A stretch of DNA of 64,000 bases from Hasllibacter sp. MH4015 (GTDB lineage Bacteria > Pseudomonadota > Alphaproteobacteria > Rhodobacterales > Rhodobacteraceae). Position 1 is the first letter of the stretch, and each line of letters opens with the position of its first letter. Position numbers and translations under genes: made by a program. The notes under the pieces are model-generated. The model did not search any database. It was not told the origin of the DNA and saw only the letters and a list, made by a program, of their open reading frames with translations. Below, in pieces: positions 1 through 64,000 of this stretch. Where the stretch lies: contig NZ_JAHTBK010000001.1 in assembly GCF_020177575.1 (NCBI RefSeq), forward strand, positions 3,054,001-3,118,000, in the 5' to 3' direction.

Positions 1-1
1 G

Positions 2-733
2 TTGAACGGGATCACGGCGCTGTCGACCGGCGAAGACATCCGCGCGCTGCCCGTGAACCTCAACGCGCTGGTCGAAGAAGCCCGGACGCTCGTGGCGGCC
101 GAGGAGATACAAACCACGCTTGCGGATGTCGCCAGCGCAGCCGCCGCGCTTGAGGAATTGGTGGCGGGAATTTCGGACAGCGAGGGCGTGAGCACCGCGT
201 TGACCGCGTTGGAAAGCAGCGACACGATCGTGGCGAACCTGCAGACCTTCACCGAGGGATTGCCCGATGTTCTGACATCCGTGGAGGAGTTGGTGGCACA
301 ACTGGACGCCGCGCCGGTGACGTCGGCGGCCAGTTCCGCCGATCGGGTGCTGAGGCGGATCGAGACGATCCTGGCAGCCGAAGGGGCGGAGGGCTTGCCG
401 GATTCGCTCAACGCGTCGCTGACGGAACTGGCCGCGGTGTTGAGTGCGCTGCGCGAAGGCGGGGCGGCGGAAAACCTGTCCGGCACGCTTGCCTCCGCCG
501 ATTCCGCATTTTCGGCTTTTGAATCGGCGGCTGAGCAGGTGCCGGCCATCGTCACGCGGTTGAATGCGCTTGTGGGGTCGCTTCAGGGCCTGTCGAACGA
601 TTATGATGACAATTCCACCGTCTACCGGGATCTCCGGGCCGCGATCTCGGACATTTCGCAGGCGGCAGACGCGTTCCGATCCCTTGCCCGGGCCATCGAA
701 CGCAACCCGAACTCGCTGATTACAGGACGCTGA
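2..733 (+). CDS. MCE/PqiB-type lipid transport protein, C-terminal part (5' truncated by window edge)
   Basis: The reading frame is open from the window edge, so the true start lies upstream. The visible 243 residues are an Ala/Leu/Ser-rich, heptad-like helical stretch without membrane segments, as in the C-terminal coiled-coil tail of MCE (MlaD/PqiB) proteins that carry phospholipids between the inner and outer membranes. The MCE domain itself is not visible. The assignment rests on the helical tail and on the gene 1 nt downstream, a PqiC-type lipoprotein, which is the normal partner in pqiABC operons. Confidence 0.65.
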   Translation: MNGITALSTGEDIRALPVNLNALVEEARTLVAAEEIQTTLADVASAAAALEELVAGISDSEGVSTALTALESSDTIVANLQTFTEGLPDVLTSVEELVAQLDAAPVTSAASSADRVLRRIETILAAEGAEGLPDSLNASLTELAAVLSALREGGAAENLSGTLASADSAFSAFESAAEQVPAIVTRLNALVGSLQGLSNDYDDNSTVYRDLRAAISDISQAADAFRSLARAIERNPNSLITGR

Positions 734-734
734 A

Positions 735-1289
735 ATGAAACTTGCCCAGATCATGTTTGCCTTCGTCCTGTGTCTTGCCGGGTGTGGCGGCGAACCGGCC
801 CGCCTGTCGATCGGTCCGACCACATCGGTGATGGAAACGCGTGTATCGGTCCGGTCGGTCGTGGTCGGCGACATCTCCCTGCCCGAATACGCCAATGCGT
901 CCGAAGTGGTACGGGAGACGGAGGGCGGCCTTATCGAAACCGTGCCGGATCTGATCTGGGCCGATATTCCCGAAGACGCGATGGCCAATGCGGTGGTCCG
1001 CCACTTGTCGGACATCACGAACGTGCCCGTGGCGCGCGCGCCTTGGCCGCTCAGCTCCTTCCCCGATGCGGAATTGACGATCAGGGCGGAGCGGATGCTG
1101 TTGCGGGCCGACGGGCAATTGCACCTGACCGGGCAATTCGCGATCCGTCGCGATGATGGCTCCTGGGCGGAGCGTATCCGGGGCTTCAATCTCACCGTCC
1201 CGGTACTCGGCCCGGGCCTGCCCGACCTTGCGCAAGCCCATGCGGAGGCGTGGCGTCAATTGTCCGAACAGATCGCCGGGCAGCTTTAG
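735..1289 (+). CDS. pqiC: PqiC-family ABC-type transport auxiliary lipoprotein
   Basis: The 184-residue protein begins with a lipoprotein signal peptide and a lipobox LAGC with the modified Cys at residue 17. The body matches the PqiC/ABC-type transport auxiliary family (DUF330), with a central stretch resembling RxxLWADxP (here PDLIWADIPEDAM) and a closing HAEAWRQLSEQIA helix. PqiC is thought to sit in the outer membrane and contact the MCE tube formed by PqiB. It follows the MCE gene with a 1-nt gap, so the two are co-transcribed. Confidence 0.8.
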   Translation: MKLAQIMFAFVLCLAGCGGEPARLSIGPTTSVMETRVSVRSVVVGDISLPEYANASEVVRETEGGLIETVPDLIWADIPEDAMANAVVRHLSDITNVPVARAPWPLSSFPDAELTIRAERMLLRADGQLHLTGQFAIRRDDGSWAERIRGFNLTVPVLGPGLPDLAQAHAEAWRQLSEQIAGQL

Positions 1290-1324
1290 GCCGACACAGG
1301 CCTGACCGGAGGGATGCGGAGCCG

Positions 1325-2215
1325 ATGACGGGCCGAGAGCTACATTCCCATTGGCGCAACGCTTCCGGTATTGAGGGTGGCGATGGGCTGCATGATGCCC
1401 TTTTCCCCTATTGGAGCTTCACCAAGACGGCCATCGCTATCTGTGCCCTGAAGCTGGTGGAGCGGGGTATGCTGGCCCTTGATACGCCGCTTGACAGGCA
1501 GCCCTATACGTTGCGGCAATTGCTTCGGCACAGCGCGGGCCTTCCCGATTACGGGACGCTGACCGCCTATCACGAGGCGGTCACGCGCGGCGATACGCCC
1601 TGGTCACGCGAGGAGGTGCTGGACAAGGCGCTGACGCAAGGGATGCTGTTCTTGCCGGACGGCGGATGGGCCTATTCCAATATCGGCTACCTTTTGGTGC
1701 GTGGCATGATCGAGGATGCCACCGGTCAAGCGCTAGGCGCCGTCCTGCATGATCTGATCATCGAGCCGTTGGGATTGGAGAGTGTCGCGTTCTGGGACAA
1801 TCTTGAGCAATCCAAACAGCTCCATTGGGACGCCGCGCAACGGTATGACCCAAACTGGGTCTACCATGGCTGTCTGATCGGAACGGCATCGGATGCAGTA
1901 AGCCTGCTTGACGGATTGATCCACGGCGCGCTTCTGCCGCGGCCCCTATTGGACCAGATGCTGGATAAGCGCATACTTGGCGGGGCAATCGCCGGGCGAC
2001 CATGGAGCCAGTGCGGATACGCGCTTGGTCTGATGTCGGGTGAGGTCACGGATTTCGGTCGGGCCATCGGGCATTCCGGTGCGGGGCCGTTTTGCGTCAA
2101 CGCCGTCTATCATTTCCCTGACCGAGCCGATCCGATCACGGTCGCGTGCTTCTCGGACGGCACCGACGAAGGGGTGCCGGAGTTCGAGGCCGCGAGGATC
2201 GCGCGGTCTGACTAG
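1325..2215 (+). CDS. Serine hydrolase of the beta-lactamase/class C penicillin-binding fold
   Basis: The protein has 296 residues from ATG 1325. The reading frame continues upstream to 1250, but that stretch overlaps pqiC and reads as Arg-rich noise. Motifs of the family are present: SFTK with the nucleophile Ser31 and Lys34, YSN at 117-119, and HSG near residue 250. There is no signal peptide, which argues for a cytoplasmic esterase or peptidase rather than an antibiotic-resistance enzyme. The substrate cannot be read from the sequence. It follows pqiC after 35 nt and may share its transcript. Confidence 0.8.
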   Translation: MTGRELHSHWRNASGIEGGDGLHDALFPYWSFTKTAIAICALKLVERGMLALDTPLDRQPYTLRQLLRHSAGLPDYGTLTAYHEAVTRGDTPWSREEVLDKALTQGMLFLPDGGWAYSNIGYLLVRGMIEDATGQALGAVLHDLIIEPLGLESVAFWDNLEQSKQLHWDAAQRYDPNWVYHGCLIGTASDAVSLLDGLIHGALLPRPLLDQMLDKRILGGAIAGRPWSQCGYALGLMSGEVTDFGRAIGHSGAGPFCVNAVYHFPDRADPITVACFSDGTDEGVPEFEAARIARSD

Positions 2216-2244
2216 TCGACGCAAAAGAAACCGATCGTCCTCGA

Positions 2245-2292
2245 TTATTGCGTAATCTTTTTCTTTCATGTAAATGATTCGTGACGCAATAA
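2245..2292. promoter_or_regulatory. Inverted repeat upstream of the ArsR-type regulator (putative operator)
   Basis: TTATTGCGT at 2245-2253 is repeated in inverted form as ACGCAATAA at 2284-2292, a perfect 9-bp match with a 30-nt AT-rich spacer. The second arm ends 10 nt before the start of the regulator gene, which suits autoregulation. The sequence shows the repeat; the operator role is inference. Confidence 0.5.
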
Positions 2293-2302
2293 ACGAGTTC
2301 CC

Positions 2303-2638
2303 ATGATCCGCGCCGACCTTCTTCTTTCCCAGCTACAGGCGCTGGCCAATCCGGTCCGGCTCTGGATCGTGGCGGAGCTGCATCGCAACGGCACGCAATA
2401 TGTCAGCGAGCTGGCGCGAAATGCGGGGATCAGTCGACCGCTTCTGAAAATGCACCTGCGCAAGCTGGAAGAAGCGCAGCTGGTGACAAGCGAGGTCGGC
2501 ACCGCCGAAAACGGCAAATCCGCCAATTTCTTCCGGATCGTTCCGTTCGATCTGCCCCTTACCCCCGACACAATCACCGGAACCGAGCCCGTGCCAACGT
2601 CGCTGGCGACCCGGAAAGATGGAGACAACGATGCTTGA
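2303..2638 (+). CDS. ArsR-type winged-helix transcriptional regulator
   Basis: The 111-residue protein carries a winged helix-turn-helix in residues 5-85 with the ArsR-like pattern ALANPVRLWIVAEL, then the recognition region VSELARNAGISRPLLKMHLRKLEEA. The metal-binding Cys motif (CVC) of ArsR/SmtB sensors is absent, so the signal is not a thiophilic metal by that route. It is the first gene of a tightly overlapping set of four with small membrane proteins and probably controls that operon. A 9-bp inverted repeat precedes it. Confidence 0.8.
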   Translation: MIRADLLLSQLQALANPVRLWIVAELHRNGTQYVSELARNAGISRPLLKMHLRKLEEAQLVTSEVGTAENGKSANFFRIVPFDLPLTPDTITGTEPVPTSLATRKDGDNDA

Positions 2639-2852
2639 GCGCAGCGCCTTCCCCTTCACGATGACGATCATCATCCTGGTGTTCATCGCCCTGATCTTCG
2701 CCATGAAATACGGCGCGCAATACCTGCGTGACCGGGCAGAGGCGGCAAAGGGCACCGACACCGATCTGCGCCTGAAAACCCTCGACGACAAGAACCGCGA
2801 TCTTGAAGCACGGGTCGCACATCTTGAGGCGATGCTGCGCGAGGTCGAATGA
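2631..2852 (+). CDS. Small membrane protein with one TM helix and a coiled coil
   Basis: The protein has 73 residues from ATG 2631, which overlaps the regulator's stop; an in-frame ATG at 2619 is the alternative. One hydrophobic helix (about residues 8-26) is followed by a charged heptad helix (KTLDDKNRDLEARVAHLEAML). The layout resembles PspB-like or envelope stress scaffold peptides, but no family is certain. It overlaps both neighbours and is translationally coupled to them. Confidence 0.7.
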   Translation: MLERSAFPFTMTIIILVFIALIFAMKYGAQYLRDRAEAAKGTDTDLRLKTLDDKNRDLEARVAHLEAMLREVE

Positions 2853-3148
2853 CGGGCGCGCAAGAGCTGCGCTATGCGGCATTTGCGGAAGCGGTGACGC
2901 TGGCGTCGCTGTTCTGCATCGCGATGCCGCTCAAGCGGTTGGCGGATGTCCCGGTGGCGACCTCCATCCTCGGGCCGATCCACGGCATCGTGTTCCTGTT
3001 GTTCATCTGGATCGTGATCCGGTCGTGGGCGGAGGGGTTGGTCAACGTCTGGGGCGCGGGACGACTGGTCCTTGGTGCGTTCATCCCGTTTGCGGGCTTC
3101 GTCAACGAACGCTGGTTGGCCCGCGAACTCAAGCCGGAGGATGCGTGA
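2849..3148 (+). CDS. DUF3817 domain membrane protein
   Basis: The protein has 99 residues and three predicted hydrophobic helices. It matches DUF3817 by the pattern FAEAVTLASLF near the N-terminus, the central PIHGIVFLLFIW helix and the FIPFAGFVNERWL end. Function is unknown; members are small integral membrane proteins. Its ATG overlaps the previous stop (ATGA) and its own stop overlaps the next ATG, so the four genes behave as one translation unit. Confidence 0.75.
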   Translation: MTGAQELRYAAFAEAVTLASLFCIAMPLKRLADVPVATSILGPIHGIVFLLFIWIVIRSWAEGLVNVWGAGRLVLGAFIPFAGFVNERWLARELKPEDA

Positions 3149-3546
3149 TGCTTTATGACCTCGCCAAGGCGGTTCACATCCTGGCGGTCATCGTCTGGAT
3201 TGCGGGCATGTGCGTGGCAGCGATGACGTTGCGCCATCCATCGCCCAAGATGCTTCCCGCGATCCAGGCCTTCGACCGCAGGGTGACGACGCCCGCGATG
3301 CTGCTTGCCTGGATCTTCGGCCTTTATATCGCGATCAACGGTGGCTGGTTCGGTGAGAATTGGCTGTCGGTCAAGATCCTGCTGGTCCTGATCCTTTCGG
3401 GTTTGCACGGCATGATCACAGGACGGCTGCGCAAGAAAACGTGGGAGGGCGGCACGCAGGCGGATGGTGCCACAAGGATGGTCCTGCCTCTCGGGTTCGG
3501 GTTGGTGGTCGCCATTGTCGTTCTCGTGACCACCAAAGCGTTCTAG
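3148..3546 (+). CDS. CopD/HemJ-like four-helix membrane protein
   Basis: The protein has 132 residues and about four hydrophobic helices. It opens with MLYDLAKAVHILAVIVWIAG, in which the His in the first helix is typical of CopD-type copper proteins and of the HemJ/UPF0093 haem-pathway family. The length and the basic cytoplasmic loop (GRLRKKTW) fit either. I cannot separate a haem-binding from a copper role by sequence alone. The start codon overlaps the DUF3817 stop. Confidence 0.65.
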   Translation: MLYDLAKAVHILAVIVWIAGMCVAAMTLRHPSPKMLPAIQAFDRRVTTPAMLLAWIFGLYIAINGGWFGENWLSVKILLVLILSGLHGMITGRLRKKTWEGGTQADGATRMVLPLGFGLVVAIVVLVTTKAF

Positions 3547-3558
3547 CCGACGCGGATA

Positions 3559-5853
3559 TCAGGGCGCGGCCGTCGCGCGCGCGCGTCGCAGATGCCACAA
3601 GACATGGCCCGCGATCGCGAGCGCGGCAAGCCCAAGGCCGACGGCCATCACAATGGGTGTTTTCCACAGAACGAGGATCGCCACGAACAGGCGCATCCCC
3701 ATCTCCAGCCGACCGATGGGGCCGATATCGTATCGCGCGAGGGCGGAGGCGACGAGGTAAAGCGCAAGTATCAATCGTGCGCACAAGGCCATGAGGCCCG
3801 GCCAGTGGACCTGCCCGTCATAGCCGTCGATCAGCACGCTGCGGCCTGCATCGTCGGTAATCGTGACCGCCTCCTCGATCAGCAGGAGTTCGGGATACCA
3901 CGCAAAGACGAAGGGGATGGTGAACATCACGATGCCGACCCGCACGGCGGAAATGCTGGTGCGCATCGGCTCCGTCTGGGTGATCGACGCGGCGGCGAAG
4001 GCGGCAATGGCGACGGGCGGCGTAATGGCGGAGGCGACGGCGAAGTAGAACACGAACATGTTCGCGGTGAAGAAGCTGACGCCAAGATTGGCCAGAAGAG
4101 GCCCGAGAAGCAGGGCCACATTCACATAGGCCGGAACAGTCGGCATTCCCATGCCAAGCACGATAGCGCAGAGCATGGCGCAGATCAGGGCCAACATCAG
4201 GTAGACACCCCCGGTGATCTGAACCTCCCACCCCGCGATGCGCACCATCTGCGCCGTTTCCAGCCATGCTGTGACGGAACGCGTAAGCTCTCCCGTCAGG
4301 CCGCTTTCGTTGAGGAAGGCGGAGATGATGGAGACCGCGAAGAGCAACAGGAAAAGGCGAGAGATCAGAACCCCGCCTTCGCCCAAAGACACCAACACCT
4401 TCGATGGCTTGGCTCGCGTCGCGGGATCGAGGAACAGAAGCGGGATCAAGACGGCGACGGCCCACCACCCCGCCGAAACCGCATCGCCCGTGGCGTTCAC
4501 GATCGTCTGGGTCAGGCCGGTGGGCAGGATACCTGCGACAAAGCTTTCGCCGAACGCATCCTTGTTACCCAAAAGCAAGAAAAGAATGGTCAGGATCGGC
4601 ACGAAGATGATGACGAGGTTCAGCCAATCCTGCCGCGCCATCAACAGATCTTCGGGGATCTCCCGCATGGCGCGCACCTTCTCCCGCCTCGCCTGGAACA
4701 GGACCGCGAGGAAGATGGAGAAGAAGAAGGCCATGGCAGGCAGGAAGGCTGCCGTGATCACCTTGGTGTAGGGGACCGCCGTCAGCGCCACGAGGACGAA
4801 GGACGCGACCCCCATGACCGGCGGCATGATCTGCCCACCGCTGGACGCTGCCGCCTCCACCCCGCCCGCGAATTGGGGCGAGAAGCCGTTGCGCCGCATC
4901 ATCGGGATGGTCAGTCGTCCGGTGGACAGCACATTCGTGACCGGGCCGCCCGTGATCGTGCCGAACATGGCAGACGACACGATGGCCGCGTGCGCCGGGC
5001 CGCCGCGCAGGTTGCGGGTCAGCCGCACCGCAAGTTTGATGAGAGAGGTTCCGCCCGCAGAGGTCCCGAAAAGGGCACCGAGGATCACGTAGGGAAACAC
5101 CTGGCTGACGATGATGTCCATAAACCGGCCCATGAAGCCGTCGGGCGTGATGAAGACATTCGTGGCCTTCTGGATCGCGGCGGCCAGCGGGTCGCCCCCA
5201 TCGGCACCGAGTTTGGTCAGCAGGAAGTTGTTGTCGCTGAGGTCGAAGACCCAGATCAGCGCGGTGATAACCGTGTAGAGCACCACGATGCTCGCCACCG
5301 CCACGAGGGGGAAACCCCAGACGCGGATATTATAGAGGAAGAATAAAAGGATGATCGTGAAGAGCAGGGGGATGATCCAGATCCCGAAGCGCGCCTGACA
5401 GGCGGGCACTTCAGCCTCCAGCGTCATGCCCGGGATGACACCGGCGGAGCGTTCCATCGCGTCCGCGATCAGGCGCGCCCGCTCTCCCGTAATCTGGTCG
5501 ATGAGGCAGATCGAGTCGATCTCCACCAGGAAGCCCACGGCGCCAAGGACCGCCGCCAGCACGAGGCTTGCATCCAGCACCAAGCCAAGCCATGCCCGCG
5601 ACGGTTTTTCCGCGCGCCACGCCCGGTAGACGCTGGCATCGAGCGCCACGATGACCATCATCAGGACAAAAAGCGGCGGGTAAAGGTATTCCGGCGGGAA
5701 GCTGGAGACCCGGAAAAAACGCAGGCCCGTCACGTCCCGCGCCCAATCCTGAAGGCCGGGAATTTCGGGCATGGTATTGGCCATGCCGATGACCACAAGG
5801 ATCAGGGCCAGCGCAAGGGCGATGCGCCGGCCGCGGGGAAGGCTGCTATCCAA
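3559..5853 (-). CDS. TRAP transporter fused permease (small and large membrane subunits in one chain)
   Basis: The 764-residue polytopic protein carries the TRAP-fused permease architecture: an N-terminal small-subunit (DctQ-like) region of about four helices, then a DctM-like large subunit containing GGPVTNVLSTGRLTIPMM and, near residue 560, LGMGMPTVPAYVNVALL. A C-terminal pair of helices follows, as in DUF3394-type extensions. TRAP permeases import organic acids or related solutes with a sodium or proton gradient. The TAXI receptor gene lies 54 nt upstream on the same strand and supplies the binding protein. Confidence 0.9.
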   Translation of the reverse strand: MDSSLPRGRRIALALALILVVIGMANTMPEIPGLQDWARDVTGLRFFRVSSFPPEYLYPPLFVLMMVIVALDASVYRAWRAEKPSRAWLGLVLDASLVLAAVLGAVGFLVEIDSICLIDQITGERARLIADAMERSAGVIPGMTLEAEVPACQARFGIWIIPLLFTIILLFFLYNIRVWGFPLVAVASIVVLYTVITALIWVFDLSDNNFLLTKLGADGGDPLAAAIQKATNVFITPDGFMGRFMDIIVSQVFPYVILGALFGTSAGGTSLIKLAVRLTRNLRGGPAHAAIVSSAMFGTITGGPVTNVLSTGRLTIPMMRRNGFSPQFAGGVEAAASSGGQIMPPVMGVASFVLVALTAVPYTKVITAAFLPAMAFFFSIFLAVLFQARREKVRAMREIPEDLLMARQDWLNLVIIFVPILTILFLLLGNKDAFGESFVAGILPTGLTQTIVNATGDAVSAGWWAVAVLIPLLFLDPATRAKPSKVLVSLGEGGVLISRLFLLLFAVSIISAFLNESGLTGELTRSVTAWLETAQMVRIAGWEVQITGGVYLMLALICAMLCAIVLGMGMPTVPAYVNVALLLGPLLANLGVSFFTANMFVFYFAVASAITPPVAIAAFAAASITQTEPMRTSISAVRVGIVMFTIPFVFAWYPELLLIEEAVTITDDAGRSVLIDGYDGQVHWPGLMALCARLILALYLVASALARYDIGPIGRLEMGMRLFVAILVLWKTPIVMAVGLGLAALAIAGHVLWHLRRARATAAP

Positions 5854-5907
5854 GGGATGCCTCGGCGGGTTCAGGGGGCGGCGACCCGCCCCCCGCTGAG
5901 TGCAAGG

Positions 5908-6963
5908 TCACGGACGCACGCAATCGGCGACGCTGTGGCCCGCATCCTCGTAAGCGCGGATCGCACCGGGATGCATCAGCATCGTCACGGCGCCGCAGAC
6001 ACCCTGCCCGACCCCGTCGATATCCCCAAAGCTCAAGAACAGGTACGGGCCACGGGGCGATCCCGTCTCGAACCGCTCCTGCCCCGCGAGGAAGGCGGCG
6101 GTGATGTCATAGGCCAGTTGTTCGTCCATGCCCGCGGGCACGATCTGCGCGAAGGCGGTGGCGAAGCTGTCGAACGTGTCGTCGTCGGTCACGATGGTGA
6201 TGTCGTTGCCCGCATAGGCCGCGCGATATTCGTCGACCGGCACGGAATAGGGCGCATGGCCGGGTGCGTTCATGATCTGTTGGCCAAGCTCACTGTTCAG
6301 CAAATCGGACGGCATGTCGTAGATCGTCGTCGCGCCGGCCGCCGCAATGGCGATCTGGCGGCCCGATGGCAGGCCTTCGGGAATGGTCCACCCATCCGCG
6401 CCGCCGCCGGTGATCGTAGATACGGTATCGGGCCAGGGCGACTGGATGCCTTCATACCCTTCGCCCTCCTGCAAGCCGGACAGAAGCTGGATCGCCGCGC
6501 GACCGGATGTCAGCGCCGCACCGCGTGGCGGGCCGTTCCAGATGCGCATCCCCTCCAGCTCCGTGATGTCGGAGATCGCGCCGCTGTCGTAATGTCCGAA
6601 GATCTGGGCGGAGGCGGCGGTGAAGAACAGGGCGCGCAGGTTGCCGGCCAGTTCGGCCCCCTGCTCTTCCCCGATTCCGGAATAGGGGCCGATGCCGCGC
6701 GACAACAGGAACGGCAGGATCAGGGGTGCCGGCGCCATGTCCAGCTGCCCCTCCGCCACGGCCTGAACCGAGTTGGTCAGCGTCGCGCCCTCGGTGATTT
6801 GAAGGGTCGCCACGCCCGCCGATTCGAGAACCCCCGCAAGGGTCGTGTCGATGTAATGGGGCGTGGAGCCGGGCGAAGTCGTTTCCGCCGTCAGCGTGGC
6901 TTGCGCATAAACGGCGGCGGGCAGTGCGGCCAGCAGCGCGCCTGCGATGGATGCCTTGAACAT
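5908..6963 (-). CDS. TAXI-family TRAP solute-binding receptor
   Basis: The protein has 351 residues from the ATG at 6963, with an N-terminal signal peptide ending near VYAQA. The reading frame runs further upstream, but that part crosses into the divergent regulator and lacks the signal peptide. The mature part has the TAXI features: GLP-type dyads, a repeated ITEGATLTNSVQAVAEGQLD region marking the ligand-binding lobe, and a C-terminal HPGAIRAYEDAG element. It captures the substrate in the periplasm and hands it to the fused permease downstream. Confidence 0.88.
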   Translation of the reverse strand: MFKASIAGALLAALPAAVYAQATLTAETTSPGSTPHYIDTTLAGVLESAGVATLQITEGATLTNSVQAVAEGQLDMAPAPLILPFLLSRGIGPYSGIGEEQGAELAGNLRALFFTAASAQIFGHYDSGAISDITELEGMRIWNGPPRGAALTSGRAAIQLLSGLQEGEGYEGIQSPWPDTVSTITGGGADGWTIPEGLPSGRQIAIAAAGATTIYDMPSDLLNSELGQQIMNAPGHAPYSVPVDEYRAAYAGNDITIVTDDDTFDSFATAFAQIVPAGMDEQLAYDITAAFLAGQERFETGSPRGPYLFLSFGDIDGVGQGVCGAVTMLMHPGAIRAYEDAGHSVADCVRP

Positions 6964-7036
6964 GGTGTCCTCCCTGGTGCCGCCGGTTCTGGCGGCATTG
7001 CTTTGATGCTTGATGACGGTGGAAGGCTGGCAAAAT

Positions 7037-7056
7037 TTATATGACTTGTCACGTAA
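7037..7056. promoter_or_regulatory. Dyad in the TAXI/MarR intergenic region (putative MarR operator)
   Basis: Positions 7037-7056 read TTA-n2-TGAC-tt-GTCA-n2-TAA, a 20-bp interrupted palindrome midway between the divergent TAXI receptor and MarR genes. MarR proteins commonly bind AT-rich dyads of this size and repress divergent units. Binding is inferred. Confidence 0.5.
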
Positions 7057-7098
7057 TTTCTTGTGGTGTTGAATGATCCTGATGGAGGGACCGGACAG

Positions 7099-7608
7099 AT
7101 GGACATGACGCCACTCAACCGTGCGGAGCGGGTCGCGCGACGCAAAGCGCGGCAAGACGCGAACCTCTTCAGCCGCCTGTCCGCCGCGGCGATCGCCTCT
7201 CGCGGGCAAGCGCAGCGCCTTCTGAAGGCGAGCGCCGCGCTTTCGATCACCGAATGGCGGGTGCTGTGGGATTTGAGCGAGGCCGGACCGTTGAGCATTC
7301 AGGACCTCGCCTCCATCCAGCGGACCGATCATTCGCTGATAAGTCGAACGCTGCCGAAGATGAGCGACAAGGGGTGGGTCAAGGCGATCCGAAACAGCGA
7401 CGACAAGCGGCAATCCCTGATCGAGTTGACCGATGCCGGGGCCCGTGCCTTCGCTGCCGCAGCTCCAACAATGAAGCGCCGCAGGGACGTCTTGGCCCAG
7501 GCGTTTTCGCCTGAAGATTTGCAAACGCTTCTGCGCCTGTTGGATCGGTTTGAGCGGGTCGTCGCAGATCCCGCCCTCGATCCGCCCGCACTGGAGACGC
7601 CGACATGA
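7099..7608 (+). CDS. MarR-family transcriptional regulator
   Basis: The protein has 169 residues from ATG 7099, chosen because GGAGG at 7084-7088 sits at good spacing; an upstream GTG at 7063 is possible. The MarR fold shows as ALSITEWRVLWDLSEAGPL, then the helix-turn-helix LASIQRTDHSLISRTLPKM, then the wing with DKRQS and LTDAGARAF. It lies between the divergent TRAP/TAXI genes and the sulfatase, whose ATG overlaps its stop (ATGA). It probably senses the transported or hydrolysed compound and controls both units. Confidence 0.85.
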   Translation: MDMTPLNRAERVARRKARQDANLFSRLSAAAIASRGQAQRLLKASAALSITEWRVLWDLSEAGPLSIQDLASIQRTDHSLISRTLPKMSDKGWVKAIRNSDDKRQSLIELTDAGARAFAAAAPTMKRRRDVLAQAFSPEDLQTLLRLLDRFERVVADPALDPPALETPT

Positions 7609-9254
7609 CCGACCGACCGAATGTCCTCTGGATCATGGCCGACCAGCTGCGCTTCGATTACCTCAGCTGCTACGGCCACCCGCACCTGCACACACCCCAC
7701 ATCGACGCGCTCGCCGCGCGCGGGGTGCGGTTTACCAACGCTTACGTCCAATCCCCCGTTTGCGGTCCATCACGCATGTCGGCCTATACCGGGCGGTACG
7801 TGCGCAGCCACGGCTCCACCTGGAACGGGATGCCCCTGCGTGTGGGGGAGCCGACGCTTGGCGACCATTTGCGCGATGCGGGCGCGCGGGCCGTTCTGGT
7901 CGGCAAGACCCACATGGTCGCGGATGCGGAAGGCATGGCCTGGCTTGGTATTGATCCGGCAAGCGAGATCGGTGTCCGCCGGTCCGAATGCGGGTTCGAG
8001 CCGTTCGAGCGGGACGACGGCCTGCACCCCGACAGTCCACGGCAGAACTGGTCCGCCTACGACGATTACCTTGTGGCGCACGGATTCGAGAGCCAGAACC
8101 CTTGGGAAGATTTCGCAAATTCCGGCATCGACGCGGATGGGGAGTTGATGTCGGCGTGGCTTTTGAAGAATTCCCGCCTCGCGGCGAATGTCCCCGAAGA
8201 GCATTCGGAAACCGCCTACATGACCGACCGCGCCATGGCGTTCATGGAAGAGGCGGCGGAGGATGGCCGCCCGTGGATGTGCCACCTCAGCTACATCAAG
8301 CCGCACTGGCCCTACATCGTCCCCGCGCCCTACCACGACATGTATGACGAGCGGCACATCATCGACCCCGTGCGATCCGATGCGGAGCGTGACACAGATC
8401 ACCCCCTGATGGCCGCCTATCTGGACGCGCGCGTCTGCCGCAGCTTCGCCCGCGACCATGTACGTTCGCACGTGATCCCCGCCTATATGGGTCTGATCAA
8501 GCAGCTCGACGACAATCTGGGACGGCTATTCGCATGGATGGACGACAAGGGATTGAGCGAGAATACGATCATCGCTTTCACGTCCGATCACGGGGATTAC
8601 ATGGGCGACCACTGGATGGGAGATAAGGATTTCTACCACGAAATGGCGGTCAAGGTTCCCCTGATCATCGCGGACCCGCGGCCTGAGGCGAACGGCACAC
8701 GGGGCGACGTCTCCGATGCGCTGGTGGAGATGATCGACCTTGCCCCGACCTTCATGGCGGCCGCGGGCGCGGAGGCGAAATCACATATCATCGAGGGGCG
8801 GGATCTGACCCCTGTCCTTCACGGACGCGACGGGTTTTCGCGGCGCTACGTGATCAGCGAACATGATTACCAATGGTCCGACATGGCCCGCGCCCTCGAC
8901 GTGCCGCAGGAAGACGCGCACACCAAGATGATCTTCGATGGTCGATGGAAATACGTGCGGTGCGAGGGCTTTCCGCCGATCCTTTTCGATCTGGAGAGTG
9001 ACCCGCAGGAGTTGGTCGATCTGGGACGGTCAGAGGACGACGCCCATATCCGTGTCCGCGCCCGGATGGAGGATGCGTTGCTGACATGGGGGATGCAGCA
9101 TCACACGCGCATCACTGCAACGTCGGGTGTACTTGCCCGCCAGAAAAAGGCGGCGGAGACCGGTATCCTGATCGGGTTCTGGGATGAGGAGGAATACGAG
9201 GCCGCCACGGGTATCGCTTTCGCGGATTTGACGCCCCACGGCAAGGGCAACTGA
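7605..9254 (+). CDS. Sulfatase / phosphonate monoester hydrolase family enzyme
   Basis: The 549-residue enzyme belongs to the type I sulfatase superfamily. NVLWIMADQ at 6-14 brings a metal-binding Asp, and the signature CGPSR at 53-57 holds Cys53, which is converted to formylglycine. TSDHGDYMGDH supplies further metal ligands. There is no signal peptide, so it acts in the cytoplasm on an imported sulfate or phosphonate ester. Genomic linkage suggests that the TRAP/TAXI system brings in the substrate and that the MarR protein, whose stop overlaps this start by 4 nt, controls the supply. Sulfatase versus phosphonate hydrolase cannot be decided here. Confidence 0.85.
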   Translation: MTDRPNVLWIMADQLRFDYLSCYGHPHLHTPHIDALAARGVRFTNAYVQSPVCGPSRMSAYTGRYVRSHGSTWNGMPLRVGEPTLGDHLRDAGARAVLVGKTHMVADAEGMAWLGIDPASEIGVRRSECGFEPFERDDGLHPDSPRQNWSAYDDYLVAHGFESQNPWEDFANSGIDADGELMSAWLLKNSRLAANVPEEHSETAYMTDRAMAFMEEAAEDGRPWMCHLSYIKPHWPYIVPAPYHDMYDERHIIDPVRSDAERDTDHPLMAAYLDARVCRSFARDHVRSHVIPAYMGLIKQLDDNLGRLFAWMDDKGLSENTIIAFTSDHGDYMGDHWMGDKDFYHEMAVKVPLIIADPRPEANGTRGDVSDALVEMIDLAPTFMAAAGAEAKSHIIEGRDLTPVLHGRDGFSRRYVISEHDYQWSDMARALDVPQEDAHTKMIFDGRWKYVRCEGFPPILFDLESDPQELVDLGRSEDDAHIRVRARMEDALLTWGMQHHTRITATSGVLARQKKAAETGILIGFWDEEEYEAATGIAFADLTPHGKGN

Positions 9255-9332
9255 GCGCGGCAATTGGCAGGGCGTCAGCTTCGCGGATTTGGCGCGCGGG
9301 ATGCGGCCGTTGGAGGGCTACGTCGGGCCACG

Positions 9333-9354
9333 AAAAAGCCCCGCCGCACGGGGC
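9333..9354 (-). terminator. Rho-independent terminator of the CsbD gene
   Basis: On the minus strand the 6-bp GC stem GCCCCG/CGGGGC (9338-9343 with 9349-9354) is followed by five T residues. It lies about 30 nt past the stop of the CsbD gene. Confidence 0.75.
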
Positions 9355-9385
9355 GGCAGGGCTTCCACAGAAATTTCAGGTGTCG

Positions 9386-9583
9386 TCAGACCTTGGCGAG
9401 GATCTTGTCCACGGTTTCGCGAACCTCTTCCTTCGATTTGCCGAGCTTCTGCTGCAACTGACCTTCCAGCTGCTCCCGGTCGCCCTTCGCGGCTTCCAGA
9501 TCGTCGTCGGTCAATTCACCGTAGGATTCGCGCAAGTGGCCTTTGATCTCGGTCCATTTGCCTTCGATTTGATCGCGGTTCAT
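9386..9583 (-). CDS. CsbD-family stress protein
   Basis: The protein has 65 residues from the ATG at 9583, which has AGGAG just upstream. It matches CsbD from end to end: MNRDQIEGKWTEIKGHLRE at the start, the central GELTDDDLEAAKGDREQL, then a charged C-terminal helix. CsbD proteins are small, abundant, hydrophilic and induced by general stress; their biochemical role is unknown. A promoter matching the EcfG pattern lies upstream and a terminator follows, so it is a monocistronic stress gene. Confidence 0.92.
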   Translation of the reverse strand: MNRDQIEGKWTEIKGHLRESYGELTDDDLEAAKGDREQLEGQLQQKLGKSKEEVRETVDKILAKV

Positions 9584-9666
9584 GGTGCATCTCCTTTCAG
9601 GAGGATTAGGTGAGGGACGGGACGTGATTGCGTGTCGGCGCGTCTTTTCGGGCGCCGCATGTGGAA

Positions 9667-9691
9667 AACGCCCGGACACCGGTTGGGTTCC
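9667..9691 (-). promoter_or_regulatory. EcfG-type promoter for the CsbD gene
   Basis: On the minus strand the sequence is GGAAC, 16 nt, CGTT. This is the consensus recognised by the alphaproteobacterial general stress sigma factor EcfG, which is encoded in this window. It predicts a 5' leader of about 75 nt. Confidence 0.75.
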
Positions 9692-9728
9692 CTGCTGATC
9701 GCATGTCGGGCGAAACTTCGCACAAATG

Positions 9729-9760
9729 AAAACGGCCGACCCCACCTAAGGGGTCAGCCG
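9729..9760 (-). terminator. Rho-independent terminator of the DUF1328 gene
   Basis: On the minus strand an 11-bp stem with one mismatch (9733-9743 with 9750-9760, core GACCCC/GGGGTC) is followed by TTTT. It lies 25 nt past the stop of the small membrane gene. Confidence 0.75.
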
Positions 9761-9784
9761 ATTTGCAGTCATCACTGCCGCGTG

Positions 9785-9955
9785 TCAGGGCGTCCGGCCA
9801 CCGATGGCTCGCATGATCATGGCGATCACGAACAGCGCGACGAAGATGAAGAACAGGATCTGAGCAATACCGGCAGAGGCACCGGCGATCCCGCTGAAGC
9901 CGAATAGCGCTGCGATCAGCGCGATGACAAGGAATATCAAAGCCCAGCGTAGCAT
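9785..9955 (-). CDS. DUF1328 (YtjA-type) small membrane protein
   Basis: Reading the minus strand from the ATG at 9955 gives a 56-residue protein beginning [20 protein letters not shown], with two hydrophobic helices separated by a Gly/Ala turn and a short basic tail. This is the DUF1328 pattern throughout. AGGAGA lies 6 nt before the start. Members are of unknown function and often stress induced. An EcfG-type promoter precedes it and a strong terminator follows. Confidence 0.9.
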
Positions 9956-9985
9956 GGGAATTCTCCTTTTGAGTTGCGAAAGAAG

Positions 9986-10011
9986 AACAGGGCAGCGCCG
10001 TCGATTGTTCC
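9986..10011 (-). promoter_or_regulatory. EcfG-type promoter for the DUF1328 gene
   Basis: On the minus strand the sequence is GGAAC, 17 nt, TGTT, ending about 30 nt before the start codon. The spacing is 1 nt longer than in most of the other EcfG-type sites here but matches the dps site. Confidence 0.55.
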
Positions 10012-10019
10012 GAAAAAAA

Positions 10020-10376
10020 TCAGAACAGTTTGAGTTTCTGGATTAGTCCTGTCGCCTGCTCGCTGCGGAAAGGCTGTTCGAGGATGTGGATACCGTCCTG
10101 TAGTTCGACGTCGTCCACGAAGCCGGGCATGACCACGATCTGTGCGCCGTGACCTCGCCACTCCATCACTTCCGGCAAGCGGATCACTTGATCAACCTGA
10201 CCCGCGATGAAGGCAACCATCGGCGATTGGGCACCCAATTGGCTCACGTCGCGCCCGATGACGATATTGTTGGCCCCTTCGGCCATCAACGCTTCGCGCA
10301 GGTCTTCCGCGACGATCACGTTCTCATGCACAATGATGCACGTCCCTTGCGGGCGCGCCGTCGGCTCGGCGGACAT
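10020..10376 (-). CDS. Degenerate response-regulator receiver-like protein
   Basis: The protein has 118 residues from the ATG at 10376 (the frame continues upstream without sense). The N-terminal region [22 protein letters not shown] resembles a CheY-like receiver. Two functional elements are altered: the usual acidic pair after strand 1 is His-Glu, and no Asp stands at the expected phosphorylation strand ([10 protein letters not shown]). A C-terminal LEQPFRSEQ resembles the KPF end of receivers with Lys lost. It is therefore probably a non-phosphorylated receiver-like regulator. It is divergent from the Crp/Fnr gene. Confidence 0.65.
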
Positions 10377-10487
10377 AGGTATCCTGACTAAATCAATATG
10401 GAACGGAACGAGGGTGGTCTGAGTTTGTAACTTGGCATGTTTGCATGTCGAGCACATTAAACTATGACATAGCTGGTGAAGGAACAG

Positions 10488-11216
10488 ATGGTAACGAACT
10501 GCGCGCAATGCCCCCTGAGGAAACTCGAGGTCTTTGAGACGCTGGACCGTGACGCGATCACGGCGATGCAGCGATTCAAACATGGTGAGCTGAAGATCGA
10601 TGCCGGTACCCCGATCCTGATGGAGGGGTCGAATTCCCCGCAATTGTTCACGAGCCTGAAGGGTATGGGCCTGCGCTACAAGACAACGCGCGACGGCAAC
10701 CGGCAGGTGGTCAACTTCGTTTTGCCGGGGGAATTCCTGGGGCTGCAAGCGGGCGTGATGGGCGAAATGAAGCACTCGGTCGAGGCGACGACGCCAATGG
10801 TCTTATGTGTCTTTGATCGTAAGGAACTGTGGAACCTGTATAAAACGCAGCCGGAGCGCGCGTTTGATTTAACATGGGCCGCCGCAGCAGAAGAGCACTT
10901 TCTGGGAGAGGCGCTGACCTCCATCGGGCAGATGGACGCGATCCAAAGGATCAGTTGGGGCCTGATGCGATTTTACCTGCGGTGCGAAAGCCTTGGTCTG
11001 ACCGATGGGCAACGATGCCCCTTCCCCTTCCGGCAACAGGACCTGGCCGATGCAGTCGGGCTGTCCCTTGTCCATACCAACAAGACGTTGATGAAACTGC
11101 GCGACAGTCAAACGGTATCGTTGCAGGACGGATTGCTGTCCATCCTCAATCCCGATCGTTTGGAAGAGGCGTCCGGGCAAGACGTTGAACCGCTTGCCTT
11201 GAGACCACTCATTTAG
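10488..11216 (+). CDS. Crp/Fnr-family transcriptional regulator
   Basis: The protein has 242 residues from ATG 10488, preceded by GAAGGA; a GTG at 10476 is the alternative. The N-terminal CAQCPLR motif (Cys5, Cys8) resembles FnrL-type iron-sulfur sensors, but a full set of four cluster ligands is not evident. The cyclic-nucleotide-binding fold (VVNFVLPGEFLGLQ) is followed by a C-terminal helix-turn-helix (FRQQDLADAVGLSLVHTNKTLMKL). It probably responds to oxygen, redox state or nitric oxide. A strong terminator follows directly. Confidence 0.85.
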   Translation: MVTNCAQCPLRKLEVFETLDRDAITAMQRFKHGELKIDAGTPILMEGSNSPQLFTSLKGMGLRYKTTRDGNRQVVNFVLPGEFLGLQAGVMGEMKHSVEATTPMVLCVFDRKELWNLYKTQPERAFDLTWAAAAEEHFLGEALTSIGQMDAIQRISWGLMRFYLRCESLGLTDGQRCPFPFRQQDLADAVGLSLVHTNKTLMKLRDSQTVSLQDGLLSILNPDRLEEASGQDVEPLALRPLI

Positions 11217-11223
11217 AGAAAAC

Positions 11224-11250
11224 AAAGCCCGGCCAAATGGCCGGGCTTTT
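11224..11250 (+). terminator. Rho-independent terminator of the Crp/Fnr gene
   Basis: An 11-bp perfect stem (11224-11234 with 11239-11249, AAAGCCCGGCC/GGCCGGGCTTT) and a 4-nt loop end in four T residues 8 nt past the stop. Because the stem is flanked by A and T it may also terminate the minus-strand gene ending at 11303. Confidence 0.85.
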
Positions 11251-11302
11251 GCGTTCGCGCGGTTCGGCGGCTGAGGGACAGGCCGACGAAAACCGCTATG
11301 AT

Positions 11303-11482
11303 CTATTGGTCAGAAACGGCAGGTACGGCTGCGGGGGCCGCTTGATCTTCGCCCTCGGTGCCGGTCCACATCATGAAGAAGACGGCGGCAATCGCGGCGG
11401 CGATCAAGGCGATGGAGATGCCCCAGATCGACGGCGTGTGCCGCTTGGTCTGACGCTCAATATTCGTGTCGGGTGCTGACAT
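11303..11482 (-). CDS. Small single-TM membrane protein, stress-linked
   Basis: The protein has 59 residues from the ATG at 11482, with AGGAGGT upstream. A hydrophilic N-terminus of about 22 residues is followed by one hydrophobic helix (WGISIALIAAAIAAVFFMMW) and an acidic, Ala/Pro-rich tail. I recognise no named family. An EcfG-type promoter lies upstream, which places it with the other stress-induced membrane peptides around it. Confidence 0.75.
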   Translation of the reverse strand: MSAPDTNIERQTKRHTPSIWGISIALIAAAIAAVFFMMWTGTEGEDQAAPAAVPAVSDQ

Positions 11483-11505
11483 AATGCACCTCCTTTCAAG
11501 GATAC

Positions 11506-11530
11506 AACCGGTGGGACGCGGCTTGGTTCC
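11506..11530 (-). promoter_or_regulatory. EcfG-type promoter for the 59-residue membrane protein
   Basis: On the minus strand the sequence is GGAAC, 16 nt, GGTT, ending 24 nt before the start codon. The site begins inside the gap behind the FNT gene, so this gene has its own promoter. Confidence 0.6.
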
Positions 11531-11539
11531 CACGATCGT

Positions 11540-12355
11540 TCAAGTGACATCTTTGCTCTCGATTTCTTCGACCTCTACTTTCACCTGACCCCACGCCAAG
11601 AGCGTGAAGACGGCGGTACCGCCCACGACGTTGCCCGCAAGGACCGGCAAGAAGAATTGCGTCAGAGCGGGCCACGCCGCCAGCTCCCCCTGAAGCAGAA
11701 GGAGCCACATTTCGACCGAGCCCGCGATGATGTGGGTGAAGTCGCCCGCCGCGATCAGCCAGGTGAACAGCACGATAATGACGACGTCGTTGCCGTTCTG
11801 ACCGGGCAGCATCCACACAATGGACGCCACCAGGATACCGGCGGGAATGGCGCGCAGGAACGCCTCCATCGCCGGAAAGCCCGTGGCGTGGTGGGACAAA
11901 TCGTTCAACACACCAAGCAGGTCGCCCGCGAACACGCCACTGAACGCCATGAAAGACGCCGCCACGGCAGCGCCCACCACATTGGCGGCCAGAACAACCG
12001 ACCATAGACGCAGGACCGACAGGAAACAGGAACGCGACCGTTCCGCCACGAGAGGAAGGACCGTGGTGATGGTGTTTTCCGTGAACAATTGCATACGGCC
12101 CAGGATGACGAGCAGGAATCCGAAGCTGTAGCCGAGATTCTCCACCAGGTAGCGCCACGGCGCGTCGGGCAGGAAATTCCGCAAGATCGCCTCCCCCAAG
12201 ACGGAGAACGAGATCAGGATGCCGGCGGCGACGCCGGACCAGATCAGCGACGTGTTGGACCGTATCAGCTCCTCGTCGCCTTCGCGGCGGATCACCTCGT
12301 AGATCAGGCGGGAATTGAGGGGCGTCGCATCGCGCACCGCCATTTCATCTTGCAT
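11540..12355 (-). CDS. Formate/nitrite transporter (FNT) family channel
   Basis: The 271-residue protein has six hydrophobic segments and FNT signatures: GVAAGILISFSVLGEA in helix 1, GRMQLFTENTITTVLPL in the second region, and ILVASIVWMLPGQNGNDVVIIVLFTWLIAAGDFTHIIAGS with the conserved central His. It belongs to the YfdC-like branch rather than to FocA or NirC proper, so the substrate is uncertain. The promoter region is shared divergently with dps, and both sides carry EcfG-type elements. Confidence 0.85.
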   Translation of the reverse strand: MQDEMAVRDATPLNSRLIYEVIRREGDEELIRSNTSLIWSGVAAGILISFSVLGEAILRNFLPDAPWRYLVENLGYSFGFLLVILGRMQLFTENTITTVLPLVAERSRSCFLSVLRLWSVVLAANVVGAAVAASFMAFSGVFAGDLLGVLNDLSHHATGFPAMEAFLRAIPAGILVASIVWMLPGQNGNDVVIIVLFTWLIAAGDFTHIIAGSVEMWLLLLQGELAAWPALTQFFLPVLAGNVVGGTAVFTLLAWGQVKVEVEEIESKDVT

Positions 12356-12381
12356 ATCACGCCCTCCAGTGGCGAAGCGGC

Positions 12382-12406
12382 AACGTGGGGTGCCCTTGAT
12401 GGTTCC
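12382..12406 (-). promoter_or_regulatory. EcfG-type promoter for the FNT gene
   Basis: On the minus strand the sequence is GGAAC, 16 nt, CGTT, a perfect match to the EcfG pattern, ending 27 nt before the start codon. Confidence 0.72.
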
Positions 12407-12419
12407 GCCAAGAAAGATT

Positions 12420-12445
12420 GGAACCGAGCCGCCTTGCAGGCTGTT
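12420..12445 (+). promoter_or_regulatory. EcfG-type promoter for dps
   Basis: The sequence is GGAAC, 17 nt, TGTT on the plus strand, 30 nt before the dps ATG. It is arranged back to back with the FNT promoter, whose GGAAC lies 14 nt away on the other strand. Confidence 0.58.
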
Positions 12446-12474
12446 GTACTGCCGACTGCGAAAGGAGATATCCC

Positions 12475-12972
12475 ATGACCGACACGCTTAAAGTTGTGCC
12501 CGAAGCCGCCGAAGTCAAAACCGGTGTACGCGACGTGGAAGCGATCGCAAGCGGCCTGGCCGACGTGCTGGCCGACACCTACCGGCTGATTTTCAAGACG
12601 CATGCCTACCACTGGAACGTTACCGGCCCGGCATTCTACTCCATCCACAAGCTGACGGAGGAGCAGTACGAGAACATGTTCGCCGCGGCCGATGAACTGG
12701 CGGAGCGTGTGCGTGCGCTGGGACAGCTGGCTCCGATGCGGATGGACGACGTCATGGCCCGCTCTCGCGTGGAAGACCCGACCGGCCCCATGTCCGCCGG
12801 CGACATGATCGAGGATTTGGCGGCGGATCACGAGAAGCTTGCCCATCGCCTTCATGCCCTGATCGAGGTGACGGAAGGCCGGCGCGACGTGGTGACGGAA
12901 GACCTCGCTACCGAACGTTCGGCGTTCCACGAACAGGCGGTCTGGATGCTGCGCGCCCTCGCCGCGGATTGA
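12475..12972 (+). CDS. dps: Dps-type DNA-binding ferritin-like protein
   Basis: The protein has 165 residues from ATG 12475, preceded by AAAGGAG. Dps features are clear: THAYHWNVTGPAFYSIHKL carrying His46 and His58 of the intersubunit ferroxidase site, then AAADELAERVRALG with its acidic ligands. Dps dodecamers oxidise and store iron with peroxide and compact DNA during stress and starvation. The EcfG-type promoter upstream fits regulation by the general stress response. A strong terminator follows. Confidence 0.93.
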   Translation: MTDTLKVVPEAAEVKTGVRDVEAIASGLADVLADTYRLIFKTHAYHWNVTGPAFYSIHKLTEEQYENMFAAADELAERVRALGQLAPMRMDDVMARSRVEDPTGPMSAGDMIEDLAADHEKLAHRLHALIEVTEGRRDVVTEDLATERSAFHEQAVWMLRALAAD

Positions 12973-12988
12973 TTGACCGACATAAACG

Positions 12989-13020
12989 AAAAAGCCCCGG
13001 TTTGATAACCGGGGCTTTTT
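12989..13020. terminator. Bidirectional terminator between dps and phyR
   Basis: A perfect 14-bp stem (12989-13002 with 13007-13020) with a 4-nt loop has five A on one side and five T on the other. It can terminate both dps (+) and phyR (-), which converge here. Confidence 0.88.
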
Positions 13021-13042
13021 GTTGATGCGCATTGGGGTTGGT

Positions 13043-13870
13043 TCAGACGGCGACGCCCATCCGTTCGGTGGTGGCGAAGAACATCGCCTGGCTGACAGCC
13101 GTGCGAACCTGATCTTCGGAATAAGGCTTGGTGATCAGGAATGCAGGCTCCGGCTTGTCGCCGGTCAGGAGCCGTTCGGGGAAGGCCGTGATGAAGATCA
13201 CCGGGCGGTCGCCCAATTCCGACAGCAATGCATTCACGGCGTCGATGCCCGAGGATTTGTCGGCAAGCTGGATGTCCGCAAGGATCAGATCCGGCACCTT
13301 GGCCTTGCCCTTGGCAATCGCGTCGTCCCGCGTGCGGGCAATGTCAGTCACCGTGTGACCCATATCCGACACGATGGAGTTCAGATCCATGGCGATGATG
13401 CCTTCATCCTCGATAATCAGGATGTCACCGCGGACACTGTCGCCCATATCGGCCATCGCCCGGTTATACAGGTCCTCCGCCTCATCACTGGAAAGGTCCA
13501 TGATCTTCGCGATCGCATCGAAGCCGAAGCCTTCGATGGACCGCAGCAGCAAGGCTTCCCGCGTGTTCGGCGCCAGATGGCTCAAACGCCATTGCGCGCG
13601 GGCTTCCAGAAGGTCGGAGATTTCGCCCCCGTCGTCCACCGACGCGCCGGAGGTCGACCAGATCCCATGGAAGGTCCGGAACAGGCTGAGCTTGATGTCC
13701 GACCCTTCGGAAACCAGCGTTGGATCGGCCACAATCGCTTCCAGTGTCGCAATCGCGTAGCGATCTCCACTGTCCTGTGCACCGGTCAAAGCCCTTGCGT
13801 AGCGACGCAGAAACGGCAGTTCAGAGGCCAGTGCGGCCCCCAGATCGGTGCCGGTTTCCTTCTCTGTCAT
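13043..13870 (-). CDS. phyR: PhyR-type response regulator with sigma-like domain (anti-anti-sigma factor)
   Basis: The protein has 275 residues. Residues 1-140 form an ECF sigma-like domain without promoter binding (LPFLRRYARALTGAQDSGD, then NTREALLLRSIEGFGFDAIA). Residues about 145-265 form a receiver with IIEDEG, the phosphoacceptor Asp in LILADIQL, FITAFPE and KPYS. In the alphaproteobacterial general stress response phosphorylated PhyR sequesters NepR and frees EcfG. It is divergent from nepR-ecfG and has its own EcfG-type promoter, giving positive feedback. Confidence 0.95.
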   Translation of the reverse strand: MTEKETGTDLGAALASELPFLRRYARALTGAQDSGDRYAIATLEAIVADPTLVSEGSDIKLSLFRTFHGIWSTSGASVDDGGEISDLLEARAQWRLSHLAPNTREALLLRSIEGFGFDAIAKIMDLSSDEAEDLYNRAMADMGDSVRGDILIIEDEGIIAMDLNSIVSDMGHTVTDIARTRDDAIAKGKAKVPDLILADIQLADKSSGIDAVNALLSELGDRPVIFITAFPERLLTGDKPEPAFLITKPYSEDQVRTAVSQAMFFATTERMGVAV

Positions 13871-13900
13871 CCCAAATCTCCTGTTATTTGGATTTTGAAT

Positions 13901-13927
13901 GGAACCTTCGTTGGACTAGTTTGTTCC
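13901..13927. promoter_or_regulatory. Overlapping divergent EcfG-type promoters for phyR and nepR-ecfG
   Basis: GGAAC at 13901-13905 and its inverse GTTCC at 13923-13927 lie 17 nt apart. Read on the plus strand, GGAAC, 16 nt, TGTT points to nepR. Read on the minus strand, GGAAC, 16 nt, GGTT points to phyR. Each -35 element overlaps the -10 element of the other, so only one polymerase can occupy the site at a time. Autoregulation by EcfG is inferred. Confidence 0.72.
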
Positions 13928-13952
13928 GTAGTGAAGGTGAATTTTTTGGAAC

Positions 13953-14138
13953 GTGACGAAGAAAATGGCCCAAGGCAGAAAGAAATCCAGTGAAATGAAT
14001 TCCTCACTCGACAAGCAGATCGACGAAAACCTGCGGCGTGTGTTCGATGAGACGGCGCAAGAGGCGCTGCCGGATCGGTTCATGGATCTCATCGCGCAGC
14101 TCAAGGAAAACGACAAGGGCAACGCCAATGGGAAGTGA
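13953..14138 (+). CDS. nepR: NepR anti-sigma factor
   Basis: The protein has 61 residues from GTG 13953; ATG 13965 is an equally possible start. The core helices DKQIDENLRRVFDETAQEALPDRFMDLIAQL are the NepR signature: two short helices that clamp EcfG or, during stress, the sigma-like domain of PhyR. The gene overlaps ecfG by 11 nt, so anti-sigma and sigma are translationally coupled. Confidence 0.92.
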   Translation: MTKKMAQGRKKSSEMNSSLDKQIDENLRRVFDETAQEALPDRFMDLIAQLKENDKGNANGK

Positions 14139-14676
14139 CCCGCGCGACGAGATCGTCGAACACCTGCAATCGCTTCGCGCCTTTGCCCGGTCCCTGAGCC
14201 GCAACGCCGCCACCGCCGATGATCTTGTGCAGGACACTGTCCTGAAAGCCTGGAGCAATATCGACAAGTTCCAACCGGGCACGAATATGCGGGCCTGGCT
14301 GTTCACCATTTTGCGAAACACCTTCTATTCCATGCGCCGCAAGCGCAGTCGCGAAGTGGCGGATGTGGATGGGGAAATGGCCGGGCGGCTGTCCGAGAAA
14401 CCGGCCCATGACGGGCATCTCGTCATGAAGGATTTCGCCGCGGCCTTCGCCCAATTGCCCGATGAGCAGCGCGAGGCGTTGCTGCTGGTCGGCGCGTCAG
14501 GCTTCTCCTACGAAGAGGCCGCGGATATGTGCGGCTGCGCCGTCGGCACAATCAAGAGCCGCGCGAACCGCGGACGCAAGCGCCTGTCCGAAATCATGGA
14601 ATTGAGCGAGGACGAACCGCTCGAAGCGACAGATGCGGCAACGATGGCCGTGGTTTCGGGAAGGCCCGCTGCATGA
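14128..14676 (+). CDS. ecfG: EcfG general stress sigma factor
   Basis: The protein has 182 residues from ATG 14128, inside the end of nepR. Region 2 is DDLVQDTVLKAWSNIDKFQPGTNMRAWLFTILRNTFYSMRR and region 4 is LPDEQREALLLVGASGFSYEEAADMCGCAVGTIKSRANRGRKRL. This is the ECF15/EcfG type. It directs polymerase to GGAAC-N16/17-xGTT promoters, many of which occur in this window. Its stop overlaps the ATG of the kinase gene (ATGA), completing a nepR-ecfG-kinase operon. Confidence 0.95.
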   Translation: MGSDPRDEIVEHLQSLRAFARSLSRNAATADDLVQDTVLKAWSNIDKFQPGTNMRAWLFTILRNTFYSMRRKRSREVADVDGEMAGRLSEKPAHDGHLVMKDFAAAFAQLPDEQREALLLVGASGFSYEEAADMCGCAVGTIKSRANRGRKRLSEIMELSEDEPLEATDAATMAVVSGRPAA

Positions 14677-16460
14677 ATTGGCCCTCTCCGTGGACCGGCT
14701 TGCTGGGGTCACTGAGGTTCCGTCTTGGTCTCTTGCTGAGCATCGCCATCCTCCCCTTGGGTGGGGTGGCGCTGTTCCAGACCATCGCGGTGGTCGAGGA
14801 TGCCCGCGAACTGGAAGTGCGCGACATCGTTGCTCGCACCGTGGCGGCGGCCAACACCGAACGCGCGCTTCTGCGTCGCGCCTACGGCACGGCGGAGGCG
14901 CTTGGCGCCGTGGCGGCCCGTCTGGGTGCAGACAATCCGGACTGCCAAAGCGCGATGGAGAGTGTTGCGCAGCGGAACGAGGAATACTTGTTCGTGGGCT
15001 TCGTCGGGACCGATGGCGTGATGCGCTGCACGTCGAACGGGGAGACATATGATTTTGCCGAGTCCGAGCTGTGGCTCGATTTCGCTGCAGCACCCCGGCC
15101 CACTGCAACGACGAGCGACAGCGGTATCGCTTCGGGCCTTTCTGCCCTGATCGCGACCGTTCCGGTTTTTGACGATGAGGACCGCTGGATCGGGGCGCTG
15201 TCCGTGTCATTGCCCCACGCGCTAGTCGACACGCTGTTCGAAGGCGGGTTGAGCGAGGAAAAGGCCCAACTAGCGCTTGTCGATGCGGATGGCGAAATCC
15301 TGACCGCCAGCACTGGGATCGAAGCGGCCTCTCCGTTGGAGGAGCTGGGCCTGGTGCCGTCCGAACTCGACCTCATCGACGGGCGCTATACCGAAACGCG
15401 GGTTCATGCCGATGGAACCAGCACGTTCATCGTGTTGGTGCCGTTGATTGGCCAGCGGATCTTTGTACTAGGCGTCTGGGACAATGACGCCCGCGCCTAT
15501 ACCTTGCCGCTTCTGGGCAGTACGGCGACGCTGTTCCCGATCCTGATGTGGATCGTAGCCCTGGTCGTGTCGGTGCTTGCGATCGACCGTTTGATCCTGC
15601 GGCACCTCAAGACCCTGCAAATCCGGATGTCGAACTTCGCCATCGAAAACCCAAGCGACAGTTTCGCCATTCTGGAAGACCCGCCGAGCGAACTTGATAC
15701 CATCGCGGAGACGTACAATCGCATGGTCGACCGCATTCTCGGGGACCGGGAAGCCTTGGCCGAGAATGTTCGCGAGAAAGAGGTTCTGCTGCGCGAGGTG
15801 CATCACCGGGTCAAGAATAACCTGCAACTGATCGCCTCCATCCTGAACATGCAGATCCGCAATGTCTCGGACGGGAATGCGCGGGTGGTTTTGCGCCGCG
15901 TGCAGGATCGAGTGATGAGCCTGTCGATGATCCACAAGGCGCTTTACACCGGAACCGCGATGTCGAGCGTCCGCGCCGACCGTCTTCTGCAGGAAGTCGT
16001 GGATGCGTCCCTGTCCGTCGGATTGCCACCGCATTCCGGCGTCGAAACGCGGGTGGACCTTGAACATCTGGACCTCGACCCGGATCAGGCGGTTCCGCTT
16101 GCGTTGATGACCACGGAATTGGTGACGAATTCCATCAAGCACCTCGGACGCCCGCCGAATGGCCCGCCCTACCTGACCGTGACATTGTCCACGGAGGATG
16201 GCCTGACGTGTTTGGCGGTCGAGAACTCCGTCGGCGAGGCGATGCAGACGGACATGGCAAGTGATGGCACTGGTCTCGGCGCGCGCCTTGTGGAAGCTTT
16301 CGTGTCGCAATTGGGTGGCGAAAGCGATGTGCAGCAATCGGATACCATGTACAGGTACTCCATGTCTTTCGTGGCGTTCGACGACGAATCCGACGACGAA
16401 TTTGGAGAAGAAACGGATGGCGATGAGGCTGGCCATGAAACCTTGGCCCGGACGGGGTGA
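14673..16460 (+). CDS. Membrane-bound HisKA_2 sensor histidine kinase (PhyK-like)
   Basis: The protein has 595 residues from ATG 14673, chosen for the ATGA overlap with ecfG. A TM helix near residues 15-36 and a second near 280-310 enclose a periplasmic sensor region. A HAMP-like linker follows, then the HisKA_2 box EVHHRVKNNLQLIASILNMQ with the phosphorylated His at about 377. The C-terminus is a HATPase domain (TTELVTNSIKHL, then DGTGLGARLV). Kinases of this family phosphorylate PhyR, so this is the likely sensor for the general stress response. Confidence 0.88.
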   Translation: MNWPSPWTGLLGSLRFRLGLLLSIAILPLGGVALFQTIAVVEDARELEVRDIVARTVAAANTERALLRRAYGTAEALGAVAARLGADNPDCQSAMESVAQRNEEYLFVGFVGTDGVMRCTSNGETYDFAESELWLDFAAAPRPTATTSDSGIASGLSALIATVPVFDDEDRWIGALSVSLPHALVDTLFEGGLSEEKAQLALVDADGEILTASTGIEAASPLEELGLVPSELDLIDGRYTETRVHADGTSTFIVLVPLIGQRIFVLGVWDNDARAYTLPLLGSTATLFPILMWIVALVVSVLAIDRLILRHLKTLQIRMSNFAIENPSDSFAILEDPPSELDTIAETYNRMVDRILGDREALAENVREKEVLLREVHHRVKNNLQLIASILNMQIRNVSDGNARVVLRRVQDRVMSLSMIHKALYTGTAMSSVRADRLLQEVVDASLSVGLPPHSGVETRVDLEHLDLDPDQAVPLALMTTELVTNSIKHLGRPPNGPPYLTVTLSTEDGLTCLAVENSVGEAMQTDMASDGTGLGARLVEAFVSQLGGESDVQQSDTMYRYSMSFVAFDDESDDEFGEETDGDEAGHETLARTG

Positions 16461-16477
16461 AACAGCGGGCATGTCCC

Positions 16478-17965
16478 ATGTCAGATGATATCGCCGCCGC
16501 CATCGACGATCTGGAAATTCTCATCACCGCGCAGGAAGCCTATCCGGCATTCGAGCGGCTGTGGCTTTCGGCGGAACGGTCAATCGTCGGATGTTTCCGC
16601 GTTTTCGATCTTTCGACGCGCCTGCGCAGCCCGGAGGCGCGCGCGGTAGGAGAGACGTGGTTCGACCTTCTGGTTCACAAGCTGAACGAAGGGGTGGAAG
16701 TCGACATCACGGTCACGGATTTCGACCCGATCATTGCAACCGACGACCATCGCCGTTCCTGGTTGAGCGCCCGGCAGTTGGCGGGTGCCGGAGAAATCGC
16801 CGAGGGTGGGACACTTCGCTTCTCGATTGCGCTGCACCCGGCGCGCGTCGGGTTGCTTCCGCGTCTGGTCCTGCGTGGAAAGGTGAAGGCGGAGCTTGAG
16901 ACAACTGATCAGGATGATCTCACGCCTGGCGTGGCGGAGTTGAACCCGTCGGGCGACCTGCCGCTTGTCCCCGCGACCCATCACCAGAAGCTTTGCGTGG
17001 TAGACGACACGGCGCTTTATATCGGCGGTCTGGATCTCAACGAACGACGCTATGACACGCTCAGCCACGCCTTGCCCGCCGAAGAAACGTGGCAGGACAT
17101 TCAGGCCATCGTTCGGGGCCCGGTGGTCGCCGCGGCGGCAACCCATCTTTCAACCTTCAAAGGCGTGGTGGAGGCAGAGGCAGACGCGCCGCCGGAGGCT
17201 GCCGGTTTCCTGCGCACGTTATCGACGAAACGCGCGGTTCAGGTCGTCCGTATCTCTCCCCGCCCCGCGATCACGGAGATCGAGGCCGCACATCTTGACG
17301 CGATCCGCGCCACAACCGGCCCCCTCTACTTTGAAACGCAATTTTTCCGGCACATGCCCTTGGCGGAGGCCCTGGCAGACGCGGCGAGAGAGCGGCCCGA
17401 ATTGACCTGCTGCCTGATCCTGCCCGCTTCCCCGGAGGATGTCGCCTTTGAGGGCAACGAGGCGGAGGATGCGCAATTCGGGGCGCAAAAGCAGATGGAA
17501 GCGATTGATTGCATTGCGGACGCGTTCGGGGATCGCCTTGCCCTGCTGTCGCCGGCGCGCCCGGCGCCGTCCGAATTTCCGCCGGGCTCGCCCGCAACGC
17601 TCCACGGGGCGCCTATCATCTATGTGCATTCGAAACTGTCGCTGTTCGGAGGCGAACAAGCCATCCTGTCCTCCGCCAATTTGAACGGGCGCAGCCTGCG
17701 CTGGGATACGGAGGCGGGCGTTCATCTGACCAATTCGGAGCACGTGCGGGCCCTGTGGGATCGCGCCCTGGGCCACTGGCTTGGGGATTTGCGACCCGAT
17801 CCTTACAGCGATCCCCTGGCTTTCGCGGAAACCCTGAATACGCTGGCGGCCCGCAACCTCGCCACGAAGCCGCAGGAGCGGCAGCACTTCCTTCTGCCGT
17901 ATTCCCGCGCTCGCGACCAAGAGCTTGCCGCGCCCTTGCCCGGTGTGCCGCCCGAAATGGTGTGA
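16478..17965 (+). CDS. Phospholipase D-like protein
   Basis: The protein has 495 residues from ATG 16478. A GTG at 16457 that overlaps the kinase stop is an alternative start giving 502 residues. The first HKD motif is intact (HQKLCVVD, His about 169, ending in IGGLDLNERR). The second is HSKLSLFG (His about 384, followed by SSANLNGRSL), in which Gly replaces the Asp. It has no signal peptide. PLD enzymes act through a covalent phosphohistidine, so transphosphatidylation or lipid hydrolysis is possible. Its place behind the stress kinase suggests a role in membrane remodelling under stress. Confidence 0.8.
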   Translation: MSDDIAAAIDDLEILITAQEAYPAFERLWLSAERSIVGCFRVFDLSTRLRSPEARAVGETWFDLLVHKLNEGVEVDITVTDFDPIIATDDHRRSWLSARQLAGAGEIAEGGTLRFSIALHPARVGLLPRLVLRGKVKAELETTDQDDLTPGVAELNPSGDLPLVPATHHQKLCVVDDTALYIGGLDLNERRYDTLSHALPAEETWQDIQAIVRGPVVAAAATHLSTFKGVVEAEADAPPEAAGFLRTLSTKRAVQVVRISPRPAITEIEAAHLDAIRATTGPLYFETQFFRHMPLAEALADAARERPELTCCLILPASPEDVAFEGNEAEDAQFGAQKQMEAIDCIADAFGDRLALLSPARPAPSEFPPGSPATLHGAPIIYVHSKLSLFGGEQAILSSANLNGRSLRWDTEAGVHLTNSEHVRALWDRALGHWLGDLRPDPYSDPLAFAETLNTLAARNLATKPQERQHFLLPYSRARDQELAAPLPGVPPEMV

Positions 17966-17971
17966 GCGCCC

Positions 17972-18004
17972 AAAAAAAGCCCCGCCAAGCTGTGCTGGCG
18001 GGGC
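17972..18004 (-). terminator. Rho-independent terminator on the minus strand in a gene-free gap
   Basis: On the minus strand a 9-bp perfect stem (17979-17987 with 17996-18004, GCCCCGCCA/TGGCGGGGC) is followed by seven T residues. No annotated minus-strand gene ends here, but two EcfG-type promoters lie upstream on that strand at 18098-18199. On the plus strand the hairpin lacks a T run. Confidence 0.75.
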
Positions 18005-18090
18005 AGGTATAGGGCGTGTTCTAAGCGGCCAAGGACAGGGACAGAGTTCGTGGCCGTCAGGAACAAATGGGACAGGGTAGCACGCCCATG
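17975..18090 (-). ncRNA. Predicted small stress-induced RNA (may carry a 10-codon ORF)
   Basis: The 310-nt gap 17966-18275 has no convincing gene, but the minus strand holds a complete transcription unit: a GGAAC-N16-GGTT promoter at 18098-18122 (and a second at 18175-18199), and a strong terminator with seven T at 17972-18004. The expected RNA is about 115 nt (about 195 nt from the distal promoter). An ATG 8 nt after the -10 element opens the 10-residue frame MGVLPCPICS (18057-18089), which could be translated leaderless. No known RNA family is recognised. All of this is predicted from sequence. Confidence 0.45.
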
Positions 18091-18097
18091 ATCTTCC

Positions 18098-18122
18098 AAC
18101 CCTGAAATCCCGATCCGGTTCC
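18098..18122 (-). promoter_or_regulatory. EcfG-type promoter, proximal, for the predicted small RNA
   Basis: On the minus strand the sequence is GGAAC, 16 nt, GGTT. No protein gene on that strand follows; the next element is the terminator at 17972-18004. Confidence 0.5.
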
Positions 18123-18174
18123 CACCCCCGATACAGTTTTTTCGCCCACCCGGAATGAACAGAAATTCGGGCGC

Positions 18175-18199
18175 AACGCGGCATGCCTGCACTGGTTCC
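18175..18199 (-). promoter_or_regulatory. EcfG-type promoter, distal, for the predicted small RNA
   Basis: On the minus strand the sequence is GGAAC, 16 nt, CGTT, a perfect match lying 77 nt upstream of the proximal copy. It is back to back with the plus-strand promoter at 18223-18247. Confidence 0.55.
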
Positions 18200-18222
18200 C
18201 CGCTTTCGCAAAAATTTCCTTC

Positions 18223-18247
18223 GGAACGAATAGGGCCTGAGCCGGTT
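18223..18247 (+). promoter_or_regulatory. EcfG-type promoter for the DUF2383 operon
   Basis: The sequence is GGAAC, 16 nt, GGTT on the plus strand, 28 nt before the ATG at 18276. It can serve the whole run of four small envelope genes. Confidence 0.65.
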
Positions 18248-18275
18248 ACCTCAATGTCCACACCACGAGGTAGGC

Positions 18276-18719
18276 ATGGCCGATACGATCAACATTCCCC
18301 CCGCCGATACGGTGATCGACGCGGTTGAGACAGTCGCGACGGACGTCACGGACGTCATCACGGGATACGAAGTGATGGCCGATCGCGCCGAAGACGGCCT
18401 CAAACCTGTCGTGACGCGCTTGTTGGTCCTGCATCAGTCCCATGCCGCAACCCTGGCCGACAGCGTGAAGGCCTTGGGCGGTCAATCGGAGGATGCGGGA
18501 TCTGTCATGGGCCTAGTCCACACCGCAGTGGCGACCGCCCGGGATTGGTTCGACGGCCTCGACCGGTCCGCCATTTCGGTCATCGTCGATGGGGAGAAGC
18601 GCCTGATCGAAAGCTATAGCGACGCGCTGAGCCGCGTGGAGGGACACGACGAAATCACACGGCTGCTTGCCAGCCAACGCGGTGACCTGGAGGCCCAGGT
18701 CATCGCACTTGCACGATAG
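18276..18719 (+). CDS. DUF2383/PA2169-type ferritin-like four-helix protein
   Basis: The protein has 147 residues, all predicted helical. It follows the DUF2383 layout: GYEVMADRAEDGLKPVVTRL, then ALGGQSEDAGSVMGLVHTA, then IVDGEKRLIESYSDAL. Members form ferritin-like bundles of unknown function and are often stress linked. The usual His-Arg after GSxxGxxH is His-Thr here. It opens a four-gene operon behind an EcfG-type promoter. Confidence 0.78.
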   Translation: MADTINIPPADTVIDAVETVATDVTDVITGYEVMADRAEDGLKPVVTRLLVLHQSHAATLADSVKALGGQSEDAGSVMGLVHTAVATARDWFDGLDRSAISVIVDGEKRLIESYSDALSRVEGHDEITRLLASQRGDLEAQVIALAR

Positions 18720-18765
18720 GCGCTCAGCGCCAGCCCGAAACACGATCATTCTGGAGGAACTTCCA

Positions 18766-19236
18766 ATGGCTACCGCCAACAAAGCAAAAGACACCATTAC
18801 CGAAACCGCCACCGAAGTGGCAGACAAGGCGAAAGACCGCGTGGAAACGGCGGCCGAGACCGCCAAGGCGCGCGTTGCCGAAGCCGCCGCAGAGAAAGCA
18901 CAGGAATTCGACCGCGCAAGCGATGCGTTCCGCGACAGCGATTTTGCCCGTCAGGCAACAGCCCAGGTGGCCGACACGCTGACCAACGTGGCCCATGCCG
19001 TGCGCGACACCGACTTCGCGTCCCTGCAAAGTGACGTCACGGAGTTCGCCCGCCGCAATCCGCTCGTCTTTTTCGGCGGTGCCGCAGCACTCGGCTTCGT
19101 GGCCGCACGTGCCATGAAGGCGTCCGAGCGCGCAGAGATCGACGCCCGCGCGTCGATGCGCCACGATTATCCGTCGGTGCCGGACGGCCAGCGCGCTTAC
19201 ACCGACCAGAACGCGCATCGTTGGGGGTACGTGTAA
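18766..19236 (+). CDS. LEA/ElaB-like membrane-anchored stress protein
   Basis: The protein has 156 residues from ATG 18766, preceded by GGAGG. Residues 1-90 are an Ala/Lys/Glu-rich amphipathic helix with 11-mer-like spacing (TETATEVADKAKDRVETAAE), as in apolipoprotein and LEA-type desiccation proteins. Residues about 108-130 (RRNPLVFFGGAAALGFVAAR) form a C-terminal membrane anchor of the DUF883/ElaB kind. It may stabilise the inner membrane under stress. Its stop overlaps the next start (TAATG). Confidence 0.75.
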   Translation: MATANKAKDTITETATEVADKAKDRVETAAETAKARVAEAAAEKAQEFDRASDAFRDSDFARQATAQVADTLTNVAHAVRDTDFASLQSDVTEFARRNPLVFFGGAAALGFVAARAMKASERAEIDARASMRHDYPSVPDGQRAYTDQNAHRWGYV

Positions 19237-19631
19237 TGCACACCCAAAGCTCCGCAACCATGCCGTCGCAGGTGATGGACCTGCTGCGCAACACGGGGCG
19301 GCTTCTGCGCAACGAAGCCGTACTCGCGCGGGAGGAATTGGCCGACAATTTTAGCCGCGCCGGTGTCGCGATTGCTCTGGTAGCCGTGGGTGCTTTCATC
19401 GCGTTGATCGCGTTGATCGTGTTCACCGGGGCCGCTGTTGCGGGCCTTGTCGCCGCCGGGTTTGAATTGTGGCTTGCCGCGCTGATCGTCGGTGGCGCGA
19501 TGTCGCTTATCGCGCTGATCTTGGTGGTGCGTGGGCTCTACGACCTGCGCTCGAAGCGCCTTATGCCGACACGCAGTTTCGCCAACATGCAAAAGGACAT
19601 CGCCGTCCTGAAGGAGGCTCTCGATGCCTGA
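19236..19631 (+). CDS. YqjE/phage-holin-like (DUF1469) membrane protein
   Basis: The protein has 131 residues. An amphipathic N-terminal helix (LLRNTGRLLRNEAVLAREEL) is followed by two long hydrophobic helices around residues 45-70 and 75-100 and a basic C-terminus. This is the DUF1469 (YqjE, Act_holin-like) pattern, commonly found beside ElaB/DUF883 and DUF3618 proteins in proteobacteria. Its function is unknown. It overlaps both neighbours, including an 8-nt overlap with the gene downstream. Confidence 0.82.
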   Translation: MHTQSSATMPSQVMDLLRNTGRLLRNEAVLAREELADNFSRAGVAIALVAVGAFIALIALIVFTGAAVAGLVAAGFELWLAALIVGGAMSLIALILVVRGLYDLRSKRLMPTRSFANMQKDIAVLKEALDA

Positions 19632-20526
19632 TAAAGACAAGATCGAAGCGGAACTTAGCCGTGACCGAGCAGAGCTGCGCGCCCGGCTGGAGACGTTGGG
19701 CCAACGGCTCGCTTCCGACGCTATCGTGTCGCAGGTCGTGTCCTCCATCGGACGGGGTGGTGGCGACGCCACCCGGCAGATCGGCGAGGTCGCCCGCAAC
19801 AACAAGGCTCCGCTATCCATCGCGGCCCTTGGTCTTGGTTGGCTGGCCGCGAACGTCCTGAAAGGATCGAGCGAGCCTGCACCGCGACCCGCATTCGACA
19901 GGACGTCGACCCCTACGGCGACCGGGTTCCGTGACCCGTCCGAGACGCACATGACTTTCGACGAACGTGTTGCAGCAGCCGACGCCGCGCTGCGCGCAGA
20001 CACGCCCAACTCAATCATGGAAGGAGACTTTCCAATGACCGACCATACGACAAATTCCACCCTCAAAGATCGCGCCTACGGTACTGCCGAAAGCCTGCGC
20101 GCCCGCCTTGAAGACGGCTTGGGCGACCTGCCGGAAGCCGCGCGCGCCCGTGTGCGCCAAGCTCGCGAGATGGCCATTGCCGCCCAGGCAGAGGTCGAAA
20201 GCAACGCCCGCGCCGCTGCCCGGACGGCACGCAACGCCGCCTACGACAATCCACTCCTGATCGGTGCGCTTGCGCTCGCGGCTGGTGCCGCCTTGGGTGC
20301 CGCCCTGCCGCGCACGTCGGTTGAAAACCGCACGATCGGTGGGCACCGCGACCGTCTGTTTGACGACGCCGACCGTATCCTCCGCGACGAGCTTGCAAAA
20401 GCGCGCGCGAGTGCCGAGGACATGATCGCCGAAGGTCAGGACCGCGTGAAGGAAGCCATTTCCGATGGCGCCGACAAGGTCAGCAAGAAGGTCGAAGATG
20501 CGACGGGCGCGCCGAAGGCCGCCTGA
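19624..20526 (+). CDS. DUF3618 and ElaB-like fused envelope protein
   Basis: The 300-residue protein reads as two parts. Residues 1-85 match DUF3618 (KIEAELSRDRAELRARLETLGQRL), ending in a hydrophobic segment (APLSIAALGLGWLAANVL). Residues about 140-300 form a second module: an Ala-rich helix, a membrane segment (NPLLIGALALAAGAALGAALP) and an amphipathic Lys/Glu tail. An ATG at 20035 with AAGGAG upstream (about 20020-20025) could initiate the second module separately. It closes the stress-envelope operon. Confidence 0.75.
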   Translation: MPDKDKIEAELSRDRAELRARLETLGQRLASDAIVSQVVSSIGRGGGDATRQIGEVARNNKAPLSIAALGLGWLAANVLKGSSEPAPRPAFDRTSTPTATGFRDPSETHMTFDERVAAADAALRADTPNSIMEGDFPMTDHTTNSTLKDRAYGTAESLRARLEDGLGDLPEAARARVRQAREMAIAAQAEVESNARAAARTARNAAYDNPLLIGALALAAGAALGAALPRTSVENRTIGGHRDRLFDDADRILRDELAKARASAEDMIAEGQDRVKEAISDGADKVSKKVEDATGAPKAA

Positions 20527-20552
20527 CCCACGCCTCTACCACAATAACCCGC

Positions 20553-20585
20553 GCCGCCCCTGTCACTTTCCGTGGCGGGGGCGGC
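20553..20585 (+). terminator. Probable terminator behind the DUF3618 operon
   Basis: GCCGCCCC (20553-20560) pairs with GGGGCGGC (20578-20585) across a 17-nt loop and is followed by a T-rich stretch (CTTGTTT). The loop is long and the T run imperfect, so termination is likely but not certain. It also argues against the GTG at 20572 as the start of the next gene. Confidence 0.45.
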
Positions 20586-20622
20586 CTTGTTTCACGGCTA
20601 CGACCCGATCGGAGCGTCCGCG

Positions 20623-21594
20623 ATGTCCAATACTGAGATCATGAAAACCGCCCCCCATGTGGGTCAGGCTGCGATCCGCCCGGCCGAGATCCCGCCGCGC
20701 GGATATTGGCAGGTTGCCAAGCGGTTATTCCACCGCGTGACGGACAATAGAATCGGGCTGATCGCGGCGGGCGTTGCATTCTACGCGCTTCTGGCGCTGT
20801 TCCCGGCCATCACGGCCCTCGTAGCCATCGGTGGGGTGGTAATTGATCCTGTGACGATTGCCGCCGAGATCGAGCCTTTGCTTGCCTCCCTCCCCACGTC
20901 CGCTGCCGACATCATGCGGGGACAATTGACGGAGCTCGCCACGTCCGACGAAGAGAGCCTGGGGTGGGCCGCGATTTTTGCGCTGTTGCTCGCCCTCTTC
21001 TCCGCCAGCCGCGGGACGCTGAACTTGATAGCCGGCCTGAACGTCGCTTACGAGGAATACGAGGAGCGCGGCTTGATCCGTCTCCACCTAACCAGCCTGG
21101 TGCTTACGCTGCTTGCCGTGATCGGTGTCATCGTGACATTGCTGATCGCGGGCGCGATCCCGATTGTCGTCGCGACCCTCGCCGGGCCCGGGCCGGGGGC
21201 TGACCTTGCCTTGCTTCTGCGCTGGCCGCTTCTGTTCATCGCGGCGGTGCTTGGCTTCAGCGCACTCTACAAATTCGGTCCGTCGCGACGTCCTGCGAAA
21301 TGGCGCTGGCTTACCCCCGGTGCGACCCTTGCCGTGATCCTGTGGGTGGCGGGCACGATCGGTTTCAGTTGGTACGTCCAGGGCTTCGCTGCCTACAACG
21401 AGACGTTCGGCGCATTGGCCGGGGTCATCATCTTGCTGATGTGGTTGTGGCTGACCAGCTTCGCGATCCTGCTCGGCGCAACATTCGATGCAGAGATTGA
21501 GGCTCAGACGGCCAAGGACAGCACCATCGGCCCGCAACGCCCGATGGGCGAGCGCGGAGCCGTGAAGGCCGACAGCTGCGATGCAAAGCCCTAG
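20623..21594 (+). CDS. YihY/BrkB-family membrane protein
   Basis: The protein has 323 residues from ATG 20623, with GGAG upstream. It has about six hydrophobic segments and YihY signatures: RIGLIAAGVAFYALLALFPAITALVAIGG near the N-terminus and TWLRFGxxxRRPAKWRW-like spacing at 225-245 (LYKFGPSRRPAKWRWL). The C-terminus shows ETFGALAGVIILLMWLW. The family was once annotated as ribonuclease BN; members are inner-membrane proteins of unknown function. Its stop overlaps the stop of the convergent AI-2E gene within the sequence CTAG. Confidence 0.88.
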   Translation: MSNTEIMKTAPHVGQAAIRPAEIPPRGYWQVAKRLFHRVTDNRIGLIAAGVAFYALLALFPAITALVAIGGVVIDPVTIAAEIEPLLASLPTSAADIMRGQLTELATSDEESLGWAAIFALLLALFSASRGTLNLIAGLNVAYEEYEERGLIRLHLTSLVLTLLAVIGVIVTLLIAGAIPIVVATLAGPGPGADLALLLRWPLLFIAAVLGFSALYKFGPSRRPAKWRWLTPGATLAVILWVAGTIGFSWYVQGFAAYNETFGALAGVIILLMWLWLTSFAILLGATFDAEIEAQTAKDSTIGPQRPMGERGAVKADSCDAKP

Positions 21595-22628
21595 CTTTCG
21601 GCCTCGGCGGGGGTGGCGTTCGGATCCTGTGTGCCGTCACTCACGATAAAGAGCGCCCAAACCAGAAGCGGGATGGCGACCAGCCCGCCGATGGGTCCCC
21701 AGAGCCACAGCCAGAACACGATCGACAGAAATACGAAGAGCGGGTTCAGCGCCATGCGCTGGCCGACCAGCGACGGGGTCACGAACTGACCCTCTATCAT
21801 GTTCATGGACACGAACATCGCCATCGGCAAAACCGCGTAGACGCCATCAAACGTTACGGTGCCGACAACCAGCAGGGCCAAGGCCACAACCGCCGGCCCC
21901 AGATACAGCAGGAAATTGAGAAGGAATGCGCCAAGGCCCCAAAGGCCCGGCTGTGGCATACCCAGCAGCATCATCACCAGCGCGACCAATATGCCGAAAC
22001 AGCCATTTATGAAGGCGATGGTCAGGAAATAGCGAGAGACGCGCTTTTCAGCATTGTAGAGTTGCGCCTCATCAAGGCTGTCGATCCGTCGGCCGACACG
22101 CTCGTACAGGTCCGCGCGTCCTGCGAGGAAGAAATAGAACGTGCCGATAAAGATCAGAAGCCCGCTGATAAGCGACGGGCCGTAGGACAGGGCGTCCATC
22201 ACGGTGGGAACAGGCACTTCGGCCTCCGCCGCTTCAACACCTTCATCCTCCGTCAGGGCCTCGGTCACGGTGTCCTGAATATCCTGGACGCCCGATACAA
22301 CGCCGCGCAGAAGGTCGATCAAGCCCTCAAACTCGGACCAGATGACCGGGCCCTGCGCGATCGCCGCCGATATTGCAGGTTCGGTCAAGATGAAAACGGA
22401 TGCGGCGCTGCATATGAACAGGATCAGTATTGTGAGCGCCGCGAGGGCCGGATGCAGCCCGAAGCCGGTCAGGCGGTCCATGCCCGGCGCCAGAACGACC
22501 CCGAGGACCACGGCGCTTAGCACAGGGGCAAAAAAGCTCTGGGCCTGGTCGAACGCCACCCCGATGGCGATGGCGCAGAGCAGGAAGAGCAAGTGACGAT
22601 ATGAGGGGACGTTAATCCGTGGTTCCAT
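21591..22628 (-). CDS. AI-2E family transporter (PerM/UPF0118)
   Basis: The protein has 345 residues from the ATG at 22628 and about seven hydrophobic segments. The UPF0118 features are FFAPVLSAVVLGVVLAPGMDRL near the N-terminus and GLWGLGAFLLNFLLYLGPAVVALALLVVG with the C-terminal MALNPLFVFLSIVFWLWLWGPIGGLVAIP. The family includes autoinducer-2 exporters and cation/proton antiporters, so the substrate is open. A perfect EcfG-type promoter ends only 8 nt before the start codon, and no ribosome binding site is visible, so a leaderless mRNA is likely. Confidence 0.85.
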   Translation of the reverse strand: MEPRINVPSYRHLLFLLCAIAIGVAFDQAQSFFAPVLSAVVLGVVLAPGMDRLTGFGLHPALAALTILILFICSAASVFILTEPAISAAIAQGPVIWSEFEGLIDLLRGVVSGVQDIQDTVTEALTEDEGVEAAEAEVPVPTVMDALSYGPSLISGLLIFIGTFYFFLAGRADLYERVGRRIDSLDEAQLYNAEKRVSRYFLTIAFINGCFGILVALVMMLLGMPQPGLWGLGAFLLNFLLYLGPAVVALALLVVGTVTFDGVYAVLPMAMFVSMNMIEGQFVTPSLVGQRMALNPLFVFLSIVFWLWLWGPIGGLVAIPLLVWALFIVSDGTQDPNATPAEAES

Positions 22629-22636
22629 CAAGACTG

Positions 22637-22661
22637 AACGCGCGCGGCGGGGTTGGGTTCC
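22637..22661 (-). promoter_or_regulatory. EcfG-type promoter for the AI-2E family gene
   Basis: On the minus strand the sequence is GGAAC, 16 nt, CGTT, followed by 8 nt and the ATG. Since transcription normally starts 6-9 nt after the -10 element, the start codon would be at or within 1-2 nt of the 5' end. Confidence 0.72.
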
Positions 22662-22706
22662 CTGCCAGGCAAGTGTTTCCCGCTCGATCTGCGTCCTTTT
22701 CGTTTG

Positions 22707-23735
22707 TCAGACAGTTTCCGTCACCTTGTTGAGGTGCCGCGGGGCGTCGGGGTTGATGCCACGTTCGCCCGCCACCTTTTCGATCATGGCGTAGAACGAG
22801 ACGATGAGAGGAAGGGGATCCGTCAATCCGTGGCCCGTGCGGATATGCGGCAGACTTTCGGCGGTGGCTGCCTTTTCGGACGTCACGAAGGCTCGCGCGC
22901 CCTTGGCGGCAAGTTGGTCGGCGACGTCGGCCACCGACCCCTCCGCCGCGTCGGCGCTAGCGAAGCAAAGGATCGGGAAACCTGTGCCAACGATGGAAAC
23001 CGGGCCATGCAGCACTTCGGCGGAAGAATAGCTCTCGGCGTGGATTTGACAGGTTTCCTTGAATTTCAATGCGGCCTCGTTCGAGATCGCCCACGCTGGT
23101 CCGCGCCCGAGGGTGAAGAGAGACTGCGCCGGGCCGATGGCGGACCGCAATTCGGGCCAGTCAAGATCGGCGGCTTTCGCCAATGCACCCGGAAGGTCAT
23201 TGAGCACGCTGCGCAATGCGTCGTCCTTTTTCCACTCCGCCAGGAGGATCAGGCCAGCGACGGCCGAGGTCACGAATGTCTTCGTCGCCGCCACGCTGCG
23301 CTCAATACCCGCACAAATGTCGATGGTGTGCTGGCTGGCACCAGCAAGGGGCGCGGTGGCATCATTGGTGATGGCGATCGTGAAACTGCCGCCATCCGTC
23401 GCGGCGCGGCTCATCGCGACGATGTCGGGGCTTTTGCCCGATTGCGACACCGACAGCGTGACGGACCGGGCAAGGTTGAGACGCGCACCATAGATCGAGG
23501 CGATGGACGGCCCGACCGACGCAACGGGCAGGCCCAATTCAAGCTCCAAGGCGTATTTGAGGAAGGTGCAGGCGTGGTCAGACGACCCGCGCGCAACCGT
23601 CACGGCAAAGAGCGGATTTGCGGCAGCGGCGGCTTCGGCGATCATGGCGATGCTGGGGGCGCCGTTGGTGAGAAGGCGATCAACGGCGTCCGGGATTTCG
23701 AGAACCTCTTGGCGCATCTGCGTCTGGTCTGTCAT
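22707..23735 (-). CDS. SIS-domain sugar isomerase / glucosamine-6-phosphate deaminase-like (NagB-II/AgaS)
   Basis: The protein has 342 residues from the ATG at 23735, with GGAGG upstream. It contains two SIS domains: residues about 30-165 with VARGSSDHACTFLKYALE and SVSQSGKSPDIVAM, and about 185-335 with LGRGPAWAISNEAALKFKETCQIHAE and the SAEVLHGP motif. This is the isomerase half of GlmS-type enzymes without the glutaminase domain. Members deaminate or isomerise hexosamine phosphates. No transporter or NagA gene is adjacent. Confidence 0.85.
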   Translation of the reverse strand: MTDQTQMRQEVLEIPDAVDRLLTNGAPSIAMIAEAAAAANPLFAVTVARGSSDHACTFLKYALELELGLPVASVGPSIASIYGARLNLARSVTLSVSQSGKSPDIVAMSRAATDGGSFTIAITNDATAPLAGASQHTIDICAGIERSVAATKTFVTSAVAGLILLAEWKKDDALRSVLNDLPGALAKAADLDWPELRSAIGPAQSLFTLGRGPAWAISNEAALKFKETCQIHAESYSSAEVLHGPVSIVGTGFPILCFASADAAEGSVADVADQLAAKGARAFVTSEKAATAESLPHIRTGHGLTDPLPLIVSFYAMIEKVAGERGINPDAPRHLNKVTETV

Positions 23736-23847
23736 CGGTTGTCCCCCTCCTCCGAAACCACTTCGTCCCCGGAATGCCGGGATCGTCATTGGATTGACCT
23801 ACCCATAGACCAACGGGCCGCGCGACGGCAGCACAAAGAAACGCGGC

Positions 23848-24648
23848 CTAGGCGAAGGAGATGTCCACCGAACCGAACGTCCCGAATTCGGCATGAATGT
23901 GCGTGGCCGGTGGGCATTCGATGGGCCGGATGAAGCTGCCCGAAAGGATCACTTGGCCCGGTGTGATCCGCTGTCCGTATTGCGCCATGCGGCGCGCGAG
24001 CCAGACAACGCTTTCGACCGGATCGTTCAACACCCCGGCACCCAATCCCGTCTCCTCCACCTCACCATTGCGGCTCGTGATCGCGCCGACCCAGCGTAGG
24101 TCGGTGGTATCGGCGCCGAAACGCTCCGAACCCAGAACGATACCCGCGTCCGCCGCATTGTCGCTGATGGTATCAAAGACCTTGCGCGTCTCGCCCGTGT
24201 CCGGATCGGCGCGAAGAATGCGGGTGTCGAGGATTTCGATGGCCGGGGACACGTAATCGGTGGCGGCGAGGACATCGGCGCGTGTCACGTCCGCGCTGCC
24301 GATGGCAGTCTTCATCACGAAGGCGATCTCCGCCTCGACGCGCGGTTGGATGAACCGGCCTTCGGGTACGGTCGCGCCGTTTTCAAACATCATGTCATCG
24401 AAGAGGATACCGCTATCGGGAATGTCGATGTTGAGTGCGTGCTGCATCGCTTTGGAGGTCAGGCCGATTTTCCAGCCGATGACCTTGCGCCCGTCGGCGA
24501 ATTTCGCCCGATAGATCGCATTCTGCACGGCGTAGGCATCGTCCATCCCCATGTCCGGGTGACGTTTCGACAGCAAGCCTATCTGGCGGCCCGTACGCTC
24601 AGCCTCCAACAGGTCTTCGGCCGCCCGCGCGTGATCGTCGGGCGTCAT
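23848..24648 (-). CDS. hpaH: 2-oxo-hept-4-ene-1,7-dioate hydratase (HpaH-like)
   Basis: The 266-residue protein belongs to the MhpD/HpaH hydratase family. It shows ADGRKVIGWKIGLTSKAMQ, then PRVEAEIAFVMK with the metal-binding acidic residues, and SPAIEILDTR. In homoprotocatechuate breakdown HpaH hydrates the C7 dienoate formed after ring cleavage and decarboxylation. Its ATG overlaps the stop of the upstream HpaG-like gene by 4 nt. The aldolase HpaI, the next step, is not encoded in this window. Confidence 0.85.
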   Translation of the reverse strand: MTPDDHARAAEDLLEAERTGRQIGLLSKRHPDMGMDDAYAVQNAIYRAKFADGRKVIGWKIGLTSKAMQHALNIDIPDSGILFDDMMFENGATVPEGRFIQPRVEAEIAFVMKTAIGSADVTRADVLAATDYVSPAIEILDTRILRADPDTGETRKVFDTISDNAADAGIVLGSERFGADTTDLRWVGAITSRNGEVEETGLGAGVLNDPVESVVWLARRMAQYGQRITPGQVILSGSFIRPIECPPATHIHAEFGTFGSVDISFA

Positions 24649-25499
24649 ATCCGCTCATCCTCAACCGTGTTGCGCAGGGTTCCGATGCCGGTGACTTCCA
24701 CCTCCACCACATCACCCGGTGCAAGGTATCGCGGCGGATCGAACCGCGCGCCCGCGCCCGTCGGCGTGCCGGTGACGATCACGTCACCGGGGCGGAGCGC
24801 CATGAAGGTGGAAATATACTCGATCTGCTGCCGGATCGGGAACATCATTCGGGAAAGCGCGTCGTCCTGCCGAATATCGCCGTTCACGCGCGTGACGATC
24901 CGCGCCTCGTCCAGTTGCGTTGCATGGGTGAAGGGAACAAGCCATGGACCCATCGCGCCCGAGCGATCCCAGTTCTTTCCCTGGGTCACGTTGAATTTCG
25001 CGTGGCGGACCCAATCGCGTATCGTGCCTTCGTTGCAGATCGTCAGCGCTGCAATGTGGTCGTAGGCATCCTCCGGCCTGATCCGACGCCCCGCCTTGCC
25101 GATGACAATCGCAACTTCGCCCTCGTAATCGAGCGTGGCGTTTTCCGGCGGGCGGATCAGCGGACTGTCGTGCCCCGTAAAGCCACTGGCGAAGCGCGGA
25201 AACAGCGACATGTGTTTCGGCTGTTCCGATCCGTCTTTGTATTCCGCGTTGCGGTCGGGAAAATTGACGCCCACGCACAGAATGCGCGGCGCATCGGGCA
25301 GGACCATGTCATACACGAACCGGTCATGGGTCACGGAACCGCCGCCCGCCATGTCCAGCAACCGGTCGAATTGACCGGCCCGGATCACCTCCGTCAGGGT
25401 CTGCCATTGCGGAAGATCGGGGCTCAGCGCGATCATTCCGTCATCGGTGACCGCACCGTAATAGGGTTGTCCGTGGGCGATGTAGCTTGCGATTTTCAC
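24645..25499 (-). CDS. Fumarylacetoacetate hydrolase-family protein (HpaG-like, single domain)
   Basis: The protein has 284 residues from the GTG at 25499, which overlaps the decarboxylase stop (GTGA). A GTG at 25514 is an alternative. The FAH fold shows as ILCVGVNFPDRNAEY, LDYEGEVAIVIGKAGRRI with the metal-binding Glu, and GDVIVTGTPTGAG. In the homoprotocatechuate pathway such enzymes perform the decarboxylase and isomerase steps. Enterobacterial HpaG is a tandem-domain protein of about 430 residues, while only one domain is present here, so one of the two activities may lie elsewhere. Confidence 0.8.
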   Translation of the reverse strand: MKIASYIAHGQPYYGAVTDDGMIALSPDLPQWQTLTEVIRAGQFDRLLDMAGGGSVTHDRFVYDMVLPDAPRILCVGVNFPDRNAEYKDGSEQPKHMSLFPRFASGFTGHDSPLIRPPENATLDYEGEVAIVIGKAGRRIRPEDAYDHIAALTICNEGTIRDWVRHAKFNVTQGKNWDRSGAMGPWLVPFTHATQLDEARIVTRVNGDIRQDDALSRMMFPIRQQIEYISTFMALRPGDVIVTGTPTGAGARFDPPRYLAPGDVVEVEVTGIGTLRNTVEDERI

Positions 25500-26890
25500 T
25501 GTAGTTTCCCCCACACTTCGCCGATGACCTGGCGCGCCAACATGACATCGTCATGCGTGCAATCGAATTGCCCGACCTGAAAGCGGATGACCTTGCGCCC
25601 GTCGAATGCGCCCTGGGTCAGGTAGATGCGGCCGTCATCGTTGAGCGCGTCGACAAGGCGCTGTTGATCGTCGTCACTTCCCGGGCAGCGGAAGGTGAAC
25701 AGGCTCAGAATCGGTTCCGACGTGATCTCGAACCCATCTTGGTCAAGGGCCGCACACAATTCCTCTGCCCAAGCGACGTGATTGCGAATGCGGTGGCGCA
25801 GACCGTCCAGGCCGTAGGTTCGGATCAGAAACCAGATCTTCAATGCGCGGAACCGGCGACCGAGCGGGATGGTCCATTCGGAATAATTGGTGACCGCCGC
25901 GCCGGACGTCTTGAGGTATTCCGGCTCGATCTTGAGGGTATTCAGCTGGGGCTGCGCATCCTTGAGAAATTGAACGGAGCAGTCGAATTGCGCGCCGAGC
26001 CACTTGTGCGGGTTGAAGACGATGCTGTCATAGCCCGCGACGCCGTCCCAGAACGCAGCGTGGAATTCGGGGCAGATCATGGCAGCTCCGGCCCACGCTG
26101 CGTCGAGGTGGGTGTAGAGGTCATTCGCCCTGGCCACTTGCAGGATCGGGCCCAAATTATCCGATGCGCCAACGCCGGTGCCGCCCGTAATCGCGATTAC
26201 GCCCGCCGGAACGTGCCCCGCCGCCCTGTCAGTTGCGATAGCGGCCTCCAGCGCATTCACATCCATCGCGTGGCGCGGGCCGGTGGTGGGCAGCTTCACG
26301 AGGTTGTCTTGCCCGATGCCCGCCACCCAGCATGCCCTGTCGATGGAGGAATGGACCTGGTCCGAGCAGTAGATGCGCAAATGACCCTTGCCCGAAAGCC
26401 CCTCCCTATTGCCGGAATACCCCGTCGCCCGCTCGCGCATCGTCAGGACCGCCGACAAAGTGGCGGAGGAGGCGCTGTCCTGGATCACGCCGGTATAGCC
26501 CACGGGAAGATCAAGCGCCTGGCGCAGCCAGTCTATCATCACCCCCTCGACCTCGGTCGCGGCGGGGGAGGTTTGCCACAGCATGCATTGGGCGGCGATT
26601 GTGTTCACCAGTTGCTCGGCCAACATGGATGGTGGCGCGGCATTGGCGGCGAAATACGCAAAGAACCGCGGATGTTGCCAGTGGGTCATTCCGGGCATCA
26701 CGATGGTTTCGAAATCGGCCATCACGGCTTCCATCGCCTCCGGCGCATCGGGGGGCGACAATGGAAGTTGCGCCGCAATTTCCCCCGGCGCGGTCTGCGC
26801 CCGCACGGGGCGGTCGCGCAGCGTCGTGTGGTAGTCGGCACCCCAGTCGGCGATACGGCGGCCCCATTCGGCGTACTCATCCCACTTCAT
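25496..26890 (-). CDS. PLP-dependent aromatic amino acid decarboxylase (group II)
   Basis: The 464-residue protein matches the AADC/tyrosine-DOPA decarboxylase family: PGMTHWQHPRFFAYF for substrate binding near residues 65-80, HLDAAWAGAAMICPEF with the PLP-contacting Asp, and the catalytic Lys in NPHKWL near 300. It removes the carboxyl group of L-DOPA, tyrosine, tryptophan or phenylalanine. It lies between hpaD and the HpaG-like gene in a meta-cleavage operon, an unusual place. Products such as dopamine or tyramine would reach homoprotocatechuate after deamination and oxidation. Confidence 0.85.
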   Translation of the reverse strand: MKWDEYAEWGRRIADWGADYHTTLRDRPVRAQTAPGEIAAQLPLSPPDAPEAMEAVMADFETIVMPGMTHWQHPRFFAYFAANAAPPSMLAEQLVNTIAAQCMLWQTSPAATEVEGVMIDWLRQALDLPVGYTGVIQDSASSATLSAVLTMRERATGYSGNREGLSGKGHLRIYCSDQVHSSIDRACWVAGIGQDNLVKLPTTGPRHAMDVNALEAAIATDRAAGHVPAGVIAITGGTGVGASDNLGPILQVARANDLYTHLDAAWAGAAMICPEFHAAFWDGVAGYDSIVFNPHKWLGAQFDCSVQFLKDAQPQLNTLKIEPEYLKTSGAAVTNYSEWTIPLGRRFRALKIWFLIRTYGLDGLRHRIRNHVAWAEELCAALDQDGFEITSEPILSLFTFRCPGSDDDQQRLVDALNDDGRIYLTQGAFDGRKVIRFQVGQFDCTHDDVMLARQVIGEVWGKLQ

Positions 26891-26900
26891 TCAGGCGCTC

Positions 26901-27884
26901 CTACGGGGCGACGATCGGACTTGCCGCGATGTCGCTGTCGCGGGTTTCGACCCCCACGAAGGGAGAGCCGTGCTTGAACCAGCTTTGCGGTGCCGGCGCG
27001 CCCCAGAGCGTTTGGCGTTGCGGATCTTGAAGGTCCCATTTGATCGGCTCCAGGTCGGGGTCAACCGTTTGATAATCGGAGCAATATATCTCGATCCGAT
27101 GGCCATCCGGGTCAAGGATGTAGAGGAAGAAGGCGTTGGAAATCCCGTGCCGTCCGGGTCCCCGCTCGATATTGGAGACGTATCCCGTCGTCGCCATCAG
27201 GTCGAGCAGGTCAATGATGTTGAGCGGTGTCGGCACCCAGAACGCAACGTGGTGCAGACGTGGCCCGGTGCCGTTGGTGAAGGCCATATCATGCACGCCC
27301 CCTTTCCGGTGCATCCACGCAGCCCACAGGCGGCCACTTTCCGCGTCTTCCGTATACTCCGTGACGCGAAATCCGATGTCGTTGTAAAACGCGACCGACG
27401 CGTCGACGTCGTGCGAGAAACAGTTGAAGTGGTCGATCCGCAGCGGCTTCACACCGCGATACAGGGCGTATTTCTGGTGGATGGGCGGCAGGCGATCCAT
27501 CTTGTGATAGAATTCCAGCGGAATGCCGATGTTATCGGACGTCAGAAGCGTGCGCCCCTGATGGGGACGCTCGACCCATTCAACGGGGCGGCCCATTGCG
27601 TTGAAATAGTCGTGCGCCCGGTCCAAATCCGGGTCGTCGAAGGTCTTGAACCCCATGACGTCGACCGTACCCGGCTGATCGGATTTCTGGAGGATGATGC
27701 AATGGTGCCCCCGCTCCTCCATTGCGCGCAAATAGATCCGGTCGTCGGATTCGTCCGTGACCTGCAACCCGAGCGTATCGACATAGAACGCCCGTGAGGC
27801 CGCAAGGTCGGCCACGTTCAGGCACACATGGGACAGGCGGATCGTGTTGAAGTCGGGGTAGAGGTTGGGGGCCGGAACGGGCAT
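26901..27884 (-). CDS. hpaD: 3,4-dihydroxyphenylacetate 2,3-dioxygenase (type I extradiol)
   Basis: The protein has 327 residues from the ATG at 27884; a GTG two codons upstream is less likely. It has two vicinal-oxygen-chelate domains. The iron ligands appear as His in LRIDHFNCFS, His in RLHHVAFW and Glu in HRIEIYCSDY, matching the 2-His-1-carboxylate set of the Brevibacterium and Arthrobacter type enzymes. It opens the ring of homoprotocatechuate to 5-carboxymethyl-2-hydroxymuconate semialdehyde. This is not the HpaD of the E. coli (class III) type. Confidence 0.9.
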   Translation of the reverse strand: MPVPAPNLYPDFNTIRLSHVCLNVADLAASRAFYVDTLGLQVTDESDDRIYLRAMEERGHHCIILQKSDQPGTVDVMGFKTFDDPDLDRAHDYFNAMGRPVEWVERPHQGRTLLTSDNIGIPLEFYHKMDRLPPIHQKYALYRGVKPLRIDHFNCFSHDVDASVAFYNDIGFRVTEYTEDAESGRLWAAWMHRKGGVHDMAFTNGTGPRLHHVAFWVPTPLNIIDLLDLMATTGYVSNIERGPGRHGISNAFFLYILDPDGHRIEIYCSDYQTVDPDLEPIKWDLQDPQRQTLWGAPAPQSWFKHGSPFVGVETRDSDIAASPIVAP

Positions 27885-27933
27885 GGTCACGCTCTTTCTA
27901 TCATTGCGCCTTTGTCATCGCGCCGTAGCATCG

Positions 27934-29448
27934 CTAGGCCGACGCGCCGAGCTTGGTGATCTTGTGCTGACCGGTCGCGAAGCCGATGTGCTTTTGCTCC
28001 ATGTAGAACTCAAACGACCAATCGCCCCCGTCCCGCCCGATCCCGCTGGCCTTCACACCTCCGAAAGGGGTCGGCAGATGGCGGACGTTCTCGGAATTGA
28101 CCCAGATCATCCCGGCCTCAAGCTTGTCGGTGAACCGAAGGGCACGGGTCAAATCGTTGGTCCAGACATAACCCGTCAGGCCATAGGGGATGTCATTGGC
28201 GATCTGTAACGCCTCATCCTCCGTCTGGAACGGGATGGATGTCAGGACGGGTCCGAAAATCTCCTCCTGCGCGATGCGCATATGATTGGTGGCGCCGGTG
28301 AATAGCGTTGGGTGGACGAAATAGCCTGCGTCCCCAAGCGTCGTGCCGCCCGCGGCGATCGTCGCGCCATCTTGCTTCGCCACGTCGAAGTAGCCCGTGA
28401 CCTTCGCGAAATGCTCCTCCGAGATCAGGGGGCCGACTTCCGTGGTAGGGTCCAGCGGATGGCCGACTCGGATGGCGTTCACGCGATCAATGAGCCGTTC
28501 TTCGAACTCCTCGCGTATCGTTTCTTGCACAAGAAGTCGGGAGGATGAGGTACATCTTTCGCCATTGATGGAGTAGATCATGAAGATCACCGCATCGAGG
28601 GCCCGTTCCAGATCGGCATCGTCGAACACGATCACGGGGTTCTTTCCGCCAAGCTCCAGATGATTGCGTTTGAGCGTGTCGGCGCCTTGCTTGGTGATGA
28701 GACTTCCGGTGCGGCTTTCGCCGACGAAAGCGATGGCCTTGATCCTGGGATGCTCGCACAGCGCGCGGCCCGCCTCCTCCCCGAACCCGTTGACGGTGTT
28801 CAGGACCCCCAGCGGCAGGCCCGCTGCTTCCGCGATTTCCACGAGCAGCCGAGCGGTTACGGGGGACGCTTCGGCGGGTTTGTGAACGACCGTGCAGCCT
28901 GCCGCCAATGCCGGCGCGATCTTCCATGTCGATAGCATGAACGGCGTGTTCCAGGGTGTGATGACGCCCACGGGGCCAATCGGTACGCGCGTCGTGATGT
29001 TCATCAAAGTCGGCGATTTCAGGTGCTGTCCGTCGCGGGCCTGCACAACCTGTTCGGCGAAGTAGCGGAAGTTTTCCGCACCGCGCAGGGCGGCCTTTGA
29101 CATGAATTTGTAGGCCTGCCCCGTGTCCCAGCATTCGCATAGGGCGATCTCCTCGGCCCGTGCCTCGATCCCTTCGGCAATCTTGATCAGGATCTTGCGA
29201 CGTTCGGTTGCGGGCATGTCCCGCCACGGGGCAAACGCGTCGTGGGCGGCATTGGCCGCGGCGTCGATATCCTCCGCCGTGCCCCGCGCAACGTCACAAA
29301 TGACGCTCTCATCGACGGGAGAGATCGACTGAAACGTGCCGCCGGCTCCCGCCACGTCCTGTCCGGCGATCCGATTGGGAATCCCGTCCTCGCGATATCG
29401 CGCAAGATAGCGGTTCAGCTTCGCGATATTGTCGTCCAGCACGCTCAT
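27934..29448 (-). CDS. hpaE: 5-carboxymethyl-2-hydroxymuconate semialdehyde dehydrogenase
   Basis: The 504-residue protein is an aldehyde dehydrogenase of the HpaE subgroup. It has the cofactor site PIGPVGVITPWNTPFMLSTW, the general base Glu in LELGGKNPVIVF near 270, and the catalytic Cys in NGERCTSSSR near 305. It oxidises the ring-cleavage product of HpaD to the dicarboxylate with NAD. Its ATG overlaps the stop of hpaF (ATGA), and hpaD follows after 49 nt. Confidence 0.9.
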   Translation of the reverse strand: MSVLDDNIAKLNRYLARYREDGIPNRIAGQDVAGAGGTFQSISPVDESVICDVARGTAEDIDAAANAAHDAFAPWRDMPATERRKILIKIAEGIEARAEEIALCECWDTGQAYKFMSKAALRGAENFRYFAEQVVQARDGQHLKSPTLMNITTRVPIGPVGVITPWNTPFMLSTWKIAPALAAGCTVVHKPAEASPVTARLLVEIAEAAGLPLGVLNTVNGFGEEAGRALCEHPRIKAIAFVGESRTGSLITKQGADTLKRNHLELGGKNPVIVFDDADLERALDAVIFMIYSINGERCTSSSRLLVQETIREEFEERLIDRVNAIRVGHPLDPTTEVGPLISEEHFAKVTGYFDVAKQDGATIAAGGTTLGDAGYFVHPTLFTGATNHMRIAQEEIFGPVLTSIPFQTEDEALQIANDIPYGLTGYVWTNDLTRALRFTDKLEAGMIWVNSENVRHLPTPFGGVKASGIGRDGGDWSFEFYMEQKHIGFATGQHKITKLGASA

Positions 29449-29834
29449 GTGGGCCCCTCCATATGGTTACGGATCGTCCCGGCTTTCGGGGAGAGTGCGG
29501 CGTCGATGTCGCGCATCTCGGCGGAAAGCGCGATGGAGTGATCTGCCATGACAGGCGCCACGAACTCCGTCAGGGCCGCAAAGATGCGTGTCACGGCGTC
29601 TCGTTTCACATCCGCCGGACGCCCTTCGCGCAGCCGGATCGACAGGTCGATGAATCCATGCTTCGGGTTTCCGTCGGCAATCGCGTAATGGTCAACGCGA
29701 ACAGCCCGGACGCGGATGCCGGGTGTCGGAAAGGTCTCCACGCTCGCCGCAGCATTACGGATGGTCTCGCACAACGCACCCATGTCCACGACCTCTTCGA
29801 GGTTGGCGGAATAGTCGATCTGGAAGTGCGGCAC
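29445..29834 (-). CDS. hpaF: 5-carboxymethyl-2-hydroxymuconate delta-isomerase
   Basis: The protein has 129 residues from a GTG at 29834. It matches the CHMI family: MPHFQIDYSANLEE with the N-terminal Pro after Met (the catalytic base after processing), VDHYAIADGNPKHGFIDLSIRLREGRP, and a C-terminal helix. It is the first gene of the meta-cleavage operon, divergent from hpaR, with a TTAACATGTTAA palindrome 10 nt before the start. Confidence 0.9.
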   Translation of the reverse strand: MPHFQIDYSANLEEVVDMGALCETIRNAAASVETFPTPGIRVRAVRVDHYAIADGNPKHGFIDLSIRLREGRPADVKRDAVTRIFAALTEFVAPVMADHSIALSAEMRDIDAALSPKAGTIRNHMEGPT

Positions 29835-29843
29835 GATATTTCC

Positions 29844-29870
29844 TTAACATGTTAATTGTTAGCAAGTTAA
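29844..29870. promoter_or_regulatory. Putative HpaR operator between hpaF and hpaR
   Basis: TTAACATGTTAA at 29844-29855 is a perfect 12-bp palindrome, followed by the partial dyad TTGTTAGCAA and a further AGTTAA ending at 29870. The 80-nt region separates divergent genes, and HpaR proteins are MarR-type repressors of such promoters. Binding is inferred. Confidence 0.6.
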
Positions 29871-29914
29871 ATAATGGATATAGTATCTGTCAAGAGCGCA
29901 GGCACAGGCTTGAG

Positions 29915-30352
29915 ATGACGTCCAGACTCCCCTCCACCGCACGGTCCCTCCCCATCGCCCTGATCCGCGCCCGCGAAGGCGTGATGGCCCCGATCCGCGA
30001 CATGCTGGCGGAGACGGGGATCACGGAGCAGCAATGGCGCGTGCTGCGGGTGTTGTCGGAATACGGGATCATGGATTCGAAGACCCTTGCGGACCGCGCC
30101 AGCCTGCTTTTGCCGAGCCTGACGCGGATCGCCGCCACCCTCCGGGACAAGGGACTTGTGACCCAGACGCGGGACAAGACCGACCGACGGCGGCAATTCA
30201 TCGAGATCACAGCGGCGGGCCAGACGATCATCGACGATCGCGCCGACCAATCGGCCCGGATCGTCGATGGGTTTCGGACCAGGCTGGGACATGACAATTT
30301 TGAAACCCTTCTTGATCTGCTTGCGCGTCTTGACCCTGGCGCGCGGGATTAG
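29915..30352 (+). CDS. hpaR: HpaR, MarR-family regulator of homoprotocatechuate degradation
   Basis: The protein has 145 residues from ATG 29915. The HpaR subgroup signature is visible: SLPIALIRAREGVMAPIRDMLAETGITEQQWRVLRVL, the helix-turn-helix KTLADRASLLLPSLTRIAATL, and the wing DKTDRRRQFIEIT. It represses the hpa meta operon until a pathway compound is bound. It faces hpaF across a palindromic operator. Its stop overlaps the stop of the convergent Tm-1-like gene. Confidence 0.9.
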   Translation: MTSRLPSTARSLPIALIRAREGVMAPIRDMLAETGITEQQWRVLRVLSEYGIMDSKTLADRASLLLPSLTRIAATLRDKGLVTQTRDKTDRRRQFIEITAAGQTIIDDRADQSARIVDGFRTRLGHDNFETLLDLLARLDPGARD

Positions 30353-31581
30353 CCCGCGACCCGACCGTCCGCGCGCCACGCATCGAAAATCTCCAACGCC
30401 TTGTCCGCGAAGGCGGCATCGTTGATGTGACACGCGATGCGGTGGACGGGAATGTGGGGTGGGACGTGCGCCTCCAGCTCCGCAAGAAATGCGTTCAGTC
30501 CGGCCGCGTCGTGCAGATCCGCACCGTCCCGGTCCCACTCTCCCAAGCCATGTTCCGGCAAGATCAGCGCGGTTGCGCCCTGCGCGGCGCTCAGCTGCTT
30601 TGCATGGGCCCGGGCGACGGCCTTCCGTTCTTCGGTATCGAGAACGATGGAGGTCAGCAGGCGATTATGGGCGTGGCTGGGGTGGTCCGCCCATTTGTCG
30701 GGAATGGCCTGCCATCCGACAATGTCGACCAGATCATAGCAACCCGGGGCCACGATTTGCGGCGTCCCGCTGACCCCCGCGCCGGTCAGCCGGTCGGAAC
30801 CTGCACTGATGTTGGAGCCGTGGATGTGATTGCCCAATTCCTGCGTGCAAAAATCGAACACGCAGGCAAACGCGCCCTCAGCAGCCAGACTCTCGAACGC
30901 CCGCCCGCCCATGCCCGTGGCGTGGAAGACCGCGACCTCATAGCCGCGCGCCTCCAGCGCTGGCTTCAGCGGTATCACGTACTTCAATGCCGATGTGCCA
31001 AGCGACATCATCCCGATCAGCGGCTTTTCAGGATCAGGCTTCTGCACGGCCCGCGCTGCGCCGAGCACGGCACCCGCAGCCTGGCTGAGCGATGCCGTAC
31101 AGACGGAGTTGAGACCGTAAAGCCCGCCCGCCCACAGGATCATCTGCGTGTCCGCCGCCAACCGATCCGGGGGGATAAGCGGGGAAAACGACACGGTCGA
31201 CACGATGTATTTCGGCACGCCGAGCGGCAGCGCGCTTGTCACGTCGAGCGCCAGATCGGTGCCCATCGTCCCGCCGAGAACGATCATCCCGTCGAAGATT
31301 CCTTCCGCATGGAGACGCGCCGCCAGAAGGCTCGCGCCCTTGGCCATGATCTGCATCGCGCGGTTTTCGTCACCACTTTCGATGGCCGCCTGAATTGAGC
31401 TTCCGCCCGCTTCCGCGACATCATGCTTGGAGTAATCGCATGGGCTGGACGGATCACCCAGAACGGAGACGTCCATTGTCACAACGTGCCCGCCCTCGTC
31501 GCGGATGACACGCGACAGAAAGCCGAGTTCATCGTCCTTGGTGTCGTAGGTGCCAATCACCAGAATTGTCTTGTCCGTCAC
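30349..31581 (-). CDS. Tm-1-like ATP-binding (UPF0261) protein
   Basis: The protein has 410 residues from the GTG at 31581, whose GTGA overlaps the aldehyde dehydrogenase stop; a GTG at 31593 is the alternative. UPF0261 is recognised by ILVIGTYDTKDDELGFL, IVLGGTMGTDLALDV, and PEHGLGEWDRDG. Plant Tm-1 binds ATP and blocks viral replication; bacterial members are found in catabolic operons with unknown chemistry. Coupled here to tctABC and an aldehyde dehydrogenase, it probably acts on the imported acid. Confidence 0.85.
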   Translation of the reverse strand: MTDKTILVIGTYDTKDDELGFLSRVIRDEGGHVVTMDVSVLGDPSSPCDYSKHDVAEAGGSSIQAAIESGDENRAMQIMAKGASLLAARLHAEGIFDGMIVLGGTMGTDLALDVTSALPLGVPKYIVSTVSFSPLIPPDRLAADTQMILWAGGLYGLNSVCTASLSQAAGAVLGAARAVQKPDPEKPLIGMMSLGTSALKYVIPLKPALEARGYEVAVFHATGMGGRAFESLAAEGAFACVFDFCTQELGNHIHGSNISAGSDRLTGAGVSGTPQIVAPGCYDLVDIVGWQAIPDKWADHPSHAHNRLLTSIVLDTEERKAVARAHAKQLSAAQGATALILPEHGLGEWDRDGADLHDAAGLNAFLAELEAHVPPHIPVHRIACHINDAAFADKALEIFDAWRADGRVAG

Positions 31582-33062
31582 AACTTGATCCACGCGGTCT
31601 TGAGGTTGATGTACTTTTCGATGGCGTGCAGGGACTTGTCCGACCCGTTCCCCGATTGACCGACACCGCCAAGGGGAACCGTACCGTCGGCGCCGCCATA
31701 TGTGTTGACGTGCATAACGCCCGTTCGCACCTCCTGCACCATCCGGTGGGCGCGGGAGAGGCTCCCGGTCCAGACGGCCCCGGCAAGGCCATAGACCGTA
31801 CCGTTTGCGAGCCTTGTGGCCTCTGCCTCATCGGTGAACGGCGTCACCCCCAGGATCGGCCCAAACACTTCCTTTTGGGACAGGGTCGCGTCCGCGGTGA
31901 CGCCGGTGATGACCGTCGGGGCCATATACGTGCCGCCCGTCTCAGCCAGTACCCTGTTGCCGCCGGTCACGATTTCGCCGCCTTCCGCCTTCGCGGTCTT
32001 CACGAATTGCAGGTTCTGCGAGAGCTGCGCTTCGGAATTGACGGCACCGATATGGGTGTCAGTCAAGAGTGGGTCGCCCACACGCATCGCCTGTGCCGCG
32101 CGTACGATGGCAGCCACGAAATCGTCGTGGATCTCCTCTTCCACGAGCAGCCGCGATCCGGCGACGCAGACTTGCCCGGCATTGCGGAATATCCCCGCCG
32201 CCGCAACTTTTGCAGCCTCATCCAGATCAGGTGCATCGGCGAAAACGACGTTCGGGGATTTGCCCCCAAGCTCCAGATACACACGCTTGAGGTTGGACCG
32301 CGCGGCATATTCGAGCAGCCTTCGCCCCGTCGCCCCCGAACCGGTGAAGACAAGGACATCGACATCCATCGAAAGACCCATCGCTTCGCCCACAACGGCT
32401 CCTTCGCCCGTGACGACGTTCAGCACGCCGGGCGGCAGACCGGCCTCGAAAGCCAGTTCGGCCATGCGAAGCAGCGAAAGGGATGCCGTCTCGGCCGGTT
32501 TCAGAACGACGGAATTGCCCATTGCAAGGGCCGGACCAAGCTTCCAAGCGCCGATCATCATCGGGAAGTTCCAGGGAATGATGGCGCCGACCACCCCCAC
32601 CGGTTCCTTGTGGATCAGGCCCAGGATGTCGCTTTGGGTCGGAGCAATTTCTCCGTACACCTTGTCCAACGCCTCGGCGTAATAGCGGATCGTGGCGGCG
32701 GCGGAGCCGGGCTCTGCCTTGAAGGCCATGCCGATCTCCGTCCCGTTGTCCCGCACGCCCTGCACGGCCAGATCGAGCGCGTTTGCCTCGATCAGGTCAG
32801 CCCATTTGTGCAGGATCTTCTTGCGCGCAGAAGGCGCTTGGCCGGACCAACGCCGATCCTCGAACGCCGTGCGCGCCGTTGAAATCGCGGCATCCATATC
32901 CGCAGCGGTGCCGCGGGCCATCGTAGTGAGAACCCGCCCGTCGATGGGTGAAGTGATATCCATCGTGGCGCCGTCGCTGGCGTCCACCCAGTCGCCCCCG
33001 ATCAGGTGCTTTTGTGGCGCGATGGGACGGGCGCGCAGGGCGTCGATCTGTGCTTGATCCAT
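31578..33062 (-). CDS. NAD-dependent aldehyde dehydrogenase (PuuC/BetB-like)
   Basis: The protein has 494 residues with a full ALDH core: the cofactor site PVGVVGAIIPWNFPMMIGAW, general base Glu in LELGGKSPNVVFADA near 260, and nucleophile Cys in NAGQVCVAGSRLLV near 294. The closest families by pattern are gamma-glutamyl-aminobutyraldehyde and related aminoaldehyde dehydrogenases. It lies 6 nt after tctA and overlaps the Tm-1-like gene by 4 nt. With the aminotransferase of the divergent operon it could convert an amine through its aldehyde to an acid. Confidence 0.85.
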   Translation of the reverse strand: MDQAQIDALRARPIAPQKHLIGGDWVDASDGATMDITSPIDGRVLTTMARGTAADMDAAISTARTAFEDRRWSGQAPSARKKILHKWADLIEANALDLAVQGVRDNGTEIGMAFKAEPGSAAATIRYYAEALDKVYGEIAPTQSDILGLIHKEPVGVVGAIIPWNFPMMIGAWKLGPALAMGNSVVLKPAETASLSLLRMAELAFEAGLPPGVLNVVTGEGAVVGEAMGLSMDVDVLVFTGSGATGRRLLEYAARSNLKRVYLELGGKSPNVVFADAPDLDEAAKVAAAGIFRNAGQVCVAGSRLLVEEEIHDDFVAAIVRAAQAMRVGDPLLTDTHIGAVNSEAQLSQNLQFVKTAKAEGGEIVTGGNRVLAETGGTYMAPTVITGVTADATLSQKEVFGPILGVTPFTDEAEATRLANGTVYGLAGAVWTGSLSRAHRMVQEVRTGVMHVNTYGGADGTVPLGGVGQSGNGSDKSLHAIEKYINLKTAWIKL

Positions 33063-33068
33063 CCGGTT

Positions 33069-34586
33069 CTACCTTTGCTGACTGTCGTGGAGGTTGTGGT
33101 CTTCCTCTGGTTGCCGGGCGCGGAATTCCTTGACCAGGGTGCGCACATGAAGAGAGAGGACGATCACGATCATCGCGAAGATGACCATGGCGACCGGACG
33201 GTCGATCATGTCGAGCGGTGTATTCAGCCGCGGCAGAGCGGAGCGGAGCTTCACCTCCATGATCCCACCCAGAACCATGCCCAGGATGATCGGGACAATC
33301 GGCAAGTTGAGCCGTTTTAGGATCAGTCCAAGCACTCCGAAACCTGCGGCGATCATGCAATCGGTCAGCGAATTGCGCAGGGAATAAACGCCGACAAAGG
33401 ATAATAGCAGGATCATCACGCCCAAAAACCGGGTCGGCACGCGGATGATCTTCGTCATCAGGTTGGTCGACAGAAGCAGGAAGATCAGCACCAGCACGTT
33501 CAGAATAATGAGCGCGAAGTAGAGTGCGTAGACCAGGTCGATCTGGTTCTGGAAAAGGGCGGGGCCGGGGATCACGTTATGCACGTAGAAGACCGACAGC
33601 ATCATCGCGGTAAGTGCCTCACCGGGTATGCCGAGGGCCAGAAGTGGGATCATCGCAGCGGCGGGCACGGCGTTGTTTGCCGCCTCCGACGCGATCAACC
33701 CTTCGGGGGAACCCTTGCCGAATGCCTCCGGCGTCTTCGATGTTTTCTGCGCATAGGTGTAGGACATGAACTGGGCCGTGAATTCGCCGGTGCCGGGGAT
33801 CATCCCGAGTATGACGCCGAAGCCCGACGCGACCGTGGCAATCCGCTTGTGGCCCAGAAGCTCCCGAAAGCCGGCGGTAAGGCGGCCGGTGACGGGTTTT
33901 GCATCGGGGCTCTCGTCCGGCGCGGTCAAAAGGAAGAACGCCTGGCTCAGCGCGAAGAGCCCTAGCACCGCCACGATCAGGTTCACGCCGGAGCTGAGGA
34001 AACTGAGATCGAACGTGTAGCGCGACGTGTAGGTGACGGCGTCCAGACCCACGGTCTGAAGGAAAATGCCGAACATGGCCAAAAACCCCGCGGCAAAGAT
34101 CTGGCCGCGATGGGCAAGGATCACGAGGATGATGCCCAGAAGCGCCGCAAGGAAGATCTCCCGACTGCCGAACATTGGCGCTATCCACGCAAGGACCGGC
34201 GACAGCAGGATCAAGCACAGGATGCCGAATATCCCACCCCAGAACGATGCGCTGTAGGCGAGAGAGACGGCGCGGTGCGCCTCACCATTTTGGGTCATCG
34301 GGTAGCCGTCGTAGGAGGTCAGCGCATTGACCGCCGTGCCGGGCGTGTTGATCAGAACCGCCGGAATTGCACCGCCATACATCGAAGAGCCATAGATCCC
34401 CAGCAGCACGGTCAAACCGACAATCGGGTCGAATGCGAATGTCGCGGGCAGCAAAATCGCGATGGCGACCGCAGGGCCAACACCCGGAATCGCACCGATG
34501 ATGACGCCGCCGACCGATCCCACTAACAGCGCCAGCAGCACGTCCCATCGGGCCAGCATGGCGGCCCCGGCCAGCAGGTTTTCCAT
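33069..34586 (-). CDS. tctA: Tripartite tricarboxylate transporter permease, large subunit
   Basis: The 505-residue polytopic protein has the TctA duplicated motif: GGVIIGAIPGVGPAVAIAILLP near residue 25 and GVILGMIPGTGEFTAQFMSYTYAQK near 260, together with YGSSMYGGAIPAVLINTPG. About eleven hydrophobic segments are present. It forms the cation-coupled channel for a carboxylate delivered by TctC. It starts 12 nt after the stop of tctB. Confidence 0.9.
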   Translation of the reverse strand: MENLLAGAAMLARWDVLLALLVGSVGGVIIGAIPGVGPAVAIAILLPATFAFDPIVGLTVLLGIYGSSMYGGAIPAVLINTPGTAVNALTSYDGYPMTQNGEAHRAVSLAYSASFWGGIFGILCLILLSPVLAWIAPMFGSREIFLAALLGIILVILAHRGQIFAAGFLAMFGIFLQTVGLDAVTYTSRYTFDLSFLSSGVNLIVAVLGLFALSQAFFLLTAPDESPDAKPVTGRLTAGFRELLGHKRIATVASGFGVILGMIPGTGEFTAQFMSYTYAQKTSKTPEAFGKGSPEGLIASEAANNAVPAAAMIPLLALGIPGEALTAMMLSVFYVHNVIPGPALFQNQIDLVYALYFALIILNVLVLIFLLLSTNLMTKIIRVPTRFLGVMILLLSFVGVYSLRNSLTDCMIAAGFGVLGLILKRLNLPIVPIILGMVLGGIMEVKLRSALPRLNTPLDMIDRPVAMVIFAMIVIVLSLHVRTLVKEFRARQPEEDHNLHDSQQR

Positions 34587-34598
34587 TGCAGCTCCGAT

Positions 34599-35138
34599 TC
34601 AGAAATAGGTCAGCATGATCTGCCGTATGCCGTCCGGCAGCGATTGGTACCATTGGCCCGCGGGCAGGCGTACCTGAAGGAACGTCCGAAAGAGAAGTAC
34701 GATGACCAAGGCCGCTGCGACCGCCGCGAGAAGGATGCGGCCGCTGCGGTACCCCACGCGCACCGTCAGCGCGATGGCGAACAGGATCGTCGAAGGCAGG
34801 TATCCCGCGATCGGCACGACAAGCGCGTAGACGACAAACCACCCCGCATATTCCAACGATGCAATCCACAGAAGAACCTCGCGCCAGCGGCCCTCCAACC
34901 GCTCCGAAAGGGCAGAGCCGAGCAGGTGGAACAATGCGAAGCCGACCATTCCGATCAAGGACACGGCGGGCCAGAATCTCGGCTGCGCGAACAGCGGTGT
35001 GCCGCTGCGATAAGTCGTCTGGGACCAGATCTGAGACAGCAGGAAAATCGCGAAGATCAGGACGATCCACGCGAAGACGATGTCACCGGGGCGTCGATAA
35101 CGCTTGAACAGCGCCTGCAGGGTCTTGACGCGTGACAT
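34599..35138 (-). CDS. tctB: Tripartite tricarboxylate transporter, small subunit
   Basis: The protein has 179 residues from the ATG at 35138 with four hydrophobic helices (residues about 22-42, 55-80, 95-115, 125-150), the TctB layout. The upstream extension of the frame to 35198 runs through a hairpin and is not coding. It follows tctC across a strong stem-loop and precedes tctA directly. Confidence 0.85.
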   Translation of the reverse strand: MSRVKTLQALFKRYRRPGDIVFAWIVLIFAIFLLSQIWSQTTYRSGTPLFAQPRFWPAVSLIGMVGFALFHLLGSALSERLEGRWREVLLWIASLEYAGWFVVYALVVPIAGYLPSTILFAIALTVRVGYRSGRILLAAVAAALVIVLLFRTFLQVRLPAGQWYQSLPDGIRQIMLTYF

Positions 35139-35165
35139 CGAAAAGCTCCGGTCAAGGGAAGAGGG

Positions 35166-35190
35166 GCCGGGCGGCGTCTGGCCGCCCGGC
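35166..35190 (-). promoter_or_regulatory. Perfect stem-loop between tctC and tctB
   Basis: A 10-bp perfect GC stem (35166-35175 with 35181-35190) and a 5-nt loop lie between the genes without a T run. Such hairpins after the binding-protein gene commonly stabilise the upstream mRNA and lower expression of the permease genes. That role here is inferred. Confidence 0.6.
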
Positions 35191-35198
35191 ACAAACAC

Positions 35199-36143
35199 TT
35201 ATTCGGCAAGCATCTCTTCGATCCGGCCCATCGTCTCGATGTCGGACTGGATTTGCTCCATCACCTCGGCAGCGGGTTGCCAATAGACAAGGGCACCGGT
35301 TTCAGCCGCCAGCGCCTGCGCACGGTCAGACATCACGGTTTCCTGTGCCACGGCAATGATCGCGTCCTGGATGTCCTGCGGCGTATCGCGGTGGACAAAC
35401 AGCCCGTTCCACAGCGCGACATCAAGATCCGGCGCAAGTTCGGCAACCGTGGGGGCGTCCGGGGTCAGACCGATCCGCTCGGACCCGATGGACGCGAGGA
35501 CCGTCACGTCGTCGAGGCAGGGAAGGATAAGTTGCAGCGTCGTGTTGATCACGTCCACATCGCCCGAGGCCAGCGTGTTGCAATCCAGCGCATCGAAGGC
35601 GGCGTCCGCGGCATAGGAAAAGCCCATTTGGTTTGCGAGGCCCAGGGTCACCTGCGTCGGCACCAGTGGCGCACCGAAATGGCCAAGGACAACGTCATTG
35701 TCAGCCGCATGGGCCGCAAGCTCTTCCATGGTCTGGTAGGGAGCGTCACCCGACGTGGCGATCACGAAAGGGTAGGTCAGGAAGTTTCCAAGCGGGACGA
35801 ACGGGTCCGGGTTCAATTCCGGTATTCCGATCTGCGGCCCGACCACGGGGATCGCGATGATGAACGAGCCGATCACGGACCCGTCGGGCGGCGCATTGGC
35901 CACTTCGATCGCGCCGGGAAACGGGCCACCGCCGCCGCCGGGGCGGTTCACAACCGCTGCCGGAACGCCGTAAGCCTCCTGAAAGTCTTCCGCGATCATG
36001 CGCGTCAGGATGTCCTCCAGATCACCCGGCGGCCAAGGCACGACGAACTCCACCGGGCCTTCGGGATATTCCGCCAGCGCCGCGCCCGCCATCGCCGAAA
36101 GCGCGACGGCACTGGCCGCAAGCGTCCTCATTACCGTTATCAT
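35199..36143 (-). CDS. tctC: Tripartite tricarboxylate transporter substrate-binding protein
   Basis: The protein has 314 residues from the ATG at 36143, preceded by AGGGAGA. A signal peptide ends near AGAALAEYP. The mature protein shows the Bug/TctC fold: VEFVVPWPPGDLEDILTRMIAEDF, VVNRPGGGGGPFPGAIEVANAPPDG, and a C-terminal helix. The usual PxGGxxD carboxylate-binding motif is PPGDLED, so the ligand may differ from simple tricarboxylates. It heads the operon and faces iclR across a palindrome. Confidence 0.88.
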   Translation of the reverse strand: MITVMRTLAASAVALSAMAGAALAEYPEGPVEFVVPWPPGDLEDILTRMIAEDFQEAYGVPAAVVNRPGGGGGPFPGAIEVANAPPDGSVIGSFIIAIPVVGPQIGIPELNPDPFVPLGNFLTYPFVIATSGDAPYQTMEELAAHAADNDVVLGHFGAPLVPTQVTLGLANQMGFSYAADAAFDALDCNTLASGDVDVINTTLQLILPCLDDVTVLASIGSERIGLTPDAPTVAELAPDLDVALWNGLFVHRDTPQDIQDAIIAVAQETVMSDRAQALAAETGALVYWQPAAEVMEQIQSDIETMGRIEEMLAE

Positions 36144-36171
36144 AATCTTCTCCCTATGTCGGTTCATATAT

Positions 36172-36186
36172 TGAACCATTGGTTCA
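36172..36186. promoter_or_regulatory. Palindrome between tctC and iclR (putative IclR operator)
   Basis: TGAACCA-T-TGGTTCA is a perfect 7-1-7 inverted repeat in the divergent promoter region, 28 nt before the tctC start. IclR regulators bind palindromes of this size; it is the best candidate for joint control of both operons. Confidence 0.65.
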
Positions 36187-36253
36187 TAAAAAGGTTGTCT
36201 TGTTAATCAAGACCTGTCAAACCTTTTTTGAATTTCTGCAATCCGAGGGCGCG

Positions 36254-37063
36254 ATGTCATCCGCTGCAAAAACGCTCGACCTGCTGTCCCATTTTTCGGA
36301 AACACGTCCGGAGATCGGCTTGTCGCAGCTTTGCCGACTGGCGGGGCGTGACAAGGCCACGACCTATCGCCACGTCCAAGCCCTTGAAGCCGCTGGATTT
36401 GTCGAGCAGAACCCGGCAAGTCGCGCCTATCGCTTGGGGCCCGCGCTTTTGCAATTGGCCCAGCTGCGTGAACGCACGGTTCCCCGCAAGGCGGGTGTGG
36501 AACAGCCCCTGAAAGATCTGGCCGCCGTCAGCGGTGAGACGGTGCATGCGACGATCCTGTCGGGCACGGTCCTCTACGCATTGGCGCAGGTCGAATCGGT
36601 TCGCCACAGCGCCCGTGTACTGATCGACGTGCAGACCTTCCCGTTCCACGCGACCGCATCGGGGATCTGTGCGCTTGCTTTCGGGCCGCCCGATCTGATG
36701 GATCACGCCGTGCGCAACCTGACACGCTTCACGTCCGAGACAGTGATCGACGCCGATGCCTTGGCGCTTGAGGCCGCTGCGGCGCAAAAGCTCGGATTTG
36801 CTCATTCATCCGGCGGGTATGAGCGCGACGTCCATTCCGTCGCCGCGCCGGTGTTCGATCAGACCGCGCAATTCGCCGGAACCGTCACGGTCGCAGGCGT
36901 TGCGGCCCGCATGACCGAGCCGTTGATCGACGCGATACACGCGCAATTGGCAGAGGCCAGCCGCGAGATTTCCCGCAATTGGGGCGGCCGCGTACCGCCC
37001 GAGATCGAAGCCGCCTGGACCGACACGTTGGCCGGAACACAGGCATTGGAGCCCGCACAATGA
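36254..37063 (+). CDS. IclR-family transcriptional regulator
   Basis: The protein has 269 residues from ATG 36254; the frame extends to a TTG at 36179, but that part overlaps the putative operator. The winged helix (KTLDLLSHFSETRPEIGLSQLCRLAGRDKATTYRHVQALEAAGFVEQ) is followed by the IclR effector domain with FHATASGICALAF. It probably controls the divergent tctCBA operon and its own operon with the aminotransferase, whose ATG overlaps its stop. Confidence 0.87.
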   Translation: MSSAAKTLDLLSHFSETRPEIGLSQLCRLAGRDKATTYRHVQALEAAGFVEQNPASRAYRLGPALLQLAQLRERTVPRKAGVEQPLKDLAAVSGETVHATILSGTVLYALAQVESVRHSARVLIDVQTFPFHATASGICALAFGPPDLMDHAVRNLTRFTSETVIDADALALEAAAAQKLGFAHSSGGYERDVHSVAAPVFDQTAQFAGTVTVAGVAARMTEPLIDAIHAQLAEASREISRNWGGRVPPEIEAAWTDTLAGTQALEPAQ

Positions 37064-38406
37064 AAGATTCGAATTTCCTGAAGGAAAACAACGCCCGCTT
37101 CCTGTGGCATCCCATGACCTCTCCCCAGGACAGTCACGATACGCCGCCCAGGATCATAACCGGATCCGAAGGCGTGCGGATCACGGATATCGACGGACAC
37201 AGCGTCGTGGATGCGGTGGGCGGGCTGTGGAACGTGAACCTGGGTTATTCGTGCCAACCGGTGAAGGACGCCATCGCGCGGCAATTGGATACCCTTCCCT
37301 ATTATTCGACCTTCCGTGGCTCCAGCAACGATGCCGCGATCGAGTTGTCCTACGAGCTTGGCGAATTTTTCGCGCCCGATGGGATGAGCCGTGCATTCTT
37401 CACGTCTGGCGGGTCCGACTCGGTGGAAACCGCGCTGCGCCTCGCACGGCAGTACCACAAACTGAGGGGGGAGCCGGGTCGCGTGAAGTTCCTGAGTCTC
37501 AAGAAGGGATATCACGGCACCCATATGGGCGGCGCGTCGGTCAACGGGAACGCGAATTTCCGAACCGCCTATGAACCGCTCTTGCCCGGATGCCATCACA
37601 TCCCTGCGCCCTATCCCTATCGCAACCCTTTCGATGAAACCGACCCGGCAAAGCTCGCGCCACTATGTGCCGCCGCACTTGAGGACGAGATCGGGTTTCA
37701 GGGCGCCGGCACCATCGCTGCATTCATCATGGAACCAATCCTGGGCGCGGGTGGCGTGATCGTTCCCCACGGGAGCTTCATGCCGATGGTGCGCGACATC
37801 TGCGATCGCCATGGCATCTTATTGATAAATGACGAGGTGATTACCGCTTACGGTCGAACCGGTGCATGGTCGGGCGCACGGCTTTGGGGCATCCAGCCCG
37901 ACATGATGTGCACGGCGAAGGCCATCACAAACGGATATTTCCCGTTCGGCGCGGTCATGCTCGGCGCGAAGATGGTGGAGGCATTCGAGAACAACGCCAG
38001 TGCCAAGATCGGACACGGCTATACCTATTCGGGCCACCCGGTCGGCGCGGCGGCGGCGCTCGCCTGCCTGGAAGAAACCAAGCGCTTGAACGTGATCGAG
38101 AATGCCGCGGCGCGCGGGACACAGATGTACGAGGGGTGCCTTGCCCTGAAGGAAAAGTACGACGTGATCGGCGATGTGCGCGGCGGTCGTGGCCTGATGA
38201 CCGGGATCGAAATGGTCAGCGACCGCACCACCAAGGCCCCGACAGGGCCGGAGATCGGGACGGTCGTACAGGACAAGGCCTATGAAGCGGGCGCGATGAT
38301 CCGCGTCTCTGGACCGAACATCTTGATGTCGCCGCCGCTGATCCTGACCGATGCGGATGTCGATACGATCCTGTCCGCGCTCGACGCCGGTTTCGCAGCG
38401 TTATGA
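37060..38406 (+). CDS. Class III (omega) aminotransferase
   Basis: The protein has 448 residues from ATG 37060. Family features are GGLWNVNLGYSCQPV, FFTSGGSDSVETALRLARQY, the PLP-binding YHGTHMGG, the Asp in LLINDEVITAYGRTG, and the Schiff-base Lys in TAKAITNGYFPFGAV near 287. These enzymes move amino groups from beta-alanine, polyamines or aromatic amines such as phenethylamine to pyruvate or oxoglutarate. Coupling to iclR and the metallo-beta-lactamase-fold gene marks a catabolic operon. Confidence 0.88.
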   Translation: MKDSNFLKENNARFLWHPMTSPQDSHDTPPRIITGSEGVRITDIDGHSVVDAVGGLWNVNLGYSCQPVKDAIARQLDTLPYYSTFRGSSNDAAIELSYELGEFFAPDGMSRAFFTSGGSDSVETALRLARQYHKLRGEPGRVKFLSLKKGYHGTHMGGASVNGNANFRTAYEPLLPGCHHIPAPYPYRNPFDETDPAKLAPLCAAALEDEIGFQGAGTIAAFIMEPILGAGGVIVPHGSFMPMVRDICDRHGILLINDEVITAYGRTGAWSGARLWGIQPDMMCTAKAITNGYFPFGAVMLGAKMVEAFENNASAKIGHGYTYSGHPVGAAAALACLEETKRLNVIENAAARGTQMYEGCLALKEKYDVIGDVRGGRGLMTGIEMVSDRTTKAPTGPEIGTVVQDKAYEAGAMIRVSGPNILMSPPLILTDADVDTILSALDAGFAAL

Positions 38407-39260
38407 GTGGAGATTTCGTGGCCCTTCTGGGCACCAAGGGCGGTCCTGCGATCCGGCCCGGATCGTCCATGCCCACCTCTGCGCTCTATTGCCTGAACGG
38501 GGTGCGTTTCGTGGTGGATTGCGGGCTGGGTGTCACGCGCGGCCTGGTCGATCGGGGCATGGAATTGAAGGATCTCTCGCTGATCTTCATCAGCCACCTC
38601 CACTCCGATCATTATCTAGAGTTGGGGCCGCTTCTGCACACCGCGTGGACCGCAGGTTTGAAAACGAAGGTGGAGATATTCGGCCCGGACGGGCTGGACA
38701 GCTACTGGGACGGATTTCTTGCTTCCATGAAGGCGGATATCGACCTGCGGATCGAGGATGAGGGGCGACCGGACCTCCGCGATCTGGTTGCCATTCGCGT
38801 GATTGATGCGGGCCCCGTGATGGCGCGTGACGGGATCGAGGTCACGGCGTTGCGGACGCAGCATCCGCCCCTGGTCGACACCTTTGCGTTTTCGTTCAAG
38901 ACGGCGCGAACCCATGTCGTTTTTTCCGGTGATACTGCCCCGCTTTTGGCGCTTGAGGAATTCGCGCGCGGCGCCGACCTGTTGATCCACGAGGCAATGC
39001 TCGAAGCCGCACTCCCGGCCCTGATGGCGCGCATCGGGAATGGATCGGACAAGCTTATGGCCCATTGGCTGCGCTCACACACATTCGCCCATGACGCCGC
39101 CGCGACCGCGACGCGCGCGGGCGTCAAGCGGTTGGCACTGTCTCACCTGATACCGTCCGACGATCCGACCTTCGGCGAACGGGACTGGAAGGTCGCGGTG
39201 GCCCAACACTGGGACGGCGACCTAATCGTCGGGACAGATGGGATCAGGATTGAGTTGTGA
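38403..39260 (+). CDS. Metallo-beta-lactamase-fold hydrolase (RNase Z-like group)
   Basis: The protein has 285 residues starting inside the aminotransferase stop (ATGA). The metal site is SHLHSDHYLE (HxHxDH), with further ligands in FSGDTAP and the C-terminal SHL region. The layout is that of RNase Z/arylsulfatase-like MBL hydrolases rather than beta-lactamases. In this operon it is more likely a cyclic amide or ester hydrolase of a catabolic intermediate than an RNA enzyme. Confidence 0.8.
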   Translation: MSGDFVALLGTKGGPAIRPGSSMPTSALYCLNGVRFVVDCGLGVTRGLVDRGMELKDLSLIFISHLHSDHYLELGPLLHTAWTAGLKTKVEIFGPDGLDSYWDGFLASMKADIDLRIEDEGRPDLRDLVAIRVIDAGPVMARDGIEVTALRTQHPPLVDTFAFSFKTARTHVVFSGDTAPLLALEEFARGADLLIHEAMLEAALPALMARIGNGSDKLMAHWLRSHTFAHDAAATATRAGVKRLALSHLIPSDDPTFGERDWKVAVAQHWDGDLIVGTDGIRIEL

Positions 39261-39330
39261 CGGCGCGCGAAAGCGGAATTAGGAGATCCGATATATACCC
39301 CCCGCCATCCTGGCACCGGCAGAATGGCGG

Positions 39331-39423
39331 AGGGGTCGGCGAAAAGGTGCAGGGGTCCGGCCCTTGTGCATGTCCAGGAGGGGTCCGGCCAAGGCACGCG
39401 GCGCGCGGGCACCTTTTCCGCCG
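39331..39423. repeat. Direct and inverted repeats between convergent genes
   Basis: A 12-bp direct repeat AGGGGTCCGGCC occurs at 39351-39362 and 39379-39390 (28-nt period), with a related AGGGGTCGGC at 39331. An outer inverted repeat joins 39337-39350 (CGGCGAAAAGGTGC) to 39409-39423 with a single bulged base. It lies between the ends of two convergent genes and may act as a transcription end structure. No known repeat family is recognised. Confidence 0.45.
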
Positions 39424-39948
39424 CTAGAGGACCCCCAACGGGGACCCCGGTGGATGACGTCGCGATTGCGCGCATTGGCCGTGATGGGTCAGACTATCTT
39501 GCGCGAAAGCCGTCCGGTCATCACCGTACCACCGGCTTTTCAGAATACTGCCAACACCCAGGACGGTCTGGTTGCGAAAACAGATCAGGATGACGGTATC
39601 GAAGGCATCCAGAACCAGGCCGGGCGACAAGAGCGCACTCTGTCGCCCGTTCACCGCGATATTCGGGGGCAGACGCAGGAAATCCGTAGCTTTCGCGGTG
39701 GGCATGACGACGGCCATCGGCCATCCTGTCGGATCGCCGTGGAAGAGCGCGAAGCCCGGCTCCGGCATGCCGCGACCCTCTGCGTCGGAAAAGCTGAAAT
39801 CGTCTCCGGCCACGAATTGAATCTGGCCGTTATGATCCTCGGTCAGGGTGAAGTGGCCTTCCACCACATACGGTCCGCGACCGTCCAGCGACCCTCGTCC
39901 CAAAAGCATGTTGTGTCCTCTGTCCTCTTTAATTGTGGATTTCATCAT
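39424..39948 (-). CDS. DM13-like domain protein
   Basis: The protein has 174 residues from the ATG at 39948, whose ATGA overlaps the upstream membrane gene; ATG 39909 is an alternative. The core (residues 18-135) resembles the DM13 electron-transfer domain: SLDGRGPYVVEGHFTLTEDHNG at the start, GDDFSFSDAEG, and the closing strand FDTVILICFRNQTVLGVGS that aligns with the VxIWC end of DM13, including its Cys. A 35-residue polar tail follows. DM13 proteins are proposed redox or hydroxylation partners. Remote similarity only. Confidence 0.5.
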   Translation of the reverse strand: MMKSTIKEDRGHNMLLGRGSLDGRGPYVVEGHFTLTEDHNGQIQFVAGDDFSFSDAEGRGMPEPGFALFHGDPTGWPMAVVMPTAKATDFLRLPPNIAVNGRQSALLSPGLVLDAFDTVILICFRNQTVLGVGSILKSRWYGDDRTAFAQDSLTHHGQCAQSRRHPPGSPLGVL

Positions 39949-40466
39949 GGCGCCCCCCGCACCGGCACCAGAGACGCGCCGTGCTTGAGCAGCCGGTGAA
40001 TGCCTTGCGCGCCGCCGACGAGAACCAGCGAGGTGAGCGCCGCATCGACGAACCGGAACCACGTTGCCGGTTGCGCACCGCCGATATCGCCCGCAAGTCC
40101 CGTCAGGACCATTTCGCCGAGAAAGATGCCGTTCACGACGATCAGGCTGGCAATGGTCAGGCAGATCAGGAACGAGACGAGGTTCCGCCGGGATTGAGCT
40201 TGGGGGCCTTCCGACTTTGCCGGGATCAACCCGATATCCGTCAACGCGCCCAGCATCCCTTCGCAAGCCCGTTCGATGATGAACGATACGAGAAGGAGGA
40301 GGACGACAATGTTGAACGCGCGCATCAACAGCAATCCATCCTCGCCGACCAACAGCGGCGCGAAACGGGCGCTTGCTGTCACGGCGGCGATGAAGATCAG
40401 TCCCAGCACGGACAATCCGATAAAAGTCAGGAGCGGGCGGTGGATTTGCATGGAACCTCGGGACAT
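39945..40466 (-). CDS. Uncharacterised membrane protein, three to four TM helices
   Basis: The protein has 173 residues from the ATG at 40466 (an ATG at 40451 is possible). Hydrophobic helices lie at about 10-32, 45-63, 93-120 and 135-155, separated by a hydrophilic loop at 70-92. A central IERACEGMLGAL holds a lone Cys. No family is recognised. It is translationally coupled to the DM13-like gene and divergent from the SARP-like regulator operon. Confidence 0.65.
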   Translation of the reverse strand: MSRGSMQIHRPLLTFIGLSVLGLIFIAAVTASARFAPLLVGEDGLLLMRAFNIVVLLLLVSFIIERACEGMLGALTDIGLIPAKSEGPQAQSRRNLVSFLICLTIASLIVVNGIFLGEMVLTGLAGDIGGAQPATWFRFVDAALTSLVLVGGAQGIHRLLKHGASLVPVRGAP

Positions 40467-40868
40467 TGGTGCTGTGCTTCGTTGGAAAGGGATGCCCCCT
40501 TCGCAAGGAAGGGGGCATCAGGTACCCCGCGTCAGGACAGGCGCGGGGCCAGGGAGAGAGAATGGACGGGTGATCGAAGAGCGTCGTCTTGTCGTGTCTG
40601 GCACGGTGGCATGACCGAAAACTCCAATCTGAAATCGCCCCACAATGGAGCGCGATTCTCGGTCGTTCATGGAGTGAATAAGGTGTGAACCCTGCCGGGG
40701 CCGAGACCGCAGGCGGGCCAGAGACGTCGCAACCCGCTGTTTTCAATGCAGAATAAGCTCCCTTGCACAATTCCACGCCAAGCTGACCCAGCGTAATGTG
40801 AAAAAAGCGTGAAAGCCCTTTGTGAAACCGGCGCTCTGTGGCTGACTGGCGACGGAGGGGAAAAGGTC
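40467..40868. other. 402-nt intergenic region between divergent operons
   Basis: No plausible gene lies in this gap. It contains two hairpins near the left end (40491-40519 and 40525-40548), which would lie in the 5' leader of the minus-strand operon. The rest is unstructured and somewhat less GC-rich, and presumably holds the promoters of both units. I see no recognisable sigma-factor consensus, including no EcfG-type site with good spacing. Confidence 0.5.
40491..40548. repeat. Two tandem hairpins in the intergenic region
   Basis: GATGCCCCCTTC/GAAGGGGGCATC (40491-40502 with 40508-40519) is a perfect 12-bp stem with a 5-nt loop. Five nt later CCCCGCG/CGCGGGG (40525-40531 with 40542-40548) forms a second stem. 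Neither is followed by a T run on either strand, so they are not classic terminators. They may be leader structures of the minus-strand membrane protein mRNA. Confidence 0.5.
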
Positions 40869-42506
40869 ATGACGAATTGTATTTCAATTCGACTTTTCGG
40901 CGCCTTTCGGCTGGAGACGGTCGAGGGGGAGGAAATCTTGATCCGCAGCGCGAAGCTGCGTGGATTGATTGCCTTGCTTGCCCTGGCCCCTGATGGAACC
41001 CATTCACGTTCATGGATCCAGCAGGTCCTGTGGGGGAGGTCCGGATCGGAATTAGGACGATCCAGTCTGCGTCGTGCTCTGTCGGACCTCAGGCGGAGCA
41101 TGGGCGAGACGTTCGAGCTCCTTTTCTCCGCCACGAATTCCGAGGTGCGGCTGAACCAGGCCGCGGTGCAGATTACTGGGTCGCCCAGTGACGGCGAATT
41201 TCTCGAAGGTATCGACATCAACGAACCGCGGTTCAACGAATGGCTGTCCGAGCGGCGAGAGCAGGCCTATGACCGCCGTCTGCGCCTCCCGTCCGTCATC
41301 AGTGCCCGCCTTTCGCCGTCGGTCTGCGTGGTGCCATTCTGCCCGGTCGTCCCCGATGAGCAGGCCCGGCACCTCGGCGATCTTATGGCGCTCGAAGTGA
41401 CGCGAGACCTGTCGCGCTGCACGATTGTCGATACGATCTCGCACCTGTCCAGCCGACGATTTCAGTACCCAACGCTCGATCTTGCGACGCTTCGCCAACA
41501 GCTCAACGCCGATTACCTGCTGTTCGGCACGATCCGCCTGATGGGGACGGAGCTTGCCGTGTCCTGCGACCTCGTCGAATTGCAATCGGAACGTGTGTGC
41601 TGGAGCCGGCAATTGTCCATGGCCCTGTCGGAAATCTCTGCCGCGGATTGGGCCGCCCCGCGCGACATCGCGCAAATGACGCTGGAGACGATCCTGTCAC
41701 AATCGGTCCATGCGGTACAAAGCCGGGATCGCTTCCGCCTTCAGGTTCACCAACGCCTGATGGCCGCCATCAGCATGATGCACCAGCACCAGAAGGTCGT
41801 GGTGCAGCAGGCACGCACCTTGATGGAGGAGCTGATCGAGGAATTTCCCGGCCACGCCGTTCTACATGCCTGGCTTGCGAAGTTCTACATTCTCAATGCC
41901 AACCAAGCATGGAGCACGGACATCAAGGCAGACGGCGCGCGTGCGCTGCATCTGGTCCAGCAGGCACTGGCGCTTGACCCGGCCTGCTCGTTCTCCCGTG
42001 CGATCCACGGCATGGTGTTAAGCCATTTTCACGATGATTTCACGCGCGGCGCGATCGAGATGGACATGGCGTTAGAGACCGATTCCAGCAACTCGCTGGC
42101 GTGGCTCCTCAAAGGCGCGATGCTGTCGTTCTCGGACCAAGGGGCGGAGGCTGTGCTGTGCACCTCGAAGGCGCGCAACCTGTCGCCGCTTGATCCGCAT
42201 CGCTACTACTTCGATTGCCTGTCTGGAACGGCGCATCTGGCCATAGAGGATTACGGAACCGCGCTTCGCTTGGCAGAGCGGTCGTATCTGGCCAACCCGC
42301 GCCATGCCTCCACCCTTCGCGTTCGCACCATTGCCCTGCAAAACCTCGACCGCCACGAAGACGCGGTGCAAAGCGCGCAGGAAATCTTGCAGCGCGACCC
42401 GAATTTCACCGTCGAGGGCTACCTGAAATTCCACCCGGCCGCCAATTTCCGGACCGGTGAGAACTGGGCCAAGGCCCTGTCGGACGCGGGCATACCGCTG
42501 CGCTAA
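40869..42506 (+). CDS. SARP-type winged-helix / TolB-like / TPR regulator
   Basis: The protein has 545 residues from ATG 40869, preceded by GGAGGGG. Residues 1-85 are a SARP/OmpR-type winged helix (ISIRLFGAFRLE, LRGLIALLALAPDGTHSR, then SLRRALSDLRRSM). Residues about 145-270 resemble a TolB-N/FlgO-like domain (VCVVPFCPVV, LMALEVTRDLSRCTIVDTISHL, ADYLLFGTIRLMGTELAVSCDLV). Residues about 310-525 are helical TPR-like repeats. It lacks any membrane segment. Its gene precedes the haloperoxidase-like and subtilase genes and probably controls them. Confidence 0.8.
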   Translation: MTNCISIRLFGAFRLETVEGEEILIRSAKLRGLIALLALAPDGTHSRSWIQQVLWGRSGSELGRSSLRRALSDLRRSMGETFELLFSATNSEVRLNQAAVQITGSPSDGEFLEGIDINEPRFNEWLSERREQAYDRRLRLPSVISARLSPSVCVVPFCPVVPDEQARHLGDLMALEVTRDLSRCTIVDTISHLSSRRFQYPTLDLATLRQQLNADYLLFGTIRLMGTELAVSCDLVELQSERVCWSRQLSMALSEISAADWAAPRDIAQMTLETILSQSVHAVQSRDRFRLQVHQRLMAAISMMHQHQKVVVQQARTLMEELIEEFPGHAVLHAWLAKFYILNANQAWSTDIKADGARALHLVQQALALDPACSFSRAIHGMVLSHFHDDFTRGAIEMDMALETDSSNSLAWLLKGAMLSFSDQGAEAVLCTSKARNLSPLDPHRYYFDCLSGTAHLAIEDYGTALRLAERSYLANPRHASTLRVRTIALQNLDRHEDAVQSAQEILQRDPNFTVEGYLKFHPAANFRTGENWAKALSDAGIPLR

Positions 42507-42527
42507 CCTAAGAAGAGAGTATCTGCG

Positions 42528-43745
42528 ATGTCGACCACAGCAACATCATCGGGCGCCTCCGGGGCGTCAGGCGCTTCCGGCGCGTCGGGTGCATCCGGGG
42601 CCTCCGGCGCATCGGGAGCGTCAGGCGCGTCCGGAGCCTCGGGCGCATCTGGTGCGTCGGGGGCTTCCGGCGCATCCGGCGCGGCAGGCAGCTACGGTTC
42701 CTTCCTGTCGGGCGCGTCGATCATGGCGCGCGACGGGATCGCGGGATATTGGCAGCACAGCACGCGGACCCCGCCGCACCTGGCAGATTCCGACGCCTAC
42801 GCGCGCTTCAGCGCTCCGTGGGTCCGTGCCATCACGATGGAGAACGAGATCGTCGGCCCGCTGGTTTTCAAGGAGCGGAACGATTGCGACGACGCTAATA
42901 CGCCAGCCGTTTCCATCTATCACACCGCCAAGACCATCCCCGACGCGGCACCGGCCTTGGGTGACGTCGCCGATCTGGAAACCCAGACGCAACTGCTCGC
43001 CGATCTGATTGCGCCGACCCCGGCCATCCTCGCCCAGCAACTCGACCTTGTGGCCAATTACATTCCGCAACGGAGCGAACGGCTTGGCGAGGCTGTGGGC
43101 CAGATCGGGTTTCCGACGCCGTTTTTCGAAACGGTCCTGCCGCTGCACCCGGCGTCCAGGAAATTCACGCGAGAGTTGGTGAGCATTGCGCAATCTTCGG
43201 CGTCCGAAGTCGTGATACGGGTCAAGAAGGCCCTGCGATGCCGCCGCCCGAACGAATTCTCCCCGCAATTGCAACCCATCGTGCCCACCCCGGGCCATGG
43301 AACGCTGCCAAGCGGTCATTCGACCGAGGCTTTTGTCGTTGCCCGGATGCTCGATCACCTGATGAACGACACCGGCTACGATGGCGGCGCATCCGATTGG
43401 GCGACGATGCTTTTGCGCCAAGCCCATCGCATCGCGGTAAACCGCACTGTTGCGGGGGTGCATTTCCCCGTGGATTCGCTTGCCGGTGCCGCACTTGGCC
43501 TGATGTTGGGCGACTACATCGTCAGCCTCGCGAAACAAGATGCCGGAGAGATCGGGGCCTTCAAGTTCGTCGGGTCCGAGATGGGGTCGCGCGACTTCTT
43601 GTTCGGCAGCTACTTCGCCGGGACTGCGCTGCAATTGCAGGACGGCATTTCGGAGCTGCCCCAGAATGTCGGCTTGGCCCACGGGGTCGAGGATGCGCCG
43701 ACCCTCGCATGGCTCTGGACCAAGGCGATGGAAGAATGGGCCTGA
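42528..43745 (+). CDS. Vanadium haloperoxidase/PAP2-fold protein with Ser-Gly-Ala repeat N-terminus
   Basis: The protein has 405 residues. Residues 8-52 are fifteen Ser-Gly-Ala tripeptides. The C-terminal half holds the three PAP2/vanadium haloperoxidase motifs: Lys-x6-Arg-Pro in KKALRCRRP near 232-240, PSGHST at 261-266, and Arg306-x5-His312-x3-Asp316 in NRTVAGVHFPVD. All phosphate/vanadate-binding residues are present, so phosphatase or haloperoxidase activity is possible. There is no signal peptide. It follows the regulator by 21 nt and precedes the subtilase by 13 nt. Confidence 0.8.
   Translation: MSTTATSSGASGASGASGASGASGASGASGASGASGASGASGASGASGASGAAGSYGSFLSGASIMARDGIAGYWQHSTRTPPHLADSDAYARFSAPWVRAITMENEIVGPLVFKERNDCDDANTPAVSIYHTAKTIPDAAPALGDVADLETQTQLLADLIAPTPAILAQQLDLVANYIPQRSERLGEAVGQIGFPTPFFETVLPLHPASRKFTRELVSIAQSSASEVVIRVKKALRCRRPNEFSPQLQPIVPTPGHGTLPSGHSTEAFVVARMLDHLMNDTGYDGGASDWATMLLRQAHRIAVNRTVAGVHFPVDSLAGAALGLMLGDYIVSLAKQDAGEIGAFKFVGSEMGSRDFLFGSYFAGTALQLQDGISELPQNVGLAHGVEDAPTLAWLWTKAMEEWA
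42549..42683 (+). repeat. (Ser-Gly-Ala)15 coding repeat
   Basis: Fifteen 9-nt units encode Ser-Gly-Ala without exception, but codons vary widely (TCN, GGN and GCN are mixed from unit to unit). The protein sequence is therefore kept while the DNA has diverged, indicating selection on the peptide and not a recent slippage expansion. Confidence 0.9.
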
Positions 43746-43758
43746 GGGGGACAACGCC

Positions 43759-45705
43759 ATGCCGTTGACCTACGCATTGGCAAAACGCGCCTCCACGCCC
43801 GCGACCGCATCGGGCGAACCGCTCGACCCCTATACGGACTGGGACACGTCCGAAGGGGCCGCATATAGCGAAATCTCACGGCTTGGGGCGGTCCGGCCCG
43901 AAGTCGTGTCCGCGCGTCATGTTTTGAACCTTGATCCCATGGCGCGAGATGTCCGGGTGGAGACGTTGGGACGGGACGGCCAGAACCGTGAACCTTTTGA
44001 CAAGGCCGGTGGAAAGGCACGGGTGATAAGCCGTCTTCCAGTGCCACCGTCCAGTATCCCGCTGTCACCGCCCAAGTCGGACGGAACACAGGGGGGTGCG
44101 CATGTCCTGCATGACGGCGCGAACCCCGCCAACATGGTGATAACCGCGATTATCGACACCGCGATAAATCCCTTCAACACACGCTTCCGGGTGCCGTCGC
44201 CGGACGGATCCATCCGCGGAGCACGCTGCGACTATATCTGGGCGCAGGCCGCCAAGAGCGATCCGATGTCCCCGGTCCCATTCGGGCGCGCGTGGATTCG
44301 CAAGGACCTTGAGGCGGAAATGGGCCGCTCGGCTGAGGATGAGGCGTTGTGGATGACCCATCTTGGCCTGATCTCGGACACGACCTCGGAATTCGGCGCA
44401 TCGCGCTTGAGCCTTGGCCACGGTACGCATGTCCTCGACGCAGCTGCCGGTTATGACCCGGATGTCGGGGACCGGGCGCGGGACCACCGGATCATCGCGG
44501 TGGAATTGCCGGAACTCGTGACGGCCGACACGTCGGGAAGCGCGCTTTATGGTGTTGTGCTGTGCGGTTTGCGGTACATCTTCGACCGGGCCGAACAGAT
44601 CTGCATCGCCGCGTCCCGCCCGGTTCCCCTCGTCCTGAACTTCAGCTTCGGCCTTGGAGCCGGTCCCCACGATGGCACGCATCCAATCGAGGCTGCGTTT
44701 CGCAGGATGCTTGCGGATTACGTGGAACGGATCGAGACGCTGTTTCCCAAGCGTCACGATGATGCCTCGGTGAAGGCGGACATCGTGCTGCCCGCCGGAA
44801 ACCGGCGTCTTGCCCAGGGCCACGCAATGTCGGACCGTGTGGATGCAAAGACCTCCTCCACAATTCTTAACCTCAGCTGGAAGACGCAACCGGCGGACCA
44901 CAGCTCCAATTATCTTGAGGTTTGGGCGCCCCTTGGTGCGCATATCTCCAAGGTCGCGCTACAGCCGCCCGGTGGCGGGCAGGAGTTGATTTGGACAATA
45001 CCGAAAGGCCGCATGCCCCACAGCATCGACATCACCCTGAACGACGCCGTGATCGGCAGGATGAACGTCGACCACCCCTATGCCAATGACAAGGACCCGG
45101 GTGCGTGCCGAACCGTGCGCCTGCTCATCGCGCTTGCCGGGACCGAAAATTACGACGGCGCCCCGATGTGCGAGCCCGGGCCTTGGCAGGTCAGCGTGGC
45201 AGCAGATGGACTGAGCAAGGGTCAATCCCTCCATGCCTGGGTGCAACGCGACGATCAGGCACTGGGCTTCGTCACACGGGGGCGGCCCTCTTACCTGGAC
45301 GAAGCCCCGTACGAAGGATCAAGGCGCCTGCCGCAGGGTGAAACGCGGGCAACCGATCCCGGCGATGACGGCGCCATCATCCGCCGGGCCGCGACGCTCA
45401 ACGGGCTGGCAACCCGTCCGCGCGACGGCGTGATCGAGGACCGCATACACATCATCGGTGGGATCTATGGCGAATTTGACGAAGCCTTGCATCTGCAGGG
45501 TAAAGAGGCGCCCTATTCCGCCTTGGGCGAGGGCGCGAAGACCAAATGCTACGTCCACGATCCCAACGCCCACAGGGCGAGCGACCGGTCCATTGATCGG
45601 TGGGGGCAATTCGCCGCCGGTATGCAAAGCGGTGCCGTCCGCGCGATGAATGGAACCAGCGTGGCGGCCCCGATCTATTCACGGGAGATTTTGGCGCGCG
45701 ATTGA
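43759..45705 (+). CDS. S8 (subtilisin-like) serine protease with large insertion
   Basis: The protein has 648 residues from ATG 43759. The catalytic set is complete and in subtilisin order: Asp133 in IIDTAIN, His221 in GHGTHV, the oxyanion Asn348 in PAGN, and Ser634 in NGTSVAAP. Between Asn348 and Ser634 lie about 285 residues, much more than in subtilisin, with beta-rich sequence resembling a jelly-roll insertion (SNYLEVWAPLGAHISKVAL). No signal peptide or propeptide is obvious, so it may act in the cytoplasm or leave by an unidentified route. It is the third gene of the regulator operon. Confidence 0.85.
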   Translation: MPLTYALAKRASTPATASGEPLDPYTDWDTSEGAAYSEISRLGAVRPEVVSARHVLNLDPMARDVRVETLGRDGQNREPFDKAGGKARVISRLPVPPSSIPLSPPKSDGTQGGAHVLHDGANPANMVITAIIDTAINPFNTRFRVPSPDGSIRGARCDYIWAQAAKSDPMSPVPFGRAWIRKDLEAEMGRSAEDEALWMTHLGLISDTTSEFGASRLSLGHGTHVLDAAAGYDPDVGDRARDHRIIAVELPELVTADTSGSALYGVVLCGLRYIFDRAEQICIAASRPVPLVLNFSFGLGAGPHDGTHPIEAAFRRMLADYVERIETLFPKRHDDASVKADIVLPAGNRRLAQGHAMSDRVDAKTSSTILNLSWKTQPADHSSNYLEVWAPLGAHISKVALQPPGGGQELIWTIPKGRMPHSIDITLNDAVIGRMNVDHPYANDKDPGACRTVRLLIALAGTENYDGAPMCEPGPWQVSVAADGLSKGQSLHAWVQRDDQALGFVTRGRPSYLDEAPYEGSRRLPQGETRATDPGDDGAIIRRAATLNGLATRPRDGVIEDRIHIIGGIYGEFDEALHLQGKEAPYSALGEGAKTKCYVHDPNAHRASDRSIDRWGQFAAGMQSGAVRAMNGTSVAAPIYSREILARD

Positions 45706-45738
45706 ACAGCCCTCATGCCTCCGCTTTCATTGACAGCG

Positions 45739-45753
45739 CGACATGATTTGTCG
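45739..45753. promoter_or_regulatory. Small dyad before the TetR gene
   Basis: CGACA-n5-TGTCG is a 5-5-5 dyad 3 nt upstream of the ATG at 45756. It may be an autoregulatory TetR site or may overlap the ribosome binding region. Evidence is limited to the symmetry. Confidence 0.3.
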
Positions 45754-45755
45754 AT

Positions 45756-46325
45756 ATGCCGTCCATGACCGACAAGGAAGAGATGATCGCCGCCGCCGCC
45801 ATCCGGGTCTTTTCCCGCTATGGCCTTAAGCGCGCGACGATGAACGATGTAGCGGACGAGGCAGGCGTAGTGCGCCAGACCCTCTACAACGTGTTTTCCA
45901 ACAAGAACGAGGTGATCGAGGGCGCGATCCGATACTATTGTGCCGGGATCCTGCAACGGACCCTAGCCGATTGGGACGGCGCGCAGACGCTGTCCGAAAA
46001 GCTCGATATCCTGTTCCAACATGCCGTGATTGACCCCTGGGACGCTTTAAGGGACGCCCCCGATGCCGCGGAGTTGGAGCAGGCTGCGCATCCGGCCGCA
46101 AGCGCCGCGATGGAGGAAGCCCAGGCCAATATCCATGCAGCCCTCACCGATTTGCTGCGCCCCCACGGACCGGCGCTGGCCGCCAAGGGACAAAGCCCCG
46201 AAAGCCTTGCCGCCTATCTTGTGACGGCGACCCACGGCATCAAACATAACACACCCGACCGTGACCGGTTGCTCGGCCTTCTTGCCACGCTGAAAACTTC
46301 TGTCGAAGTCATGGTGGACGGTTGA
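45756..46325 (+). CDS. TetR-family transcriptional regulator
   Basis: The protein has 189 residues (ATG 45765 is an alternative start). The N-terminal helix-turn-helix is typical: AAIRVFSRYGLKRATMNDVADEAGVVRQTLYNVFSNKNEVIEGAI. The C-terminal ligand domain is helical and not assignable. It stands 110 nt upstream of the molybdenum hydroxylase genes on the same strand, with an inverted repeat between, and probably regulates them. Confidence 0.85.
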   Translation: MPSMTDKEEMIAAAAIRVFSRYGLKRATMNDVADEAGVVRQTLYNVFSNKNEVIEGAIRYYCAGILQRTLADWDGAQTLSEKLDILFQHAVIDPWDALRDAPDAAELEQAAHPAASAAMEEAQANIHAALTDLLRPHGPALAAKGQSPESLAAYLVTATHGIKHNTPDRDRLLGLLATLKTSVEVMVDG

Positions 46326-46330
46326 CCTAT

Positions 46331-46359
46331 TTTGGACACGTATTGACCAATTGTCCAAA
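46331..46359. promoter_or_regulatory. Inverted repeat before the molybdenum hydroxylase operon (putative TetR operator)
   Basis: TTTGGACA (46331-46338) and TGTCCAAA (46352-46359) form a perfect 8-bp inverted repeat with a 13-nt spacer, 77 nt before the first structural gene. TetR proteins often bind such sites. Inferred from position and symmetry. Confidence 0.55.
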
Positions 46360-46435
46360 TCTACGCTACGATACTGACCAACGTCTTTGGCCGATCCCGA
46401 CCAGATGACACCAGACCAATGGACGGAGGCCCCAC

Positions 46436-46894
46436 ATGGAACTGACCGTGAACGGCGAATTGCGGGAGGTCGAGGTCGCGCCCGACATGCCGCTTCTCTG
46501 GGTCTTGCGAGAGGAGCTGGGCCTCACCGGCACGAAATTCGGATGTGGTATTGCGCAATGCGGGGCCTGCACGGTCCATATCGACGGTATCGCGGCGCGG
46601 TCTTGTCAGACGCGGATTGGCGACCTGGCCGGGGCGAACGTTACCACGATAGAGGGTTTGGGGACGCCCGAGGCGCTGCACGCGGTGCAGGCGGCCTGGG
46701 TCGAGCATCAGGTCGCGCAATGCGGCTATTGCCAGTCCGGCCAGGTGATGCAGGCCGTAGCCCTTCTGGATCTCAACCCTGCGCCGACGAATGAAGATAT
46801 TGATCTCGTGATGTCGGGCAACCTTTGCCGGTGCGGCACCTATCCGCGGATCCGGGCCGCAATCCATACCGCCGCCCGCAATCTGGAGGGGTGA
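46436..46894 (+). CDS. (2Fe-2S) subunit of a xanthine dehydrogenase-family hydroxylase (IorA/CoxS-like)
   Basis: The 152-residue protein has both iron-sulfur centres of the family: the plant-ferredoxin type in [16 protein letters not shown] (Cys37, 42, 45 and 57) and the helical type in QCGYCQSGQ with [10 protein letters not shown]. It passes electrons from the molybdenum subunit to the next carrier. No FAD subunit is encoded, matching isoquinoline 1-oxidoreductase and related aldehyde oxidoreductases that use a cytochrome. Confidence 0.92.
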
Positions 46895-46897
46895 GGG

Positions 46898-49138
46898 ATG
46901 AGCAAGCTGAAAACCTTCACCCGCCGCGCATTCCTCGTAGGCTCCGCCGCCGTTGCGGGCGGCGTGGCGTTCGGCACCTACATGGTGCAGCGGCCCCACG
47001 ATAATCCGCTGCTCGACGGACTTGCTGACGGCGCGGCGGCGTTCAATCCCTGGGTGCGCATTGATGCAACCGGGATCACGCTGATCACGCCGCACGCCGA
47101 TATCGGGCAGGGCGTGGCCTCCATGCAGGCCGCACTGATCGCGGAAGAGTTGGACCTGACCTGGGGTGAATTCGAAACCGAATTCGGTCAACCCGCTGCC
47201 GCTTACTGGAACACGGCGATGGCCAATGAAGGCGCGCCCCTCTTGCCGTGGGACGAAAGCTTCGGGGCGCGGACAATGCGAACCTCCGTCTCGTCCCTTG
47301 TGAAAGTGATGGGAGTTCAGGCCACGGGCGGCTCGACGACCACACCCGACAGCTTCATCAAGCTGCGAGAGGCCGGCGCGATGGCGCGGGAAACGCTGAA
47401 ACTGGCCGCAAGCAGGCGAACCGGCATTGCCGTGACCGACCTGCGCACCGAAGGCGGCGCGGTGCATCTGCCGGACGGAACCGCCCTGCCCTACACCGAT
47501 TTGGCGGCGGAGGCCGCATCGCTTGAGCCGGTACAGAACACACCCCTGCGCGATCCGTCCCAGTGGCGTTTGATCGGCAACGACATGCCCCGGATCGACA
47601 TCGTGGCGAAATCTACCGGGACTTTGGCATACGGCATCGACCTTGACGTGCCGGACATGGCGCGCGCATCGCTTCGCATGAACCCCCGCAAGGGCGCGGC
47701 GCTCAACAGCTTCGATGCGAGCGCTGCCGAGGCGATGGAAGGCGTGGAACAGGTGGTGGAGATCACCGGTGGTGTGGCCGTTGTCGCCTCGAACACGTGG
47801 TATGCAATGCAGGCCCTGGACGCGATCGAGTTCGATTGGGCACCAGCCGCTTATCCCGCAGAGCAGGCCGAACATTGGGCGGCCCTTGAGGCAAGCTTTA
47901 CCGAAGAACGCCTGGACAGCGAATGGCTCAATACCGGCAATGTGGACGCGGACATTCCGGGTGCGGAGGTGATGGAGGCCGAATATCGCGTGCCTTATGT
48001 TGCGCATCAGCCGCTGGAACCGCTCAATGCGATCGTGCTTGTGGAAGAGGACGAGGTACAGGTCTGGACCGGCCACCAGATGCCCCGCTTCCTGCAACAG
48101 CAGGTCGCCGCGATCACCGGGCACACGGCGGAACAGATCACGCTGCACAACCAATATTCCGGCGGCTCCTTCGGACATCGACTGGAATTCGACTACGTTC
48201 GGCAAGCCGCGGAAATCGCCATGCAGATGCCTGGTCGGCCGGTGAAGCTCACCTATAGCCGCGAGGATGATTTCGCCCAGGATTTCCCCCGTCAGATCAC
48301 GATGGGACGTGGGCGTGGCGCGGTCGTGAATGGCCAGGTTGTCAGCTTTGACGCCCAGATCGCAGCACCTTCCGTGATCCGCTCTCAGATGAGCCGGATG
48401 GGCCAATCTGTTCCGGGCCCGGATGCGCAATTGGCGGCGGGCGTATGGCAGCAACCTTACGGGTTTGAAAACGCGCGCGTGCGCACCTACGCGGTGGAGG
48501 GGCTTTCCCCCGTCTCCTCCTGGCGGTCCGTCGGTGCTTCGGCCAATGGATTCATCGCGGAGAGCTTTCTTGACGAGCTGATCCATGCCGCCGGTGCCGA
48601 TCCACTGGAAGAACGCATCCGCCTTTGCACCCTCGATGATGTCAGCCTGCGCGTGCTGGAAGCCGTGGGCGAGATGTCGAATTGGGGCGAGGCATTGCCC
48701 GATGGCACAGGTCGCGGCGTTGCCTTCGTGCATTCCTTCGGCGTCCCCACCGCGGAGGTGGTCGAGGTGACGGAAACGGCGGCAGGCATCCGCATCGACA
48801 AGGTCTGGATCGCCGCGGATGTGGGGCGCGTCGTGGATCCGGTGAATTTCGAGAACCTGGTGCAGGGCGGTGTTGTCTGGGGCCTTGGTCACGCGATCAA
48901 TTCGGAGATTACATATTCGGACGGGATTGCCGAGCAGACCAACTTCCACGCCCATGAAGGAATGCGGATGCATCAGACGCCGGAGATCTTCGTGCGTGGG
49001 CTGGAGAACGGACACATTCGCGGCATCGGGGAACCGCCTGTGCCACCCACGCCTCCCGCGCTGGCCAATGCCATTTTCGCCGCCACCGGACAGCGCATCC
49101 GAGAGATGCCGTTCTGGAACCACATCGATTTCGTCTAG
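46898..49138 (+). CDS. Molybdopterin-binding subunit of a xanthine dehydrogenase-family hydroxylase (IorB-like)
   Basis: The 746-residue protein begins with a Tat signal (TRRAFLVGS, Arg9-Arg10), so it is exported folded with its cofactor and partner. Molybdopterin motifs include [29 protein letters not shown], and the catalytic Glu in [18 protein letters not shown] near 711. It oxidises an aldehyde or N-heterocycle with water-derived oxygen. The small subunit starts 4 nt upstream and has no signal of its own, which fits co-export. Confidence 0.9.
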
Positions 49139-49150
49139 GGGGATTGGTCG

Positions 49151-49771
49151 ATGAAACACCCGCTTATCCTCGCACTTGCCGTGATCGGGGCCGCCGGCCT
49201 TGCCCTTGCCGACGGCACCGATGTCGTGATTGATCCGCCCGCAGAAGGCTCCATCACCCAGGCCGAAGGGCTGGCGGCGTGGGGGCGCATATTCGAGGTC
49301 ACGTCCCATCCGCGATGTTCCAATTGCCATGTCGGGCCAGACAATCGCCCCATGTGGTCTGGACCTTCCTACGGCCGCACGCGGCCCCACGGAATGAACA
49401 TCAACGCGGGCGAAAGCAGGATCGGGGCGGAGTACGTTCAATGCCAGACTTGCCACGCCTACAGCGAGGGCGGTGGCAACAATGCGCCGCAGATGGCCCC
49501 GCAAGTGGCGATGACGTGGCAGCTGCCCCCGGTCGAAGCCGAATGGTTCGGGCGCAGCACGGAGGAAATCTGCGCCCAGCTGCGTGATCCCGCCCGCAAT
49601 GGTGACCGGGATATGATCGCGCTGGCCAGCCATCTGGAACATGACCTTATCCTGCATTGGGCGTGGTCGCCGGGTGGCGGACGTGAACCGGCGCCCTATT
49701 CCCTGCAAGAGCATGTGAATGACGTCCTTGCCTGGGGCGTGGCCGGGTATCCCTGCCCGCACGATCAGTGA
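49151..49771 (+). CDS. Periplasmic diheme c-type cytochrome linked to the hydroxylase
   Basis: The protein has 206 residues with a signal peptide (residues 1-20, ending LALA). Two haem attachment sites are CSNCH at 56-60 and CQTCH at 98-102. It is not a standard cytochrome c fold by pattern. It lies 12 nt after the molybdenum subunit and probably accepts its electrons and passes them to the respiratory chain, replacing the absent FAD subunit. Confidence 0.82.
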   Translation: MKHPLILALAVIGAAGLALADGTDVVIDPPAEGSITQAEGLAAWGRIFEVTSHPRCSNCHVGPDNRPMWSGPSYGRTRPHGMNINAGESRIGAEYVQCQTCHAYSEGGGNNAPQMAPQVAMTWQLPPVEAEWFGRSTEEICAQLRDPARNGDRDMIALASHLEHDLILHWAWSPGGGREPAPYSLQEHVNDVLAWGVAGYPCPHDQ

Positions 49772-49778
49772 GGGACCA

Positions 49779-50111
49779 ATGGGAAACCGTCTCTATCTGA
49801 CCGCTTCGGTCTTCGCCGCCTTCGGCGCGGTCCTGCATTTCGCGGCGTTGCCGTTCGGGGCACCGCTTTCTGCGGGCCTTCTGGGCGGGCTGATCTGGGC
49901 CGCGCTGGCGTTCGGTCTGTTCCGTGAATGGCGCTTGGCGGCCTATGTTACGTTTCTCACATCGCTCTTCGGGATCAGCGCCGCGATGACGCTGGCTGTC
50001 GGTGGCCCACCGGGACCCGTGGCTTGGCTGTTCGCGGCCATCGTGGTGGTTGATGTGTTGATCGCGCTCACGCTCATTCGGCTGCTCTGGTCGGCACCCG
50101 CACGGCCTTAA
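49779..50111 (+). CDS. Small membrane protein with four TM helices
   Basis: The protein has 110 residues from ATG 49779, with AGGGA upstream. Four hydrophobic segments fill almost the whole chain (MGNRLYLTASVFAAFGAVLHFAA-type start with one His). No family is recognised. It follows the cytochrome gene after 7 nt and may anchor the hydroxylase-cytochrome complex, or may be an unrelated last gene of the operon. Confidence 0.65.
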   Translation: MGNRLYLTASVFAAFGAVLHFAALPFGAPLSAGLLGGLIWAALAFGLFREWRLAAYVTFLTSLFGISAAMTLAVGGPPGPVAWLFAAIVVVDVLIALTLIRLLWSAPARP

Positions 50112-50168
50112 AACTCTGTTCACGGGTTTCGGCGTAAACCTTTCCGGTCGCTTCAGGAGCTTCCGGTT

Positions 50169-51005
50169 ATGGCCGAAAACGAACTGCGTCCGCTGATTAT
50201 AAAGCGAAAGAAAGTGTCCGGCGATGGCGGCCACCACGGCGGCGCGTGGAAGGTGGCTTATGCGGATTTCGTGACGGCGATGATGGCGTTCTTCATGCTG
50301 ATGTGGCTGTTGAACGCCACGACGGAAAACCAGCGGAAGGGCCTGGCCGATTACTTCAGCCCCTCCATACCCGTGGCACGGATCTCCGGCGGCGGGGACG
50401 GCGCGTTCGGCGGGGATAGCCCGTTTTCAGAAGAGGTACTGGCCCAGGACGGCACTGGCGCCACCAGCCTTCGCCCGACGGAGGGGCGGCAGGCCCTGGG
50501 CCTGGAGGGCACCGAGCACGAGGACGATGCCGCCGACAGCGCGGAACTTTCGGAAATCGAAGGCTCCCTGACAGGCGAAGGCGGCGATAGCCTTGTCAGT
50601 GACCTGGCCCGCCCGCATATCGAAACGCGATTGAGTGACGAAGGATTGATCATCGAGATCTTCTCTCGTCCCGGCGCGCCGCTGTTCGATGCCGATACCG
50701 GTGCTCCGCAACCTTGGATGGCGGAACTGATGGAGACGATGGCGGACCTTTTCAATACCGTCACCAACGGCGTTGCTGTGGAGGCGCATATCGCGACCGA
50801 ACCCTTGGTGCGCGCCAGCGCAAGTGGCTGGCAACGCACCACCGAACGCGCACAACTGATCCGCACCATGCTGGAACGGGCGGGTCTGGATGGCCAACGC
50901 GTCGTGCGCGTGACGGGCCATTCCGACCGTGAGCCTGCGATTGATCCTCCGATCTCTCCGCGCAATGACCGGATCGAGATCATCTTGCTGCGCAACGACC
51001 GCTGA
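50169..51005 (+). CDS. motB: Flagellar motor stator protein MotB
   Basis: The protein has 278 residues. A basic N-terminus (IIKRKK) precedes the single TM helix AWKVAYADFVTAMMAFFMLMWLLN with the proton-binding Asp33. The plug-like FSPSIP segment follows. The C-terminus is an OmpA-like peptidoglycan-binding domain (VTGHSDREPAI, then NDRIEIILLR). It forms the stator with MotA, which is encoded 11 kb downstream. It opens a plus-strand run of flagellar genes. Confidence 0.93.
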   Translation: MAENELRPLIIKRKKVSGDGGHHGGAWKVAYADFVTAMMAFFMLMWLLNATTENQRKGLADYFSPSIPVARISGGGDGAFGGDSPFSEEVLAQDGTGATSLRPTEGRQALGLEGTEHEDDAADSAELSEIEGSLTGEGGDSLVSDLARPHIETRLSDEGLIIEIFSRPGAPLFDADTGAPQPWMAELMETMADLFNTVTNGVAVEAHIATEPLVRASASGWQRTTERAQLIRTMLERAGLDGQRVVRVTGHSDREPAIDPPISPRNDRIEIILLRNDR

Positions 51006-51116
51006 GCGTCACCGCCACCCGCTGAAAATACGGCGCATTTTATCTGTTAGCCTCGCCTTAATCCGCCACGGCGCAAGCTGCCCCGAAGTTCGAGATGCAG
51101 CAGAAAGGCGCATGAG

Positions 51117-52415
51117 ATGACGATTTCCTCCTCGCTCAATTCCGGCGTGGCAGGCCTGACGGTTAACGCGAACCGCCTGGCCACCATCGCAGACAACATC
51201 GCCAATTCCGGCACATACGGCTACAAACGGGCCGTCGCAGATTTCCACTCCATGGTCATTACGCAATCCGACGGGTCCTATTCCGCCGGTGGTGTGCGCG
51301 CCACGGTCAGTCGGATGATCGACCAGCGCGGCACCTTGATCGCCACCGACAACCCGACCGACCTTGCCATTTCCGGGCGCGGCTTCCTGCCCGTCACGCC
51401 CTTTGCCGGGCTCGACAGCACTGGCAGCCAAACCGTTCATCTTGCAACAACCGGGTCATTCCGGCCCGATTCCGAGGGGCGGCTGGTGACATCGACCGGA
51501 CAGGTGCTGATGGGGTGGCCCGCCAATCCTGACGGGTCGATCCCGACCTTCCCGCGCGACACGTTCGACGGGCTCGAACCGATTCAGATCAACGCAAATC
51601 AATTCGCGGGCGATCCGACCACGATGATGGAGCTGACGGTCAATCTGCCCGCGACCGAGACCGACGAAACCGGTGGCGGCGATAGCCTGATCATGTCGGC
51701 GGAATATTTCGACAACCTTGGCACGTCGCAATTCCTCGAGATCGAATACACGCCCACGATTCCCACATCCGGCATGTCGCATACCTGGACGATGGAGATC
51801 CGGGATTCCGCCCAGGGCGGTGCCGTGATCGGGAACTACACGCTTGAATTCGACGATGCGCGCGGCAATGGCGGCAACCTGCTCAACGTGACAGTCAATT
51901 CCGGCGGCGCCTTCAATGCCACAACCGGCATACTCGACCTGACCGTTGCGGGTGGGCCGATGGAGATGTCCATCGGCATTCCCGGCACACCCGGTGGCCT
52001 GACGCAGTTGAGCGACAATTTCTCCCGTGCGCCGGTGGTCAAGAACGGGTCTGCCGTGGGCGACCTGACAACGCTGGAGGTCGACGTAAATGGCACGCTC
52101 CACGCGGTCTACGACAACGGAATGACGCGTCCGATCTACCAGATCCCGATCGTGGACGTCCCGAACATCAACGGCCTGACATCGCTTGATAATCAGGCGT
52201 ATTCCATCTCTCCGGACAGCGGCCCGTTCTTCCTGTGGAACGCGGGCGATGGGCCCACGGGTGAAATGGTCGGCTACGCGCGGGAAGAATCGGCGACCGA
52301 CGTCGCCGCTGAACTGACACAGTTGATCCAAACCCAGCGCGCCTATTCCTCCAACGCCAAGATCATCCAGACCGTCGATGAAATGCTGCAGGAGACGACG
52401 AACATCATCCGCTGA
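51117..52415 (+). CDS. flgE: Flagellar hook protein FlgE
   Basis: The protein has 432 residues. The N-terminal rod/hook helix MTISSSLNSGVAGLTVNANRLATIADNIANSGTYGYKR and the C-terminal TQLIQTQRAYSSNAKIIQTVDEMLQETTNIIR are conserved throughout the hook family. The central part is the variable outer domain. FlgE polymerises into the hook outside the cell and is exported by the flagellar type III system. Confidence 0.93.
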   Translation: MTISSSLNSGVAGLTVNANRLATIADNIANSGTYGYKRAVADFHSMVITQSDGSYSAGGVRATVSRMIDQRGTLIATDNPTDLAISGRGFLPVTPFAGLDSTGSQTVHLATTGSFRPDSEGRLVTSTGQVLMGWPANPDGSIPTFPRDTFDGLEPIQINANQFAGDPTTMMELTVNLPATETDETGGGDSLIMSAEYFDNLGTSQFLEIEYTPTIPTSGMSHTWTMEIRDSAQGGAVIGNYTLEFDDARGNGGNLLNVTVNSGGAFNATTGILDLTVAGGPMEMSIGIPGTPGGLTQLSDNFSRAPVVKNGSAVGDLTTLEVDVNGTLHAVYDNGMTRPIYQIPIVDVPNINGLTSLDNQAYSISPDSGPFFLWNAGDGPTGEMVGYAREESATDVAAELTQLIQTQRAYSSNAKIIQTVDEMLQETTNIIR

Positions 52416-52448
52416 TCCGCGGCTGTTCGTTTCCCCTGATCCCACGCC

Positions 52449-53912
52449 ATGTCCATTTCCTCCGCGCTGTCCAATGCCTTGTCCGGCCTCTCCGCCTCGT
52501 CTCGGGCGGCCGACATCATCTCATCGAATATCGCCAATGCGATGACCGACGGTTATGGCACAAGGCGGCTCGACACCGCGTCGCGCGTGATCGGCAATGC
52601 CGGTGCGGGCGTCTCCGTCGTCGGTGTGACCCGGTATTCGGACGAGGCGCTGATCGGTCAGCGCCGCGTGGCGGAGGCTGATCTCGGCGCAAGCCGCGCA
52701 CGCGCGGATTTCATGGCACAGCTGGAGGGTTTGATCGGCGCGCCGGACGCCGTCGGAAATTTGTCGGCGAGGGTGGCGGATTTCGAGGGCAAGCTGATCA
52801 CAGCCGCAAACGCGCCCTGGAACGAGTCCCACCTGTCCAGCGCGGTCCTTGCCGCGCAATCCATGGCGACGGGGATCAACGACGTATCGAACGGCATCCA
52901 AGAGCAGCGGCTGCAAGCGGACGGCCAGATCGCCATAACGGTCGACCGCATCAACGGCGCATTAGAAAGCCTTGCCGACCTCAACACACGCATCGTCGCC
53001 GCGCAGGCCGGCGGGGGCGAGGCGGCCTCCCTCCTCGACGCCCAAGCCCAATTGGTCGAACAGATCGTCCCCTTCATCCCCCTGCAATCGCGTCGGGATG
53101 AGGCGGGCGCGCTCTACCTCTACAGCGATGACGGGGAGGCCTTGCTGGATGTCCGCCCGGCGACCCTTGGGTTCACACCGGTGGCCGCCATCGCGGCCGA
53201 TATGACGCTTGCGAATGGTGATCTGTCAGGGCTGACGCTCAACGGGCGTTCGCTTTCGATGGATGGCGCTTACCCGGCACTGGGCGGCGGCGAATTGCAG
53301 GCCATGTTCCAATTGCGCGACCAATGGGCGCCGGAGGCGCAGGCCCGGCTCGACGCCGTGGCGCGCGATTTGGTGGAGCGGTTCGATGCCCCAGGGCTCG
53401 ACGGCACCATCGCGACCGGCTCCCCGGGCCTGTTCACGGATGCTGGAAATCTTGCCATCCCGGCCAACGAGATCGGACTGGCGGGTCGCCTGCGGATCAA
53501 CGTGGCCGTCGACCCCGATCAGGGCGGCGCGGTGTGGCGATTGCGTGACGGCATCGGAGCTACCGCGGAGGGCCCCACCGGCAATGCGACATTCCTAACG
53601 GCACAAGTCGATGCCCTTGCCGCCTTGCGACCCACGGTGTCGGGCGGGTTTTCGGGCGCTGCACGGTCGGCCGCCGGGCTGATCTCGGAAAACCTGTCGG
53701 CGGCCGGATTGCGCCGGTCAGCAGCCGAAAGCGAGTTGGCGCAGATCGCGGCCCGTCACTCCGCCCTGGAATCGGCGGAGAGGGCGGGCGGAGTGGACAG
53801 TGACGATGAGCTTCAGCGCCTTCTGATGGTCGAGCAGATGTTCGCGGCCAATGCACGTGTCATTACCGCTGCGGAAGAGATGATGGATGAATTGATGAGG
53901 ATCGCCCGATGA
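52449..53912 (+). CDS. flgK: Flagellar hook-associated protein FlgK
   Basis: The protein has 487 residues. It begins with SISSALSNALSGLSASSRAADIISSNIANAMTDGYGTRRLD and ends with LQRLLMVEQMFAANARVITAAEEMMDELMRI, both typical of FlgK. FlgK joins hook and filament. It follows flgE after 33 nt, and its stop overlaps the ATG of flgL (ATGA). Confidence 0.92.
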   Translation: MSISSALSNALSGLSASSRAADIISSNIANAMTDGYGTRRLDTASRVIGNAGAGVSVVGVTRYSDEALIGQRRVAEADLGASRARADFMAQLEGLIGAPDAVGNLSARVADFEGKLITAANAPWNESHLSSAVLAAQSMATGINDVSNGIQEQRLQADGQIAITVDRINGALESLADLNTRIVAAQAGGGEAASLLDAQAQLVEQIVPFIPLQSRRDEAGALYLYSDDGEALLDVRPATLGFTPVAAIAADMTLANGDLSGLTLNGRSLSMDGAYPALGGGELQAMFQLRDQWAPEAQARLDAVARDLVERFDAPGLDGTIATGSPGLFTDAGNLAIPANEIGLAGRLRINVAVDPDQGGAVWRLRDGIGATAEGPTGNATFLTAQVDALAALRPTVSGGFSGAARSAAGLISENLSAAGLRRSAAESELAQIAARHSALESAERAGGVDSDDELQRLLMVEQMFAANARVITAAEEMMDELMRIAR

Positions 53913-54919
53913 GCCTGACGACCTACGGCGATCTCGCGCAATTCCATATGCTGCGCAGGGACAGCGCACAGTTGAAATCCGACCTCGTTCGCCTCACCGG
54001 GGAGTTGTCGTCCGGCAAGACGGCGGATATCGGGCGCGCCTTGGGTGGCGACTTCTCCACCCTTGCCGATATCGCCCGCAGCCTTCGCCTGAATGCGAGC
54101 TTCAGCGCCTCCGTGGCGGAAGCCTCCATCGCGGCGGAGGGGCGTCAATCCGCATTGGGCCGTATCGCGGCGGAACTCGACGGGTTTGCGCCGCAGCTCC
54201 TCTCGGTCACGGGCGCGGGCAGTTGGAACGACATCCAATTGACCCTCGCAAACGGGTCAGAACGGTTCGACGCTGCCGTCGATGCCCTGAACACTCGGCT
54301 TGCTGGCCGAAGTCTCTTTTCCGCCGACGAACCCGACGCGACGCCATTGGCGGGAAGCGAGGCAATCCTCGATGAATTGCGCCTTCTGGTCGGAACCACA
54401 ACCGATGCCGCAACGGCCGAGGCAGATGTGCGCGCGTGGTTCATGTCTCCCGGCGGCGGATACGAAACGATGGCATGGCAGGGGGGGGCCGGGGCCGCGC
54501 CCGAAGTGCTCCTCGGTGAAGGCCGATCGGCGGAAACCGGGGTGACCGCCCTTGATCCGGCGATCCGTGAAAGCCTGATCGGTCTGGCATTGGTGGCCTT
54601 GGCGGAAGAGGAGGCCGCGCCCCTTGATGAGACTGAGAAGCGCGCCCTCGTGACCGGTGCGGCGGAACAGATGCAGCGCGGCGAAGGGCAGCTTATCACG
54701 CTCCGCGCCGCCCTCGGCGCGGAAGAGGCCCGGATCGAGGAGGCTCGTGTCGCCTCCCAGGCCGCGCGGGCCAGCCTTGAGATCGAATACGGTCGGCTGG
54801 TCGAAGCGGACCCCTACAGAACCGCAACCGACCTAGAGACGGTGAATACGCGATTGGAAAGCCTTTACATCCTCACCGCGCGCCTGTCGCGGTTGAGCCT
54901 TACGGAGTTCATCCGGTGA
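53909..54919 (+). CDS. flgL: Flagellar hook-associated protein FlgL
   Basis: The protein has 336 residues with flagellin-like termini: YGDLAQFHMLRRDSAQLKSDLVRLTGELSSGKTADIGRAL at the start and LETVNTRLESLYILTARLSRLSLTEFIR at the end. It is longer and less typical than enterobacterial FlgL. It overlaps flgK by 4 nt and flgI by 4 nt. Confidence 0.85.
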   Translation: MSLTTYGDLAQFHMLRRDSAQLKSDLVRLTGELSSGKTADIGRALGGDFSTLADIARSLRLNASFSASVAEASIAAEGRQSALGRIAAELDGFAPQLLSVTGAGSWNDIQLTLANGSERFDAAVDALNTRLAGRSLFSADEPDATPLAGSEAILDELRLLVGTTTDAATAEADVRAWFMSPGGGYETMAWQGGAGAAPEVLLGEGRSAETGVTALDPAIRESLIGLALVALAEEEAAPLDETEKRALVTGAAEQMQRGEGQLITLRAALGAEEARIEEARVASQAARASLEIEYGRLVEADPYRTATDLETVNTRLESLYILTARLSRLSLTEFIR

Positions 54920-56019
54920 TCAGAATTTTCACACTTCTCGTCTTGGCGCTTAGCGTCGCCACAAGTGCGCTGGCGACACCGATCCGGATCAAGGATCTGG
55001 TGGAATTCGACGGCGTACGCGGCAATGATCTGGTCGGGTACGGCCTTGTCGTTGGCTTGAACGGCACCGGTGACGGGCTGCGCAACGCTCCGTTTACCGA
55101 AGAGATCATGGTCAACATCCTCGAGCGCCTTGGCGTCAATGTCACGGGAGAGCAGTTCCGCCCGCAAAACGTGGCCGCCGTGATCGTCACTGCAACCCTG
55201 CCGCCCTTTGCGCGGCAGGGCGGCCAGATCGACGTGACCGTATCGGCGATCGGCGATGCCGACAGCCTGCTTGGTGGCACGCTTGTGATGACTCCTCTGA
55301 CCGCTGCCGATGGGGAGATCTATGCCGTGGCTCAAGGTGCGGTCATCGCAGGCGGGGCGTCGGTGGAAGGGGACGGTGCAGAGATCGTGCAGGGCGTCCC
55401 CACTGCGGGCGTGATCCCCACCGGTGCCCGGGTGGAGCGCGAAGTCGCATTCGACTTTACAGAGATGGGGCAGATCCGCCTCGCGCTCCGCTCCCCCGAT
55501 TTCACGACTGCCGCGCGCATTGAAGTGGCCATCAACACGGAATTCGGCCGGGGGGTGGCGGCGATGCTTGATGCGGGCACCGTCCTTCTGGACATCGAGC
55601 GTACCCACGCACCATCCCCCGCCCACGCGATCACGAGGGTCGAAAACATATTGGTTGAACCGGAAACGCGCGCGCGGGTGGTCGTGGACCAACGCAGCGG
55701 TACGATTGTCATGGGAGAGGACGTACGCATCAGTCGCGTGGCCGTGGCGCAGGGCAATCTGACCCTCCGGATCGAGGAGGCACCGATCGCTCTGCAACCC
55801 AACCCCTTCTCGGAAGGAGAAACCGTCGTCCTGCCCCGCACGGAGGCCGCTTTGATCGAGGAACCCGGCTCGCGCCTGGCCGAGGTCAGCGGAGGGACGT
55901 CCCTGTCCGAAGTCGTGGGCGCGCTGAATGCGCTTGGCGTCTCACCCCGGGACATGATCGACATTCTCGCCAGCATCGAGGCTGCCGGTGCGCTCCATGC
56001 GGAGTTCATCGTGCGATAG
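54916..56019 (+). CDS. flgI: Flagellar P-ring protein FlgI
   Basis: The protein has 367 residues and a cleavable signal peptide (ending SALATPIR). FlgI features are RIKDLVEFDGVRGNDLVGYGLVVGLNGTGD, the NMLERLGV-like segment NILERLGVNVT, and the C-terminal LSEVVGALNALGVSPRDMIDILASIEAAGALHAEFIV. It forms the ring in the peptidoglycan layer around the rod. It closes the plus-strand flagellar run. Confidence 0.94.
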   Translation: MIRIFTLLVLALSVATSALATPIRIKDLVEFDGVRGNDLVGYGLVVGLNGTGDGLRNAPFTEEIMVNILERLGVNVTGEQFRPQNVAAVIVTATLPPFARQGGQIDVTVSAIGDADSLLGGTLVMTPLTAADGEIYAVAQGAVIAGGASVEGDGAEIVQGVPTAGVIPTGARVEREVAFDFTEMGQIRLALRSPDFTTAARIEVAINTEFGRGVAAMLDAGTVLLDIERTHAPSPAHAITRVENILVEPETRARVVVDQRSGTIVMGEDVRISRVAVAQGNLTLRIEEAPIALQPNPFSEGETVVLPRTEAALIEEPGSRLAEVSGGTSLSEVVGALNALGVSPRDMIDILASIEAAGALHAEFIVR

Positions 56020-56177
56020 GGTGCGTTTGCTGTCGTATCCCGGCTGATTCTCGAAGATGAAGGCGGCGCCCGATTGCGAGTGCGCCGCCCAAATGCCTGT
56101 CCGGTTTAGCCTCTTGCCCGGTGCAACACATGTTTGGCCCGCCTAAACGAGCCGCAATCGCGCCGCACCCCCAATGG

Positions 56178-56657
56178 CTACGGCAGCTCTCGCAACCGTT
56201 GCACGATGCCGCGCGCCATCGGTCCGGGCAGCGACCGCAACGCTTCGATCCGCGCGGGCCGGGCGAGTGTCCCAAGAAGGCGCGCGATCACGGCGGGGTG
56301 TTCACCGGCCAATCCGGACCCACTGACGTTTCGCGCCAGCCTTTGATCCAGACCGGCTCCGGCAGGGATTTGGTTCGGGTCATCTGCCTGCGTGGCCGTT
56401 TGCGAAAGTGGCGGCGTTGCCGGGTCGATCACGCGATCCTCCCCCGTGCCCGGTCTGGATTGCCTTTGCCGCAACCGTTCCAACAACTTGTTGCGGTGCC
56501 AATCGACGCGGGCCTGATCGACCTCCTGCGCATCCGCGTCGGGCGCATCCACGCGCAGCTTGGCCAACGCCTCCGGACCGAGGAGAGAGGCCAGCGCGCT
56601 CAGCTTCTCGTTTCGGGACACGGAGCCCACGCGGGTTGGTTCAGAATGATTTTGCAT
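56178..56657 (-). CDS. Uncharacterised protein of the flagellar cluster
   Basis: The protein has 159 residues and no signal peptide or TM helix. The N-terminal half is charged and helical (KLSALASLLGPEALAKLRVDA). A variable Pro/Ala/Gln-rich middle follows, then a C-terminal HPAVIARLLGTLARPARIEALRSLPGPMARGIVQRL. That tail vaguely recalls a FliG-type right-handed superhelix (compare ARxLxxLPxxxxxxV). It lies 35 nt after fliP and probably belongs to that operon. Its function is unknown. Confidence 0.6.
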   Translation of the reverse strand: MQNHSEPTRVGSVSRNEKLSALASLLGPEALAKLRVDAPDADAQEVDQARVDWHRNKLLERLRQRQSRPGTGEDRVIDPATPPLSQTATQADDPNQIPAGAGLDQRLARNVSGSGLAGEHPAVIARLLGTLARPARIEALRSLPGPMARGIVQRLRELP

Positions 56658-56692
56658 CGGCAGTCTCCGGGCCAGGGGGGCGTCTTCGCCCG

Positions 56693-57421
56693 TCAGAAAT
56701 AACTTCGCACGAGCGCGCCCGTGATCAGCGCCCAGCCATCCGCAACGACGAAAAAGGCAAGCTTGAAGGGCAAGGACACGATCGCGGGTGGCACCATCAT
56801 CATGCCCATCGACATGAGAATGGCCGCGACAACCAGATCAATCACGAGAAACGGCAAGAAGATGAGAAAGCCGATCTGGAACGCCCGCTCCACCTCGCTC
56901 AGCATGAAGGACGGGATCAGGACAGAGGCGTCAGGATTTTCTGCATCCGTGCCGGGGCGCAGTTCCGCCAGGCTGACCAATGTCGATTGATCGACGCGAT
57001 TCAACATAAAGCCCCGGAATGGCTCATAGATCAGGGGGATCGCGGCGTCGGGTGTCAAATCCCCGGCGATCAGCGGTGCGATGCCGGTGGCATAGGCCTC
57101 CTCGAAAACCGGGGCCATGACGAAATACGTCAGAAAAAGTGCGAGGCTGACGATCAGCATGTTGGGGGGCGAAGCCTGTAGCCCGATCGCCTGTCGCAAG
57201 ATGGACAGAACCGTCACGACGAACGGAAAGCACGTCACCATCACGGCGAGACCCGGCGCGAGGCTCAAGAGCGTGATCAGCGCAATCAGCTGGAAGGTGC
57301 GCGCCGTCAGGCTGCCTTCGTCCCCAAGATCAAGGGTCACTTCCTGCGCCGACGCGAAGGCGGGCCACAACACTGCCATCGCCACGAACAGAAGAAAGAG
57401 CGTGGGCCTAGACCGCGGCAT
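56693..57421 (-). CDS. fliP: Flagellar export protein FliP
   Basis: The protein has 242 residues from the ATG at 57421 (GTG codons at 57424 and 57427 are alternatives), with a cleavable signal peptide (ending ASAQE). The family core is LITLLSLAPGLAVMVTCFPFVVTVLSILRQAIGLQASPPNMLIVSLALFLTYFVMAP, and the C-terminal helices include FLPFLVIDLVVAAILMSMGMMMVPP. FliP is a core subunit of the export gate. It overlaps the end of fliN. Confidence 0.94.
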   Translation of the reverse strand: MPRSRPTLFLLFVAMAVLWPAFASAQEVTLDLGDEGSLTARTFQLIALITLLSLAPGLAVMVTCFPFVVTVLSILRQAIGLQASPPNMLIVSLALFLTYFVMAPVFEEAYATGIAPLIAGDLTPDAAIPLIYEPFRGFMLNRVDQSTLVSLAELRPGTDAENPDASVLIPSFMLSEVERAFQIGFLIFLPFLVIDLVVAAILMSMGMMMVPPAIVSLPFKLAFFVVADGWALITGALVRSYF

Positions 57422-57692
57422 CACCACCGTCCATCAGGTCGGTCACGCGCACGGCAAGCTGACCGGCCCGGTCGCCATCGAGTTCCACCAACTCCCCCTC
57501 GGCGATGATCTTGTCACCGACCCAAAGGCTCACCTTGTCCTCGATCCGACGATCGAGCGGCAGAACGGTATCGGGATCCATTGACAGCATCTCTGACAGG
57601 CGCGGGCGTGCCTTGCCCACGCAGACGCGGATCTCGATCGGGACGGAATGAAACGCGGAGGCACGCGCGGATTGGGAAGAAGGCTCGGACAT
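57408..57692 (-). CDS. fliN: Flagellar motor switch protein FliN
   Basis: The 94-residue protein is a single SpoA/FliN domain: SVPIEIRVCVGKARPRLSEMLSMDPDTVLPLDRRIEDKVSLWVGDKIIAEGELVELDGDRAGQLAVRVTDL. The N-terminal extension is short. FliN forms the lower part of the C-ring and docks FliH. It overlaps fliP by 14 nt, and its ATG touches the fliH stop. Confidence 0.9.
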   Translation of the reverse strand: MSEPSSQSARASAFHSVPIEIRVCVGKARPRLSEMLSMDPDTVLPLDRRIEDKVSLWVGDKIIAEGELVELDGDRAGQLAVRVTDLMDGGDAAV

Positions 57693-58324
57693 CAGGCGGC
57701 TCCTTTATCGGTCCATTGATCGGATGGGGGCGGTTCGGTGCGGTTCAGGGTGACAATCGCCTCCGCGATGCGGCGGGCCGCGCCCGTCACGTCGAGATCC
57801 CGGCGCGTGGCACCGGCCTGGAGGGTCACTTGACCTTCCGCAAATGCAGGCTCCGGACGCACGCGCACCTCGAAACCCTGATCTTCCACCAAGCGCTGGA
57901 GGCTGGCACAGTCACCCGGGGCTGCGACGATTTCGATCCGGGCCTCGGCCTGATTTTCCGCCAAGGCGGTCAACTCGGCCAAGACGGTGGGCGCAATGGC
58001 CGCCGCCGCCAGTTCCGGCAGAACTGTTGACGCGATATCCTCGAACAGGGGACCGAGCGCGGCCAGCACATCGCGCCGGGCGGCGTCGAAGGTCAATTCA
58101 GCGTCTTTGAGATTACGGCCCAAATCCGCGCTGACGGACTTCCGCTCCTCCGCTTCGGCGGCAGCGCAATCCGCCCAGCCGCTCTTGTAGCCATTGTCAT
58201 AGGCGTCGAGCTGATCCACGTCCTGACCGCCCTCTTGCGCCTGCGACATCGCGGCAGGGGCCGGCCCGAATCCGGGATCCGTTGGCGCCTCGCCAAAATC
58301 AGGAAGGGTCAGGGAACGGGTCAT
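57692..58324 (-). CDS. fliH: FliH-like flagellar assembly protein
   Basis: The protein has 210 residues from the ATG at 58324, whose ATGA overlaps the fliF stop. An acidic N-terminus is followed by a coiled region (AYDNGYKSGWADCAAAEAEERKSVSADLGRN) of the FliH type, and a C-terminal FliH/HrpE-like domain with VRVRPEPAFAEGQVTLQAG. FliH regulates the export ATPase FliI, whose gene is not in this window. Sequence similarity is weak, so position between fliF and fliN carries much of the call. Confidence 0.72.
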   Translation of the reverse strand: MTRSLTLPDFGEAPTDPGFGPAPAAMSQAQEGGQDVDQLDAYDNGYKSGWADCAAAEAEERKSVSADLGRNLKDAELTFDAARRDVLAALGPLFEDIASTVLPELAAAAIAPTVLAELTALAENQAEARIEIVAAPGDCASLQRLVEDQGFEVRVRPEPAFAEGQVTLQAGATRRDLDVTGAARRIAEAIVTLNRTEPPPSDQWTDKGAA

Positions 58325-60069
58325 GGGGCCGTTTCCTCGTCTTCGTCCATCCAACTGCGCAAAATCTGGACGGTTTCATCCTCCCGTTCAGAGATCAGGC
58401 GGCGCAGGCGATCCACCGGGTCCAGGTTTTCCAGGTCCTGTTCTCTCGGGCCGACGGTGGCGCCTGCCATCATCATTGGGAGTGCATCGTCAAACGCCGA
58501 CCCGAGTGACGCGATCTGCGCCGTCTCACCCGCTTCCTCTTCGCCGTTTGCTGTCCGCGCAGAACCGCCTGTCGCATTTGCGGATTCCGTGGGACGTGTG
58601 GCGGGCAGGTTGTTCGGGTTTTCGGATGCATTCGGCGCGGATGCATCGCTGGACCGGGCGGGGGCAGGCAGGCCCGCCATGGCGGTCGATCCGGTACCAG
58701 GGAGGGCGGAGGGCGTGTTTGCACTGGCCGTCTGTCGCGCCAGCATCGGACGCAACAGCCCGAATGTGATCGCAAGGGCGACCACTGCAAGCAGAGCCGT
58801 TTGAAGCAAGCGACCAAGGTCGATACTCAACCTATCGGCAAACCCCGGCTCCGACAGATCGGTGATCGCGGCCTCATCGAAAGCCATGGATTGTATTGTG
58901 ACCTGATCCCCCCGCTCCGCGTCGTACCCGACGGCGGACCGGACGAGTTCAGTCAGTTGCTCGATTTCCTCCGCTGCGCGGGGGATTGTAGAAACTATCC
59001 CGTCAGCGCTGACATTTTCCACGCCGTTGAGCAACACGGCGACCGTGATCCGGCGCACGGCACCGGGCTCCCGCTCCAGCTCCCGCTGCAATTCGGACAT
59101 GTCGAAGGTCACGCGTTCACGGGATTCCGTGGTCTGCGCGGAGGAGCTTTCGCCACCCGCCGCATCTCCATCGGGAAGGTTGGAGGCGACGGTCACGCCG
59201 GCGCCCGCCCCATCGGTCGAGGAATTATCAAGCTCCTCGGTATCGGTTGCGATAATCACGCGACTTTCGGGGTCGATTACGCGTTCAAGGATCGTTTCGC
59301 GCGCCATCTCCAACTCGACGGAGACCTGGACAACGGCATTCCCCGGCCCGACACGGGCGGCGAGAAGACGCTCGATATTCTGGCGCAGCTGCTCCCCCCG
59401 GCCAGCGGCATCGGCGACGGGCGACATCTGATCCTGTGCGCCCATGACCTGGCCCGAATCTGCATCCACGATGATCACGTTTTCCGGGCTCAGGCCGGGC
59501 ACGGACGACGCCACGAGGTACCGCAGGGCCTGCGCATGGCCGGGCGCGAGACCGCCAGCCGCGGGGCGCAACGCGACGGATGCCGTGACCTCCCGCGTAG
59601 GTTGAAACGGGTCGGATGACGGGTTGGCGATATGCACCCGCGCCGCCCGGATAGCCGGGGACGCGATGATCGTGCGCGCGAGCTCCCCTTCCTTGGCCCG
59701 CCAGTAGGCGGCATCGAACATCTGCGACGTCGTGCCGAAGCCCGACAGCGAATCGAGCAGTTCATAGCCCTGCGGCCCGTTGGCCGGCAGCCCCTCACCG
59801 GCCAGCGCCATGCGCAAGGCATCCCGTTCCGTTGCATCCACAAGGATCGAATCACCTTCCACCCTGTGCGCCACGCCACGGGCGGAAATCGCTTCCACCA
59901 CCTCTCCGGCGGCGGCGGGGTCGAGACCGGAATATAGCAATGCATAGGACGGTTGAGATGCGATGCGTGTCAGGATGACAAGGACGACGGCAAGCGCCGC
60001 AATTCCCCCGATCAGAACGCCACGGCGGCGGCCATCCATCCCATTCCAAAGCTCAAGCAGCGTGTTCAC
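58321..60069 (-). CDS. fliF: Flagellar MS-ring protein FliF
   Basis: The protein has 582 residues from the GTG at 60069, chosen because AAGGTG precedes it and NTLLELWNGMDGRRRG is the usual start region; an ATG at 60123 would add 18 atypical residues. An N-terminal TM helix (near 20-40), the ring-building motifs (YALLYSGLDPAAAGEVVEAI, ANPSSDPFQPTREVTASV) and a C-terminal TM helix near 430 are present. The tail RLRRLISEREDETVQILRSWMDE binds FliG. Confidence 0.93.
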   Translation of the reverse strand: MNTLLELWNGMDGRRRGVLIGGIAALAVVLVILTRIASQPSYALLYSGLDPAAAGEVVEAISARGVAHRVEGDSILVDATERDALRMALAGEGLPANGPQGYELLDSLSGFGTTSQMFDAAYWRAKEGELARTIIASPAIRAARVHIANPSSDPFQPTREVTASVALRPAAGGLAPGHAQALRYLVASSVPGLSPENVIIVDADSGQVMGAQDQMSPVADAAGRGEQLRQNIERLLAARVGPGNAVVQVSVELEMARETILERVIDPESRVIIATDTEELDNSSTDGAGAGVTVASNLPDGDAAGGESSSAQTTESRERVTFDMSELQRELEREPGAVRRITVAVLLNGVENVSADGIVSTIPRAAEEIEQLTELVRSAVGYDAERGDQVTIQSMAFDEAAITDLSEPGFADRLSIDLGRLLQTALLAVVALAITFGLLRPMLARQTASANTPSALPGTGSTAMAGLPAPARSSDASAPNASENPNNLPATRPTESANATGGSARTANGEEEAGETAQIASLGSAFDDALPMMMAGATVGPREQDLENLDPVDRLRRLISEREDETVQILRSWMDEDEETAP

Positions 60070-60183
60070 CGCAGCACCTTTCGCATCGACCCATTCTGGC
60101 CCGTTGCTGCCACACATACCCACCGCACGATTAACAATCGGTTAGTGCCTTCGGTCTAAAACGAACGAGAACGAAACAAGATC

Positions 60184-60699
60184 ATGAGCATCATGGACGA
60201 CGAGGTCGAAACCGAAGACGCCAAGAAGAAGAAGGGCTTGAAGGGTCCGCTTCTGATCGGCGTGATTCTCGCAGCTCTGGGCGGTGGTGGCGGCTTCTGG
60301 GCCGTCACGCAGGGGCCACTTGCGTCGACCACCCCCACGGAAGACAGCGCGGAACAGGGTGGCGAGGACGCCGAGGATCAAGGTGGAGGCGAGCCGGTCG
60401 ACGTCGCCTTCGTGGAGCTTGAGACGCTTGTCATCACCCTTGGGGCCGAGGGGTCCGGGCGCAACCTGATCTTCACCGCCGCGCTTGAGGTGGAGCCGGA
60501 CCATCTCGAAGAAGTCACGGCACTCAGCCCTCGGGTGCTCGACGTGTTGAATTCCTACCTGCGGGTGATCTCCGTTTCGGAGTTAAGCGAACCAACCAGC
60601 CTCGCGCGGCTGCGCGCGCAGATGCTGCGCCGCATCCAGGTCGTGACCGGGTCGGGCCGGGTCCGCGACCTCCTCGTGACACAATTTCTGGTGAATTGA
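60184..60699 (+). CDS. fliL: Flagellar basal body-associated protein FliL
   Basis: The protein has 171 residues. A Lys-rich cytoplasmic start (AKKKKGLKGPLLI) leads into one TM helix (residues 20-44), an acidic linker, and the periplasmic FliL domain (VELETLVITLGAEGSGRNLIFTAALEVEP, then RRIQVVTGSGRVRDLLVTQFLVN). FliL surrounds the stator and supports torque. It is divergent from fliF and opens a plus-strand operon ending in motA. Confidence 0.9.
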   Translation: MSIMDDEVETEDAKKKKGLKGPLLIGVILAALGGGGGFWAVTQGPLASTTPTEDSAEQGGEDAEDQGGGEPVDVAFVELETLVITLGAEGSGRNLIFTAALEVEPDHLEEVTALSPRVLDVLNSYLRVISVSELSEPTSLARLRAQMLRRIQVVTGSGRVRDLLVTQFLVN

Positions 60700-61260
60700 A
60701 TGGCATTCCTTTTCAGCTACGGCGCCGACATCCTCGTCATTCTCGCCAGTCTCGGGGCGATGGCCTACTGCATGATCCTGTCGCGGCGATTGTCGCGGCT
60801 GACATCCTTCGACAAGGGCCTTGGCAGCGCGATCGCCGTGATGTCGAGCCAGGTGGATGAGATGAAATCCGCGCTCCACGAGGCGAAGGCCGGGTCGGAC
60901 GGGGCGGGCACTCATCTGAACGATCTGGTCCACCAGGCGCGGGAGATCTCGGCGGAACTCGAGATGATGATCGCGGCCTGCCACGACTTCGCGGAAGAGG
61001 CGATAACGGTCCAGTCCGAAGCGCCGGAACCCGGGACGCAATCCGAGCTTGATGCTGAGGCTGAGGCTGAGGCTGAGGCTGAGGCTGAGGCTGAGGCTGA
61101 GGATATCTCCGAAGCACCCACCGATGTCGAACCCGATCTCGATGACGAAACGCCAAACGCCATTCCGGTCTTTGGCTCCCGCAGGACAGCCACGGCGAGG
61201 TCTCAGGACACGGCCTCGGTCGAGCCGCTCTTCCGCCACCGCAAATTGGCGGCTGGCTGA
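60700..61260 (+). CDS. FliL-linked membrane protein with (Ala-Glu)8 repeat
   Basis: The protein has 186 residues starting directly after the fliL stop. One TM helix (about 5-25) is followed by a helical coiled region to about residue 100 (SSQVDEMKSALHEAKAGSDG). A long acidic stretch follows with eight perfect Ala-Glu units (residues 119-134) and a basic C-terminus. No family is recognised. The location between fliL and the MotE-like gene points to a role in motor or stator assembly. Confidence 0.7.
   Translation: MAFLFSYGADILVILASLGAMAYCMILSRRLSRLTSFDKGLGSAIAVMSSQVDEMKSALHEAKAGSDGAGTHLNDLVHQAREISAELEMMIAACHDFAEEAITVQSEAPEPGTQSELDAEAEAEAEAEAEAEAEDISEAPTDVEPDLDDETPNAIPVFGSRRTATARSQDTASVEPLFRHRKLAAG
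61054..61101 (+). repeat. Perfect hexanucleotide repeat (GCTGAG)8 inside a coding region
   Basis: Eight identical GCTGAG units encode Ala-Glu dipeptides. The DNA identity is perfect, unlike the codon-varied Ser-Gly-Ala repeat elsewhere. This suggests recent slippage expansion; changes in unit number would stay in frame and only lengthen or shorten the acidic linker. Confidence 0.92.
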
Positions 61261-61263
61261 GCG

Positions 61264-61878
61264 ATGGCGACCAAAAGACATAGGGCGCTGAAAAGGGGCG
61301 GCGTGTTGGCCACATTGGGTATCCTCTTCGCCTTGTCCGTCATCTTGCGCGTGGGGACCATGGACGCACCTTTGATCGCGCCGGCGCAGGCGTCCGACCC
61401 CGATCCCGTCATGTCTGTCGTCGGACCAACCTCACCGATCCGCGCCGCATTGGACGAGGTCAGCGCCCTTCGTGACCGCCTTCTTGCACGGGAAGCGGAG
61501 ATCGCGGATCGGGAACGTGCGGTGGATGCCGCGCAAGCCCTGATCGAAGCGCGACTCGCCGAGCTGGAAGCGGCGGAGGTTCGGTTGCAGGCCCTGATCC
61601 AGACCTCCGACAGGGCGGCGGAAGAAGACCTCGCACGCCTGACGCAAGTCTACGAGTCGATGGAGGCGCAGGAGGCCGCGGCCCTTTTTTCGCAGATGGA
61701 CCCGAACTTCGCCTCTGGTTTTCTGACCCGCATGTCGGCCCCCGCCAGCGCCGCCATCATGTCGGAGCTGGATCCCGCCACCGCCTATGCAATCTCCGTC
61801 GTGATCGCGACGCGAAATGCCGGCGCTCCAACCCTTCCGGCCGCCGATGATCCGCCCGAGGGCGATACCGAATCTTAA
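61264..61878 (+). CDS. MotE-like/MgtE-N flagellar chaperone-type protein
   Basis: The protein has 204 residues. A TM or signal-anchor helix (about 14-35) is followed by a long coiled coil (RDRLLAREAEIADRERAVDAAQALIEARLAELEAAEVRL) and a C-terminal MgtE-N-like domain (YESMEAQEAAALFSQMDPNFASGFLTRMSAPASAAIMSELDPATAYAISVVIATR). This is the MotE layout, which in rhizobia is a periplasmic chaperone for a motility protein. It lies directly upstream of motA. Confidence 0.82.
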   Translation: MATKRHRALKRGGVLATLGILFALSVILRVGTMDAPLIAPAQASDPDPVMSVVGPTSPIRAALDEVSALRDRLLAREAEIADRERAVDAAQALIEARLAELEAAEVRLQALIQTSDRAAEEDLARLTQVYESMEAQEAAALFSQMDPNFASGFLTRMSAPASAAIMSELDPATAYAISVVIATRNAGAPTLPAADDPPEGDTES

Positions 61879-61920
61879 GGCTTTTCAACCAAGTCTCAGC
61901 GCAGCGCAGGAGAACCCGCA

Positions 61921-62784
61921 ATGCTTGGAATTATCGGAATCGTGGTCGTTTTCGGCATGGTCTTCGGCGGCTACAAGCTGGCTGGCGGCAAGTTCGGCAT
62001 CATCATCAAGGCGCTGCCGTTCGAGATGATGATGATCATGGGCGCGGCCACCGGCGCATTCCTGATTTCAAACGACAAAGGCACGATCAAGGCCACGCTC
62101 AGTGGACTGAAGAAGGTCTTCAAGGGACCCGATTGGAAGGATGAGGATTACCGCGACCTTCTGTGTCTGTTGTTCGAACTGATCCGCCTGCAACGCCAGA
62201 ATGCCGTCGCGGTCGAGGAGCATATCGAGAACCCGGAAGGCTCGGAGATTTTCGGCCGCTATCCCAAGATCCTGAAGGACCACGAGGCGGTTGAACTGAT
62301 CTGCGATACGATGCGGTCCGCCGCGATGAACTACAACGACCCGCACCAGGTGGAGGAGGTTCTGGATAAGCGTCTGGAGCAGAACGTCCACCACCAGATG
62401 CACGGAAGTCATGCGATGCAGACCGTGGCCGATGGCCTGCCCGCACTTGGCATCGTTGCCGCCGTTCTGGGTGTGATCAAAACCATGGCCTCCATCGACC
62501 AGCCGCCCGAGATCCTCGGCGGCCTGATCGGCGGTGCGCTTGTCGGGACATTTCTGGGCGTATTCTTGGCCTACGGATTCGTCGGTCCTTTCGCCTCCAA
62601 GATGAAGACCGTGATCGAAGAGGATCACCAGTTCTACCTGATGATCCGGGAGGTCCTGATTGCGAACCTCCACAACCACGCCACGAACATCTGCATCGAA
62701 GTGGGCCGCCAAAACGCCCCGCACCACGTCCGTCCCGGCTTCAATGATCTGGAAGAAGCGCTGAGAGGGTTGAAGGCGGCATGA
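61921..62784 (+). CDS. motA: Flagellar motor stator protein MotA
   Basis: The protein has 287 residues and four TM helices at about 1-20, 32-50, 165-190 and 195-218. The family signature VADGLPALGIVAAVLGVIKTM with the Pro in helix 3 and a second Pro in GFVGPFASKM of helix 4 is intact. A large cytoplasmic loop carries the charged residues that touch FliG (RLEQNVHHQMHGS region). It pairs with the MotB encoded upstream in the window. Confidence 0.95.
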   Translation: MLGIIGIVVVFGMVFGGYKLAGGKFGIIIKALPFEMMMIMGAATGAFLISNDKGTIKATLSGLKKVFKGPDWKDEDYRDLLCLLFELIRLQRQNAVAVEEHIENPEGSEIFGRYPKILKDHEAVELICDTMRSAAMNYNDPHQVEEVLDKRLEQNVHHQMHGSHAMQTVADGLPALGIVAAVLGVIKTMASIDQPPEILGGLIGGALVGTFLGVFLAYGFVGPFASKMKTVIEEDHQFYLMIREVLIANLHNHATNICIEVGRQNAPHHVRPGFNDLEEALRGLKAA

Positions 62785-64000
62785 GGACCCTACTCATTGC
62801 AGTGTCGTTGCTAGGCGCTTGGGTCGCTCCCGGCCATGGGCAGACACTTCGCATACAGTCCGGCGATCATGCCGGATTCACCCGGCTCGTTTTGCCTATA
62901 GGCACGGAACGCGAATGGAATCTTCAGACCGAGGGCGATCGGGAATGGACGCTCAGCCTCGTGCCCGGCGTGGACGGCTTCGACACGTCCGGTGCATTCG
63001 ATCTGATCCAGCGGACACGGCTTGCCGATCTTCGCGCCGGTGACGACCTTAGGCTGGACCTGAACTGCTCCTGTGGCGTCAGCAGTTTCCGGCACGAGGG
63101 ACAATACCTGGTCATCGACATCGCCGATCCCGACCCCAACGCGCTGCCTCCCGCCGATGAGCCCAGCGAGGGTGCGGAACCCGACGTCGCCGTGACGGAG
63201 CCCACGGAGATCAACACCCTGCCCGATTTGACCTCGATCCTCCGGGTACCACGGGCCCTGCCGATCATCCCAGCGTCGCAACAACCCGTCATGGCCGAAC
63301 CCGCAGTGACCGAACCGGACATGGGCGAAGGCGACCCAAATCCGCGCATTGCCGAAGCGGCGGAAATCATGGCGGAACAACTGGCTCGCGCGGCAGCCTC
63401 CGGATTGCTTGACGCGGCCCTTGACCAGCCTTTCACGGCCGCTGACCCCGTGGAAGCCGACCGTCCTACCGATGTCGAAATCGTGGACCCCAACCCCGTC
63501 CCCCCCGAGGGAGACCCACTTGTGACAGGCGACCTCCCGATCCGGGCCGAGACAGCGTTTGATCGGTCGATTCAGATTGAATTGCCCTCGCGCCCGACCC
63601 GGACGGAAGGATCGTGCACCGGAGCACCGTTCTCCGCGCGCGATTGGGCGGATGGGTCTGGCTTCGATCAGGATCTCGGGGCGCTCCGCCTGGCCCTCTA
63701 TGACGAACGCGATGTCCTGTCGGAAACCGGGGCGCTGCAAATGGCACAGCACTATCTCTACTACGGGTTCGGGGCGGAAGCCGCCTATTGGCTGTCGGAA
63801 TTGGCCAACCCTCCCGATCCGTATCTGCCAATTGCATCCATCCTTGACGGCAGACAGGACGCGCGCTTCGTTCCGGTCGAGATGCCGTCGGGTTGCTCCC
63901 CGGGGGAGCTCTTGTGGCGTTACATTGGTGATGCCGTCACGGCGGATCTTGAGCCGGACGATCTGTCCGCCCTGCAGCGGGCCTTTGCGGACTTGCCCCC
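62781..64000 (+). CDS. Exported protein downstream of motA (3' end outside window)
   Basis: The frame starts at ATG 62781, overlapping the motA stop (ATGA), and stays open for 406 codons to the window edge. A signal peptide ends near PGHGQ. The N-terminal 110 residues form a beta-rich domain with RLVLPIGTEREWNL and CSCGVSSFRHEGQYLVIDI. A long Pro/Glu/Asp-rich linker follows, then a helical domain with YYGFGAEAAYWLSEL that resembles a TPR. The position suggests a periplasmic motility protein comparable in place to rhizobial MotC or TPR motility proteins; no family is certain. Confidence 0.65.
   Translation, partial: MRTLLIAVSLLGAWVAPGHGQTLRIQSGDHAGFTRLVLPIGTEREWNLQTEGDREWTLSLVPGVDGFDTSGAFDLIQRTRLADLRAGDDLRLDLNCSCGVSSFRHEGQYLVIDIADPDPNALPPADEPSEGAEPDVAVTEPTEINTLPDLTSILRVPRALPIIPASQQPVMAEPAVTEPDMGEGDPNPRIAEAAEIMAEQLARAAASGLLDAALDQPFTAADPVEADRPTDVEIVDPNPVPPEGDPLVTGDLPIRAETAFDRSIQIELPSRPTRTEGSCTGAPFSARDWADGSGFDQDLGALRLALYDERDVLSETGALQMAQHYLYYGFGAEAAYWLSELANPPDPYLPIASILDGRQDARFVPVEMPSGCSPGELLWRYIGDAVTADLEPDDLSALQRAFADLP

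Follow-up and report, generated by a model that had tools for sequence, protein, structure and literature searches.

A conserved cassette of a TPR regulator, a PAP2-fold enzyme with a lineage-dependent N-terminal repeat array and a Csp-like subtilase

Class A bacterial acid phosphatases and vanadium haloperoxidases share a helical core and one catalytic set of residues (K-x6-RP / PSGH / R-x5-H-x3-D), the ligand residues of the haloperoxidases being common to the phosphatases. The Csp subtilases of Clostridia (CspA, CspB and CspC), which have a beta-rich insert between the Asn and the catalytic Ser, have the germination enzyme SleC as their presumed substrate; it is a trait of this type that a partner zymogen is cleaved and that the prodomain stays bound. 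TPR domains are established peptide readers, and in RRNPP systems a TPR regulator, encoded beside the gene for a short lineage-specific peptide sequence, senses a secreted peptide. In HilA/CadC-type regulators and in class III cyclases with TPRs, a Trans_reg_C or Guanylate_cyc domain is followed by the TPR part.

Three genes on the forward strand of the window (the whole stretch of 64,000 nucleotides of Hasllibacter sp. MH4015 DNA analysed here) encode relatives of these proteins: a regulator, REG (40869-42506, 545 aa), a PAP2-fold enzyme (42528-43745, 405 aa) and an S8 subtilisin-like protease (43759-45705, 648 aa), separated by 21 and 13 nt respectively. Each differs from the described systems. 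The enzyme consists of a core of about 350 residues preceded by a tandem array of one short word. The protease is modelled with a Csp-like fold, but its identity to the Csp subtilases is 13-14% over the matches, and its gene goes with those of a PAP2 enzyme and a TPR regulator in hosts that are not known to form spores. REG has relatives with the domain order of the HilA/CadC-type and cyclase-TPR proteins, yet it is tied to the cassette, and differences in its sensory part go with differences in the array encoded by the next gene. In contrast to RRNPP systems, the array stays on an enzyme, its tandem words have 2-4 residues, and the DNA-binding domain of the regulator is different.

Conservation and composition of the cassette

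The initial annotation had placed the three genes at these positions, and had made its proposal of an operon depend on their adjacency in other genomes. The three families proved to be neighbours almost everywhere. Of 80 loci from named genomes, 77 contained all three, and the remaining three lie near contig ends; an S8 gene was present within 6 kb of PAP2 for 82 of the 85 strong PAP2 matches. In a set of 121 loci, which includes five second copies of the same locus, REG lay upstream in 117, with a divergent REG in 17 of the 121, and in 118 S8 followed downstream on the same strand. Recurring in many genera, the trio is a real, strongly conserved cassette. Three weaker PAP2 relatives (L181, L186 and L187) have the array and an adjoining REG with no S8 found, and the protease may therefore be dispensable. 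There was no fourth conserved gene, any other family being present in 9 of 41 loci at most, and a search of the known anti-phage systems in PADLOC gave no match at E up to 1. In cultured hosts, Phaeobacter inhibens among them, the cassette is carried on plasmids, and the plasmid records examined give its members no more than the labels 'winged helix', 'PAP2 phosphatase' and 'S8 peptidase'. We found no description of the cassette or its arrays in the title and the start of the abstract of the open-access PMC papers among the matches listed.

REG, which has a homologue at nearly all loci, is composed of an OmpR-type winged helix (residues 1-100, 40869-41168), a middle region and a TPR tail (the TPR half, residues 340-545, 41886-42503). 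Trans_reg_C is matched by some of its relatives, and the HilA model gave a weak match to the window protein, far below cutoff. The label 'SARP' had to be dropped, as the SARP-specific BTAD domain was matched neither by the window REG (Pfam, E up to 1) nor by 25 members of the family (at 0.01), while the 'TolB-like' domain assigned earlier comes down to weak FlgO/LpoB matches. At loci L034 and L036, a class III cyclase domain takes the place of the winged helix.

The PAP2 protein (Pfam PAP2, E 5e-10) has the superfamily motifs KX6RP, PSGH and RX5HX3D as K233-x6-R240-P241, P261-S262-G-H264 and R306-x5-H312-x3-D316 (43224-43475). All vanadate/phosphate ligands are present, as had been claimed, and in 38 aligned homologues these residues are invariant, with S262 almost invariant and the intervening G before H264 not counted among them. 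By fold, acid phosphatases came first (E 1e-6) and haloperoxidases matched weakly (E 0.03 for the best, 4usz, or worse), and the closest fold is thus not a haloperoxidase; the enzyme may act as a phosphatase or as a haloperoxidase.

The catalytic residues of the protease, D133 (44155-44157), H221 (44419-44421), N348 (44800-44802) and S634 (45658-45660), are invariant in 29 homologues, which confirms the intact subtilase triad and oxyanion Asn. Peptidase_S8 of Pfam was matched by 25 of the 29 aligned members, the window protein itself giving no match, and the best Foldseek matches of its model were CspA, CspB and CspC (E about 1e-19), aligned over most of their length. The '285-residue insertion' of the initial annotation is the entire interval from Asn348 to Ser634; within it, the model does contain a beta-rich domain (residues about 367-500, 44857-45258), placed as in the Csp proteases. 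Going by this model, the insert is probably the counterpart of the Csp jelly-roll domain, a comparison that concerns its position and beta-rich character.

The maximum 19-residue Kyte-Doolittle value was 1.54 for the window PAP2 protein past the array and 1.44 for the S8 frame, taken from 73 residues ahead of its likely start; values above 1.6 were reached by 13 of 113 PAP2 and 10 of 113 S8 homologues. Hydropathy, the one method used here, fits the absence of signal peptides from both window proteins without proving it, and an exported complex of the two, as once suggested, is not supported.

The N-terminal array and its maintenance at the protein level

The fifteen Ser-Gly-Ala repeats reported at the N-terminus of the PAP2 protein occupy residues 8-52 (42549-42683). 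What had been overlooked, and is the main feature of the cassette, is that this array is one instance of a family-wide rule: nearly all PAP2 homologues begin with a tandem array whose unit, of 2-4 residues, depends on the lineage. Arrays were found in 56 of 56 cases of one set and in 79 of 80 of another; 138 arrays yielded 77 different units, in about 3-20 copies each. Gly, Ala, Ser and Asn are frequent in the units, whereas Pro and Cys are absent from all of them, even though 6.6% of core residues are Pro. No comparable repeat occurred in the first 120 residues of 566 other mechanically called frames from 41 loci, and, since the trio is also found in many genera, the arrangement is not due to chance. 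The presence of different words in co-resident cassettes proves little, because words seldom coincide between two cassettes taken at random. A collagen triple helix was rejected as a general explanation: Gly at every third residue holds for the window array (Pfam Collagen, E 2e-8) but not family-wide, as 21 of the 77 units lack Gly, some have 2 or 4 residues, and none has Pro.

The repeat is kept at the protein level. In the window, the 15 Ser-Gly-Ala copies have 13 different DNA spellings. Synonymous sites were saturated in all 56 arrays analysed, while 46 of them showed no amino-acid change (partly by construction, the arrays having been seeded on perfect runs). Adjacent copies shared codons in 0.251 of cases, compared with 0.348 after shuffling (z -13.4), whereas the cores gave 0.362 and 0.363; identical codons are therefore avoided by neighbours. 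On this ground, both an explanation by DNA slippage and a function of the repeat as RNA or DNA were rejected. At two Val/Ile unit switches, the in-register codon comparison was near the register average (0.34 vs 0.27 and 0.34 vs 0.32), which makes replacement of the array likely.

Divergence of the cassette upon change of the unit

Where related cassettes differ in their unit, the sensory part of REG is more diverged, most clearly in the TPR half and less clearly in the middle part, whereas neither the DNA-binding part nor the protease is. At a given PAP2 identity, unit change lowered the identity of REG 340-545 by 0.082 (cluster bootstrap 95% 0.021-0.159), or by 0.047 (0.009-0.068) without Kiloniella. 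With cluster fixed effects, just six clusters containing both equal-unit and different-unit pairs, the lowering was 0.055 for REG 340-545 (within-cluster permutation p 0.004) and 0.045 for the middle part (p 0.021; 0.048 without Kiloniella), and the signal thus extends past the TPR half. The same analysis gave no effect for the winged helix (p 0.47), S8 (p 0.76) or the part of PAP2 that follows the array (p 0.33). S8 identity at unit change, at first raised by 0.059, was raised by 0.009 with cluster fixed effects, and the positive effect therefore arose from between-group differences.

In Kiloniella, TPR identity was 0.98 with equal units and 0.65-0.73 with different units, the winged helix remaining at 0.93-0.98; at the Val/Ile switches, the TPR half was unchanged. 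A shared recombination tract could link the adjacent REG and array without any function, and the diverged Kiloniella block could be one. A partial Mantel scan of the unit against 99 windows of the three proteins gave z from -2.9 to +4.1, a wide background against which the peaks at S8 300-356 (the highest) and REG 366-395 are weak; two of the best windows fall around the catalytic Asn of S8.

Possible roles of the array

The divergence of REG with the unit lends indirect support to the earlier idea of a regulator reading a TPR-bound signal, the array itself being the likely ligand. We tentatively favour, from these sequence comparisons, an array that serves as a multivalent, cassette-private tag read by the TPR half of REG and that may be trimmed by the Csp-like protease. 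The PAP2-fold enzyme would display its copies of one short word, a lineage-private array that the adjacent REG may recognise through its TPR half; binding would report to REG the amount of enzyme with an intact array, and REG would then set the expression of the predicted operon or, where the cyclase replaces the winged helix, a cyclic-nucleotide output. Removal or shortening of the array by the protease would end the interaction, activate the enzyme, or both. It is conceivable, if rather doubtful, that this amounts to a new bacterial specificity code, in which a near-arbitrary word of 2-4 residues on an enzyme would be read by a co-inherited TPR regulator, words would change wholesale, array and reader half would sometimes be exchanged as one DNA block with the enzyme core and the protease unchanged, and synonymous scrambling would guard against slippage.

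The array might instead offer cleavage sites to the S8 protease of its own cassette, one matched site per copy, and trimming would activate, release or time the PAP2 enzyme. The nearly constant presence of S8 beside PAP2, its invariant catalytic residues and Csp-like fold, the Pro-free units, the very low confidence with which the N-terminal array is modelled (as expected of a disordered tail) and the Mantel peak at S8 300-356 all agree with this. However, that peak is weak, S8 is no more diverged at unit change, and the segments around its catalytic Asn show no visible pattern with unit charge; processing of the repeat protein by S8, as initially suggested, is thus not borne out, and we consider this role unlikely. 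About as unlikely is a homotypic assembly tag, by which chains of the same word would pile up in silk-like or cross-beta clusters, concentrating or storing the enzyme, different words separating paralogous cassettes. The composition of the units, without Pro or Cys, would suit such stacking, and exact periodicity would allow chains to align in many registers; but the strongly like-charged arrays (AGR x11, GKM x9, GGE x9) should repel each other and divergence of the REG sensory part is not predicted, while the lack of structure in the single-chain model of the array would not preclude assembly.

A multi-copy precursor, from which S8 would free identical peptides of 2-4 residues to be sensed by the TPR part of REG in an RRNPP-like manner, would account at once for the many identical copies, the lineage-private words, the dedicated protease and the TPR regulator. 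Nevertheless, hydropathy revealed no export signal, the words are shorter than RRNPP peptides, and the array is borne by an enzyme with an intact active site, which makes a precursor quite improbable. Reading the array as a neutral microsatellite or simply as a flexible linker is hardly credible: the NSF copy number does vary between strains (5, 6 and 7 among nine Phaeobacter loci), and in 24 of 138 arrays the longest perfect run is below six copies, some being visibly interrupted, but synonymous sites are saturated though most copies are identical as protein, adjacent copies avoid identical codons, a linker has no need of exact periodicity, and a slippage-type repeat elsewhere in the window (61050-61102) keeps 97% DNA identity.

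The cassette is a widespread module with intact catalytic residues to which the plasmid records examined give generic annotations, and its evolutionary pattern is unusual, in that repeats are kept as protein, their codons are scrambled, and even closely related cassettes can have the word replaced. Should REG read the word through its TPR half, at least 77 natural words with matching readers would be available as a source of orthogonal peptide-receptor pairs, and the cassette would offer a testable system for specificity changing in step.

The cassette and its conservation

The genes for the regulator (40869-42506), the PAP2-fold enzyme (42528-43745) and the subtilisin-like S8 protease (43759-45705) are reading frames on the forward strand exactly where the initial annotation placed them, separated by 21 and 13 nt. 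The fifteen Ser-Gly-Ala copies that it described were found at PAP2 residues 8-52, after a seven-residue leader. The catalytic set of PAP2, claimed to be complete, is indeed intact, its residues being invariant or nearly so among 38 homologues, as are the Asp, His, Asn and Ser of S8, all four invariant among 29 homologues. A Pfam search of the window proteins recovered PAP2 and TPR but left the window S8 without an S8 domain; Peptidase_S8 was matched in 25 of 29 aligned S8 proteins. Directly 3' of the cassette (45756-49771) lie, outside the conserved cassette, a TetR-type regulator and then frames resembling, by eye, a 2Fe-2S/molybdopterin oxidoreductase and a cytochrome-like protein.

Among 295 family genomes, one per genus, the window PAP2 matched 105 at E <= 0.001, partly through the array only or as generic PAP2. 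A core profile of 350 positions matched 94 of the 295 at E <= 1e-15 and scored 170 bits or higher at least once in 71 (twice in 14 of these). An S8 match lay within 6 kb of 82 of the 85 strong PAP2 matches. Strong matches lacking a nearby S8 occurred in genome G118, on a contig of 5.5 kb; in G067, 316 bases from a contig start, S8 being matched on a different contig; and in G056, where array and regulator are present and S8 was not found. Nine S8 matches had no nearby PAP2 match; several of the eight inspected were longer, distant S8 proteins.

The adjacency in other genomes expected of the proposed operon was also borne out when patterns from the PAP2 core were used to scan named genomes: of 80 loci kept from at least 370 relatives, 77 contained all three genes, and the incomplete ones (L109, L133, L152) lie close to contig ends. 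From the record titles of the 80, we take 65 to be Alphaproteobacteria, 10 Burkholderiales and 2 Gammaproteobacteria. Records titled Planctomycetaceae, Anaerolineae and 'Oceanobacillus' may be mislabelled or contaminated; the PAP2 sequence of locus L096, titled Oceanobacillus sp. HTM 045, is identical to that on contig C942 of family genome G004, and its organism label is therefore doubtful.

In 121 loci (116 distinct, five being present in both sets), the regulator precedes PAP2 on the same strand in 100 and lies divergently upstream in 17; S8 follows PAP2 on the same strand in 118. The family-wide list of 83 PAP2-S8 pairs includes 23 with a convergent S8 and 1 in which S8 precedes PAP2 on the same strand. 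No further gene family qualified as a fourth conserved member, none recurring in over 9 of the 41 loci compared. Some loci depart from the common layout. L041 (6861-17754) holds two adjoining full cassettes, with words GS and SAY, and the distant cassettes L186 (4449-7495, DAR) and L187 (4511-7636, GGLN) hold a regulator and an array-bearing PAP2, S8 not being found. In L173 (7598-9541), a single 647-aa frame reads as a fusion of the regulator start, a PAP2 piece and S8, possibly a chimera of a low-completeness assembly. In L198 (Phaeobacter inhibens M647), the annotation gives all three genes as truncated or split frames, through either decay or sequencing errors.

The N-terminal array

A tandem array opens PAP2 in 56/56 distinct frames of a first set and in 79 of 80 of a second (the loci kept from at least 370 relatives), the exception, L133, starting 117 bases from a contig end. 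In a further set of 12, mostly picked for weak scores or missing partners, nine had an array; L188, L190 and L191 were scored without one, the first 120 residues being scanned in the 530-residue frame of L190. In 41 loci, the 566 other frames called mechanically (minimum 100 aa) contained no comparable repeat.

The 138 pooled, deduplicated arrays comprise 77 distinct units after rotation, of 3 residues in 122 arrays, 4 in 13, 2 in two and 6 in one. Pro and Cys occur in none of the 77 units, and Gly is missing from 21. The median longest perfect run is 28 residues; it is shorter than 6 copies in 24 of the 138 arrays, and interrupted arrays exist (GAF, TAM, AAF, AGL). Among orthologues in the window's genus, the unit is kept (HGQ in six, GGI in two, AGR in three) and copy number varies; likewise, nine Phaeobacter plasmid loci among 21 matched records all carry NSF, in 5, 6 or 7 copies.

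Synonymous sites within arrays are saturated (median pS 0.85; above 0.3 in 56/56), and pN is zero in 46/56, although the way arrays were defined, from perfect-run seeds lengthened across near matches alone, contributes to this second figure. In the 114 of 138 arrays long enough, adjacent copies share codons less often than after shuffling (773/3077 = 0.251 vs 0.348, z -13.4), as they do with one array per unit (64 arrays; 461/1747, z -10.3). Sharing at lag 2 exceeds shuffled values (z +7.3), which suggests alternation. Codon sharing between equal residues spaced three apart in the enzyme cores is at the expected level (0.362 vs 0.363). Adjacent whole-unit repeats are about as frequent as in shuffled arrays (48 vs 52 +- 6.4). 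For Gly, Ala, Val and others, though not for Ser, Leu, Asn or Glu, arrays use codons more evenly than cores do. Arrays L152/L160 (MSGG/SGGA) are exceptions, with little scrambling (0.86 and 0.83 within arrays). The simplest reading is that protein periodicity is under selection and that DNA-identical neighbours are lost or avoided. A hexanucleotide repeat elsewhere in the window (61050-61102; 8.8 copies, 97% DNA identity), encoding Glu-Ala repeats in a 186-aa frame, is an ordinary DNA-level repeat, unlike the codon-scrambled array.

Words also differ between close relatives. Two GGV/GGI pairs have core identities of 0.906 and 0.924, with 0.73 and 0.62 of four-fold sites identical; other such pairs are SGV/TGL (core 0.887) and GGF/SGL (0.819). 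In both GGV/GGI pairs every copy differs, and four-fold identity inside each array is only 0.22-0.29, which makes it unlikely that the new array arose by recent tandem expansion. Among same-unit pairs compared codon by codon in register, third-base identity was 1.00 in L077/L078, 0.93 in L004/L094 and 0.64 in L080/L081 (core four-fold identity 0.92, 0.82 and 0.59). Register was poorer in L102/L111 (best 0.50 vs 0.69 in the core) and L009/L151 (best 0.29 vs 0.54); arrays therefore turn over even without a change of word.

Divergence of the regulator with the word

Unit change was compared with the identity of protein parts in pairs with PAP2 identity above 0.55. Regulator residues 290-545 were less identical at unit change (-0.061 +- 0.012, 129 pairs treated as independent). 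In a cluster bootstrap (142 usable of 145 pairs, 13 clusters), the TPR half (residues 340-545) was lowered by 0.082 (-0.082, 95% -0.159 to -0.021), with no clear effect on the winged helix (+0.025, -0.021 to 0.143) or middle part (-0.025, -0.053 to 0.064). S8 was raised (+0.059, 0.006 to 0.138), which cautions that differences between groups enter these estimates.

With cluster fixed effects and within-cluster label permutation, equal-unit and different-unit pairs occurring together in only six clusters, the TPR half fell by 0.055 (-0.055, p 0.004) and the middle part by 0.045 (-0.045, p 0.021); S8 (+0.009) and the winged helix (-0.003, p 0.47) were flat. Without Kiloniella, the values were -0.042 (TPR, p 0.001) and -0.048 (middle, p 0.024). 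With this check, the regulator signal took in the middle part as well and the S8 effect disappeared, which left the explanation proposed below as probable as before. Judged by sequence comparison, the sensory part of the regulator varies with the word, and the DNA-binding part and S8 do not. Bare linkage is disfavoured because the PAP2 segment beyond the array was unaffected (-0.008, p 0.33), although in the cluster bootstrap this segment was lowered in the subset above 0.65 (-0.074, -0.187 to -0.001). Val/Ile word switches leave the TPR half unchanged.

In Kiloniella SGV/TGL pairs, 30-residue windows of the regulators show 80-100% identity as far as residue ~323 and 50-90% beyond it; DNA identity declines by degrees across the gap and array and is restored by PAP2 residue ~140. 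The pattern resembles a block, either replaced or diverging fast, that holds the proposed reader half and the array. The equal-unit pair L095/L119 has no such dip. The constant sensing part of the regulator appears to be its C-terminal region, since in homologues at L034 (7304-9136) and L036 (7359-9257) a class III cyclase replaces the winged helix.

A possible role for the array

The PAP2 model (mean pLDDT 83, array below 50) best matched class A acid phosphatases (E ~1e-6), and vanadium haloperoxidases weakly. For the S8 model (pLDDT 79), CspA/B/C of Clostridia (E ~1e-17 to 1e-19) outrank other subtilases by far as a fold match. According to published work, CspB has a jelly-roll insert and retains its prodomain in vitro, and the Csps cleave SleC, a putative substrate, at one site (PMC3567191).

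Starting from the observed module, the array rule, the maintenance of the repeat at protein level and the divergence of the sensory part when words differ, we propose that the array is a cassette-private tag on PAP2. The TPR half would bind and read it, regulation would proceed through this reading, and S8 would probably trim the array. Rival explanations would make the array a set of S8 substrates, a means of homotypic assembly or a peptide signal. A neutral array was rejected: codons are scrambled while the protein repeat is kept, and identical-codon neighbours are avoided.

Public plasmid annotation gives the cassette genes generic names only, and no description of the cassette was found in the open-access literature searched. 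The component families are known; as far as our search extended, their combination and the lineage-private array rule are not.
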